NCBI GenBank assembly: GCA_016647705.1
Contig: CM028336.1
Coordinates: 1,736,001 to 1,800,000 of the forward strand
Source: Eucommia ulmoides
Lineage: Eukaryota; Streptophyta; Magnoliopsida; Garryales; Eucommiaceae
Length of the DNA: 64,000 nucleotides
Direction: 5' to 3'
The notes beneath the pieces were generated by a model. It made no database searches and had not been told where the DNA came from. It worked only from the letters and a program-made list of their open reading frames with translations. Positions 1 to 64,000 of the stretch are shown piece by piece (the stretch's first letter is position 1; each line of letters begins with the position of its first letter). The position numbers and the translations under genes were made by a program.

Positions 1-1456
1 TCAATATTAATTGACACGGGTTGATAAATATCCATATATTCTATTGTTTTTTTAATTCTCCAAGTCTAATCGGAGTGAAGTGGATATAAAAATAAATTTA
101 TCATTTTACACAATAATATTGTAGCCATTACACTTTAATCTGAACAAGAATAAGAAGAGACTTTGTTATTGATTCTAGTTATTGTTTGCATTAAATTTGG
201 GCCCCTTTTATTGGGGTTTATTTATTGGTAGTGTTGGCATGTAACAATTTGCGGGTTGCCCATTTTCCTTCCCAGCCTAAATGTTTTCTCTTCAACTAAA
301 ATACTCCATTCGAACATTTCTTAAAAAAATATCTTTAAATATAAAAATATTATTTAAAATTTATTTGCACTCAGAACTTATCAATCGATGAAGGAAATCA
401 AAGGGTTAGAAAGATTGTTGATTCCAACTTGTTTGCCAATCACTTGCAAAAATACCAATTGAGGTATTACCTAAAAAGACCCCTCGAGCGTGAGGGTAAA
501 AGTATCTTAGCCGAGTAAGAAATGAGATTGGAAGGTCAAATACAAAGCCTGAAACCTCTGAGAGATGGCCATATATATAGGCAGGGACTCCAGATTAGGG
601 TGAACCCAAGTCTAGTGAAGTAAGAAGATTATGACTTAATCTAACTTGTTTATAAATTTACAAGATAGAAAATGCAAATGGACACACAAAGCCCAATTGA
701 CCCATCACACATGGTTCAATAGTAGAGGTCCCAACAAGGTCCAATAGGCCTAGCCCAAGTGGTCCAATTAGCTATCCGGACCAACCTACCGAGGAGAAAG
801 GAGACAAGGAGATGCGCCGCATTGATACTGGAGTAATGGTGACTCAGTCAACTCGAGGGCTAAGGTGCAACCCAGCTCAAATAGAGGAGTCTGCCTTAGT
901 TGAGGAATATCCCAGACGAAATACTTTTTTTTTTTTTTTTTTTTACCACCGAAACACAAACATTTTTTTTTAGTACAAAAGATTGAAAAAAAAAATCCTA
1001 AATAAAATGGCCCTCAAGTCTTTGCTTGACTTTAGAGGAGACTTTGAAGTCTATGGTGATAGTTCTTTGCATTATTGGGTGCCCTTCGATTTTAACAAAA
1101 AATTCCTAAATAAAATGGGTCTCAAGTCTTTTGCTTGACTTTGGAAGAGGCTTTGAAGTCTATAGTGATAGTTCCTTGCATTATTGAGTGCCCTTTGATT
1201 TTCACATAGCTTTATCACAATAATCCTTTATTCATTAATTAAAAAAAAAAAATGCATAAATACTATGATTTAAATTTAATATTTTCGAAAACCCATTACA
1301 AGTTTATTACAAACAACAATATTTCCCACTCAACATTACACACTTATTTTACTACAATTTTTTTTATCAAAAGCATATAAAACATGAGGGTAAAATTAAT
1401 CGTCCCAAATTAAAGAAACGTCTTAACTAGCTTTTGTCTACATCTGAAGTGACAGA
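1..1456. repeat. Intergenic repeats 3' of the LRK10L gene; includes a possible LTR-type fossil
   Basis: No gene is visible. About 470-930 resembles, in layout, a plant LTR (a TATATATA-type box near 580 followed by a transcribed-looking leader), and a diverged counterpart lies at about 32200-32550; I treat both as possible old LTR-type fossils of unknown family. At about 995-1205 a ~115 bp unit is present twice in tandem. Its core, about a TTGACTTTGGAGGAGACTT-like string, recurs at 18.4, 22.3, 24.4, 26.7, 28.6 and 37.05 kb, and inverted at 36.1-36.25 kb. Here it lies just 3' of the kinase exon, so it may derive from the 3' flank of this gene family. The whole interval is homologous to about 31980-33170. 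Confidence 0.5.
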
Positions 1457-4129
1457 CTATATAAAATAACCTGACGAGACAGAAAAATCAGATGATGGTG
1501 CCGTATTTGTTTTCTGTTCCTCCTCTGCCGGCATGTCCTGAGGATAGAAAAAAGGTTTAGGAGACATACGTAGAAGTTGAACATCTTCTTCGAGTATCTC
1601 CACTACTTTGCTCATCGAAGGTCTATCACAAGGCTTTAGTTGGATGCACCATAATGCCACGATTATTATCTTCCTCACAATCCCCCTTTCTTCGTCCGTT
1701 GTTGCACCTACTTCCACCTCCTTTCCTTCGATAAATTGGTCATACACCCAAGACGGAAAGTAAATTTGGCTCGACTGATCTGCAAACTTCGAATTCTTTC
1801 GCCTACCAACCATATCCATAAGCAACATCCCAAAACTAAAGACATCAGCTTTGTAGGACACGCCTCCTATGTTTTTGTAGAACAACTCGGGAGCCATGTA
1901 TCCTAATGTTCCTCTAGCTGCAGTTAGAGACACAATGCTATCTTCAGTTGAATACAATTTAGCGAGCCCAAAATCAGAAACTTTGGGAACAAAGTTCGCA
2001 TCTAGAAGGATGTTGTGAGGCTTGATATCGAAGTGTAAGATTTGAATGTCACAACCCCGATGTAAATACTCGATCCCACGGGCAATTCCAAGCGAAACTT
2101 GATACAATTTTTTGTAGCCTAAGGATACATTGTTTCCTTCTCTCGGAAAAATATATTTGTCAAGAGAACCATTAGGCATGAAATCATATACGAGAACACG
2201 TTTTGAACCGCTGGCGCAGAAGCCAACGAGATGTACCACATTTACGTGATGAATTCTACCGATGGTAGCAACTTCATTGATAAATTCTTGTCCTGTGACC
2301 TTCGATTTCCCCAACATTTTGACAGCAACAAAACGGCCGCTTCGAAGTTTTGCTTTATAAACAGTACCATACCCTCCTTCACCCAATTTGTCCTTAAAAC
2401 CATTGGTCATTTTCTTGATATTAGTGTAAGAGTACCTTATAGGCATGAGGTTGTTATGATTTCGTAAGAAGTCTTCAATGGTGCCGTAAGTTGATAAATG
2501 TCTTTTCCTCCATTTGCATCCCAATAGTATGAACAAGAATATTATCCCGCATAGAAATCGTGCCGGAAGTATGACCATTACTGTGTAAGAGAAAACAAAT
2601 TTTAGGAACCATTCGGTTTGTAAAAGAAGCATTTTAAGGAAAATTATGGTCATCTTAGAGTGTCTCTAAGCCTAAAGCATATGGGCAAATGATTCTTTAA
2701 AATGAGAGACTTCGTCTTACCGATAATAGTGCCTGCTTTGATCAATTGTCTTAGGCCTACATCCAACAACAATGAAGAATGTTATGAAGTTGAAACTAAT
2801 TGTAATAGCAAATTGAAGTAACCTCCGAAGAAAAAAAATTAATTGTAATTGTTTTGGTTTGGAAACTTGCACTAATAGTGGGAGAGTAAGAATTAGGAGT
2901 CAAAAGAAAACCAAATTGCTTAAAAAGATGATCACATACACGTTAATTTACACTGGAAGAGAACAAATTTTAGGAACTGTTCGGTTTGTAAAAGAAGCAT
3001 TTTGAGAGAAATTATCGACATCTTGAGTTTATCTAAGCAATTTAAGGCAAATGATTTTTTCAAATGAGAGACTTTGTCTTACCAGTAATAAGGCATACAC
3101 CTTCCCATATTTTTCTTAGGCCTACATTCGACAAGAATGAAGAACGTCAGAAAGTTGAAATCAATTGTAATAGCAAATTGAAGTGACCTCCAAAGAAAAA
3201 AAAAAAAAGCACTAATAGTGGGAGAGTAAGAATTAGGAGTCAAAAGAAAACCAAATTGTTTAAGAAGATGATCACATACACGTTAATAAAGTACCAAAGG
3301 CGAGTCGATTGAAGTATTGACAGGAGAGATCGCAAATGACTTGGAGGCCATTATTATTATTATTGTTGGTCAGTCTGCATATTCCATCTCTTGCTTCACA
3401 CTGTCTGCAATACACGCCATACCAAAGAAGCTCAAACCCATAGAGCAAACCCTCATGAATGTCTGAAAAAGAGCTTATTCTTCTTTGAAAAATGGGTGCA
3501 CCAGATGAGATCCAAGCCACCAGTCTAATGTTGCAGGAGGCCTCTAACTCTGATAATGTAGCCTCTCTCCCTACCACTACATAAGAATAACTATTCGAGG
3601 AAGATGGAGATGGATTGGTTGTGTTTTTATCACAAGAACCAGCTACATAATCGACAGAGGAATGGCCTAGGGTCTTATTGCAGGTGATAAAAGTTACCGG
3701 AGTGTTCAATTTCACCAGGGAATTCTCTTTTTCATGACGAAGAGAATCAAGAGATGGATCCATAAAGGTTATAGGTATGTCATCGAGGGACAATGATTGT
3801 ATTGGAAAAGAAGAGCAATTATCCTTTTCAAGACCGGGATCGACTAGGCGTATGGAGAAGTTCTGGTAATTAATATCCTCCACGTAGTAGTAAGTTTTTG
3901 AATTGAAGTCCAAAATGGCACGATTATTCTTGCAGGATAGTTCGTATTCCGGAAGACCGCAGTTCTGGGGATTACCTCTCAACCGGAAAGGATAGCTAAT
4001 GTTTTTAACATTGCCGCAAGATGCAGCACAGTGTTGTGCTGCTCCTTCCATGGCTTTGCAACTTGTTATGATACTACAAAACACCAGTAGAACAAGAAGA
4101 AGATGATGATGACGGTGAATAATCGACAT
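1457..4129 (-). CDS. LRK10L-type receptor-like kinase (GUB_WAK ectodomain, non-RD kinase)
   Basis: Likely a plasma-membrane receptor kinase of the LEAF RUST 10 DISEASE-RESISTANCE LOCUS RECEPTOR-LIKE (LRK10L) family. Exons on the minus strand: 4129-3295, micro-exon 2756-2721 (or 3121-3083), and 2580-1457. With the 36-nt micro-exon the product is 664 residues. Residues 1-26 look like a signal peptide ([17 protein letters not shown]...). A cysteine-rich GUB_WAK_bind-like domain starts near residue 33 ([15 protein letters not shown]) and a WAK-associated C-terminal region runs to about 275. The membrane span is about 287-312, followed by the basic stop KWRKRH. The kinase has glycine loop GEGGYG (357-362), VAVK Lys378, alpha-C Glu393, HFDIKPHN (473-480; non-RD, usual for this family), DFG 493-495 and GYMAPE. 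The ATG at 4129 is chosen because the frame upstream offers only TTG. All junctions keep frame. Ligand unknown. Family assignment is strong; the splice model is inferred. Confidence 0.85.
2721..2756 (-). other. Proximal micro-exon (36 nt) of the LRK10L gene
   Basis: This exon encodes the extracellular stalk just before the membrane span, reading into [12 protein letters not shown] of exon 3. Its acceptor flank is nearly identical to that of the corresponding exon in the pseudogene copy (around 34460-34510), so it is probably closer to the ancestral exon than the distal duplicate at 3083-3121. Confidence 0.7.
3083..3121 (-). other. Duplicated alternative micro-exon (39 nt) of the LRK10L gene
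   Basis: The block of intron, micro-exon and intron between the ectodomain exon and the kinase exon is present twice in tandem (about 2585-2945 and 2955-3285). Each copy has a micro-exon with an AG acceptor after a pyrimidine tract and a GTAAGA-type donor. The proximal one (2756-2721) encodes [12 protein letters not shown] and this one [13 protein letters not shown], counting the codon shared with exon 1. Both have phase 1 at each end, so either one, or both together, joins exon 1 to exon 3 in frame. The paralogous pseudogene at 33.2-35.5 kb has a single block with one 39-nt exon, so the doubling is specific to this copy. Usage cannot be read from DNA alone. Confidence 0.7.
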
Positions 4130-4250
4130 ACTTGGGTTAGGAAGCAACGTGATATCTCTCTTATTTTGCTGATTTCCTCTTCTCTACTTAATAAACAGTT
4201 GGAGTGTTCACGTCTCTTTATAATGGAGTGAACTTTCCTTGGTTGTGATT

Positions 4251-4262
4251 GAATTTATATAG
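4251..4262 (-). promoter_or_regulatory. Putative TATA box of the LRK10L gene
   Basis: On the minus strand this reads CTATATAAATTC, about 122 bp upstream of the ATG at 4129, a plausible distance for a plant TATA box with a ~90 nt leader. It is a sequence match only. Confidence 0.45.
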
Positions 4263-4914
4263 GGAGATTTTCATTTTGTAATGTTTTCGACCATACTCTT
4301 TATATATACGTATATATGTATGAGACTAATAAAAAGTACTGTGTAATAAAATAAATTCAACGGTGGATAAAACAGTCAGATTATATGGAAAATATTGGAT
4401 GGAAAGTGAATCCTTCCTAATTTCTCCTCCCTTAGCCCTTCTTCCATCCAAACACCGAAATTCCTTCCCCTCCCACTCCCCTTTCCCTCAATCCAAAATT
4501 CTATATTTTTAAGAACAGAAACAAAAATATGGAAAAAGACTAAATCTTCTTCCGATATGGGATTTTAGCAGCAATTATTATTATTATTTTAATTTAAGAA
4601 TCTCCTTGTGAGCCATATCATCATCTTTTTCCTCTTATTTTTTGTCTTAAGTAATTGTACAGTAAAAGCATTCAATGCATGAATAGTCACTATACAATGA
4701 TTTAGACATGACTGAAAATTGGGATTCTAATTTCTAGGTGATTTTTGATAGACACGACTTTGTGAAGGAAAAATTGAGGAGAATTAAAATTAGTCTACAA
4801 ATAGTTCACATAAATGCAGTGTTGATTAATCAAAGATCAAGACTTAAAGACTTTTGCAGTGCTTTTGGTTGGACCATTTGATTGAACGAAATGGGGGTTG
4901 AATGGAATCGCAAT
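4263..4914. other. AT-rich intergenic DNA
   Basis: No open gene structure, RNA gene or clear repeat end is recognised. Short homopolymer runs and a small ATT repeat occur near 4575-4590. Confidence 0.5.
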
Positions 4915-5755
4915 TCCACCTTCAATTTCGATTCTTTTATTGGGTTATCAAATGAAATAAAACATTTGATTCCATTAAAACGAAAATGGATGGAATTGGA
5001 TTCCATACTTCATGGAGCGAAATCGGATTCCATAGTTCATGGTAAGTTATTTTTTTTTTTTTTTTCCGGACTACACCTAAAATCGAGAGAGAGGTTGTTG
5101 TTGTTGTCTCCGGTGTAGGGGGTCACCATCATCGGTGGGTTTGGGGTTACCGTCATCGGATCAGGAAGGGGGTGGGGTAGAGAGTGGAAAAAACAGAATA
5201 GTGGAGCGAAAGAGATGACTCAATTTGGGGAGAGAGATTGAAAGAAAAAAATATTTGGGTTAATTACACTTTGTACTCTTGTGGTTAGGTCAAATTGTAC
5301 TTTATGCCCCTATAGTATTTTTGTTACCCCTATAGTATCAATTTCGATTCCTTTATTGGGTTATCCAATGGAATAAAAAATTTGATTTTATCGGAATGAA
5401 AATGGATGGAATTGGAATTCATACTTCACGGGGCGGAATTGGATTCCATAGTTCATGATAAGGTTGTTTGTTTGTTTGTTTTTCGGACGACACCTAAAAT
5501 CGAGAGAGAGATTGTTGTTGTTGTTGTCGCCGGTGTAGGTGGTCATCGTCGTCAATGGGTTTGGGGTTACCATCACCGAAGCAAGGAGGGGGTGGGGTTG
5601 AGAGTGAAAAAAACCGAATAGGAAAGTGAAAGAGATGACTCAGCTTGGGGGAGAGAGATTGAAAGAAAAAGATATTTTGGCTAATTACACTTTGTACTCT
5701 TTTGGTTAGGTCGAATTGTACTTTATACCCCTCTAATATTTTTGTCACCACTTAC
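4915..5755. repeat. Tandem duplication, two ~420 bp copies
   Basis: Copy one (about 4915-5335) and copy two (about 5337-5755) share the order: a 'caatttcgattc' start, a 'ggaattgga' stretch, 'cgagagagag', a GTT/GTC-rich tract, 'ggtttggggttaccgtcatc', then 'gagagagattgaaag' and 'ttaattacactttgtactc'. The period is about 416 bp. The ends of both copies preserve the unoccupied site of the Mutator-like insertion seen at 6.69 and 11.4 kb. Small open frames here are low complexity and not convincing genes. Confidence 0.75.
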
Positions 5756-6687
5756 GCTTCATGTGCTTAAGACTTAAGTTCAACGGTTTAAAATTTAAAT
5801 AAAACCAAGCGTATTTTTGTCATTTCACTCTCAAAATAAAGGATTTTTTTTTTATTCTAACAAATTAAATGGGTCTATTTGATCTTTCCTCGAATCTACC
5901 GATCCGCGCAAGAGTCAATATTTTTATATACATAATTTCTTTCTTTTTTTTTCCCGATTGAATGATATGTAAAAATTTTGTGAGATAAATTTTTAACATA
6001 TTTCTTTGAGTTAAATGATAAAAAAAAAAAAAAAAAGATTCATTTTTTAAAAGTATTGAGGAAAATAGGAGGAAAGAAGGACGCTAGAATTGTTTAACCT
6101 TTTTTTTAAACATTAGGTGCATGTTAGATGATTTGTTGTACATCTGTCGATTATTGAAGACCAAGACTTACTTTTGGAGTTTCACATTTTAATTTAGGAT
6201 TGGAATTGGCTCGATAACCTTTTAAAATTGAATGCATTAAGTATTTATTAAATTAAATATATTTAATAACAAAATAAAATAATTACTTAAAATATAAATA
6301 TTATTTATTTATTTTTTTACTTATCATTTAAAAATCATCGAATATCTATCACCACCACCATTAATTATTATTGTCATAAATTTTTTGAAAAAACATGAAT
6401 AAAGAGATAAGTGCTAAATTGAAAAAAAATAAAAAATAAAAAGTTGTAGAGAGAGAATTTAAAAAAAAAAGAAGAGAAAGTTGCAAATAGATTTTAGACA
6501 CGGGGATGGATTGGGTTGGGGAGTGGAACATGGTAATTGTGAGGGGAGGGGAGGGGAGGAGAAAAGTGAATAGAGAGTTAATAAAGAGAGAGGTTGCCGT
6601 CGCCGGTGGATTGAGGGTCGCTGTCATCGCAGCAGGGTGGAGAGTGAAAGAGATGACTTAGTTTGGAGGAGAGAGATTGAAAGAAAT

Positions 6688-7954
6688 ATGATAAATTACA
6701 AACTTGACCATCTTATTTGCAGCGTGTTTTCTATGTGACCCTTTTTTTTTTTTTTTTTTTTAATGTGACCGTTGCACATGTTGTAGCTATTCTATTAAAA
6801 ATAAGGGTTAATTTTGATGAAATCTTGTCATGTGATTTGCACATGTCATCTTTTAGGGTAAAAACGTAATTTTTTTTTCTTCTTTACTTTCTCTCTTTCT
6901 TCTTCTCTTTTAATGAGAGAAGTTGATATTTGAGAGAGAGACAAGATAACATATTTTTTTTTCAATTTTTAACGTTTATACAATCATTGATCTATAAAAT
7001 CATACGTTTCAGTTTTAACGTTTATACATTCAGTTCAAGACAACATATTAAAAATAAAACAATATTTTCTAATCTTTTTTCTTTATTATTTGTTTATTTA
7101 TTTTATTTTATAAGAAGAAAAGTGGGTGAAAATTAAAAATAGATCTTGATATAAATAAAAAGAGTGGGGGGCTGAGGCATATGATTACAGGAAATTACAT
7201 TTTACACCCCAAATGTTCATGTTAGGTTGCCTTTGTACCCTAAACCTTTATGTGCAACATTGTGCGCCGGTTTGCGTTTTGAGGAGAATTTGGGCACAAT
7301 CTATAAATTATTAAAATTCTCATTAAACTTCCTTGTCTATATGACTAGATTTTTTGCTAGAACTAACAATTAAATTTGATAGATGCAAATTATAAACTCT
7401 AGAGTTCAATATATTATAATTTCAGAGGTACAAAATGTTATATAGCGATAAAAGGATTCCATAAAGGCAATTCTTGATACTCATATCAATAACGACAAAT
7501 TCTAGGGATTGAGATCAATAATTAACAGATAAGATATGCATAGATATAGTATATATCAACTAATTAATCACTAATAAAAAAAAAAAAGAGAAATATAAAT
7601 GAAAATTCTATTACTATTGTACAATGAGTGAAGAAAATTAAGTGTTTGATACTAAACCCACTTGTCTCTTTCTTTTTTCTGTCTCTGAAATATCAACTTC
7701 TCTCTCATTAAAAGAGAAAAGAAAAAGAAAAAGAGAAAGAAAAAAGAAACAAAAAAATAGAAATTATGTTTTTACCTTTAAAGATGGCAAGTCACATAAT
7801 GAAATTCCGTCAAAGTTAACCCTTATTTTATTTTTAAAAAAGGGCCTCATAAAAAATCGTATCCAAATAGGAGGACCAAATTAAATAAAATAAAAATTTG
7901 AGGACCACATAAAAAAACACGTTGTAGATAGGAAACTAAATTTGTAATTTGCCC
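6688..7954. mobile_element. Non-autonomous Mutator-like element with ~260 bp TIRs (copy 1)
   Basis: The left arm (about 6690-6940) and right arm (about 7681-7954) are inverted copies: both begin with a 'gcaaattacaaa'-like end, contain an 'aacgtgttttctatgtgg'-like block, then 'aagggttaa', 'gggtaaaaacgtaat'-like text, a pyrimidine tract and 'gagaagttgatattt'. The interior has no transposase. The flanks resemble a ~9 bp target duplication (aagaaatat and aagaaaaaa), and the unoccupied site is present at about 5240-5265 and 5660-5685. Long TIRs plus a 9 bp duplication fit Mutator-like elements. It could also be called a large MITE. Confidence 0.7.
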
Positions 7955-10900
7955 AAGAAAAAAAAATATTTGAATTAATTACATTTTGCACTCCTATGAT
8001 TAGGCAAAATTTCACTGTACACCCTATAGTATTTTCGTCACCATTTATACTATCTGTGTTTAAAATTTAATTGCAATGATTTAAAATTTTAATAGAACTT
8101 AAATGCATTTTTTTCATTTTACTTCCAAAAATAATGGTAATTTTGTCATTTTATTCCATCTAATTAAATAGGGTCTATTTGAAAAGAAAGAAAAAAAAAA
8201 CAAATTTAAAGAGTGAAAAATATACTTGACTCTTTTCGTCCAAACACCCTCCTCACACTGATTTCTCTTGTTCGTGCCCCAGACCCCAAACTTCATCCTT
8301 TCTTTCTTTCTCTCTATTTATTTTTTCTTTTTCTTTTTTGTTAAAGACATAATAAAAGTAAAAATAAAATAAAAGGTAGTTTTGTCCATTTTATGTAAAA
8401 TTTTGGTGAGATATTTAATTTACCAAATTTTTAACATATTTCTTTGGGTTAAATAATTCAAAAAAATGGTTTTTTCAATTTATTATAAGTCAAAATGAAT
8501 GAAAATCAAAGTATGAGGGGGTAAAAGTCAATTAATCTTTAATAGTATTGAGGAAAATGGAAGGGAAGAAGGAGACTAGCATTGCTCAACCATTTTTTTT
8601 TTTTATTATTATTTTTATCATCAGGTGTATGGTAGATGATTGTTCGGACTATAGTGGAATAATTAAGAAAACTTTAGGTGAGTTTTTGTTCAAATTTGAA
8701 GGGTAGAAAGCGTCAAAATCCCTTTTTTCTAGGAGAGGAGTGTAGTATACGACTTTAGTGAAGAAAAAATTGGAGGAGAATTGAACTTATTTCACAAGTT
8801 AGTGGCCCACCACTTGTAGTACATATGTGGATTGATAAAAAATTGACACTCTTTGGAGTCTTAGATTTTAATTTAATCTTTAATATTGACTGAAATTGAT
8901 TTGATAAATATTTAAAACTAAATGTAATAAATATTTATTAAATATAATAATAAAATAATTATTTAAAATAGAAATATCATTAAAGTCATCAAATATTATC
9001 TATCACAATTAACCAACTTCGAAACTAAGAATGACTTTTTTTTTAATTGCAATTTTGGATATGCTGTGAGTGATAATAAGCAAAAACACAGTTTTCTATA
9101 AACTTCTTTGACTTAAATCTAAGCCACAAAAAAGAGAGTCACGAGAGATTTAGTAAAATTGTTGAAAGTATGGTTAATTGCCTTTTATCCCCTTATACTT
9201 TAATTTTGTTGAATTTTAACCCTCTACTTTAAAAATTTACATATCACCCTATTCTATTACTATGGACTGAAGGGAGAAGCTCACATTTATTACAAAAAAT
9301 ATAAAATGACTTCATTGTTTTTTTTTTTTTTTTTTTTTCAAGTTTAAAATTCAATATGGACGGTAATAAAAGGTAAAAAAAAATGTTACATTTTCTATAT
9401 CTAGCTTTTTTTGTCTCTCTCTTTTTAACATCAGGTGCATGTTAGATGACTTTTTTTTTTTTTTTTTATCTAAAATTGTAATATGGATAATGAGTCGGAT
9501 TGTACTGGAATGATTAAGACATTTTAAGGTGATATATGTTCAAATCGAAATTATGGGGGACCAAAGTGAGTTCTTGTTCAAATATGAAGGGTACAAAACC
9601 TCAAAACCCCTTTTCTCTAGGAGAGGAGTGTAGCACACGACTTTAGTGAAGAAAAAATTGAAGGAGAATTAAACTTATTCCACAAGTTGGTAGTCTACCA
9701 CTTGTTGTATATATGTGGGTTGATCAAGACTTGACACTCTTTTGAATTTTAGATATTAATTTAGTCCTCAATATTGATTGAAATTGATTTGATAACTATG
9801 CAATAAATATTTATTAAATATATTAATAAATTAATTATTTAAAATACAAATATCATATCAAATGTTTGTCTATCACAATTTCCATAGACTTGACTTAAAT
9901 CTAAGTCACAAAAAAGAGTCATAAGAGAAAATGGTTGCCCAGTTTAGTAAAGTTGTTGAAAGTATGGTTAATTGTCTTTTATCCCCCTTATACTTTAGTT
10001 TTGTTGAATTTTAACCTTTAAAACGTACACATTACCCTATTATATTACTATAGACTAAAGGGAGAAACTCACATTTATTACAAAAAATATTAAATGACTT
10101 CATTGTTTTTTTGTTTTTTTTTTTCAAGGGGGGAAAAATTACATTTTCTATCTCTAGTTTTCTTTCTCTCTCTCTCTCTCTCTCTAACATCAGGTGCATG
10201 TTAGATGACCCGTTTTTTTTTTTTTTTTTTTTTTTTAATTGTAATATGGATAATGAGTTGGATTGTAGTGGAATGATTAAGAAATTTTAAGGTGATATAT
10301 GTTCAAATCGAAATTATGGGGGACCAAAGTGAGTTCTTGTTCAAATATGAAGGGTCCAAAACATCAAAGCCCTTTTTATCTGGAAGAGGAGTGTAGGACA
10401 CTTTAGCGAAGAAAAAATGTGAAAGAATTAAACTCATTCTACAAGTTGGTGGTCCACCACTTGTTGTATATCTGTTGATTATCAAAGACCAAGACTTAAT
10501 TTTGGTGTTTTAAATTTTAATTTAGTACTTAATAACCGTTTAAGATTGAATGCATTAAGTATTTATTAAATTAAATATATTTAATAACAAAATAAAATAA
10601 TCACTTAAAATATAATTTTTTTTTTACTTATCATTTAAAAATCATCAAATATCTATCTATCACCACCACCATTAATTATAGGATTATTTAGACTGCTACC
10701 CATTTTTGCCAAACATATTAAAATGGGCCTCATGGATCAAAGCCCATACAGACTAAAATCTATTGATTTATTTAAATTTTAAGAAAATACTGTGAAATAA
10801 CTTTCACAAATTTTGCTGTGCGGCAACTTTCACCAAATGCATAATATATGGGGGATGCAAATGTTACTACTTAATAATAACATAATAAATGAGGGATGCA

Positions 10901-11401
10901 AATGCTGCTATACAACAATAATGTTAACAACAACATAATAAATAAGGGATGTAAATGTAATTGTACAATAAACAATTAACATATGTCAATTGTGTTTTTC
11001 TCTAAACTTAAATGACTACATGGAAATAAGAATGAATTAGTAATTGACCTTGGGGTTCATTATAAAATACCCTTATTATTATTATCATAAAATTTTTGAA
11101 AAACACGAATAATTATAGAGAGATAAGTGCTAAATTGAAAAAAAAAATAAAAAATAAAAAATAAAAAATGTAGAGAAAGAGTTTTAAAAAAGAGAAAGGT
11201 GCAAATACAATTTTAGACACATGGATGGATTGGGTTGGGGAGTGGAATTGGTAATTGGGAGGGTAGGGGAGGAGAAAAGTGAATAAAGAGTTAATAAAGA
11301 GAGAGGTTGTAGTCGCTTGTGAATTGGGGGTCCTTGCCACCGGAGCAGGGTGGGAAGTGAAAAAAATGACTTGGTTTGGGGGAGAGAGATTGAAAAAAAA
11401 A

Positions 11402-12770
11402 GGCAAATTACAAACTGGGTCATCTTATTTGCAGCGTGTTTTCTATGTGGCCTTCTAATTTTCTTTTTTAACGTGACATTTGCACATGTTATGACTCTTC
11501 TGTTGAAAATAAGTGTTAATTTTGATGAAATTTTGTCATGTGATTTGCACATGCCATTTTTAGGGTAAAAACGTCCTTTTTATTTTTTCTTTACTTTCTC
11601 TCTCTTCTTCTTCTCTTTTAACGAGAGAATTTGATATTTTAGAGAAAGATAAAGACAAAATAACATATAATTTTTTAATTTTTAACATTTTTACAATCAT
11701 TGATCTTTAAAATCATGCGCCTCAATTTTAACATTTATACATTCAGTTCAAGACAACAGATTAAAGATAAAATAATATTTTTCAATATTTTTCTTTATTT
11801 ATTTATTTTATTTTATTAGAAGAATAGTGGGTGAAGATAAAAACCGAGTTTGATATAAGTAAATTACACTATATTTCCCAAAAGTTTATGTTATAATGTA
11901 TTTTGTACCCTAAACTTTTATGTGCAACATTGCGCGCCCGTTTGCTTTTTGAGGAGAATTTGGGCAGAATCTATAAATTATTAAAAATCTCATTAAACTT
12001 CCTTTTCCATTTGACTAGATTTTTTGTTAGAACTAACAATAAAATTTGTTAGATGCAAATTATAAATTCTAGAGTTTAATATATTATAATTTCAGGGGAA
12101 CAAAATGTTAAATAGCGATATATGTAAAAGGATTTCTTAAAAGGCAATTCTTGAAACTTATATCATTAAAGGCAAATTACAATATGATGAAATAAAAATA
12201 TTAGTAGGCAAAATGAAACTTACTTCGTACAAATGGGTTTAATATGTTAATTAGAGAGAGATGATTTATTTACAAATGGTCTTGTTAGTATGCAATACGT
12301 CGTTTATAACACTTAGTGAAAATTCAAACACTTGATTCATTTTTTAAATCACGTAACATGTGGAGATTGAGATGAGATTAATAATTAACGGATAAAAGAT
12401 GAATAGATATGGTATGAATCTATATACATTGAGTGAAATGAATTAAGTATCTGATATTAAAACCACTTGTCTCTTTCTCTCTCTAAAATATCAACTTCTC
12501 TTTTTAAAAGAGAAAAGAAGAATGAAAGAGAAAGTAAAGAAAAAAGAAAAAGAAAAAAAATAAAAAATTATGTTTTTACCCGTAAAAATAGCATATGCAA
12601 GTCACAAAATGAAATCCCGTTAAAGTTAACCCTTATTTTATTTTCAACAAAGGACCTCATAAAAAATCGTGTACAAATAGGAGGACTAAATTAAAAAAAA
12701 ACATAAAAAAAATTAGAGGATCACATAAAAAACACGTTATAGATAGGAAAACCAAATTTGTAATTTGTGC
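11402..12770. mobile_element. Non-autonomous Mutator-like element (copy 2)
   Basis: Same element as the 6.69 kb copy, with the same TIR blocks and flanks, so it came by duplication of the surrounding unit rather than a second transposition. The right end reads 'aatttgtgc' before 'aagaaaata'. The interior lacks a coding gene. Confidence 0.7.
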
Positions 12771-15700
12771 AAGAAAATAAATATTTGGGTTAATTACATT
12801 TTATAATCCTGTGATTAAGCAAAATTGCACTTTACACCCTGTAGTACTTTCGTCACAACTTATATTCCCGTGCTTAAGATTTAATTACAATGATTTAAAA
12901 TTTTAAGAGACTAAATGCATTTTTCTCATTTCACTCCCAAAATAATGGTAATTTTGTCATTTTATTCCAACTAATTAAATAGGATCTATTTGAAAAAACA
13001 AATCAAATTTAAAGAGTGAAAAATATATTTGACTCATTTCTTCCAAACCCCCTCCCCACACTGATTTCTCTTGTTTGTGCCCCCGGCCCCAAACTCTATT
13101 TTCTTCACTCCCCTAGTCCCTCCCCACTCCCGGAGATAGCGACGGTGACGTCGAATTCACGCAGCGTCTCTCTCTCTCACACACACACGCCCCCCCCCAA
13201 CATATATATGATATATATTAAAAAAAATAGATTCAAACACGGATTTAACAAATACATGTTCGAATCTACCGATCGTTGCTTGGATCTATAGATCCGAATA
13301 AGGATATATCCATTTTTTTATATACTTCTTTTATTCCTTTTTTTTTTTTTAATTAAATGATACGAAGTGATTTTACCATTTGAAATGGGTATGATTTTGG
13401 AAGTAATTTTAGCATTAGAGAGAGATAGTGGATGGTTGGGGGTGGTCGACATGGTGGCTGACTGGGAGGAAGAGGAAGATGTAAAAGAAAGAGAATACAT
13501 TTTGACCCCTAAGTTTCGGATTAGTATTAAAATAATTCTTATTAAAATTTTTAAAGGGTATAAACGTTATTTAACATCAATTACTTATTTTTATTGACTT
13601 TGATCCGTTACAGCCAAAGTTAACGGAAAACTTAATATTTTTTTATCTCTAGTTTTTTTTCTCTCTTTTTTTTATGTTTTTTCTTTTTATTTTTTGTTGA
13701 AGACAAAATAAAAGTAAAAATAAAATAAAAGGTAGTTTTATCACTTTCACCTAAAATTTTGGTGAGATATTTAAGTCACCAAATTTTTAACATATTTCTT
13801 TCACTTAAATAATTTAAAAAAAATAGTTTTTCAATTTATTATAAGTAGAATAGAGATAAAAACTTAGGTGTTTAAAGTGTACGGGTCAAAATGAATGAAA
13901 ATAAAAGTATGAGGGAGTAAATTAAAATCAATTAATCTTTAATAGTATTGAGGAAATATGGAAGGGAAGAAGGAGACTACCATTGCTTAACCGTCTTGTT
14001 TTTTATTTATTTTTTTTAATTTTTTTTAACATCAGTTGTATGGTAGATTATTGGTCGGACTATAGTGGAATAATTAAAAAAAAAATTAGGTGATATAATT
14101 TCAAATTGAAATTATGGATATCAAAATGAGTTTTGTTCAATTTTGAAGGGTAAAAAGCATCAAAACTCCTTTTTCTAGGAGAGGAGTGTAGTACACGTGA
14201 AGAAAAAATAGAGGAGAATTGAACTTATTTCATAAGTTGGTGGTCCACCACTTATTGTACAAGATTTGACACTCTTTGGAGTTTTAGATTTTAATTTAGT
14301 CCTCAATATTGACTGAAATTGGTTCGATAACTATTTAAAATTAAATGCATTAAGTATTTATTAAATATTTATCAAATATAATAATAAAATAATGATTTAA
14401 AATACAAATATCGTTAAAGCTATCAAATATTTATCTATCAAATAATTATGTAAATCACTTATTTTGGATATACAACGAGTGATTGATAATATAGAAGAAG
14501 AAACGAACAAATATAGGATTTTCCAAAGATTGACTTGACTTAAATCTAAGCCACAAAAACGAGAGTCATGAGAGAAAATGGTTGTCCAGATTAGTAAATC
14601 TGTTGAAAGTATGGTTAATTGCCTTTTATCCCCCATAGACTTTAAAAACTTACACGCCACCTTATTCGATTACTATGGACTAAAGGGAAAAAAGCTAACA
14701 TTTATTACAAAAAATTATAAAATGACTTTTTTTTTTTTTTTTTCAGGTTTGAAATTCAAGGTTGACGGTAATAAAAGGAAAAAGAAAAAGTAACATTTTC
14801 TATCAGCTTTCTTTGTCTCTCTCGCTTTTTACCATTAGGTGTATGTTGGATAATGAGTCGGATTGTAGTGGAATGATTAAGAAATTTTAAGATGATATAT
14901 GTTCAATTTGAAATTATGGGGACCAAAGTGAGCTTTTGTTCAAATATGAAGCGTACAAAGCATAAAAACCCCTCCCAATCCCCTTGTTTGTAGCATTAGC
15001 ATGCAATTTATGTGCTCTATTTTCCACAAAGACTTGGCTTGACTTAATTCTAAGCCAAAAAACAAAAAACAAAAAAAACAAACAACAATATTCATTAGAG
15101 AAAATGGTTGCCACTTGCCATTTTAGTAAAGTTGTTAAAGTATGGTTCATTGCCTTTTATCCGCCTTATACTTTTGTTTTATTGTATTTTAACCTCTTTA
15201 CTTTAAAAACCTACTCATCACCCTATTCTACTACCATGGACTAAAGGGAGAAACTCACATTTATTACAAAAAATATAAAATGACTTCACTGTTTTTTAAT
15301 TTATTTTATTTTATTTTAAAATTCAATATTGACAGTAATAGAAGGAAAAAAAAAACTACCATTTTCTATCTCTAACTTTCTTTCTTTCTCTCTTTTTATT
15401 TATTTTTTCTTTGCTGTTAAAGACAAAATAAAATTAAAATTAAAATGAAGGTTGGTTTTGTTCCTTTAATGTAAAACTTTGGTGAGATAAATTGTTAACA
15501 TATTTCTTTGAGTCAAATAATAATGATAGTAAAAAAAGAAGAAGTTAGTTTTCCAATTTATTATAAGTAGAAGGGGTTAAAGTTTAGGTGTTTAAAGTAG
15601 AGCGAAAAAATGAATCAAAATCAAAGTATAAGGGTTAAAAGTACATTTAAAAGTATTGAGGAAAATAGGAGGCAAAAAGGACTTTAGAATTGCTTAACTT

Positions 15701-17094
15701 TTTTTTTTGTAAAAAAAAAAAATCAAGTGCATGGTAGATTATTGTTTTTTATCTAAAATTATAATATGGATAATGAATCGGACTGTAGTGGAATGATTAA
15801 GAAATTTTAAGGTGATATATGTTCAAATTGATGTTATGGGGGGACTAAAGTGAGTTCTTGTTCAAATATTAAGGGTACAAAGCATCAAAATTCATTTTTT
15901 CTAGGAGAGGAATGTAGGACACTTCAGTGAAGAAAAAACGTGGTAGAATTGGGCTTATTCTACAAGTTGGTGGTCTACCATTTGTTGTACATCTGTTGAT
16001 TGATTAAAAATTCCAAGACTTACTTTTATTACAAAAAATATAAAATAACTTCAATATTTTTTTCAAAGTTTAAAATTCAATGTCGATGATAATAAAAAAA
16101 GAAATAAAAAAGTAACATTTTCTAGCTCTAGCTTTCTTAGTCTTTCTCTCCCTTTTTATTTTATTTTTTTATATTAAAGACAAAATATAATTTCACGTAA
16201 AAATTTTGTGAGATAAATTTTTAACATATTTCTTTGAGTTAAATGATAATAATAAAAAAAAAAGTTCATTTTTAAAAATTGTTGAGGAAAATAGGAGGGA
16301 AGAAGGATGCTAGAATTGTTTAACATTTTTTTAAACATTAGGTGCATGTTAGATGATTGTCTTTTATCTAAAATTGTAATATGGATAATGAATAGGATTG
16401 TAGTGGAAGGAATAAGAAATTTTAAGGTAATATATGTTCAAATTGGAATATGGGGACCAAATTGAGTTCTTGTTCAAATTTGAAGGGTGCAAAGTATCAA
16501 AATCGTTTTTTTTTCTTCTAGGAGATGAGTGTAGGACACTTTAGTGAAGAAAAAAAAGTGGGAGAATTGAACTTATTTTACAAGTTGGTGGTCCACCACT
16601 TATTGTACATCTGTCGATTATCGAAGATCAAGACTTAATTTTGGAGGTTTAAATTTTAATTTAGTACTAGAACTGATTCGATAACTGTTTAAAATTGAAT
16701 GCATTAGGTATTTATTAAATTAAATATATTTAATAACAAAATAAAACGATCACTTTAAAATATAAATTTTATTTTTTTATTTTTTAAAATCAGATATTTA
16801 TCACCATCCCCATTAATTGTTATTATCATAAGTTTTTTGAAAAAAACACAAATAATTATAGAGAGATAAGTGTTAAATTGAAAAAAAAAATTATAAAGAG
16901 AGTTGCAAATATAATTTTAGACACAGGAATGGATTGGGTTGGGGAGTAGAACATGATAATTGGGAGGGGAGGGGAGGAGAAAAGTGAATAGAGAGTTAAT
17001 AAAGAGAGAGGTTGCCGTCGCCGGTGGATTAGGGGTCGATATCATCGGAGTACGGTGGGGAATGGGGAGTGAATGAAAGAAAAAGGGCAAATTA

Positions 17095-17348
17095 CAAAGT
17101 TGGCCATCTTATTCGTAATGTGTTTTCTATGTGACCCTCTAATTTTGTTTCTTAATGTGACATTTACACATGTTGTGACTCTTTTGTTAAAAATAGGGGT
17201 TAACTTTTGATGGAATTTTGTCGTGTGATTTGCGCATGCCATCTTTTAGGGTAAAAACGTAATTTTTGTTTTTTTACTTTTTATTTACTCTCTCTCTTTC
17301 TTCTTCTTCTCTTTTAACGAGAGAAGTTGATATTTGAGAGAGAGAGGG
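17095..17348. mobile_element. Truncated Mutator-like element (left TIR only, copy 3)
   Basis: Only the left arm, from 'gggcaaattacaaa' to 'gttgatatttgagagag', is present. It stops at a junction with 'gggggatccttcaccaagg', where a 'gaggatccttcaccaagga' motif is repeated twice, and a different repeat family begins. This marks the right edge of the 0.8 kb unit array. Confidence 0.65.
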
Positions 17349-20300
17349 GGGATCCTTCACCAAGGATGCGACCAGAGGATCCTTCACCAAGGATGCAACA
17401 AGAGAGCTTATTAAATGTTAGAAGTGTAAACAACTCCCACGGGAACCCCTATTTTATTCAAATCTCTTAAGACAGCCCATACAATATTACATTTAAGTTC
17501 ATTAACATCCCTTCAACAAAATATAAAAAATTAATTGTTAATTTTACCCATGAAAGTCAACTTACATTTTTGTTTCTCCTAAATTAACCCTAATATCTTT
17601 ATCTATTGATAAAATTATCCTTCTACTAAAAATAAGGGTAAAAAATAAAACATGAAAAAAAAAAGGGCAATTATTGAAATTAAGTTAATTTCCTCCATCT
17701 TCCTTGGTCTCTACCACGTGCAGACTTCCATTGTTTCACCTGCAACTCATTTGCACCAACCAACACTATCAACTTCCATTGTTTCACCTGCAACTCATTT
17801 GCACCAACCAACACCACCACCGACTAGATGGAAATAGGAAGTTTCTCTTATGTAGAGATATTGTGCTGGATAAATATTGGATATATGTTGTACAAGATAT
17901 TGAATAGATATGTTCAAGAAATGTATATCTAAAGTATCCAATATAATTGAAACATTTGGACGTATTCGAGATGTATCAGACACATATACAGAATATATGA
18001 GACACATTGAAAATACTTAATCACTAACTCAATCTTGTTCCTATTTTTTTTTTTTGGGGGGGGGGGGAGGGGTACATAATCTTGTTCCTATCTAATCACC
18101 TTACAAACAAAATAAAAATTAAAAAATAGAGAGAATATATAAGCAATCACACCCAAAAGAAATTTACTGCAGTGAAAATAAATTGTTTCTTACTAAAACT
18201 AATTTGTTTCTTTTTTTAGTTTTCTTGTAGTATTAAGTGTGTGTTTTTTACTATTGGTGTTCTTAAATTTTTAATTGTATTCTCAAAATATTTAAAAACA
18301 GAATAAATTCAAGAACATAATAGAAACAAATTATTTTTAATTTTGTAAGTCTTTCTGGTCATATGAGATGAAAACAATAGATAGTTGGCCATAGACTTTT
18401 GCTTGACTTGGAGGAAACTTGGGAGTTTACATTTAAAGTTCTGCATTATTAGGTGGAAATTAACAAGGTGGTTTGAATCTTGGATGTTTCATTTTCAAAG
18501 ACAAACTTGGCATCAAATTAATAAGGTAGTTGAAATCTTGGATATTTCATTTTCAAAGACAAATTTGGCATCAAATTAATAAGGTGGTTGGAATATTTGA
18601 TATTTCTTATGAAAGCTATTAGATAAAAATACGATGTTTCTCTCATGTAGACATACTGTATTGGATAATGTTTAAATTATATTGGATACAGTTGAGATAC
18701 ATATCTATTATATAAAACATGACGATTTTTTGGCTGACTAGGACAAACTTATGATTAGGATAAAAAAAATATGATTAAAACAAATATAATTGCTGACTAG
18801 GACAAAATCTATTATATAAAACATGACGACTTTTTGACTGACTAGGACAAACAAAATTGCTGATTAGGACAAATAAAGTTGCTGACTAAAATATTTTAAG
18901 ACATAAGTTGAAGACGTATAAAGAAATTAGATTTACCACAAGGAAATCAGATTTAAATTTAGGGCCAAAAGTATTGGGATACATATGTGGCCCTAAATTA
19001 ACATTAATTAGTAAAAATAATGCCTAAAATATCATTAACGCCTCAACTTTTGGTCCTAATCACATTAAAATTTTCAATTAATTAATTTTAGGGTCAAAAT
19101 TAACATATAAAAGAGCCAAAAGTTTAGCCATTAATATTATTTTAGGTAACGATTTATCCATTTTTCTCTAATTAAATTACTAATTAATTAATTAATTGAT
19201 TTAGACATTGATTCATCCAATTTTCCTTAATTAAACTATTAATTAGAATTCAATTTAATTAACCCTTCTTTCAGCTCTCTCTTAATTTTTTTTTAGAAAA
19301 TTACATTATGACACCTACTTTAAAAAAAATACTTTTTACTCTTAATTTTTTTTTAGAAAATTACATTTATTCTCAACCACCCCAACCCACCGCTACCACC
19401 ACCCTGTCATTTTTTAATTTGTTAAAAAAAAAGGTATTTTTTTTTATATTCGGATATTAGTTTAAAAAGATAAAAGATATATATATAAACTTGAAATGAT
19501 ATTTATGTATTTTAATTATTTTTAAATTTGTTAATTGAAAAATTATCATTACAATAAAAAAAAAAAATCAATAATTTTTAACTTATAGGGGAGCTAAATG
19601 ACATTTGATAAAAAAATGATAAGGTGATCGATACTTGATAAATGGTAGGGAAAGTTTATTATTTTAAACAACAGAACATGAGAGATAATTCATAAATATT
19701 CTAAAAATAAATGTGGATTAAGTGTGTAATTTGACAAATTTCAGAGTTAAATAGACCGAATAGCTTTTTAAAAATTATAATGTCAAAAAAAGGTTAACTA
19801 AACTTTAATCCTTGTTGTTTGATCGAATTGCACTTTGTACCCCAAAAGTATTTTAGTTAGTACTTACACCCCTTGTATTTCAAACCTAAATGTCTCAGTT
19901 AACTATTTTGTTTACTTTTATTGTCAAATGGCAAAAGTCAATATTTTTTCGCTTTAATCTTAAATGATATTTATACCTTTCAAATTAAATAAATTACACT
20001 CAAATAATTTTATGGGGATAATTTAGAAACTCATTTAAAAGTTTAAGAATGTAAAATGCAGGACATAATCCATCATCATCAGCAGCAACTTAAATGAACT
20101 GAAATCCACTTTGTACTCTTCCTTCACTGCCAAACCAACCAACCACAGGTTCACCACTCCCACTCCTACACCGAACCATCACCGCCACTCATACGGCAAA
20201 CCACCATCTTTCATCTTCTTCCTTTTTCTATTCTCTCTCTCTTTCTCTAATGTAGGATCTAACAGATCTGTACTCGGATCTGTTGATCCGAGCAAGGATC

Positions 20301-22789
20301 TATATTCATGCATATATATATATGAAATTGAAAGAACAAAAACATGAAATTGAAAAAAAATTACTTTTTGACCCTTAAAATTTTTTAGATAACTTTTTAA
20401 ACTAACCATATGGAATTAGTTGAAATAAAATGACAAAATTATTGTTAATTTTAAAATGAAACTATGCAATTATACTTAATTTTGTTAAATTTTTAACTGT
20501 TGCACGTAATTCTGTAACACAAGAGGTATAAATACTAATATCACAAGAGTGCAAAGTATAATTAGGTCAAAATTAATAATTACTCCCAATAAATAATAAT
20601 TTTAATTGTAAAGATAAATATATTTATTTATTAGAATAAATATCTGATGGTGATTTGGTTAAAAGATGAAAATCTGTTACATCCGTTAAATCAAATGTAA
20701 ATGTAACTGAAAAAAATTCTACATTTCTATTTTACCTAAATGTACCCTAATATATTTATTTAAAGAAAAAATTATCCTTCTATTAAAAATAAGGGTCCAA
20801 AATAAAACATGAAAAAATATTAATGGTAGTTATTGGAATTAAGTTAATTTCCTCCTCCTTCCTCGGTCTCTATCACTTGCAGACTTCTGTTGTTTCACCT
20901 GCAACTCATTTGTGCCAACCAAAAAATCCTTTAACACCGACCAAGGCCATCGCAGAACAAAAACACATCGACAAACAACACCTACAAGATCTCTGACAAA
21001 AAATTTCAAGATCTCAGATGACAAATTCAAGAGGAAATTTTTTATTCAAGAACAAATATAATTTTAGAAAAAAATCATCTGTTTATACACATGTAGTGGT
21101 TTGATTCTTAGAATAATCATCTGTTTTTCAAGATTTGAATAACCCATTAACTCACTTGGTTGAGCTTTGACCACCACCAAGGGCTCATACGAGATCAAGA
21201 TTGAGATCATCTTAGTTCCTAGCAATAATTTGTATCCAGTTTTAGCAAACTTATGATCCAATCTTTTTATTTATTTTCTTTTCAGGTATTTTAATTAGTG
21301 GATGGATAGAAATGTTATCTTTTTTCGCTATTTTCTTTTTTTGTTACCTTCTATAATAACTAATGAAAATGAAATTGAAGTCTCCCTACTTGAAAAGTAA
21401 ATGTCAGTCAGTGTCACACATTAGCGTGTTCTTTTTTTCTTTTTCTTTTTTTTTTTTTATTATTATTATAGCGTGTTTTATTATTATTATTACAATTATT
21501 ATTATTATTATTATTATAGCGTATGGCAAACGCCAGACAAAAATTCTAAATTATATCAATAATTATAATACTTAATCACTTACAAAATCTTGTTCCTATA
21601 TAATCACCCTACACATAGAGAGAAAGAGAATATAAGCAATCACACCCAAAATAAATTACAATAGTAAAAATAAATCGTTATTAATGGATTTACACATGCC
21701 TTTTGGACTTCTTACTAAAACTAACTAGTTCTTTTAGCTTTCTTGTAGTATTAAATGTGTTTCTTTTATTGTTGGTGTTCTTAAATTTTTATTTGCATTA
21801 TCGAAATATTTAAAAACGGAATTAATTCAAGAACATAATAGAAACACATTATTTTTACTTTTGTAAATCACCTAAGTTCCTGGTCATATGAGATGAAAAC
21901 AATAGATAGTTGACCGGGTTAATACCATTGACACCCCCCTCAAGTATTGACTGGAACCACGGGAATCCCATAAACTCTAACGATCACTATAGGAGTCCAA
22001 GACCACCGTCTTCTCTCTCCTACGCCGTCGTTGTTAACAGAACCACCAGAAAGGGTCCAAAGGGATGAACAGAGAGAAAAAAATGTAGAAAATGGGAAAA
22101 AGTAAGGGTAATTTGGTCATTTATTGACTTGGATTATTTTATTATTATTTTTTTAAAATGAGTAAGGGTAATATGGTCAATTCATTAAAAATTACTCCAC
22201 CAGGAATTCTCGTGGTAATTTGGGAAGTTAGGGGGGTGTATGTGGAATATCAAAAGAGTTGGGGGGGGGGGGGGATAAATGGTATGTTCAATTTGATGAT
22301 CTCCACAAGTTTTTACTTGACTTTGAAGGTGACTTGGGAATGTTCATTGGAAGTTCTTTCATAATATGAATAACATGTTAATTGAATATTGTATCTTCTA
22401 GTGACTAACTTTTAAGCAGAGAGACTTGGCATCAATTTTGATTGGTTAGAACTTCTAATTCTATCGCTTACAACCTTGAATGTTTGTGCTGGTAGAAGAG
22501 TCTAAAGGTATTTTCTATCAAATCAAATAGGTGGAAGGAACTTGACAATTTTTTATGAAAGTTACTGGATGGAATTTTTTTTTTTTTAAAAAAATAACTA
22601 ATTTATTTATTTATCCTAGAGACGTCTCATATGTAGACATATTTTATTGGATATATTTCGGATACATGTGGAACAAGAAACTCATTAGATATGCATTATA
22701 TACGTATCTCCAACGTATCCAATATAACAGAAACATTTCGAGAAGCATAGAAATGTGTCAATTGGCCCCTACTATTTAATGTTCGACAT

Positions 22790-23280
22790 ATTTGGTCCCT
22801 CATAATTGAAATTGGGTTTAATTTGACCCAAATTGCAAATTTGTTAATCAAAATTGACGATCAACTATTAGGGTATGGATATTTTGATAATTTCGTGTCC
22901 AAAGTCAGTTTCCACTCTTCCACCTATATGGGTTAATTACACTTTGCACCCCTATCTTTCATTTTACAACTTTTAAAAATTCACATTTTTATTATTCATC
23001 CTAATTGGATCTAAGACTTAAAATTTAGGATTTTTCAGTTACGAAATTAAAATTTTAGCCCTTAATTCACGCACTACATCATTTTTTCTCAAAGTCTAAA
23101 ATTATTGTCAAGACTTTGTACACTATAAAAATAAATATAATTTTTTACAAAAAAGTATAACAATTTTTTTTTTCAAAAAAAATATAATAATTTTTATACA
23201 TTACAATAACTTTGGACTAAACCCATAAAATTTATAAATCCTGATAACCTACATAAATTTATGATAAATTTTAAAAATAA
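22790..23280. repeat. Repeat element, copy at 22.8 kb (partner at 24.87 kb)
   Basis: A block from 'tttaatgttcgacatattt' through 'gggttaattacactttgca' to an 'aaaataaatataattttt' end is present again at about 24870-25330 with minor changes. The ends resemble the 'ttaattacactttgcaccc' type of non-autonomous element common in dicots. It is non-coding. Confidence 0.55.
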
Positions 23281-24219
23281 AATAAAATTACAAAGGATTA
23301 ATACCATTGACACTCCCCTATTATTTCCCCTTAGACCACGAGAACCCCTATAGTATTCAAACCTCTTGAGACAACCCATATTATATTACATTTAAGTTCA
23401 TTAACACCCCTTCAACAAAATATAGAAATTTAATTGTTAGTTTTACCCCTTGAAAGTCAACTCACATTTTTGTTTTACCTAAATTAACCCTAATATCTTT
23501 ATCTAAACACAAAATTATTCTTCTATTAAAAATAAGGGACCAAAATAAAACATGAAAAAATAATAAGGGTAGTTATTGGAATGAAGTTCACTTCCTCCAT
23601 CTTCCTCGTTCTCTATCACTTGTAGACTTCCATTGTTTCACCTGCAACTCATTTGCACCAACCAACACCACCAATCACTAGATGGAAATATGATGTTTCT
23701 CTTATGTAGACATATTGTACTGAATAAATATTGAATACATGTTGTACAAGATATTGAATAGATATGTTCAAGAAATGTATATCTAACGTATCCAATATAA
23801 TAAAAATATTTGGATGTGTTCGAGATGTATCAGACACATATACAGAATATATGAGACACGTTGAATATACTTAATCACTAACTCAGTTTTGTTCCTATCT
23901 AATAACCTTACAAACAAAATAAAAAAAATAAAAAATAGAGAGAGAATATAAACAATCACACCCAAAATAAATTTACTGCAATGAAAATAAATTGTTTCTT
24001 ACTAAAACTAATTTGTTTCTTTTTTAGCTTTCGTGTAGTATTAATTGTGTTTTTTTTTTACTGTTGGTGTTCTTAAATTTTTATTTGTATTTTCGAAATA
24101 TTTAAAAACGGAATTAAATTCGAGAACATAATAAAAACAAATTATTTTTATTTTTGTATGTCACTTAAGTTTTTGGACATTAAAAATTACTCCGTTAGGG
24201 GTTTCCATGGTAATTTGGG

Positions 24220-24350
24220 AAGTTGGGGGGGTGTATGTAGAATATCTAAAGAGTTTGGGGGGGGGGGGGTAATTTGGGGAGTTAGGGGAGTGTATGTAGA
24301 ATATCTAAAGAGTTTGGGGAGGGGTTGGGGGGGGGGGGGGGGGGGGGGTT
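24220..24350 (+). repeat. G-tract tandem repeat (G-quadruplex-prone)
   Basis: Two near-identical ~70 bp units contain 'gtatgtagaatatctaaaga' and end in G runs of more than 12. Similar shorter runs occur at 18055-18072 and 22260-22273. Several G runs of four or more within 130 bp could form G-quadruplexes on the plus strand. The exact run length may be affected by assembly. Confidence 0.6.
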
Positions 24351-25719
24351 AAAATGATATGGCCAATTTGTTGATCTCCACAAGTTTTTGCTTAACTTTG
24401 GAGAAGACTTGGGAGTACATTCAAAGTTCTACATTATTAGGTATTCCTTTCATTTTCAGAATACAAATCACACATTAAATGAGCATTGTCTCTTCTATTG
24501 ACTAAGTACAAATCACACATTAAATGAGTATTGTCTCTTCTATTAACTGACTTTTAAGCAGAGAGACTTGGCATCAGTTTTGATTGGCTACAAATTACTA
24601 AGGTGGTTGGAATCTTGGATATTTCTTCTGAAAGCTACTAGATGGAAATAAGAAGTTTCTCTTATGTGGACATATTGTGTTGGATAAATATTTCAATTAT
24701 ATTAGATACAATAGAGATAGATTTCTTGTACATATTTATTCTATATCAGAATATATATGTACAAAAAATGTATCTCTACTGTATCCAATATAATTGAAAC
24801 ATTTGTACATATTCGAGTCGTATAGTAATGTGTCAAACACATATCCAGAAAGGAAAATATATTTTTTGGCCCCTCATAAATGGAGTCGGTGTTCAATTGG
24901 CCCTCACTATTTAATGTTCGACATATTTGGTCCCTCATAATCGAAATTGGGTTTAATTTGACCCACAATGCAAATTTATTAATAAAAAATGACAGTCAAC
25001 TATTAGTGTAAGGGTACTTTGGTAATTTTGCGTCCAATCAGTTTCCACTCTTCAACTTATACGGGTTAATTACACTTTTCACCCCTATGTTTCGGTTTAC
25101 AACTTTAGAAATTCACATTCTTATTGTTCATCCTAATTGGACCTAAGAATTAAAATTTAGGATTTTTTAGTCACGAAATTAAAATTTTAGCCCTCAATTC
25201 ACGCGCTACATCATTTTTTTCAGAAGTCTAAAATTATTATCAAGACTCCGTACATTATAAAAATAAATATATATATTTTTTTTTACAAAAATGTATAAAA
25301 AAAAATTTAATTATAATAATTTTTATGTATTACAATAACTTTGGACTAAACCCATAAAATTTAGGGATTTTCTTCCAAAAGTCCTCTTTTTAAAGCGGAC
25401 AACTTTTCAAGTCCCATCCATTTTCCAAGATGATCAAAACTCTTATTTTAACATTTTTTATTTGAAAGTCTTATGTTGAGTTGGCAAATATTTATCTTTT
25501 CCTTTTTTACCCCTAGTTCATTACAAGCAAGGGTTTTTCCTTTTTTACTCATGATTTGGACCCAAAAAAGAGGTCCACTCCATTTTCTCCAATTTTTATT
25601 TTACTCCCTTTATTTACTATTATTTCAATTTCAAACTCCAATTTTTTTATTTTTTTATTTCACACCTTTTTCTTTATTCCATTTTTCTTTTTATTTTTGA
25701 AACATTTCATTTGTTCCAA

Positions 25720-25850
25720 ATTAAGTAGATATCTACTAAAAATAAATTAAAGAGATATCTACTAAAAATAAATTAAGGGAATATCTACTAAAAATAAATT
25801 AAGGAGATATCTACTGAAAGTAAATTAAGTAGATATCTACTAAACATTAC
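25720..25850. repeat. Tandem repeat, ~29 bp unit, about five copies
   Basis: The unit 'agatatctactaaaaataaa' plus 'ttaag' repeats head to tail with few differences. A further 'aagtagatatctaatgaac' remnant lies at about 25889-25908. Each unit holds GATATC, a short palindrome. Confidence 0.75.
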
Positions 25851-25986
25851 AGAACTCAATATGTTTCTACAAGACTTGTAGGTGAAATTAAGTAGATATC
25901 TAATGAACTAAAAAATATCACAAAATACCACTTACATTGTTCTTCAAGAGACAACTTTTTAAGGACTATCATTTGTTCCAAAAATA

Positions 25987-26034
<48 letters not shown>

Positions 26035-26207
26035 AAGAAAAATGTGTGAAATTGAAAAGTAAAGAAATGGAGTTTTGAAATTGAAATAATACTAAATAAA
26101 AGGAGTAAAATAAAAATGAGAGAAAATAGAGTGGGTCCTTATTTTTGGGTCCAAAACCATGAGAGAGAGAGAGAGAGTGAGTGGTGAGAGAAGAGAGGAA
26201 AGAGAGA

Positions 26208-26340
26208 GAGGGCAGGCGTGGGGCCCGCCTGCCCACTACCTGGTTAGAGAGAGAGAGAAAGGGCAGGCAGGCCCCACGCCTGCCCACTGCCTGTAGAGAG
26301 AGAGAGAGGGGCAAGCGTGGGGCCCGCTTGCCCAGTGCAC
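26208..26340. repeat. GC-rich hairpin repeat, three units of alternating orientation
   Basis: Three units of about 45-60 bp, separated by GA tracts, each carry a self-complementary core: 'ggcaggcg...cgcctgcc', then a near reverse complement of it ('gggcaggcaggcccc...'), then 'gggcaagcg...cgcttgccc'. They stand out as an isolated GC island in AT-rich DNA. Open frames through this block on both strands are simple-sequence artefacts. Confidence 0.65.
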
Positions 26341-27229
26341 AGTGCCAGAGAGAGAGAGAGATAGGGGCAAAATCGGTAATCCAATTTTCATGGGGGTTTT
26401 GGGATGATTAAAAAATCCATAGTCCTTGAAAAGTTGTTTTTTGGCCATTTGGGACTGCAGAAATTTTTTCCCTAAAATTTATAAACCCCTTATAAACTAC
26501 ACAAATTTATAATAAAATTTAAAAAAAATAAAATTTACACAAATTTATGATAAAATTTTTAAAATATAAAATTTATAAAGGATTAATACCATTGACACCC
26601 CCTATTATTTCCACTAAAACCACGGGAACCCCTATAGTATTCAAATCTCTTGAGACATCCCATAAAATAGTTGGCCACAAGCTTTTGTTTGACTTTGGAG
26701 GAGACTTGAGAATGTACATTGAAAGTTCTTCTGCATTATTAGGTACTCTTTTTATTTTCAGAGTATGAATTACACATTAATTGAGCATTGTCTCTTCTGT
26801 GGACCGACTTTTAAGCAGAGAAACTTGACATCAATTTTGATTGGCTACAACCTTGACTGACTCTGCTAGTAGAAGAGTCTAAGGGTATATTCTATCAAAT
26901 TAATAAGGTGGTAGGAATCTGGATATTTCTTATGAAAGCTACTAGATGGAAATAAGAAATTTCTCTTATCTAGACATATTGTACAGGATAAATATTAGAT
27001 ACACGTTATACAAGATATTGAATAGATATGTACAAGAAATGTATCCCCAATGCATCCAATATAATTGAAACATTTGGGCGTATTCGGGATGTATCATACA
27101 CATATACAGAATATATGACACATTGAAAATATTAATTTCTATATAACTTATTTTGTATTTTATATAACATGTGCGCAAATGATTGTTCTCAATTTTCTAT
27201 CAAAATTCAACCCTAATTAATAATTTATT

Positions 27230-28440
27230 ATTTTTGCAGGAATAAAGTTAGAAATTAAAAAAAAAAAAAAAAAAAAGAAAAAAGACAAAAAATGGAGGAA
27301 AAACAAGGCGACCCGTGAACCAACCCGTCCGTTCGCTCCTGTAACAGGCCCAGGCAACGGCCTGGGCCGCAGATCAAGCTCTGTTTTGGAAGACATTTAT
27401 GGAACAACAAGAGGATATCAATGAAGGCTGAGGAGACCAAATTTAAATTTATATTCCATTTTTTCTCTTTCTTTGGATATTCATTCTTCCTTTGGCAGTG
27501 CAGTTATTTTTCAATCTTCTTCATTTTTTTCCTTTTCTTTTTTCATTCTTTTGTCACTGTATTTTTTGGAGAATTCTTCATGAGGCTTTTCTTGAATATT
27601 TTTGTGGAAGAACATCACTCCATGGAAGGATAAATTCATCAATCAGGATATGGTTGTACTTTTTCCCAAATTTATCTATGTAATTTCATTGTTATTCAAT
27701 TATCTTTTGTTCCAATGCGTCCAAGATTGTACAACAATGATTTTAGTTCTAAATATATGTCTGAACGAATTTACGTTCTAAATAATCTTATAGAAATTTA
27801 GATGTGAATTTATTTGTATTTGTAATTTTAGACTTAATATCTATGGTCTAGATCTAAAAGTTTTATAATCAATTTTATTGGTATTGATATCACTTAATTG
27901 GATAAATTATACTAAACAATTAATTCAATTTAAATTAGTTAACCAGGGAATTGAATCGTGAAGATAGTTTATCTCAATCAAGTGGTCGATTTATCTTTCG
28001 CAGTAATATTAGCTTGTAGATAATATTATATAATTACATACCGAACCAAAAGAATAAGAATGAAATTTAAGGAATAAATTGATGAATTTATGCATTGCCT
28101 TAACCCGACCCCTTTTGTTTATATATATTTTAACAAAATTAAATAATTTCCTGCTATTTAGTTATTAAAATTAATATCAATCCAATTATCAAATATTTCA
28201 CTACGAAAAATAAGATTAAGAATTAATAATTACAATTCAATCAATGTGATTCGACACCCATACTTAAGCACACTATACTATCATAGTTTGCGCTAAAATT
28301 GGGTATTAAATTTGAGCGATTAACAAGTTTTAAATGTATTGTACTAAGTACATTTTTTTGATCGAATCTTGTAAAAGCTATCATAAATGTTATGCTTTTT
28401 ATGATAGTTAGTTGCTTTAAAATATATAATAAATAAAAAA
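27230..28440. mobile_element. Possible old LTR-retrotransposon fossil fragment
   Basis: This low-coding stretch separates the mosaic repeats from the kinase modules. The part near 28240-28340, with 'ttcgacacccatacttaag' followed by a 'gcgctaaaattgggt' string, resembles the leader region seen in some plant Ty3/gypsy elements. No long coding frame is present; the element is broken and incomplete. Assignment is tentative and rests on recall of motif style only. Confidence 0.25.
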
Positions 28441-28754
28441 TATAAAAATAATTACATTTATTAAGCGTGTCATGGACGTACCAATATCTGAATCACGACT
28501 TCCGATGGAGGCCTATCCATAGGGTACCACTGTATACACTGCAACCCAACAATTGTAATTATCCATTGCTCGACTTTGGAGGAGACTTGGGAGTCTACAT
28601 TGAAAGTTCTTTTGCATTATTAAACACTCTTTTTCATTTTCAGAGTATGAATCACATATTAACTGATCATGTGTTTGATGAAGCTCAAAACATTGTGTGG
28701 AGGTACTAAGTTCACTTGTTTGGTCTCTTCCAATGACTGGTTTTTAAGCAATGA

Positions 28755-29695
28755 GACTTGACATCATCGTCACCCTTCTTCACCTTCTTGGTGGTTTTTC
28801 CCACAATTTTGAACAATAACATTCTAAAACTATAGATATCGGATTTGTAGGAAACATTCCCAACGTTCGAAAAGAACACTTTAGGAGCAATTTAGCACAT
28901 TGCACCCCAGGCCGCCCTCATGAACATCGTGCTCTGTTCCTTGGAGCACAATTTCGCCTGCCCAAAATCCAAGATTTTGAAATTGAAATTGCAGTCCAAA
29001 AGGATGTTTTGAGTTTTATTGTGGATTTGTTTGTTTTTTGTGTTATTATTATTATTATTATTATTATTTTTAAAGAACCTCAACAGAATAAGGAGAGCTT
29101 TCATGAATACAAAATTTAGAGGGGGACGAGACTTGACCACTGAAGAGAATCAAAAACAACAAAATAAACTAACGAAAATACAAACAAAAATCAATCATAA
29201 AAACATGACTTAAGAAATTCCTTTGATCTTCCGAATGTTAGGAAAACGAGGACTATCAAGTCTTAAGCATCTACGAACGATTGTCGGACATCCTGATTCG
29301 GACCAGAAGGTCCAATAATCTCCCGCACTTCCTAGCTTAGTTAACAAGTAATCAACCGTGTTAGCTTCCTTGTAACAGTGTGAAATAGAAGCATGAGCAT
29401 TAGAAGTTAGTTCCTTTATATTCTTAATCAGCGACGTTAATCTCCAAAGAATTTAAGATCTCCCAATAACCATCTCGACTAACTGGACATTGTCACTAAC
29501 TATATCCACAGAGAACCACTCGAATTCAATAGAGTACTGAAGCGCGATCCAAATGGTTTTTATCTCATCAAGCAAGCTAGATCCAAACCCAAGAACACAA
29601 CCGTCATGAACACCGCGCTCTGTTCCTTGGAGCACAATTTTGCATGTCCTAAATCCGAGATTTTGGAATTGAAATTGTGATTCAAAAGTTTTTCG
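28755..29695 (-). pseudogene. LRK10L kinase fragments interrupted by an RNase H fragment (module 1)
   Basis: On the minus strand, 29025-28755 reads as a kinase C-lobe: NILLDCNFNFKILDFGQAKL, then CSKEQS, a broken GAM...APK stretch, and SYKSDIYSF. This resembles LRK10L kinases of a different subgroup from the gene at 1.5-4.1 kb. Part of it (the DFG segment) recurs at about 29600-29695. Between the two pieces lies an RNase H-like fragment (see separate entry). Stops interrupt the kinase frame. The same arrangement occurs at 37245-38190, so it was built before duplication. Confidence 0.65.
29060..29600 (-). mobile_element. LINE-type RNase H domain fragment (module 1)
   Basis: On the minus strand the segment reads CVLGFGSSLLDEIKTIWIAL, then QYSIEFEWFSVDIVSDN, and, after a stop and in the same frame, SHCYKEANTVDYLLTKLGSA. 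This order (E..A.. helix, V..SD strand, R/KEAN...A..LG end) matches the RVT_3 RNase H domain at the C-terminus of plant L1-type LINE ORF2 and related stand-alone proteins. The reverse transcriptase is absent. It lies between two copies of an LRK10L kinase segment. It could be a captured host RNase H-like gene instead. Confidence 0.5.
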
Positions 29696-29909
29696 TTTTT
29701 GTTGATAAGTTCTTATAAATTAATTTTTGTATTAATATTTATATAGTAAATTTGTGAATCAATGCGTAGAGACCCATTCGCAAAGTTCGCTTCGGGGCCC
29801 TGAAGACTCGAGACCTACCCGGGAAAGTCAAAGAAGTCCTTGATTTTCTTAAAAATTCATCTTTTGCAAACCAAACAATTCCTAAAATTAGTTTCTCCTT
29901 GCACAATAG

Positions 29910-30933
29910 ACTATGTTCTTCCACCAAGATTTTTATGCCGAATCATATCACTATTCATATTATTGGGGTGCAAATGGAGGATAAGACATTTATCAATGTA
30001 CAGTGCAATTGAAGAATTCTTGTAAAGCAACAACTACCTCGTGCCTTAGTGCCTATTAGGTATTCTTACTCTAATATTAGAAAGAAGACAGATGACTTCA
30101 TGGAAAAATTGGGTAAAAGAGGGTATTGTACTGTTTATGAAAGCAACACTCTGAAGTGGTCCTTTCAATGTTGTCAAAATGTTGGGCATGTCTAAGGATG
30201 AAGTAGCTACAATCGGTAGAATTCAACATGTAAACTTCGTGCAACTCATTGGTTATACGTTATAGTTTCAAGACGGGCTCTTTTCTACGATTATATGCCG
30301 AATAGTACTCTCGACGGATTATTTTTCCAAGAGAAAGAAATAATGTCACTTTGAGTTGCGAAAAAAATGTACCAAATTTTGATTGGAGTTGCATGTGGGA
30401 TCGAGTATTTATATTAGGGTTGTGACACACAAATCATGCATTTCGATATCAAGCCTCATAACATTCTTCTAGACGAACAATGGGGTACATGGCTCACGAG
30501 TTGTCCTGCAAAAACATAAGAGGTGTCTCTTAAAAAGGTGAAGTATGTAGCTTTGGAATGTTGATTGTGGAAATGAAGGGTATGAGGAAGAATGTGGGAG
30601 CATTGGACGAATAGACAAGCGAAGTTTAGTTCTTGTAATGGGTTATGACGAATTTATCGAAGGAAAAAAAGTAGAAATAGGAGAAAAAAGGGCGATGGAG
30701 AGAAAGATGATAATCGTGGTCTTATGGTACATATCAAAATATATCCTAGTAATAGGGCTTCGCAGAGCAAAGTTGCGGGGCTACTTGAAGAAGATGTTCA
30801 ACTCCTGCATATGCTTCCAAGGACTTTTCTCAGTCCTCAGGACATGCCAGTAGAGGAACAGAGAATCAACACAATAAGATCGTCGGAATTTCTGGTCACA
30901 TCGAACATCAAAGGATTTCAGATATTGTTTTAA
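29910..30933 (+). pseudogene. LRK10L exon-3 pseudogene (module 1)
   Basis: The plus strand carries only the membrane-span/kinase exon. A splice-acceptor-like 'ccttgcacaatag' precedes frames reading [33 protein letters not shown], then pieces equivalent to the [17 protein letters not shown] and NILLDEQW segments. After NILLDE the sequence jumps to the MAPEL-equivalent segment, so the DFG motif and activation loop (about 50 residues) are missing. Stops and frame changes are numerous. The tail encodes a PQDMPVEEQRINT end like the intact gene. The same deletion is present in the 38.4-41.1 kb copy. Confidence 0.75.
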
Positions 30934-31379
30934 GGCAATTAATATTGTGAAACGAGTAAATGATAATTTTCTTAGTTTGTATTTGCATGGTGATAGGGAA
31001 TGTTGTAGTAAATTATGTGTCTTTTAAAAGTTTCGTGAGAAATGTTGTTGCTTGTACGAGAAAATTCTTAAGGACTTTCTCTGAAAAAAAGAAATCTAGC
31101 AATGGTATATATAGATTCCTTTGTTATTAGTTTTTCCTATTATATATCTCTTCTTGCTTGGAGATTGCTAAAGAGTTTCATTCAAGTTCAAAATCATGGG
31201 TTTCAAAGCTCAATGTGCCTATATCTTAATCCTAATGGTAGTTTCATAAGGCATTCTTAAAGCCCAAAGAGGAGGCATTAAGGTGGATCGAGAGGAATGT
31301 TGTTTTTTTCTTATTAAAGGTCTAACTAGAGTGATTTGTTATTTGCTTTTCCTATTATAGATCTCTTCTTGTTGGCTTT

Positions 31380-31514
31380 CTTCTTTGGGGATGGCTAAAT
31401 AGCTCCATCGACTCGCACCTCATGCAATGTCTACATCGCCTTTCTTCTGCTGCTGCTTCTCCTTATCTGGTTCCGGTAAATGAATTGCTCCTAAGGATCT
31501 TGCTGAAGAACGAC

Positions 31515-31549
<35 letters not shown>

Positions 31550-31640
31550 GTCTTGTGGGCTTAAACTGGGCCACATATTGGGTCCACAGAAATTGAGCTC
31601 ATCTGTATAAATTACTTTAGATAAATGGGCTCTCTTTTAT
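31380..31640 (-). other. Shortened copy of an unrecognised exon-like block
   Basis: This block matches 41750-42050 ('cgcacctcatgcaatgt', a CTG-rich run, 'gggcttaaactgg', 'aattgggtccacagaaat') but lacks an internal segment, and it carries a long GA tract at 31509-31546. It closes module 1 on the right, as its fuller copy closes module 2. No product is recognised. Confidence 0.4.
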
Positions 31641-33170
31641 TTTTCGATTAAATTAAAAAATTTAATTTAAGTTATAAGGATAATAAAATTAAGTAATAAA
31701 ATTTTAAATTATGTGTAATTCACTCAATTTTTTAACATGTATCACTTAATACTATAAAATATCTAATTTTCACAATTAACAATTATACCAATAATGTAAA
31801 ATCTAAAAAAAAAATTATAGATAATTAAAAAAAAATAGAGAGAAAAATGTCGAGAGAGGATATTTAAAAAAATAAAATTGCAAAAATAAATTTAGGAACA
31901 AAAATTTGTACAAAGATAAATTTTTTTGAAGTTAAAAGTATTAAAAATTCGAATATTTAATATATTCAGCATTTATTTAATATATTCAATAAAACAATGT
32001 CGAGCAAAGTTTAAATTTGAATAGAGGAATAAATGTGTGGCCTTGTTATTGTTTCCTTTTGTTCTAGTTCTTGTTCGTATCATATTTAGGTCTGTAACAA
32101 GTTACGAGATGTCCATTTTCCTTTTAACCATCAAACGTTTCCTCATCGACTTTAAAACACTCCAGTCTAAAATTAATGTTTGCTTTGTAGTTAAAAAGCA
32201 AAGCATTAAACCTCTAAGAGATGACCATATAGATAGACAAGGACACAAGATTAGGTAAACCCCAAATCTAGTAAAACAAGAAGATTATGACTTAATCCAA
32301 CTTCTTCAGAGGATGGAAAATGCGGACGAACACACTAGGCCTAACTAATCCAACGTGGTCCAATAGTAGTGGCTCCAACAAGGTCCAATAGACCTGACCC
32401 AAGTGGTCCAATAAGCTATCCAGAACAACCTACCAAGGAGAAAGGGGGATAAAGACTCAATCGGCTGGAGGGATGAGGTGCTGCCCAACTTGAATGGAGG
32501 AGTCGACCTTAGTTGAGGAATACTCCCATGGAAGTAATTTTTTTTCTTTTTTCTTTTTTTTCAACCAAACACAAATAATTTTTTTAGGATTTTCTTAACA
32601 TAACCACATTTATAAGAATTAAATTACATTGGACCCCACTAATTTAAGCTTAATCAACTATGACCGTTTTTATTTTAATGGAGACTCGGCGATGTATCTC
32701 ACGTACTCTTTCATGTGAGTGGACATCTTTCTCTTTTTAAGTAGTGAGTTTTCTATTTTGAAGTGAGCATTATACGCAAACATTGATTTTTGGAGCTAAG
32801 ATTGAATGGATAAAAATAATGAGTTAAAATATACGTTTCTATGGGCTTTTACCCAGGCGAAACCATCCAATTTTTTTTTTATCTAATTTTAATTTTTATA
32901 CTATAAGAGATGGAAAGACGATGACCTATCACAAAAATCCTAAATAAAGTGGGCCTTTAACTCTTTGCTTGACTTTTTGGTGGAGGAGACTTTGAAATCT
33001 ATAGTGAGCCACTTATAGAAGACATTTTTTGATGGGACCAAAAGTGTTTTCTTTTCACAGTTGACTGATAATATTTCCTTCACACACTTAATTTATTACA
33101 AAATTTCTTATTAGAAACTTAAAAAACATGAGGGTAAAATCACTCATCCTAAATTAAAGAAATGTCTTAA
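31641..33170. repeat. Intergenic DNA homologous to positions 1-1456
   Basis: From about 32030 on, the sequence parallels the left end of the window in the same order: 'ccttgttattg...' text, the LTR-type fossil block (32200-32550), and a shorter form of the 3'-flank repeat (about 32940-33010). Position 31641-32030 is AT-rich with nothing recognisable. No gene is seen. Confidence 0.5.
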
Positions 33171-35513
33171 CTAACTTTCGATTATATTTGAAGTGACAGA
33201 ATATATAAAATCACCCGACGAGATAGAAAAATCAGACGATGGTGTTGTGTTTGTTCTTTGTTCTTCTGCCGGCATGTCCTGAGGACAGAGAAAAGGTTTA
33301 GGAGGTATATGTAGAAGTTGAACTTGTTCTTCAAGCATCTCCACAACTTTGCTCATTGAAGGCCTATCACTAGGCTTTAGTTGGATGCACCATGATGCGA
33401 TGATTATCATCTTCCTCACCATCTCCTTTTCTTCATTCGTTGTTGCACCCATTTCGACTTCTTTTCCTTTGATAACTTGATCATACACCCACGAGTAGAA
33501 GTAAATCTGGCTCGTTTGATCTGCCAGAGCGTTCAAATTCTTCCTCCTACCAGCCATTTCCATAAGCAACATCCCAAAACTATAGACATCGGCTTTGAAA
33601 GAGACACCTCTTATGTTCTTGTAGAACAACTCAGGAGCCATATACCCTATTGTTCCTCTAGCTGCAGTCAGAGACACAATGCTATCTTCAGTTGAATACA
33701 ATTTAACGAGCCCAAAATCAGAAACTTTGGGAACAAAGTTCGCGTCTAAAAAGATGTTGTGAGCCTTGATATCGAAGTGCAAAATTTGAATGTCGCAACC
33801 CCAGTGTAAATACTCGATCCCACGGGCGATTCCAAGCGAAATTTGATACATCTTTTCGCAACTCAAGGAGACATTATTTCCTTCTCTTGGGAAAATGTGT
33901 TTGTCGAGAGAACCATTGGGCATGAAATCATAGACGAGAGCACGTATTGCACTGCTGGCGCAGAAGCCAACGAGATGCACCACGTTTACATGGTGAATTC
34001 TACAGATGGTAGCTACTTCGTTGATGAATTCTTATCCTGTGGCCTTCGATTTCCCCAACATTTTGACAGCAACAAAGCGGCCGCTTCGGAGTTTTGCTTT
34101 ATAAACAATACCATACCCTCTTTCACCCAATATGTCCTTAAAACCATTGGTCATTTTCTTGATATGAGGGTAAGAGTACCTTATAGGCATGAGGTTGTTA
34201 TCACTTCGTAAGAAGTCTTCAATGGTGCCTTACATTGATAAATGTCTTCTCCTCCATTTGCATCCCAATAGTATGAATAGGAATAGGAATATTACCCCGC
34301 ATAGAAATCGTGCCGGAAGTACGAAAATTACTGTGTAAGAGAAAAAAAAAATTAGGAACTGTTCAGTTTGTAGAAGAAGCATTTTAAGGGAAATTATGGA
34401 CATCTTGAATTTCTCTAAGCATTTTAAGGCAAATGATTTTTTAAAATGAGAGACTTCGTCTTACCATCAATAGCCCATGCTTCGACCAATAATTGTCTTA
34501 GGCCTACATCCAACAACAATGAAGAATGTTATAAAGTTGAAATTAGTTGTAACAGCAAATTGAGGGAAAAAAAATTATAGTAATTGTGTTCTGGTTTGGA
34601 TACTTGCACTAATAGTGGGATAGTAAGAATTAGGAGTCAAAAGAAAAACAAATTGTTTAAAAAGATGATCACATACACTTTAATGCAGGGCGGATGGTGG
34701 TTGGGTCAAAGAAATCACAGTAGTTATCACAATCGACTTGGCAGCCATTATTATTATTATTGTTGGTCAAAGAGCAGATTCGACCTCTTCTTTCAGTGTC
34801 TGCAGTACACGCTATACCACAGAAGCTCAAACCCATAGAGCAAACCCTCATGAATGTCTGAAAAAGAGCTTATTCTTCTTTTAAAAATGGGTGCACCAGA
34901 TGAGATCCAAGCCACCAGTCTGATGTTGCAGGAGTCATCTAACTCTGATATTGTAGCCTCTTTCCCTACCACTACATAAGAATAACTATTCGAGTAAGAT
35001 GGAGAAGGCTTGGTTGTGTTTTTTTCACAAGAACCAGCTACATAATAGACGGAGGAATGGGCAAGGGTCTTATTGCAGGTGATAAAAGTTACCGGAGTGC
35101 TCAAGGTCCAGGGACATCTCTCTGTAATAGTGATGAAGAGATGGATCCATGAAGGTTGTAGGTATGTCATCGTCGGACAATGATTGTCTTGGAAAAGACG
35201 AGCAATTACCCTTTTCAAGACCGGGATCGACTAGGCGTATGGAGTAGTAATCATAATCAATTGCCTCCACGTAGTAGGTTTATGAATTCAAGCTCAAAAT
35301 GGCACAATTGTTGTTGCAGGTGAGTTCGTATTCCGAAAGACCGCAATTCTGGGGATCACCTCTCAACCAGAAAGGATAGCTAATGTTTTTAACATTGCCG
35401 CAAGATGGATCACAGTGTTGTGCTGCTCCTTCCATGGCTTTGCAACCTGTTATGATACTACAAAACACAAGTAGAACAAGATGAAGATGATGATGATGGT
35501 GAATAATCGACAT
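33171..35513 (-). pseudogene. LRK10L receptor kinase pseudogene (segmental copy of the 1457-4129 gene)
   Basis: The gene order and exon structure match the intact copy: signal peptide and GUB_WAK start (ATG at 35513, MSIIHHHHHLHLVLL), WAK-associated region, one 39-nt micro-exon near 34465-34503, and a membrane/kinase exon ending at 33171. It is disrupted: a stop after the ILSLNS segment near 35280, frame changes around 35120 and 34800, a stop in the juxtamembrane LSM-GTIEDF segment near 34230, and a CAA-to-TAA type stop ([10 protein letters not shown]) near 34034. The kinase C-lobe remains open for 270 residues with HFDIKAHN and DFG intact. The C-terminus runs on past the intact copy's end ([13 protein letters not shown]). 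Any product would be truncated. Confidence 0.85.
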
Positions 35514-35579
35514 ATTTGGGGTAGGAAGCAACGTGATATCTCTCTTATTTTGCTTATTTCTTCTTCTCTACTTAATAAA

Positions 35580-37020
35580 CAGTTGGAGTGCTCATTTCTC
35601 TCCACTTATGGACTATGGAGTGAACTTTCCTGGAAGCATCCCATTGTGGAAATTGCCCATTTTCTTTTCAAAAAAGAAAAAGCAATGAGATGGTTGGCCA
35701 GCCAAAAAAAAAATAAAAAATAAAATAGATCTTGATACTCGGAAAAAGTGGTTGAAATACGCAAAAAACCAATAGAAGGCAGAGATTGATCCTTGACCTT
35801 GTGGAATGGCCATCTACCATGTCTGGTTGTTCTTCACAGTTCTGCTCCTGGAAAAAAAAAAAAAACAGAACTTGATAATTGAAAAAAGTGGTTGAAATAA
35901 GCAAAAAACCAACTGCAGGTGAGGAATGGCTATCTACCAATTATGGTTGTTCTTCACAGTACTGCTCTTGCCCGAGTATGGAGGAGGAGCATTCCAAGAA
36001 GCCAACTGTAAGATGAGGAGGTGCAACAAGCATCATGACCCAGATACATGGTGAAAACTGAACCTTTTAATCCCAGACAACACTTTAGTCCCCATCAAAC
36101 ACGTGATTATTAATATGTGATTCATACTCTACGAAATGAAAAGAGTACCCAATAATGCAAAATAAATTTTAATGTATGTTCCCAAGTCTTGTCCATAGTC
36201 AAGCAAAGGCTCCTCTAGATTAATAAATTGGCCAAGTGCCTAGACTTGACTTTGTTTCTATTATGTTCTCAAATTAAAAATAAAAATATTGTGTTCTCAA
36301 ATTTTTTATTTCTGTTATAAAAATCCAGGAACACAAACACTAAAACAAACACAACTAATGTTACAAAAAGACCAATAAAAGAAACACGTTAGTTTTAGCA
36401 AGAAGCCTAAAAACCTTGCGGTGATCAATTAAAAATAATTAATTTTCTACTAGAACAATCTCGTATACGTCAAAGTTTGAATTTTTCATCACCGACAAAA
36501 GAAATGAGTACATGATCACTTAACACAGAGGATGACGACATGAAGCTACAAATTCTTTTGATTGCATTTAATCCCTTGGCTTGAAGTAGAATAAAGTAAG
36601 CACCAAATCAACTTGACATGATTAAGGTAAAAAAGATAGGTTTTCGAGACACATTTTGGCTGCTAATGAAGCCACAAATTCGAAATCAAATCAATAATCG
36701 TACTACTTTATCATTAACTCAATCTTGTTTCTATCGAATTACCCTACAAACAAAAAAAAAAAAAATACCATAAGCTATCATACCCAAAAAGAATTACCAT
36801 AGTGAAAAATAAATTGTTTTTAATTGATCCACACAAGCCTCTTTGGACTTATCACCAAAACTAACATGTTTGTTTAACTTTTTGTAGTATTAAGTGCATT
36901 TCTTTTATTGTTTGTGTTCTTAAATTTTTATTTGTATTCTCGAAGTATTTAAAACGGAATAAATTTGAGAACATAATAGAAACAAATTATTTTTATTTTT
37001 CTCTGTCATTTCTTTTTTTG
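35580..37020. repeat. Intergenic repeats between LRK10L pseudogene and module 2
   Basis: A ~130 bp unit is repeated in tandem at about 35720-35850 and 35865-35975 ('aaaaaagtggttgaaata', 'tggttgttcttcacagt'). An inverted copy of the LRK10L 3'-flank-like block lies at 36090-36250. The 'ttaaatttttatttgtatt' module of the 17-27 kb mosaic recurs at about 36840-37010. Short open frames here are poly-F/K artefacts. Confidence 0.5.
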
Positions 37021-37244
37021 CTAACTTGGCCAATTTGTTGATCTCCATAAGCTTTTGCTGAACTTTGGAGGAGACTTGGGAGTCTACATTGAAAGTTTTT
37101 CTGCATTATTAAGTACTCTTTTTCATTTTCAGAGTATGAATCACATATTAACTGATCATGTGTTTGATGAAGCTTAAAGCATTGTGTGAAGGTACTAAGT
37201 TCACTTGTTTGGTCTCTTCCATTGATTGATTTTTAAGAAGAGAG

Positions 37245-38190
37245 ACTTGACATCATCGTTACCCTTCTTCACCTTTTTGGTTGTTTCTCGCACAATTTCG
37301 AACAACAAAATCCCAAAACTAAAGATATTGGATTTGTAGGAAACACTCCCACCATTCCAAAAGAACAGTTTAGGAGCAATTTAACACACTATCCCTTAAG
37401 CTGCCGTCATGAACATCACACCTTGTTCCTTGGAGCACAATTAAACCTATCCAAAATTCGAGATTTTGAAATTGAAATTCCAATCCAAACGAATGTTTTG
37501 AGGTTTCATGTTTTTATCATGGATTTGTTTGTTTTTTGTGTTATTATTATTATTTTTTTTAAGAACCTCGACAAAATGAGGAGAGTTTTATCGATAAATG
37601 CAAAGAATACAAAATTCAGAGAGGGAACAAGACTTAACCAGTAAAAAGAATCGAAACAATAAAATAAACTAACGAGAATGCAAAGAATTCAATCATAAAA
37701 ATATGACTTAAAAAATTCCTTTGATCTTTCAAATGTTAGAAAACCGAAGCCACTCAAGCCTTAAGCATTCACGAACAATTGCCGAAAATCCTAATTCGGA
37801 CTAGAAGGTCCCATAATCTCCCGCACTTCCTAGCTTAGCTAACAAGTAATCAACCGTGTTAGCTTCTTTGTAACAGTGCGAAATAGAAGCATGAACCATA
37901 GAAGTCAATTCTTTTACATTCCTAATCAACGACGTTAATCTCCAAAGAATTTAAGATCTCCCAGCAACCATCTCGACTAGCAGGATATTGTCATTGACTA
38001 TATCCACGAAGAACCACTCGAATTCAACAGAGTACTGGAGCATGATCCAAAGTATTTTTATCTCATCAAGCAAGCTAGATCCAAACCCAAGAACACCGTC
38101 GTCATGAACACCGCACTCTGTTCCTTGGAGCACAATTTTGCCTATCCCAAATCCAAGATTTTGGAATTGAAATTGCAATCCAAAGGGTTT
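37245..38190 (-). pseudogene. LRK10L kinase fragments interrupted by an RNase H fragment (module 2)
   Basis: This is the paralogue of 28755-29695. On the minus strand a kinase C-lobe relic (about 37500-37245) is followed by an RNase H-like fragment (about 38100-37590; CVLGFGSSLLDEIK-equivalent, SHCYKEANTVDYLLAKLGSA) and a second piece of the kinase DFG segment (about 38190-38100). Both copies share the same insertion layout. Confidence 0.6.
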
Positions 38191-38691
38191 TTGTTTTTTG
38201 TTGATAAGTTCTTATAAATTAACTTTTTTATTAATAGTTATATATTAAATTTGCAAATCAATGCGTAGAGACCCATTCGCAAAGTTTGCTTTGGGGCCCT
38301 GAAGAATCGAGACCTGCCCTACCGGCTACCGGGGAAACCCAAGAAGTCTTTAATTTTCTTATAAAAACATCTTTTGCAAACCAAACAGTTCCTAAAATTA
38401 GTTTCTCCTTGCACAATAGACTATGTTCTTCCACCAAATTTTTTATGCCGGATCATATTGCTATTCATATTATTAGGGTGCAAATGGAGGAAAAGACATT
38501 TATCAATGTACAGTGCAATTGAAGAATTCTCGTAAAGTAACAACCTCCTCATGCCTTGGTGCCTATAATGTATTCTTAATATTAGAAAGATGACAAATGA
38601 CTTGAAGGAGAAGTTGGGTAAAACAGGGTACAATACTGTTTATGAAAGGGACACTTTGAAGCGGCCCTTTCAATGTTGTCAAAATGTAGGT

Positions 38692-39377
38692 CATTGTTGT
38701 GAAAGGCGCACCTCAACGAGGCACATGAGGCGAGGCGAGGCGAGGCGAGGTAAGGCGATTTCAAAGAGGCGCACGCCTTCTTCGCCTGAGCGCAAGTCGC
38801 GCCTCGCGTGAGATGACCTGGGTTATAGTAAAAATTAAAAAAAAACATCGATCCTTACCTTTTTACTCCAGAGCACATCGGATTCTTGAGTATCACGAGT
38901 TCACACTTCGCAGTTCCAGAGCAATTCGTACATCGTATTCCAGAGCAGATGCGCAGACCATTGATTCTCCTTTGAATCTTCTCCTTCGATTCTTGAGCAG
39001 ACCATTTCGCAAGTGAGTGTTCTTCTTGAGCAGACCATTTCGTAGGTGAATCTTGTTCATGAGCAGACCATTTCGAACCTTCTTCTCCTTCGGTAGTTCG
39101 AATTTCTTCTCCTTCGATTCTTTTCTTCCTCTTCCCCTGTTCTCCTCATTCGATTGTTCTCATAAATCCCAAGCGATGAGTCTCTTTTTTTTATTATTAT
39201 TTTTTTTCTTCTGGGAATTGTTTATTTATTTGTTTAATTATTTTATTTATTTTTTTGTTTAACTAATTGTTTAATTAACTTGTTTATTTAATTAAAATGT
39301 GCACCTCGCTTCAAAGAAGCACGCGCCTTGCCGCCTTGGGGCCATTGCACCTTAGTGCGCCTTGCGCCTTAAATAAC
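38692..39377. mobile_element. Non-autonomous transposon-like element with GGCGC-rich ends (copy 1)
   Basis: The left end 'cattgttgtgaaaggcgc' and right end 'gcgccttaaataac' form a short imperfect inverted repeat. Subterminal 'gaggcgaggcgaggcg' and 'gcgccttgccgcc' repeats are typical of a dicot non-coding element family. Module 1 shows the unoccupied site: 'gtcaaaatgttgggcatgtc' at about 30175-30194. The flanks 'aatgtaggt' and 'aatgtgttg' may be a damaged 9 bp target duplication. The interior has only short low-complexity frames. Confidence 0.6.
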
Positions 39378-39695
39378 AATGTGTTGGGCATGTCCTAGGC
39401 CACTGGCTGGACAAGAATTCATCAATGAAGTAGCTACAATTGGTAGAATTCACCACATAAACTTTGTGCAACTCATCAGTTCTATGCTGTTACGGGTTCA
39501 AAACAGACTCTTTTCTACAATTTCTTGCCAAATGGTTATCTCAACAAATATATTTTTCCAAGAAAAAGAAATATTGTCATTTTGAGCTGCAAAAAAAAAT
39601 GCACCAAATTTCGATTGGAGTTGCCCATGGGATCGAGTATTTTCATTAGGGTTGTGACACACAAATCATGCGCTTCAATATCAAGCCTCACAACA

Positions 39696-40345
39696 TTCTT
39701 CTCCTTCGGAAGTTCGAATTTCTTCTCCTTCGGTTCTTTTCTTCCTCTTCCCCTGTTCTCCTCATTCGATTGTTCTCATACATCACAAGCGGTGAGTCTC
39801 CTTTTTATTTTTATTTATTTTTTATTTTTTTATGGTAATTGTTTATTTATTGTTTGATTAATTGTTTATTTATTTTTTTCTTTTAACTAATTGTTATTTA
39901 ACAAAATTCAGTTTTATTAGTGTTTTATTTAACAAAATTTGGTTTTATTTATTTAATTGTGGTTTCATTTATCTATTTTTTATTTTTATTTTTCTGCTAT
40001 TGTTTAGTTGTTTATTTAACAAACTTAATTTTATTAGGATTTTAGTTTGGATTTTGGAATGGTTAGTTTGGATTCTTAATTGATTGAATTTATTTGAAAA
40101 TTTTATTAGTTAATTCTTCTTATTTAGTGTCTCACACGCAACCTGCAACCTGAGTGTGTGATTTATTTTTATATTTGAATCGGTATTTGATTTGAAGTTC
40201 GATATTGCATGAGACTAATTCAAAGTGTTTTACAATTATTGAGCATGCAATACATCATTCATTATAGTGATATTTTATTACTTTATGAGTCCATGACAAT
40301 AGAAGAGCAGAAATATAAAATGTGCCCCTCGTGCCTTAAATAACA
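39696..40345. mobile_element. Partial second copy of the GGCGC-rich element
   Basis: It begins inside the element ('ctccttcgg...gttcgaatttc') with no left end and finishes with the same 'ccttaaataacaatgtg' right end. It is about 350 bp longer than the matching part of copy 1, so copy 1 probably lost interior sequence after the tandem duplication, or copy 2 gained some. Confidence 0.55.
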
Positions 40346-41712
40346 ATGTGTTGGGCATGTCCAAGGCCACTGGCTGGACAAGAATTCATCAATGAAGTAG
40401 CTACAATCGATAGAATTCACCACATAAACTTTGTGCAACTCATCGGTTTTATGCTGCTACGAGTTCAAAACGGACTCTTTTCTACAATTTCATGCCAAAT
40501 GGTTATCTCAACAAACATATTTTTCCAAGAGAAGAAAATATTGTCACTTTGAGCTCCAAAAAAAATGTACCAAATTTCGATTGGAGTTGCTCGTGGTATT
40601 GAGTATTTACATCAGGGTTGTGACGCACAAATCATGCACTTCGATATCAAACCCCACAACATTCTCCTAGACGAACAATGGGGTGCATGGCTCCCAAGTT
40701 GTTCTACAAAAGATAAGAGGCGTCTCTTAAAAAGGCGAAGTGTATGGGTTTCAAATATTGTTTGTGGAAATGGCGAGTAAGAGGAAGAATTTGAGAGCGT
40801 TGGCCAATCAAACAAGCCAAGTTCACTTCCTGTAATGGGTGTATGACCAATTTATCAAAGGAAAACAAGTAAAAAAGGGGGCAACACAGGAGGAAAAAAG
40901 GGCGATGGTGAGGAGGATGATAATCGTGGTCTTATGGTGCATATCCATATGTATCCTAGTAATAGGCCTTCGCAGAGCAAAATTGCGGAGATGCTTGAAG
41001 AAGACGTTCAACTTCTACATATGCTTCCAAGGCCTTTTCTCAGCCCTTAGGACATGCCAACAGAGGAACATAGAACATCACAGGATTTCACACATTCAAT
41101 ATTTCAATGACTTCGTATATAAATGAAATCTAGTAAGATATGGTTTTAACTTTAAGGCGATTGATTTAGTGAAACGAGTAAATGATAATTTTCTTATTTT
41201 GTATTTTCATGGTGATAGGTAACGTTGTTGTAAATTATGTGTCTCTTAGTTTGTTCGAAACATCTTAAGGAGTTTCTCTGAAAAATAAGAAATCTAGTTT
41301 TTTTACTTTCAAATGCTCAGGATCGAGACCAAGGTGGCTTTTCCTGATTAAAGGTCTAAATAGATTGATTCCTTTGTTATTAGCTTTTCCTATTATAGAT
41401 CTCTTCTTGCTGGCTTTCTTCTTTGGGGATTACTAAAGAGCTTCTTTCAAGTTCAAAATCAGGAGTTTCTTCTTTGGGGCTCAATGCTCCTGTATCCTAA
41501 TGGCAGTTTCATAAGGCATTCTTAAAGCCCAGGATTGAAGAATCATTGTAGACCTAATCATATTCGGCCTTAGAATAGAGCAAATTACCAGAATAGAGCA
41601 AAGAATCATTCTATCGACGGAGAACTAAACAAAAAATGAACGCAACTCGAAGCATAGAGAGGAGAAATACGAAACTTACAAAGTCAAGGAGCTCCAGGAG
41701 CACTCATGCATT

Positions 41713-42050
41713 TCAATTTCTCAGGAAGGAGAAATGTCCTTTTGAATCCACATCGATTCGCACCTCATGCAATGTGCTGCCAACTGATGTGAGCTCTCTG
41801 GAGTTAACCACCAATGTCGCAGGAAGAAGCAAGCCTTCTCGTAAATCGTCCATTGAACAGGAACCAAAATGATCGCCATCGCCCTTCTGCTGCTGCTGCT
41901 GCTGCTGCTCAGGTTTCTTCAAGAAGACCGACCCCCCAGAGGAGGGGGGGCCTTCTGGGCTTAAACTGGACCACAAATTGGGTCCACAGAAATCGAGCCC
42001 AGCTGTATATATTAGTCTAGATATATGAGTACCCTAATGGGCTCTCTTTC
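41713..42050 (-). other. Unrecognised exon-like open frame
   Basis: A minus-strand frame (41976-41713) reads a poly-Q run (CAG repeats, 41889-41911) then HFGSCSMDDLREGLLLPATL, VVNSRELTSVGSTLHEVRID and a short end. The complexity after the Q run is higher than in the surrounding repeats, and a GTAAGT-type donor lies just beyond the stop. I do not recognise the product. A shortened copy closes module 1 at 31.4-31.6 kb. It may be a captured gene fragment or a first exon of a lost gene. Confidence 0.3.
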
Positions 42051-42820
42051 ATGGCCGACAAATATTATTTAGGGGAGCGCGGGAGGTCCTATTTCGCGAT
42101 TTCATGTACCCATTCAACCCAATGATTTTTGTTTCCACCAAGAACTCATTTTGCCATTTTCTTGACCAAAATACCCTTCGTTCAATTTTCACATGCTTAA
42201 TTCTATATTCCATTTTCGCAAAATATCTTCATCGTCACTGTTCGCCCTCCACAGTTGGCTATGCATTGTACGCCCGTCGCCGTCTCCGAGATGTCCACTA
42301 TCGCCATGTCGTCCGCCGTGCGCCCATCGTCGTCGCCTCCGCCTTTCGCCTTCACCGTCACAGTTAGCCGTTTGGCTGCAGCCGCAAACCTGAAGAGGGA
42401 TGGTTTAACGAAAGAGGAAGAGAGGAAGACGAAGAAAGAGGAGAGGGATGGTTTGACGGGAGAGAGAGAGAGGAAGACAACGATAGATCTAAGGATAGAC
42501 CAATTTCCTATTTCACTCTCTCTCTCTCTCTGTGTGCATATTTTTCAAGATGAGGACGAACTCAATCGCTCTGTGCGCATTTTCCAAGTTAGTGGGTGCC
42601 AAGTGTGTTACAATTCAAAAAATCTTGACATAAATACATTTTGTACCCTACAATTTGTGATTTTCATGCATGTCAGATGACAAACACAAAAAAAAAAAAA
42701 ATTGTTCAAATTATATTTTGCACCTTGCAATTTATTGAGTGCAACCTGTAAAAGGATTCCAAAATTACACTTTACACCTCTGACATTGCCAAAAAAATAA
42801 GTTTGGTATAATATTGCCAA
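42050..42820. other. Non-genic stretch with a short GC-richer coding-like patch
   Basis: The patch at about 42240-42400 (GTCGCC/CGTCC-rich) is open in several frames but gives no recognisable protein. A related GTCGTCGTTCG-rich patch lies at 43355-43440. Text such as 'aaatacattttgtacccta' (42630) and 'aaattacactttacacctc' (42762) is of the non-autonomous-element type. A GA/CT tract lies at 42517-42532. Confidence 0.4.
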
Positions 42821-42829
42821 AATTCAAAT

Positions 42830-43680
42830 TTCTAAATATGTGTTGAATGTAACACTGTCTAATCTTACCAAAATTCAAAAACAAATAAATGTGTGTTGAA
42901 TGTAACACTATCTACAATTCTCAAATACATACGTGTTGCATGTAACATTATCTAATATTGTCAAAATTCAAATTTTATTGTGCGTATTGAATGTAACACT
43001 GTCTACAGTTCTCAAAAAATCATTCTCAGAAATGTTTGTTGAATGTAACACTGTCTAATATTGTCAAAATTCAAATTTCAATGTGTTTGTTGGATGTAAC
43101 AATGACTAACAAATCGCCAAAATTTAACATTTATTATGCGTGTTGAATGTAACATTGTCTAATAAATCTAAGGAATACAAAAGCAGTATTAGTGAAGGTT
43201 TGTTGAATTCACTTTTAGCCTTCAAAAAATGTATGTTGAATGTAACACTGTCTAATCGTATTGAATATAACGTTGTCTAATATTTTCAAAAATCAATTTC
43301 TAGAAATTCAACAATTGAAACCATTTTTTTCAGTGTGTGTTGAATATAACACTTCGTCGTCGTCGTTCGTCCTTCTCCGTTCGCCTTCGCCATTCGTCGT
43401 TGACAGACCGCCGAAGCTCTACAGCAGCAAGATGAAGGTTCGCGATTACATGAGGCTAGGGTTTTCAATGCAATAACATTAATTACATTTTTCATCCACT
43501 TATTTTATTTTAGATTCAAATTCTACTCTCTCTTTTTTACACTTTAATTTCCTCCCTGAAACCTTCACAAACCTTTAATAATAATGTCAACAAATGAATT
43601 GAATGTAACAATGTCTACGTGTTGAATGTAACACTGTCTAATATTGTCAAAAATCAATTTTTTTAAAAATTCAATAACAT
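42830..43680. repeat. Minisatellite based on 'gttgaatgtaacactgtcta'
   Basis: About twelve copies of the core occur (near 42841, 42893, 42928, 42985, 43028, 43088, 43140, 43233, 43258, 43336, 43598 and 43619), mostly followed by 'atattgtcaaaattcaaat' spacers. Spacing varies (about 20-60 bp) with a long gap at 43360-43590 occupied by a GTC-rich patch and AT-rich DNA. Confidence 0.75.
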
Positions 43681-43779
43681 TAATTACATTTCTCATGTAA
43701 ATGTAGATTGAGAAACAAAAGCAAAATTTACAGCTTCACATGCTTTCGATTCTTTGCAAGTTTTGTTCGGCCAATATTC

Positions 43780-45256
43780 ATACGTCCATATTTTCCTTTA
43801 GTTTGTATGGTTGATATTTCGCTCAAACATCTTGCAATATTTTCGTAAGTCCTTACTCCCATCCCACTGGGTTCAGACTAAAGTGAAACGGTTACATTTT
43901 TTCATTAAAATTAATAATCAAATCTCAAAAAGTCAAAATCAATAAATACTTTAATATCAATATACATTTATAGGACTGTAAACGAACTAAGCCGTTCGTG
44001 AACTACTCGAACTTGGCTCAATAATACTCATTCGAAATATAAGCCATATGTTCTAGCTCGGTTTGTTAATTTTCACGAACAACTCGAATAATATAAAATT
44101 AAAATATCTTGTTATGTTTTTAGTATTGAAAAATAGTAAAATAGGCTCTTGAATTTCTTTAATAGTACATTCATACATACCCAATTATTATAGAGGTTAA
44201 TGCAATTAGATTTCAATTTTATAAATAACCATTTAACGTATTTATTATAATAGATTAATTATTTGTAAATTTATATTGTTTCCTTAGTAATTTGAATGTT
44301 TTATATAGATTTTCAAGAAACACATTAATTTTATTTTTATTATTTATATAGTTCAGTAAAATTTAATAATATATTTTTTTTAAATCTCAAATAAGCTTGC
44401 AAACAGTTCAAATTTTGAACGAAACATATGATTTCAGGTTAAGCTCGAACTTGAATAATAAAGAAAATAAACGAACCAAACTTGAATAGTTAATACTCGT
44501 CTCGGCTCGTTAATAAAACCCTACACATTTATACCCTTGGACCAACAACAAAGAGAAGAAACGCATTTTCGGTTAGCTCTAACGATTTTTCTTTTTCACA
44601 TTTTCGCTCAAACATCTTGCAATATTTTCGTAAGTCCTTACTCCCATCCCATTGGGTTCAGATTAAAGTGAAACGGTTACATTTTTTCATTAAAATTAAT
44701 AATCAAATCTCAAAAAGTCAAAATTAATAAATAATTTAATATCAATATACATTTATAGGACTGTAAACGAACTAAGGTGTTCGTGAACTACTCGAACTTG
44801 GCTCAATAACAATCATTCGAAATTTAAGCCATATGTTCTAGCTCGGCTTATTAATGTTCGCGAACAACTTGAATAATATAAAATTAAAATATGTTGTTAT
44901 GTTTTTAGTGTTGAAAAATAGAAAAATATACTCTTAAATTTCTTTAATAGTATATTCTTACATACCTAATCATTATAGAGGTTAATGCAATTAGATTTCT
45001 ATTTTATAAATAACCATTTAGCGTATTTATTATAATAGATTAATTATTTGTAAATTTATATTGTTTCCTTAGTAATTTGAATGTTTTATATAGATTTTCA
45101 AGAAACGCATTAATTTTATTTAAAAAAATATATTATTTATATAGTTCTTCAACAATAAAATTTAATAATATGTTTTTGTAAAAATCTCAAATAAGCTCGC
45201 AAACAGTTCGAATTTTGAACGAAACATACGATTTCAGGTTAGGTCCGAACTCGAAT
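43780..45256. repeat. Tandem duplication (785 bp offset) of a MITE-like element
   Basis: Two ~650-780 bp units start at 'gctcaaacatcttgcaatat' (43821 and 44606) and run through 'ctgtaaacgaactaag', 'gaactactcgaacttggctc', 'caaataagct' and 'cgaaacata' blocks. In unit 1 the left end 'aggactgtaaacgaac' and right end 'ggctcgttaataaaaccct' are related inverted ends of a common plant non-coding element. Unit 2 lacks the right end and breaks into a GT repeat near 45276. No coding content. Confidence 0.65.
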
Positions 45257-45289
45257 AATAAAGATAATAAGAAAAGTGTGTGTGTGTGT

Positions 45290-45545
45290 ATTTGAGTATT
45301 TGAGGAGAATGGGAAGGAAGAAGAAAATGGCTGGAATTTCTCATAAAGCCTCTTAAAAACAGCAGGTGCATGATAGGTGATTGTTTTTCGTCCAGAATTG
45401 TAACGCGGAATAATGACTTGGACTGTAGTGTGATGATTAAGAAACTTTAAGGTGTTACATGTTCAAATTGAAGCCACGGGGGGACAAAGTGAAATTTTGG
45501 TCAAACTTAAGGGTACAAAATGTCAAAACACCTATATTCATGGTC
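45290..45545. repeat. Diverged outlying copy of the 5.8-17 kb array unit
   Basis: It contains a diverged form of the array core: 'gcaggtgcatgataggtga', 'gacttggactgtagtgtgat', 'gaaactttaaggtgttacat', then a 'gtcaaacttaagggtacaaa' block. It is about 28 kb from the main array, which shows the family is dispersed and not only tandem. Confidence 0.6.
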
Positions 45546-45764
45546 CAGAAAAAAGAAGAAAAAAATATAGATATTTGAATATTGTTTCATGGGTCTGATT
45601 CAGGAGAAACACTTAATAGTATACACTTTAGTTTTATTTATGCATACATTTGAAAATGAAATTCAGTTTTAAGTTGGATCATAATCAGTTAATCTTTTGT
45701 TAATGATATAAATTTTAAAATTTGGGGAGGTCAGTTGACAAATTTTGGATTGTCAGTTTGGGCT

Positions 45765-46008
45765 TCTCTCCTCATTCTCTGTTGCATTCGCCGGAAACCT
45801 AACAAACCGGCGCTATACTTCCACTTCCGAAGCTATTTTCGGACAATTGCATCGTTTTTTACTCGTTGACTAACGGCGGTTGTCTAGTAGCGGGTGGTAG
45901 ATCGACCTCGGTGCCAAAACCGACAACAATGTGTACTCGTCAGTGCGGAGGGAAACACCCTACATTAGAGATCGAAACGACAATGGATCGTTTTGTGACA
46001 AAAAATGG
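45765..46008 (+). pseudogene. Relic of the pseudokinase gene's first exon
   Basis: The segment aligns by eye with 50280-50570 of the intact gene: 'cgccggaaacc' start, 'ggttgt...tagcgggtgg' matching 'ggttgttgtcccgtaacggg', 'agatcgacctcggtgcc' matching 'agatcgacgtcggcgcc', then 'cggagggaa' and 'gagatcgaaacg' blocks in the same order with several deletions. No usable frame remains. It is followed at once by a MITE. This indicates an older duplicate of the gene's 5' end about 4.4 kb upstream. Confidence 0.65.
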
Positions 46009-46628
46009 AGAGCATCTCTAACAGTTGTTGGATATGTTGTGCCATCTCAATCAAAGTGTGACTAGAAATCGAGATTGTGAGATGATTTTACCTAAGAACA
46101 TCTCTAACAGATGTTGGATATGTTGGGCCACTTTCTATTTAGATACTTTTGAAGCTAAAAATGACTAACAGATATTGGATAATCTGCGCCAAAATGACAC
46201 AATTGTTCTGCCTTAGACATATTAGGCACATGCTGCACCCTTAATCAAAAAATAATTTGGTGGGATTTAGTTTATTAATTTAATTTTATTTGGGTTGGTT
46301 AGATTACTTGGTTAATTTTCAATTAAAGAACTCGATCAAATATGTTCATTAGATTCAAACTACATGAAAAAAATAAAATACTTGAAATTCAAACTTAATA
46401 AAAATAATAAATTAAAATTTTAAAAATGAATATAAAATACTTTTAAAATTTTTAAAAAAAATTAAGTTTTTTATTTTAATACAAAAATATGTTTAAAAAA
46501 ATGACACACTATTTTTGCTACAACTGTTGGAGTACCCACCTAAACCAAGGTGTGTTATATTATTATTGATATGTTATATTAGGTAAATAATACATAAAAT
46601 TTAACCAATTTATTGGAGATGCTCTGGT
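46009..46628. mobile_element. MITE with GAGCATCTC terminal inverted repeats
   Basis: The left end 'agagcatctctaacag' and right end, read inverted, 'agagcatctccaataa' delimit about 620 bp of AT-rich DNA. The motif 'aacatctctaacagatgttg' recurs inside (46086-46110). The family of ends is common in dicots. I cannot fix the superfamily because the target duplication is unclear. Confidence 0.55.
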
Positions 46629-49520
46629 AGCTATAGTGTTGTTTATGAGTTTGGAGGCCCGTCCAAATTTTGCATAAAAATAAACACAAGGAAAATAGAA
46701 AAATGTAAAGAATAATCAAGGAGACAAACACAAGAATAATATTTGAAGTTCGATAAAACAACATCCATAACTCTTTTATTTCATGAACCTACCTCCCAAA
46801 GTTTTGAGGTGGTATGAATTCCAAACATTGCAATAGCAAACAACTAAATAATAATGAAACCGACACTCTAAACGGAGCAAAACAAAACATAGGGGATTAT
46901 GTGCCTGCCAAAATACTAGAGTTGAATAAACTACAATTCACGTAGAAACACAAGAAAATAAAATACTATTTACCTTTTATAAAACTATCAAGGATCAATA
47001 TTCATTTAGTAGTAAAAATGATCAAATAACTTGACGGTATTGTCACTTAGGACTCCGCCATCGTTTTCTCCGCCCTTCCAATTTTACCAGTGGAGGGTAT
47101 GTTCTTGATTTTGATTTTGATGTTGATGATATCGCGCCAATGCTACAACGTTACCAGAATCTTGGGTCACCATTTTTTGCCACAATGTTGATTCTAGAAT
47201 CTTGACAGAATCTTGAGATGCTATTTCATACAAATCTTAATCGTCAGCTCTCGAACTCCGGCTTGAGAGAAGCCACTTCGATGGCCCTCTCGATGAGCTC
47301 GAAAATACGTTGTTTCCCATGCCGTATCTCTTGCCAGAACATATGCTCTACATCCATGATGGACACCGTCGAGAGCCGTATTCTCTTCCATCATCTTGGA
47401 CAATTTTTGTTGATTTGGAACTTACGTGTCATGAGATTATTCTATTACTACGCGTTTTTTTTTTTTTTTTTTATGTGCGGTTATGGTTTTGCTTCTTTGT
47501 CTTTTCAAAAAAATTATTATCTATTATCCACCATAAAACCACCAAATAAAGCTCTTTTAAATTCTTCACATAAATATTTGTCAAAGCGAAATAGCTTAAA
47601 CAAAATTTTCTCACTTGCTTGCATCATTTCTAGATTGATGCGATTAGTTGCTTGATACAAGGAAGAAAAATCTACTAGGTTTTGACCAATTGTAACAATT
47701 TAGAGATGAAGATGGAGGAAAACCATGTGAGAGAGTGAGATGAGAGGTTGAATGGAGACACTAATGTGAAAATTAGAGTGGGCCATAGTGATTAGCTTAT
47801 TTAGGTACAAAATATAGAGTTCATTTACGTATAAATTAGGTGTAAAATATAGGGTTATAAAATTAAGTTATATTTTTTTTTAGGTTAAAAATATTTTTTT
47901 GTAATTTCAGAACAATTGAAGTGTTTCTCCTTTGGTTGTTCAAAGGCTATGGTGGGAAATCAGGATCAGCGCCTGGACGTGTATAAACTTTTGGTACTCC
48001 CTCTATATATGTGCGCGCTTTGCACTTTTTTGCATTAAATATTAGATAATAAGATTCGATAAAAAAAAATATATTAGATAATAAGATAAATATATTATAG
48101 AAATTTGTATAATTTAATAAAGTAATGCTAATTTTAAAACAATATAAAAAAGCACAGAATATAGTCTATTGCAATTCTAGTACCTTGGTTGGGCTTTTGG
48201 TGAATGGTAGAAGCTCTCGGTATAGTGATAGTGAAACCAATTTATATCTGAAAATTTAATTTTTGATCTTCACCGTCCATTTTAACTCAAATAAATCTAC
48301 ACTCTTTATTTGGATTTCTTCTACAAACTTCTTACACATTTTATAAAATGAATCAATATGTTAAAAATTAGTGAATGTTCTATCAAACCTTGTTAGTTGT
48401 TATGTTCATATAAATTAGGAAGAAATGTAAATAAATTGATCTTTTGTTATACATTAATTAAAGAAAAGAAAATAAATAATATTTTTTTTTTCAAAAAAGT
48501 TAATTTTTGAAGAGAATGAACTTTTGGGAAAAAAAGTAAAATCATTTTAATATTTTTTATTAAAGGGAATGATGGATTTTTTTTTAAAGATCACATTTTG
48601 AAAATAAATTTTAAATTTAAAAATATTTTTTTAGTAAAAAAAAAAAGGTCAAAAATATGAATAAAAAATCAAATTTAAATCCCCCCAATTTTTAGATGAA
48701 AAACTCAAAATATTTAAAAATAAATAAATATTCCTTTTCATTTCGAAATTCCACTTCCACTCTAATTTAAATTTCAAATTCATCATAAAAATGAATGAAA
48801 AAAGAAACGTCCAATATAGGATTTAGTTTAGATAAATAATAAAATATAAGTCAATTGTAGTGGAATAACATATTTTGACTTTCTAGTTTTTGAAATTCAA
48901 AATACACAACTAATTTTTATTTATTTTTTTTAAAAAAAATACACTATATCAACTTTTAAATTTATAAATATAAAAAATAAAAAATTGAAGCCTATAAATT
49001 ATAATTAAATTCAACTGCTTGGAAAGTAAAAATATGAATATTTTAAGAGAAAATTTTCTCTTCCTATATTTCATCTCTTCATCTGCCGTTAAATGGGTTA
49101 AGTGGTGTAGAGAAGTTTAAAATTAGTAAGGTGAGATGTTGGATAACTTCAATCTGAGTCATTCATTTTTTAAACTTAAATCTAAACCGTTAAAATATTT
49201 TTCCATCCTGATTCATCAATAGACTAGGTATTACCTGTGCCTAAAGACACTTTATCAATTGTCTAATTTATGTGTATAAAAAATGACCATTTTTTATACC
49301 TAGTTTATTATAAATATAAATTTAAAATGTTAAAAAAACAATGTAATTTAATCATCTTAGAAGTGGAGTTATGAATTTTCGTTCCAAAACTTTTTATTAC
49401 CTAGTTTATTATAGGAAATTGTGTGAGATATTGTGAGATAAGTTGTTGGTTTATATATGATATAAAATTAAAATAATTTAAAATTTTATTTGATTTCAAT
49501 CGTTAGATCTACATCAATTA
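46629..49520. other. Intergenic AT-rich DNA with an unrecognised gene-fragment-like patch
   Basis: A GC-richer patch at 47140-47420 is open on the minus strand and in one frame reads HMFWQEIRHGKQRIFELIER, then AIEVASLKPEF; this looks protein-like but I do not recognise it and find no splice context. A plus-strand frame over the same bases ends in a poly-F run. The rest (47650-49520) is AT-rich with homopolymers. The text near 49420-49520 recurs in intron 1 of the downstream gene (about 51605-51720). Confidence 0.35.
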
Positions 49521-49978
49521 TTATTTATTTGTTGGTAGTTTTATGATCTCAGTCCTATGTTCTAATCAAGGGTTGAAAATGTTAACGGTCTTCTAAAATC
49601 TTTTAATCTTGACGCTTAAATATCTAATCCAATTGTAAAATTTGTCTCTAATGTAAAATATGTTTTAATTTATAGAATATATTTTGAAATTTCAAATATA
49701 ACCCGTATTTTTTAAATTTTAAAAAAAAATAGATTTTTTTAATTGAAAAAAAAAAACTAAAAACTCTCATATAAAATAGTGATATCTTTTTATTTATTGG
49801 TAGTTCTATGATCTTAATCCTAAGATCTAATTAAGGGTTGAAAATGTCAAACGGTCTTCTAAAATCTTTTAATCTTGACGCTTAAATATCTAATCCAATT
49901 ATAAAAAATGACTTAAATGTAAAATATGTGTTGATTTATAGAATATATTTTGAAATTTCAAATATAACCCAAATTTTT

Positions 49979-50009
<31 letters not shown>

Positions 50010-50038
50010 CTCTCTCATATAAGAGGATGGATATCTTC
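49521..50038 (+). repeat. Tandem duplication of the proximal promoter of the pseudokinase gene
   Basis: Copy 1 (49521-49786) and copy 2 (about 49787-50038) share 'ggtagttttatgatct', 'aagggttgaaaatgt', 'aaaatcttttaatcttgacg', 'atttatagaatatattttga' and an end with 'ctctcatataa'. Each copy ends in a TATA-like CATATAA string; the downstream one (around 50016) is 105-110 bp before the ATG at 50127. The duplication could double promoter elements. Confidence 0.7.
50016..50022 (+). promoter_or_regulatory. Putative TATA box of the pseudokinase gene
   Basis: CATATAA lies about 105-110 bp upstream of the start codon at the end of promoter copy 2. The equivalent in copy 1 is CATATAAAA near 49768. Match only; no other core element is clear. 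Confidence 0.35.
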
Positions 50039-50126
50039 ATAATCATCCCCACATAACAAACTGGCCTGAGAAAGCTCTTCTCCCTCTCATCTCCGGCGAC
50101 GCCTTCGTCCACCGATCTCTAAAATC

Positions 50127-52451
50127 ATGTTTTTATCAAATCTATCATTATCATCACTTACCCACACTCTCTCCACTTCAACCTCCTTCTTCGGCCTCAA
50201 ATTATGGACGGCGATCCTCATCTGGCTTTCCATAATCCTCCTTTTGTCCCTTCTTCTTCTCCTCATTTACTCTTTCTGTCGCCGGAAACCCTACAAGCCG
50301 GAGCCCGGAGTACTCCCTTTTTCTCGGACCAATCTCCGCAGTGTTTCTTCTTCCCCCGTCGACCGGAGGTTGTTGTCCCGTAACGGGTGGGAGATCGACG
50401 TCGGCGCCATGAAGTCGGCGAGTTTCGACCGGTGGATCAGTCAGGGAAACAACGGCGGGGGTTTGGCTGGGGTGAGTTCCACGGCGGCGGCGGTGACGGT
50501 GGAAGTACGGAGGGAATGTCAGTATACGCTGAAGGAGATCGAAACGGCAACCGATTCTTTCGCCAACGAAAGATTGATCGGAAGCGGGGATCATGGCGTG
50601 GTTTATCTGGGTCTGTTGAATAATACTCGAGTTGCAGTCAAGCAGTTGTCAACTACCAGGTGCGTATATATAGAGAGAGAGAGAGTTCTTTACCTAATAA
50701 TTATGAAACAAAAATAAATTTTCTAAAACCGCGTATGTATGAAGTTATTTACAGAGCACTGGTAAAACGCTGATGAAATCCGCGTTTTTATTAAAAATGC
50801 AGATTTCATCTGTGTTTTGTTTAAAAAAATAAAAATAAAAACGAACAAAACACGCATAAGTGATATGCGTTTTTAAGTTAAAAAGGCAAATCACTTATGC
50901 GTTTTTAGTGGAAATAAAACAAAAATTTCAACCGTATGAACACTTTTGTTTAATGCGTTTTCATCTCTTTAAAAAAAAAAAAAAAAAAAACACGCATCTG
51001 CGTTTTATCACTACTCTAAGTTCATATATGCATGTTTTCAGAAATTTTGTTTTTGTTTCATAATTATTAGGTAAAGAACTCTCTCTCTATATATATGATA
51101 AAATATTTTTTTAAAGCATACATAGATTTATATATATGTAATTTTTTATACGCAGTACGCCTACATTTTTTTAAAACATTTCCAGTAGTTTTGATAGATG
51201 GCCACGGAATTATAATTTATTTGATAGGAGTTAATTAGCTCTAAAAATAAATTATATATGTGTGTGTGTGTGGATATGTATATTATAATATTTTTTTAAT
51301 AATATACATATATTTATATGTATGTATAGGTATATCAAAAAATTTATTTTATAATTTATTTAATAGGAGTTAATGAGCTCTAAAAATAAATAGGGAAAAA
51401 AATAATTTTTGATTTTTTTTTATTTGTAAAATCTCACTATTTATATGTATACTTGGATTTTTGGGGCAAAAGACTATATTAATTTTTCTGTTTTTTAAGT
51501 ATAAAAATATAGTAATTAATAAAAAATAACTAATTAAATAAAAATATAAAATTTAAAGAGTACAAATATAATTTTATTTAACTGTTTTTAAGGGTGGAAT
51601 TATGAAATTTTTGTGAGATAATATAGGATAGGCTGTTAGTTTGTTAGTGATATTAAATGATATAAAATTATAAGAATTCAAAATGATATTCGATCTCAAC
51701 CGTTGGATCTAAAGTTGATCCAACAATTCAAATACATTGTTGATGTTGTCATACATTTTTTTAAGGAGAGTTGGTTTATGGAATAAGTCACTAAGCCAAT
51801 GTATTAAAGATAAATTTAAAAGAATTACATATATATATTAAATAATTATTTCAAAAGTTATTCACGAAAATAAATGAATTATCAGTGGTGCCAACGAAGA
51901 ATTTGCTGCGGAAATAGAGAAAATTTGGGGTGTGAGACACAAGAATCTGGTGAAGCTGTTCGGATATTGTAACGAAAAGGCTTTTAGGTAATCCATTTTA
52001 ATTTATATATTTTTATTTTTTTGAAAAAGAAGGAAATATATAATTTCAATCATTTAATTTAATTTTTATTTTTGGAAAAATAAAATAAAAATAGGATACT
52101 TGTGCATGAGTATGTGGACAATGGAAACCTTGGATTTTGGCTACATGGATGCTCAAGAAAAGTTAGCCCTCTAACTTGGTCACTAAGGATGAACATCATC
52201 CTAGGAATTGCCAAAGGGTTTGTTTCTCTCCTCCTTAACCTATATATATATATATATTTGAAAAAAATATTGTTATTATATTGTTATCGAAATAATTTAT
52301 CTATAATTTTTTATTTTAATTATTATTTAAGTTTTCGAATAAGTTTTAATCATACAATTAATATCGAGTAAATTAATTTTACTAATATTAGCTTAATTTT
52401 GAATTTATATTTAATATCATATTTATAAAAAAAAAAAAATAAAAAAAAAAA

Positions 52452-52492
<41 letters not shown>

Positions 52493-54990
52493 CAACAACA
52501 ATAACAATAGAGCCATATAGTAAGAATCCGGTAAAAAAAAAAAAAAGGAGGATTTTTTTTTAGGTTAACCCTAGTTTGAGAAAAAAAATTAAAATACTCG
52601 ATAATTGGGTAAATTATTTTACTTTAAGAACTTACATTTTTTTAATGAATTAAGAAATTAATTTTATTTTTGTTTAACTTAACCGAATGTGCTAAACTGG
52701 ATAAAAATAAAATTTTATCTAAACTTTATATGAAATAGACAAAATTCCTTTATTTTAATTTTTGAGATTTTTGCACTTTGCACTCCTGAGATTTCGGATA
52801 AATTTCATTTAGTCCTTATAATCACATCAAGTCAGTCCAAACCATGAACTCTGTCAGTATCTATGACAGAAATCAACTACGTGTTAAACAGGAAATTACC
52901 CACGTGGGTGAATTTCGTCATAAAAAATGACTTAATGATTTTTGTTTTATTTATTTATTTATTATTATTATTTTATTTGCAGATTGGCCTATCTCCATGA
53001 AGATGCAGAACCAAAAATAATTCACAAAAATATAAAATCAAGCAACATATTATTAGATCAACAATGGACTCCCAAGATTTCTGATTTTTGCATCTCCAAC
53101 CTTCATACCTGCCCTTCCTCTCCACCTCCAAGGGAAATGTTTGGGTTTGTTCATTTTTCTTTATATTTTTCAAATAAATTTGACTGATTAAATTTCAAAA
53201 ATTCGAATTTATAACTCTTTTTTTTTTTTTTTTTGTATTTTTTTGTAGTTATACTGCACCGGAATATGGTTTTACTGGTGTTTTTGACGAGAAGAGTGAT
53301 ATTTATAGTTTTGGGATACTTATTATGGAGATTGTATCTGGAAAGGCACCCGATTCCGTTCAGGAAGAAACAGAGGTTTGTATATTACACTTTGTACCAC
53401 TTAACTATGCTAAAATTTAATTTTAGTCCACGATTTTATAAGTGGTTCTATTTTCGTATTTTTGTTATATTAACAAAAAATAAATAAAACTAATTTTTTG
53501 TACACATATTCTCAAAATAATGTATAAAATTCAAAAATTGATCTTGTACAGTGAAAACCGAAGACCTCTTTGATAACACTTAAAAATGTGCTAAAAAATT
53601 CAAGTGTTGAAAGTTTAAGTGCTAAAATATCCAAAATTTATTTAATAAAATTAAAATTTTGAGTACTGAATTTTTTACTAAACATCTTCAACAAAATAAT
53701 TAAATAACCTATATTTGGTTGAAAATTAAAAAAATAAAATAAAAATTGATTATGTTATTTTAATTATAATTATCAAATAAATTTATTATATAAAAAAAAT
53801 ACATAATTTATTCAGTTATAATTGAGTTATCAAGCACGGGCGACTTTTTTCTATAAAAAAAAAAAAAAAAATTCATATACCCACGAATGTCACCACACTC
53901 ACACAGGATGTGAGACTAATCTCGTTCGGGGTGCGTGGCTGTCCCTCCCAATTAACGTTCTTTTTTTTTTTCTTTTTTTTTTTTAATTGCAATATAAAAT
54001 TAAAAATGAATTTTAATTGTAGGAAATCTTGATTGAGTGGTTGAAATCAACGGTCAAAAAGCAAAGATTTGATCTGGCGGTGGATTCAAAGTTGCCGGAG
54101 ATGCCGGCTCTCAAACAACTCAAACGGATTCTACTCATCGCCCTCCGGTGCTCCGATCCCGATCCCGGCCACAGGCCCAAGATTACTGACGTCATCCACA
54201 TGCTCGAGCCACGTGACTTACTACTCAACGATGTAAGAAAAATTTATATAATTAAAAAATAATTTAATAATTTAAATTGACTAATAATAATTAGTAAGTC
54301 TTTGAATATTATTTTAAACATAAAGCCGGAGGGATGAGAATATCTTTTTAATTGAATGGTTGGGAGTTAGTCAACTTAGGTAGTGTTCGGTTAGTGGTTT
54401 TGCTCTTCTGTTTCTACTTCGAATGAACTGGGATAGAAATTCTGTTACAGTTCTGGAGTATTTCGGTAATAGAAACATGTTTAGTAGAAATTGTTTATTT
54501 TAATATATGAGAATAAAGACAAGAAACATGTTAGCCCAGCGGGGTGATGATGGAAATAGTTTTGTGGGAGTGAATAGAAATTAATATTTTTTTGTTTCTT
54601 AGACTCTTAAAGAATTCAAAAATTACTTTCAAATTACTCTAAAATTTTTGGGAGCATAAACATGTTTACCAAATCTGTTTCTATACGTTAATCCCAAAAA
54701 TTTTGGAGTGAGAACAGAAATCAGGAAACGGAAACAGTAATCAAACGAGCCTTAACTCAAGATCTAAGTCGTCCTACTAATAAAAATTATCACATGGTGG
54801 TTACACCATTGATTTGTTTTTTTTTAAATCTTTTACATACTTGGAAAAAAATGACCTTACATTATTTTATTGATTGATTGATTCATTTATTTTTATTTTG
54901 TCGCAGGAGCAAGTTTTTAAGGAAGAGATGTCTCATCATAATTATTCATCGAAAGAGAATTCCCCGATTGAGGAGAGTGAAGAGGATTAG
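50127..54990 (+). CDS. Membrane-anchored receptor-like pseudokinase (At1g01540/At4g01330-type)
   Basis: Seven exons: 50127-50659, 51886-51987, 52095-52217, 52983-53144, 53249-53375, 54023-54232 and 54907-54990, total 446 codons, all phases consistent. The N-terminus has no ectodomain: a short lead and one membrane span (about residues 22-51, [20 protein letters not shown]) then a basic linker. The kinase domain keeps the glycine loop GSGDHG (152-157), VAVK Lys172, an alpha-C Glu near 187, GYTAPEYG (307-314), SDIYSFG and a C-lobe RP motif. However the catalytic loop reads HKNIKSSN (267-274), with Asn in place of the HRD Asp, and DFG is DFC (287-289) with a short activation segment. By family knowledge this should impair phosphotransfer; ATP binding may remain. 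The role is unknown and would be scaffold or allosteric. Confidence 0.85.
50665..51100. mobile_element. Nested inverted repeat in intron 1 (foldback/MITE-like)
   Basis: The outer arms of about 110-125 bp (50665-50790 and 50985-51100) are near-perfect inverted copies: both carry 'ttctttacctaataattatg' in opposite orientation, next to GA/CT tracts. Inside are two smaller hairpins: 'gatgaaatccgcgttttt' with 'aaaaatgcagatttcatc', and 'cgcataagtgatatgcg' with 'aatcacttatgcg'. The folded form would be a stem with two side hairpins. The exon 1 donor lies 6 bp upstream. No coding content. Confidence 0.75.
52440..52505 (+). repeat. (AAT)n and (AAC)n microsatellite in intron 3
   Basis: About ten AAT units followed by several AAC units, after a poly-A tract. 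The truncated duplicate near 59935 has a shorter form, so length has changed since duplication. Confidence 0.8.
54379..54751. mobile_element. Tourist-like MITE in intron 6 (PIF/Harbinger type)
   Basis: The ends 'ggtagtgttcggttagtgg' and, inverted, 'ggctcgtttgattactg' form imperfect TIRs. The element is flanked on both sides by TTA (54376-54378 and 54752-54754), the target duplication typical of PIF/Harbinger elements. It is 373 bp and non-coding. Confidence 0.6.
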
Positions 54991-55206
54991 CCCAAACTGA
55001 TAAAATTGAATTCGATCTGTATATTGTTTGACTCGCTATTCAGAGGTTCGAATGAATAGAAACATGTTTAGTAACGACCGAATAAATTAGGGTTTGTCGA
55101 ATGGTAAATTTATGATTTTTTTTAGTTCAATAAATTCAATAAGTTTTTGAAAGTGTTTATTAGCTTATCACTTTAATTTGTTGACTCAAAAGTGTTTCTT
55201 TATGAG
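54991..55206 (+). other. 3' flank of the pseudokinase gene
   Basis: AT-rich sequence after the TAG stop. AATAAATT near 55080 and AATAAATTCAATAAG near 55129 are candidate polyadenylation signals. Nothing else is seen. Confidence 0.35.
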
Positions 55207-55968
55207 TTTTATGATAGTTTTTACACTTTATACCCCTAATATTTGTGTAGCATCTCATTGTGGCATGTTTTGTTTTGTTTTATACATTCATTTTGATCAA
55301 ATTTGCAGCATTTTATTTTGATGAAGAATGATATTTAAGTGCAATGCATACTCGTTTTCAAACAAAAGGATTAGGTAGTTTAATTTATTTTCTTTTGATT
55401 TTTAATTGATTAAAAAAAAAAAAATCTCAAAACAAAAGAATCCTTATCTCTATATCCATTAAAAAAACTGTAACAGTCCACGAAATAAAAATTTTAACCC
55501 ATGCAGTTTACGCGGTACAATAAGTTTTTCAGAAGTCGAAAATTATTGTCAAAAGTTTAAAAATCATTGTATGTCATCATAAAAGTTCTACAATATTTTA
55601 CATACGCCACCCACATGAATTTAGGCCACTCTTGTTGTACGTGTCCACCACCGATTAGGGGCCCTTTTGAAACAACATGATGACTCGGGACGGAAAGAAA
55701 AGCAAGTCAGATCATCGTTGAACTGACTCAGACCTTGATATGAAAAAACTACAATAATTTTTAATGCAGTTTAGTAATTTCAAGCTTCTGAAAAAATTAT
55801 TGTACCGCTTGAACTGTATAATCTAAAATTTTAATTTCGTAGATTGTGCCCAAAAAAACCCTAAAAAATAGTGACAAAAATCTTGAATCTAACTTGAGAA
55901 TTTGAATAAAAAAACACGATAAATTTAAACGTTATCAAAATATTAGCGGTGCAAAGTGTAAAAAAAAA
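55207..55968. mobile_element. Non-autonomous element between the two genes (TIR-bounded)
   Basis: The left end 'tttttacactttatacccct' and, inverted from the right, 'tttttacactttgcaccgct', each followed by 'aatattt', delimit about 760 bp. An internal block ('aagtcgaaaattattgtcaa') resembles the repeat at 23.1 and 25.2 kb. No open frame. Mutator-like is likely by the style of the ends; I did not establish a target duplication. Confidence 0.5.
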
Positions 55969-56127
55969 CATTAATCACTCGAGAGATTTTTTTTAAGTAA
56001 TCAAATTGAACGTATTAAGAAACCCCAAAGCTTTAAATAAAAGCTTATGGTTGGTTCGATTCACCTTAAAATGGTGATCAATAATTCAAAAGAAAAATAA
56101 AATTACATAAACCACCCCCCAAAATTT

Positions 56128-57652
56128 CTAAGCAAAACTTGTGGGACAAGTCTTGAGCACGACTCCTTCAATGGGCAGGGGCTCTTTGGGAAAAGCACAT
56201 TCATTTCCTTTTTTCTCCTCCAAAAGACCGCACGCCATGGGGCTGATCGCCGACGAAGTCCCCTGAATATCAGTACAGTTCCACTGAACTTTTTTAGGAA
56301 CCTCCGTCAAGTGAATCGAGACGTTCTGCATGCAGATTCCGGTAAACGGATTTCCCTCCATTCCGGCGAGTTGGCCGGCCATGGTGACGTTAGTCGCCAC
56401 CACGTCCATGTAGTTGATGGACTGAATCACAGGGTTGGCTTTCGGGTTCCAGCCGGCGTCGGGGTGTGAGCCGTAAGCGCCGGTCATCCAGAACACGTAT
56501 TTCATGGTCTGCATGGTGAGTCTGCGGGCGTAGATGTCGCGGACGTAGCCGCCTCTGCCGGGGGCGGTTTTGATTCTGATGCCGGATTCGGAACTGATGG
56601 CGGTGATATCCTCGATCCGGACGTCCTCGATCCCACCGGACATCTCGCTGCCGAGGGCGATGACGGCGCTCTTGGGGGAGATGCAGGTCAGTTTCCGGAC
56701 GACCAGGTGTTGCATGGGTTTTGCGAATCTGATTCCGTACTGATCCCAGCCGCTCTTCACGGCGATGCAGTCGTCGCCGGAGACGATGAAACAGTTTTGG
56801 ATCCGTACATTTGTGCATGAATCTAAAAAAAACATTAAAAAAATCGAATTAATCTCCTTGTGAAATTTCAAAAATGCCCCTATAAACGTCTAAAAAAGAA
56901 ATCTTAGAGACTCGTACCAGGGTTAATTCCGTCGGTATTAGGGACAAAAACGGGTGCAAGGATCGTCACGCCTTCGATTATTACATTGCTGAAATTTTTT
57001 CAAAAAAAAAATAATAATTAATTAAAAATTAAATATAAAATAAAATAAAATAATTTAAAAATAAAAAATGAGAACTTGCCTGCTATAGGTGGGATGAACA
57101 TGCCATGAGGGGGAGTTGGTGAGGGTAATATTGGAAATTTGAACTTGGTCGGAATACAAAATCTCAATTAAATAAGGCCTTGTGTTATTGAGTTGTCCAG
57201 CCTTGAATTTTGTCCACCACGGTTCACCTTGCCCGTCGATTGTCCCGTTGCCACCTGTCCCCCATAAAATTCATTTAATTATAAACAAATATTATTTTAC
57301 CGGATACAGTCTACGATACAATAATTAGAATATGATAATATGTGATACAAATATAATACAATAATATATCATGTCAAAATATATATAATATTGATAAGTG
57401 ATCGGGTTTGGGTTTGGGTTTGGGTATGATCAAGTTTAAATATAAAAACTTAGCTCTTAACCAGGTTCTAAAGACCGGTTAGCTTAAAATGTAAAGGCTT
57501 AAGTCGGTCTTGGGCTTAAATTTGTTGCCCAAACCCTAAAAAATGAACAATAGGTTGTGGAATTGTTCGGGCCACCATTAACAATCTTACTACTGAGGAT
57601 ATTAATGTCTCATTTATTTTGATTCATTAAGAAAAATCTATTCAATCCATAG

Positions 57653-57697
<45 letters not shown>

Positions 57698-59382
57698 GTA
57701 ATGAAATTGTTAGTTAATTACCGGTAATAACGACATCGGTGAGGTTAGTTCCCATGATGAGAGAGCTAAATCTTGGTCCCGGAGCATCTCTTCCTACCCC
57801 ATATGAAGGCAATGGCGCAATCAACTGATAATCACGCTCTTCCTGTCCATTGAAAAAAAAAAAACCAATTTTATCATAATTATTGTCTATTAACCACTCA
57901 CCCAGTCCGTGTCCTATAATAATTTTTTTCGAAATCTAAAATTATTATACCCCAAAAAATTTACTGTAATTTTACCATGTAAAAAAATTACACTAACTTT
58001 ATGATATGTAATGATTTTGGATTTTTAACAATATAATTGAAATTTAAAATAAAAATATTGTACCAAATGGGTTGGATGAATGACAAAATACACCCAATAA
58101 ATAAATAAATTATTTATATTCTTAATTTTCTATTTTAACTTAAAATCATATGGTGTCAAATAGAGTAACTCCTTGACTTATATATTGTTTTGGAAACTCT
58201 CCAGTGATTAATGTGGGATAAGAATCTAACACCTGTCCTTAAATACAATTTCTGGTTTGCACGAATGATTTGATTACGTGGGAATGACATAAAATATGTA
58301 ATCCTCGACATTCATGAATAATTTTGACTGCAAAGGAAGAAAAGAGACTTCCCACCACATTGATTCTAACTTATATATTGGTTCGGAAACTCTCCGATGA
58401 TCGTTTTGAAACATAAATCTAAACCTACACAATATAGTGTTTATAATGTACCTGGGATGCAAGAATAACGGCCTCCTTGTGGATATAGAGGGTGAAATGG
58501 CTGGTGAGGTTGAAGCTTCCGGTGAGCCATTTTCCGGGCGGCACAACGAGCAATGCTCCGCCGTCGGCGGCGACCTTGCCGGCTTGAGCGATTGCGGTTT
58601 TAAACGCGGCGGTGTTCAATGTAACTCCGTCACCTTTTCCGCCGAATTGCGACAGATCAAAGCTGTGTTTCCGGCAGTTAATGGCCTGGTGATCGGACAT
58701 CTGGTGGCTCCGGTGAGGCTTGACACCGCGGCACTCCACCGCCGTCGAACTTAATAAACCCAATACGGCAAAAGCCAAAATTGCCTCGCCAACCTAATAA
58801 ATAAATTTTTAAAAAATAATAATAAATCAGTACTATGTTTTAATCGGAAAAAAATATAAAATTACACTTAAATTAAATAAGAATGCTAAAAAAAATTAAA
58901 ATTATTTTTTTATTCAAAATATTAAAAAAAAAAAAAAAAAAAAAAAACACGATTTTACGCTTTTTAATGGGAAAAATCTAAGATGACAATAAAAAATAAT
59001 ACTAAAAAATAAAATTCCAATTTTTTTATTCAAAAGAGCAAAAAATCAAACATGATTTTACTTTTTTTAATCGGAAAAAAATCTAAAATTACATTGATTT
59101 TTTTAAAAATTCCATTAATGAAAAAAAATGCTAAAAAATTAAAATTTCATTTTTTATGCAATTTTTTTTTTTTTGAAAAAGACGATTTCGAAAACCAATA
59201 AGCACCCATTTGGTTGTATATTCAAACTACTTGTTTAAAAAATTTAAATTAGTTTATTTGGTATCGATAAACATTTACAATGAAATAATTAATAAGATTT
59301 GAAATAAAAAAAAATAATTAAAAAAAAATGAGGAAGAAGATGAAATTACATGAAATTTTCGAGAAAATTGAGGAGAAGCCAT
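56128..59382 (-). CDS. Probable polygalacturonase (GH28)
   Basis: A secreted pectin hydrolase by family. Six minus-strand exons: 59382-59350, 58793-58452, 57842-57722, 57254-57080, 56988-56918 and 56822-56128, giving 478 residues with consistent phases. The first exon is only 11 codons (MASPQFSRKFH) and joins VGEAILAFAVLGLLSSTAVE to make the signal peptide. The mature part starts in SFDLSQFGGKGDGVTLNT. GH28 motifs: NTDG (241-244), SGDDC (262-266; Asp243, 264 and 265 equivalents) and RIK (330-332). The usual GHG is GSE (305-307), as is normal in this plant clade. Intron 4 uses a GC donor. Intron 1 holds a ~120 bp tandem repeat and intron 3 an (AT)n tract. Substrate specificity and whether it is endo- or exo-acting cannot be read here. 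Confidence 0.88.
57656..57694. repeat. (AT)n microsatellite in the polygalacturonase intron 3
   Basis: About twenty uninterrupted AT units, 28 bp beyond the splice donor of exon 3. Likely length-polymorphic. Confidence 0.85.
58835..59170. repeat. ~120 bp tandem repeat in polygalacturonase intron 1
   Basis: Three degenerate units start near 58840, 58963 and 59079, each with a 'ttaatcggaaaaaaat'-like start, 'ctaaaattaca', an 'aatgctaaaaaa' block and an 'attttttattcaaaa' block. Homopolymer expansion (58923-58946) separates two of them. Confidence 0.6.
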
Positions 59383-59440
59383 TGTTGTTTGAGGCAATTT
59401 CATATGATTTTTACAGTGTTTAAGGAAGAGGATGGTGAAG

Positions 59441-59450
59441 AAATTTATAG
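59441..59450 (-). promoter_or_regulatory. Putative TATA box of the polygalacturonase gene
   Basis: On the minus strand this reads CTATAAATTT, 59 bp upstream of the ATG at 59382. It lies in the ~210 bp left between the start codon and the inserted kinase-gene duplicate, so the core promoter is retained but more distal elements were displaced. Confidence 0.45.
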
Positions 59451-59680
59451 AACAAGGAATGTGTCATTTAGGGCAATAAAATCCTTAAAAAAAACCATAA
59501 TTTAAGCTATAATTAGGAATTTTAATTAATTTAGCATGTCAAAAAATAGATTAACATTGGATTACCGCAAATCAAATAAATTAGTTTGTTTTGCTCAAGA
59601 AAAGTTAGTCCTCTAACTTGGTCACTAAGGATGAACGTCATCCTAGGAATTGCCAAAGGGTTTGTTTCTCTCCTCCTTAA

Positions 59681-59682
<2 letters not shown>

Positions 59683-59728
<46 letters not shown>
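59683..59728. repeat. (TA)n microsatellite
   Basis: About 22 TA units in the intron-3 equivalent of the truncated duplicate. The original gene has only about seven (52240-52257), so this tract expanded after duplication or contracted in the parent. Confidence 0.85.
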
Positions 59729-59731
<3 letters not shown>

Positions 59732-60254
59732 CATTTTATATATTTGAAAAAAATATTGTTATTATATTGTTATCGAAATAATTTATCAATAATTTTTTAT
59801 TTTAATTATTATTTAAGTTTTCGAATAAGTTTTAATCATACAATTAATATCGAGTAAATTAATTTTACTAAAATTAGCTTAATTTTGAATTTATATTTAA
59901 TATCATATTTAAAAAAAAAAAAAAAAAAAAAATAATAATAATAATAACAATAGAGCCATATAGTAAGAATCCAGTAAAAGAAAAAAAAAAAGGGATTTTT
60001 TTTAGGTTAACCCTAGTTTGAGAAAAAAAAATTAAAATACTCGATAATTGGGTAAATTATTTTACTTTAAAAATTTACATTTTTTTAATAAATTAAGAAA
60101 TTAATTTTATTTTTGTTTAACTTAACCAAATGTGCTAAATTGGATAAAAATAAAATTTTATCTAAATTTTATATAAAATAGACAAAATTCCTTTATTTTA
60201 ATTTTTGAGATTTTTGCACTTTGCACTCCCGAGGTTTCGGATAAATTTCACTTA

Positions 60255-60670
60255 GGGCATGTTTGATAAAAAAAAAATAAGTGTTTAAAACTAATTATAT
60301 TAAGTACTTAATTAATTAAGTTTGTTTGATAAATATAATTAGTATCACTTAATTAATTAAATTAACTTAAAAATTAAGTCAAAATGTGAGTAAAAAATTA
60401 AGTCAAGACCCCTTCACTTATTTTATTTTGCTTAATGCACTCCATTATTTTTCACTTAAAAAAAATATGTTTTGACCATTTTATTCTTGATCCCCTATGA
60501 GGGTTTAATTAGGGTTAGGTTTAATAAAAATTGGATTAATTTTGAATTATTTTAGGGTTTTAATTTTATTTTATATTTAAATTATTGTTATAATTTAATT
60601 TAAGCAATCAAACTGCATAAAAAATACATAATATTATATATTTTTGGGTTAATTTTTACTTTTACTTTTA

Positions 60671-60702
<32 letters not shown>

Positions 60703-60966
60703 TATAATGGCACCTAATTTTATTATTTTGGCCTCAATTATTTTTTCACTCCATATTATTTTGATTCAAAGGTAGTTATGTAAATTAAACAATTTTTAGC
60801 ATATAAATTTTGTACTTATCAAACAAAAAAAAAATTCAGCACTTAAATTTTCAACACAATTTTATCAAACAAACTTCTGATATTTTCAGCACTTAAAATT
60901 TCAGTATTTAAAATTAAGTACTTAAATTTTCAGCACTTAATTTTTAAGTGGTTATCAAACATGCCC
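60255..60966. mobile_element. Tourist-like MITE (PIF/Harbinger type), 712 bp
   Basis: The ends 'gggcatgtttgataa' and 'ttatcaaacatgccc' are perfect 15 bp inverted repeats, flanked by TTA on both sides (60252-60254, 60967-60969). The parent gene's intron 3 has the unoccupied site ('catttagtccttataatc', about 52805-52822). It therefore inserted after the gene duplication. Non-coding. Confidence 0.85.
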
Positions 60967-61127
60967 TTAGTCTTTGTAATCATATCAAGTTAGTCAAAAC
61001 CGTTAACTTTGTCAGTATCTATGGCAGAAATCAACTACGTGTTAAACATGAAATTACCCACGTGGGTGAATTTCGTCATAAAAAATGACTTAACACGATT
61101 TGGATTTTTATTTTATTTGTTTATTTA

Positions 61128-61133
61128 TTTATT

Positions 61134-61181
<48 letters not shown>

Positions 61182-61182
61182 T
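61128..61182 (+). repeat. (TTA)n / (TTTA)n microsatellite before the exon-4 acceptor
   Basis: About six TTTA units and twelve TTA units end nine bases upstream of the AG acceptor at 61190-61191. The parent has a much shorter tract (52950-52974). Confidence 0.8.
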
Positions 61183-62444
61183 TATTTGCAGATTGGCCTA
61201 TCTCCATGAAGATGCAGAACCAAAAATAGTTCACAAAAATATAAAATCAAGCAACATATTATTAGATCAACAATGGACTCCCAAGATTTCTGATTTTTGC
61301 ATCTCCAACCTTCATACCTGCCCTTCCTCTCCACCTCCAAGGGAAATGTTTGGGTTTGTTCATTTTTCTTTATATTTTCAAATAAATTTGACTAATTAAA
61401 TTTCAAAATTCGAATTTATAATTTTTTTATTTATTTTTTTACTTTTTTGCAGTTATACTGCACCGGAATATGATTCTACTGGTGTTTTTGACGAGAAGAG
61501 TGATATTTATAGTTTTGGGATACTTATTATGGAGATTGTATCTGGAAAGACACTCGATTCTCTTCAGGAAGAAACAGAGGTTTGTATATTACACTTTGTA
61601 CCATTTAAGTATGCTAAAATTTAATTTTAGTCCACGATTTTATAAGTGGTTCTATTTTGGTATATTTGTTATGTTAACAAAAAATAATTTTTTTTTTTTT
61701 TTTTATACACATATTCTCAAAATAATGTATAAAATTAAAAATTTGACCTTGTATGGTGAAAACCGAGGACCTCTTTTATAACACTTAAAAATATAAAAGT
61801 TTAAGTGCTGAAAATATTCTAAATTTATTTGATAAAATTAAAGTTTTAAGTACTAAATTTTTTACTAAGCATGTTCAACAAAATAATTAAATAACCTATA
61901 TTTGGTTGAAAAAAAAAATAAAAAAAATTGATTTTAATTATAATTAGCAAATAATTTATCGTAGAAAAAAAAAATGCATAATTTATTCAGTTATAACTGA
62001 GTTATCAAGCACGGCCGACTTTTTTCTATAAAAAAATTGCTTTTCATTTACGTATTTATTTACTTTTATTTATTTACTTTTGTATATCCACGAGTGTCTC
62101 TATACCCACACAAAATGTGAAACTGATCTCGTTTGGGGTGCGTGGTTGTCCCTCCCAATCAACCTTCCTTTTTTTTTTTTTTTAAATTACAATATAAAAT
62201 TAAAAATGAATTTTAATTGTAGGAATTCTTGATTGAGTGGTTGAAATCAACGGTCAAAAAGCAAAAATTTGATCTGGCGGTGGATTCAAAGTTGCCGGAG
62301 ATGCCGGCTCTCAAACAACTCAAACGGATTCTACTCATCGCCCTCCGGTGCTCCGATCCCGATCCCGGCCACAGGCCCAAGATTGCTGACGTCATCCACA
62401 TGCTTGAGCCACGTGACTTACTACTCAACGATGTAAGAAAAATT

Positions 62445-64000
62445 GTTGCTGGAGAAAATAATAAAGAACGAGTTTACCGAATTAGCTTGGGTTGAGTCGC
62501 AGACTAGGTCATTCTCTTTAAGACGTTTCGCGGCTCTGTCCAAGAAACGTGCAAGCAGTATATAAGCCACGTCATCCCCAGGATAAAACAACCCAGAAAT
62601 CTTCTCTGTTTAAGACGTTCTTAGCACTGTAGAAGTCCCGAAAACCAAACACCCCCACACACTGTTCGTAAAACGAACAAACTGCTAGGAAAACAAAATC
62701 GAACTGAAGAAACAATACTGGAACAGATCAGAACAGTTCCAGAACAGTGAAGAACAAAACAGTGGAAATCGAAACTGTTTCAGAACAGTTCGGAACAGAA
62801 CAGAACAGATCCGATCTGGAACAGAACAAAAGAGATTGGAATAGATAGAACAGTTCTGATCTGAAAGAATTTTTTTCTGTTTCGGAACAGTTTCCGAAAA
62901 TAAGAACAATAAAAAGAAGAAGAAGGAGAACAATTGTTTTTCAAAGAAAAAAACTGCAGTGTAATGTTTCTGTTTCTGGATTTTTTTTCGCACATGAAAT
63001 ATATGGAAAACATCTATATTTATAGATCCAAAACAGCCAAATTAAACCGTTATCAAGAGGTTCAGAAAAGAGGGAGAGATCGTGGGAACAGTTTTTTACC
63101 AAGTCAAAAAATGTTCTGAAAACCGTTCTGAATTAGTTTAAATAAAATATAATTATTTAAATAAAATTTTATCTAAAAAATATTATATAAGTGCCACCTC
63201 ATCACACGCGCGACTCGGCTCGGCACGGCCGGACGGGAGGCGGCGGCGGCGCGCGCGCGTGTGTGTTAAACTAGTAGGGATGTAACTCATCTCCCCTCCA
63301 CAAAATGTGGGTACCCCTTGGGACACACCCCAAGTGTCTCACATACCACTAGTTATACACCTCAATTCAACTTCTCCCAACCGATGTGGGATAGAAGCAT
63401 TTGAGGGAAAAAACCATTTGACACAAAAATATTTTTCCAAAAATTCATTTGTTCCAACAATCCCCCACTTGAATTTTTTAAAAAACAATTTTTCCTCGAG
63501 CAGTATTAAACAATATAAGATTGTGCATAAGCAAAGGTGTCTATCGACTTGAACCTTTACATAGTGAAGATGATTTAAATTATACTAGAGTAACTCGTAG
63601 TTTTGAACTTTATCTCTAACAACACCACACACACAACCTTATCACGGTGTAGTCCAAAAGCCCGTACTTTACGGCCATGCACATATATCACAGTATAGTG
63701 AATGCTCTAGAGAATTTGCCCAAAATTCCATAGGAAGCGGCCACACTTCCATATTCACATAGGTGAGTCTATCAAGAGTACTCCTGTAGTTAGGTACTCC
63801 ACTCCATATAGAGTATAGATCTCATTAAGAGTTAATAAAGGAAAACTCAACCTTCTATCGCTTAAAGATGTCATACTACAAACAACACATATTTGGAATA
63901 GAACTCAAAATTATTATTATTATAGTATATTTTTCCTCGTATCACTTCATAAGTTGTTATTACCCTTTAAACCTATTTCTTGGGATCTCCAGTCTATAGG
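62445..64000. mobile_element. LTR-retrotransposon-type fossil, running off the window
   Basis: Sequence unlike the parent intron begins about 13 bp after the exon-6 donor. It contains a 'gaacag'-rich tandem-like stretch (62700-62900), an unusually GC-rich patch (63205-63265), 'ctcccaaccgatgtgggat' and 'caacaatcccccacttgaa', strings that I associate with long terminal repeats or leaders of plant LTR elements. No gag or pol coding is visible in this window and the right end is not present. Family is undetermined, possibly copia-type; it is younger than the kinase-gene duplicate into which it inserted. Confidence 0.4.

Follow-up and report, generated by a model that had tools for sequence, protein, structure and literature searches.

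Frame-safe micro-exon arrays between the ectodomain and kinase exons of LRK10L-2-like receptor genes in Eucommia ulmoides

Results

A receptor kinase gene with a doubled intron block

The window analysed here is a stretch of 64,000 nt from the genome of Eucommia ulmoides at G000:C12:1736001-1800000 and carries on its minus strand a receptor kinase gene, referred to as the window gene, for which we propose a spliced model of four exons (Table 1). In this model, the introns measure 158, 326 and 140 nt, and the coding sequence comprises 2049 nt, of which two micro-exons make up 75 nt; the predicted product has 682 residues. The ectodomain matches GUB_WAK_bind (PF13947, 70.4 bits against a Pfam cut-off of 29.4), while its WAK_assoc match falls just below the cut-off (PF14380, 26.3 bits against 27). 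The kinase match (PF00069) reaches 152.8 bits, APE is present and the kinase domain is intact. These matches agree with the LRK10L receptor family named in the original prediction, and the geometry proposed there is right in the gene model, which places the micro-exons after the exon for the ectodomain and before that for the membrane span and kinase. The catalytic loop reads HFDIKPHN, which we take to be of the non-RD type. A juxtamembrane stretch of 21 residues resembles, as compared by eye, the LRK10L-2 motif RHLEMYDKIEKFLQDYGNLKP given in PMC10916322. With its GUB_WAK_bind and WAK_assoc-like ectodomain, hydrophobic span, kinase and juxtamembrane motif, all of which are shared with the LRK10L-2 subfamily of the WAK/LRK10L group, the window gene fits an LRK10L-2-like receptor kinase.

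Table 1. Features of the window gene and of the neighbouring pseudogene copy. Positions are those of the window; a slash in a splice site marks the exon/intron boundary.
Feature	Position	Strand	Description	Basis
Window gene	1457-4129	-	Spliced model of four exons	
Exon 1	4129-3280	-	N-terminus and ectodomain (GUB_WAK_bind, WAK_assoc-like); phase-1 donor T/GTATGT	Open frame, gene model, Pfam, paralogue comparison
Ectodomain open frame	3272-4183	-	Lies on one side of the doubled block	
Doubled block	3287-2582	-	Intron/micro-exon/intron, in two copies	
Block A	3287-2953	-	Final nt of exon 1, then micro-exon A between two intron stretches, the second reaching the copied kinase-exon acceptor	Repeats, alignment, L009
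Micro-exon A	3121-3083	-	13 residues in 39 nt when joined to the 3280 donor; phase 1-1; acceptor TGTAG, donor GTAAGAC	
Decoy	2952-2940	-	13 nt between copied kinase-exon acceptor (TTCTCTTCCAG) and copied exon-1 donor (GTATGT)	
Block B	2947-2582	-	Second copy of the doubled block	Repeats, alignment, L009
Micro-exon B	2756-2721	-	36 nt, phase 1-1, 12 residues; acceptor TGTAG, donor GTAAGAC	
Membrane/kinase open frame	1457-2665	-	Lies on the other side of the doubled block	
Membrane/kinase exon	2580-1457	-	Membrane span, cytosolic juxtamembrane region and kinase, up to TAG stop	Open frame, gene model, Pkinase, dN/dS
Pseudogene micro-exon	34503-34465	-	Single 39-nt exon of the neighbouring copy at 33.1-35.6 kb	

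Searching the 946.67-Mb genome assembly for the kinase gave 133 matches; 20 loci (L009-L028) and then six further stretches were retrieved. The frames of the window gene are intact and its kinase has a dN/dS of 0.20-0.29 relative to four relatives; in 10 of 10 pairs the ratio lies at 0.18-0.29 and, judged from these values, the kinase is under purifying selection. The ectodomain is looser, with a dN/dS of 0.55-0.78 in nine pairs and of 3.03 in the pair L011/L012, the latter on a dS of only 0.012.

The family comparison also bears on the end of exon 1, for which the original prediction had used a donor at 3295 (G/GTACTT). In the alignment, the donor site reads GTATGT in L009, L010, L011, L012, L015, L020, L031 and L032 as well as in the pseudogene; in L021 it is GTATGC, and the window gene has ACGT/GTATGTGATC at 3280/3279. 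The donor at 3295 was consequently dropped, and by this comparison exon 1 of the window gene ends at 3280, 15 nt past 3295. Phase 1 at the 3280-type donor was verified in the window gene, L009, L010, L011 and L012. Because both donors are in phase 1, the frame argument of the original prediction still holds.

Direct repeats spaced 365, 340, 368 and 362 nt apart, with identities of 87%, 97%, 88% and 89% over 93, 79, 67 and 45 nt, respectively, span both blocks, and blastn aligns block A to block B with E = 4.6e-84 (78% over 373 columns including gaps). Thus, the doubling of the intron/micro-exon/intron block is not due to chance and is borne out as first described, as are the two micro-exons of 36 and 39 nt with consensus splice sites (AG/GT flanks) and phase 1 at both ends. 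All four of the four inclusion subsets of the two micro-exons give open frames. The 13-nt decoy at the junction of the two blocks would disrupt the reading frame were it spliced in.

The doubling is shared with a paralogue

The original prediction regarded the doubling as specific to one paralogue. This restriction is ruled out by L009 (G000:C16:2611400-2616500), which carries both blocks with exons of 39 and 36 nt and the same kind of junction, i.e. a copied kinase-exon acceptor abutting a copied exon-1 donor, with the equivalent decoy and a few base changes. In the block tree, block A of the window gene groups with block A of L009 (support 0.995) and block B with block B. Counted by eye, the 39-nt exon of L009 differs from micro-exon A at 2 of 39 nt, and the 36-nt exon resembles micro-exon B; length differences between micro-exon B, its L009 counterpart and the pseudogene exon are of 3 nt and in frame. 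A premature TGA lies where the kinase exon of L009 starts.

As had been stated originally, the pseudogene copy in the window has only one block. This block holds a single 39-nt exon, and the copy carries stop codons. In the ectodomain tree it is the sister of the window gene plus L009 (0.99 and 0.987), while the kinase tree does not settle its position and misplaces its outgroup. The single block may represent the older state, and the doubling likely falls between the branching-off of the pseudogene lineage and the divergence of the window gene from L009; alternatively, the pseudogene may have lost a block. An acceptor scan of the two other kinase remnants in the window (29.8-30.9 and 38.3-41.1 kb) found no micro-exons.

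Arrays of 21-nt micro-exons in sister loci

Six of the loci carry a total of 20 exons of 21 nt (type 1) in the matching intron: three in L010, five each in L011 and L012, four in L015, two in L020 and one in L021. After these exons follows one exon of 30 or 33 nt (type 2) in L010, L011, L012, L015 and L020, and a fused exon of 36 nt in L021. Multiplied micro-exons thus occur in other loci of this clade too. Every type-1 exon (20/20) has an AG acceptor and a GTGAG donor; the type-2 exon that ends the L020 array has the donor GTTAAG. The number and order of micro-exons vary among the close duplicates L011, L012 and L015. Eight of the 10 introns between 21-nt copies in L010-L012 measure 179-190 nt, the two of L010 being 2029 and 802 nt long, and the introns preceding the 21-nt exons in L011 and L012 are short (179-196 nt).

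Inclusion subsets were enumerated for the window gene, L009, L010, L011 and L012, from whose gene models phase 1-1 of the 21-nt exons was taken; L015, L020 and L021 were left out as broken. The subsets are open throughout, with 16/16 in L010, 64/64 in L011, 64/64 in L012 and, read up to the TGA at the start of the kinase exon, 4/4 in L009. Since every subset is open, the reading frame does not enforce mutual exclusion. L015 has a stop and frame shifts, L020 a stop and a kinase deletion, and L021 stops and frame shifts; together with L009 and the pseudogene, five of the nine loci with micro-exons are broken.

A genome-wide search with a 23-nt acceptor pattern (up to three mismatches) gave 23 matches as compared to nine for the reversed control. 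The 19 matches with up to two mismatches are confined to the six array loci, where 18 of them mark 21-nt exons and one marks the fused exon of L021; the four matches with three mismatches lie outside these loci. The pattern missed two copies in L010 and the fused exons of the window gene, L009 and the pseudogene, and diverged arrays elsewhere in the genome are possible. An ectodomain search added partial copies, and no array was found in L031-L034. The acceptor motif found none in the more distant LRK10L genes L022-L028, in which the introns are long and may hold unrelated micro-exons. The DNA taken around the kinase matches L013, L014 and L016-L019 has no ectodomain match; of these, the stretches of L013, L014, L016 and L019 were read. 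The L031 intron appears to be interrupted by an insertion.

In a tree of the short flanks, the two copies of L020 group together (0.899), and the three copies of L010 are scattered with weak support. The window gene/L009 blocks and the L020 pair suggest that micro-exons were multiplied within a lineage at least twice. We make no claim of independent multiplication in every lineage, given the weak scatter of the L010 copies and the misplaced outgroup of the kinase tree.

Compared by eye, the micro-exons of the window gene and of L009 combine a type-1-like start with a type-2-like end; in the 39-nt exon, the start reads GCCTAAGAAAAATATGGGAAG and the end has a GTAAGA donor. In L021, a type-1 acceptor leads straight into the type-2 exon. 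On the simplest reading, a deletion joined the two exon types in the window gene lineage, and the resulting unit was doubled afterwards.

Heptad content, splice signals and variability

Each 21-nt exon codes for seven residues, one of which is split across the junction, with the pattern x-[M/K/I/V]-x-x-L-[W]-[R/K/Q/L]. Leu occupies position 5 in 20 of 20 type-1 exons and the adjoining Trp position 6 in 19 of 20; in each heptad, M/K/I/V and L are three residues apart. None of the 20 exons contains a stop, which has a P of 0.0115 under a star mutation model and is not significant under column shuffling (P 0.33). Likewise, the constant length of 21 nt proves little by itself because gap-free windows of 21 columns are common in the aligned units (49/120). 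The 36-39-nt exons vary by steps of 3 nt, while the surrounding intron has, by eye, gaps of several lengths.

The 40 nt preceding the 21-nt exon show low variability (0.069). Here, CTGAC in 18 of 20 copies, or TTGAC in the two copies of L020, is followed by a pyrimidine-rich tract; these motifs resemble a plant branch point. The low variability of this flank may simply reflect splicing constraint.

The exons differ more between copies than the near flanks do (mean p 0.305 versus 0.147): of the 190 copy pairs, which are not independent, 162 have a larger difference in the exon than in the flanks, 26 a smaller and two an equal one. In five non-overlapping pairs that we chose ourselves, the differences amount to 38/105 in the exon, 9/275 in the upstream flank and 61/279 in the downstream flank. 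When these pairs are pooled, Fisher's test gives P 4e-16 for exon versus upstream and P 0.004 for exon versus downstream flank; pair by pair, the latter contrast is below 0.05 in one of five. Among 150 windows, nine reach the variability of the exon, its own included, and variability is highest at the far downstream end. Thus, the exons are more variable than their near flanks but not clearly more variable than the downstream intron alone. Among the 15 distinct 21-nt exons, pN is 0.295 and pS 0.231, with about four synonymous sites per exon. Because the downstream contrast is modest, synonymous sites are few and the pairs are self-chosen, we hold back from calling diversifying selection proven.

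A search of genomic DNA for joined exons, as expected of a processed copy, yielded 30 matches, none of which has the heptads joined to either large exon. One match (query 1-82, 39%, five stops) is exon 1 of L011 itself running into its intron.

Discussion

We suggest a model in which the phase-1 intron between the ectodomain and the membrane/kinase exons is prone to duplicating symmetric (phase 1-1) micro-exons. In this model, intron-definition splicing would include most or all of the micro-exons, and how long the extracellular stalk is and what its chemistry is would depend on their copy number and content. With one heptad, or about two helical turns, added by each 21-nt exon, the length of the stalk would change while the helical register between ectodomain and membrane would be kept. 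In the window gene lineage, doubling of the fused 39/36-nt unit would have produced a stalk of about 25 residues. If exons were skipped, whether by failure or under regulation, the stalks would be shorter but would remain in frame because the exons are symmetric. We give roughly even odds to the core of this model, i.e. that the micro-exons are mostly included under normal conditions and that copy number thereby sets a heptad-built stalk in a duplication-prone phase-1 intron. From the sequence pattern, we infer that the stalk may form a helix or coiled coil; it may also govern receptor pairing, and regulated skipping is possible as an additional layer.

The expectation of inclusion comes from the report that plant splicing is largely dominated by intron definition (PMC7807721): with intron definition and good intron ends, we expect transcripts to contain most micro-exons and stalk length to follow from copy number, and with introns of 158, 326 and 140 nt, inclusion of both micro-exons would be at least as likely an outcome in the window gene. 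Against such constitutive stalks stand the less efficient splicing of very short exons (PMC8831610), the overrepresentation of exon skipping among regulated events in Arabidopsis (PMC7807721), the five broken loci among nine and the absence of joined exons among the 30 genomic matches.

The overrepresentation of exon skipping speaks for a combinatorial use of the arrays, in which micro-exons would be individually skipped or chosen under regulation to give a set of receptors differing in stalk length and sequence. This enlarges the idea of the original prediction, with four in-frame forms for the window gene and up to 64 for L011 or L012. In its favour, all subsets are in frame and the exons have diverged from one another. 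Moreover, LRK10L3 of Arabidopsis has isoforms with peptide support in which alternative first exons alter the ectodomain (PMC13136898), and micro-exons are enriched among the exons skipped upon loss of the plant factor GRP20 (PMC10808074). However, each 21-nt copy has a GTGAG donor and a conserved acceptor, which points to steady use, plant splicing is reported to be dominated by intron definition, and the introns of L011 and L012 are short, whereas skipped exons in Arabidopsis are flanked by longer introns (PMC7807721). On balance, we consider regulated combinatorial splicing a possible but rather unlikely explanation of the arrays.

The high share of broken loci, the differences in copy number and order among L011, L012 and L015, the column-shuffle result and the commonness of gap-free 21-nt windows would all fit non-functional micro-exons that an unstable intron gives rise to, for the most part skipped or left unspliced, with symmetry and a place in a permissive stalk making them tolerable. 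Against drift of this kind stand a Leu-Trp core and splice signals that are kept across lineages, the star-model result, 36-39-nt exons that differ by 3-nt steps next to an intron with gaps of several lengths, and the suggested repeated multiplication within lineages, and we judge it improbable. Even further down we place the idea that the decoy in the middle intron acts as a poison element, which, when spliced in, would send the transcript to decay, so that the doubled window gene would be down-regulated or dying. While the decoy is flanked by a good acceptor and donor, breaks the frame and has an equivalent in L009, which carries a premature stop, the frames of the window gene are intact, its kinase dN/dS is low (0.20-0.29) and very short exons are spliced less efficiently (PMC8831610); we regard the poison element as very improbable.

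A further-reaching reading is that these genes form a plant immune-type receptor family in which a birth-and-death array of hypervariable one-heptad micro-exons would serve as a splice-tunable stalk. Each gene would then yield a ladder of receptors with extracellular juxtamembrane helices that vary by whole heptads, and the heptads would be under diversifying selection, perhaps for receptor pairing or for evading interference by pathogens. This reading is speculative, and we regard it as doubtful.

The layout of the arrays resembles that of the micro-exon genes (MEGs) of schistosomes, in which most of the coding region consists of very small symmetrical exons in series and splicing generates sets of similar, fast evolving proteins at the host-parasite interface (PMC4350168). 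Small symmetrical exons in series are also found here (20/20 type-1 exons of 21 nt; type-2 and fused exons of 30-39 nt). By contrast, micro-exons make up only 75 of the 2049 coding nt of the window gene, and the plant arrays, known here from sequence, would form only a stalk between two large exons; no homology is implied. Array exons in Dscam code for parts of large domains, whereas each 21-nt exon would code for one heptad. Dscam-type arrays of animals share with the plant arrays that exons are duplicated in tandem within one gene; they are mutually exclusive (PMC1397879), while in the plant genes exclusion is not enforced by the frame.

Small exons as such are known in plants, including conserved micro-exons (Nat Commun 2022) and GRP20-dependent ones, and in SEP3, two micro-exons encode an amphipathic helix on which the formation of multimers depends (PMC8831610, PMC10808074). 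The micro-exons of PMC8831610 (15 nt or less) are evolutionarily conserved, whereas the arrays described here are tandem-multiplied and variable; the main text of that paper uses neither the word "tandem" nor the word "receptor". Among the literature matches listed, none, by title and opening of the abstract, concerns micro-exon arrays between the ectodomain and the membrane of plant receptors. Plant micro-exons are often missed or misannotated in genomes (PMC8831610) and, therefore, part of receptor diversity may be hidden.

These arrays appear to let receptor stalks change without loss of the reading frame. Diversification of plant receptors is usually discussed in terms of whole-gene duplication and sequence change in the ectodomain. 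The genes described here change by a smaller unit, a 21-nt exon for a single heptad close to the membrane. Close paralogues have one to five copies of this exon, which is frame-safe and is more variable than its near flanks. If these exons are translated, they would provide a natural length series for the effects of stalk length and register on the pairing and signalling of plant receptors.

Sequences at and around the receptor gene

At the junction of the duplication in the LRK10L-2-like receptor gene, the copied acceptor adjoins the copied donor, and together they delimit a 13-nt decoy exon that would break the reading frame if used. This decoy, with a few base changes, is also carried by L009, the paralogue of the gene on C16. 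A tandem duplication upstream of the gene (spacing ~416-421 nt, segments 78-90% identical) is perhaps located in its promoter region, and immediately 3' of the gene lies a tandem repeat with a period of 109 nt and 1.9 copies; by eye, a similar sequence also follows the related pseudogene, near 33.0 kb.

Features of the window
Feature	Position	Strand
Tandem repeat	1000-1206	
Decoy exon	2940-2952	
Tandem duplication	4922-5752	
Kinase-exon remnant, family of the receptor gene	29828-30857	plus
Kinase-exon remnant, family of the receptor gene	38335-41107	plus
Open frame	56128-56889	minus

Both kinase-exon remnants retain the end of the last intron; a search of the two for an ectodomain match found none, and the scan for the micro-exon acceptor motif returned no micro-exons. 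By eye, the open frame resembles an exon of a polygalacturonase (glycoside hydrolase 28).

Related loci

In L013 and L016, two close relatives on G000:C12, the kinase frame spans 402 and 340 residues, respectively, with no ectodomain match upstream within the DNA fetched; in this they are like kinase-only derivatives. At L031 (G000:C1:40030900-40035300), the ectodomain exon is open and an insertion appears to interrupt the intron that follows it. The stretch from L031 to L010 is without a kinase match of the receptor gene's clade.

L010 itself (G000:C1) belongs to the loci of this clade with arrays of 21-nt micro-exons. Its 21-nt exons are separated by introns of 2029 and 802 nt, and the third lacks the conserved tryptophan. 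Among the close duplicates L011, L012 and L015, the 21-nt exons differ in order as well as in number (five, five and four, respectively), which suggests unequal exchange inside these arrays.
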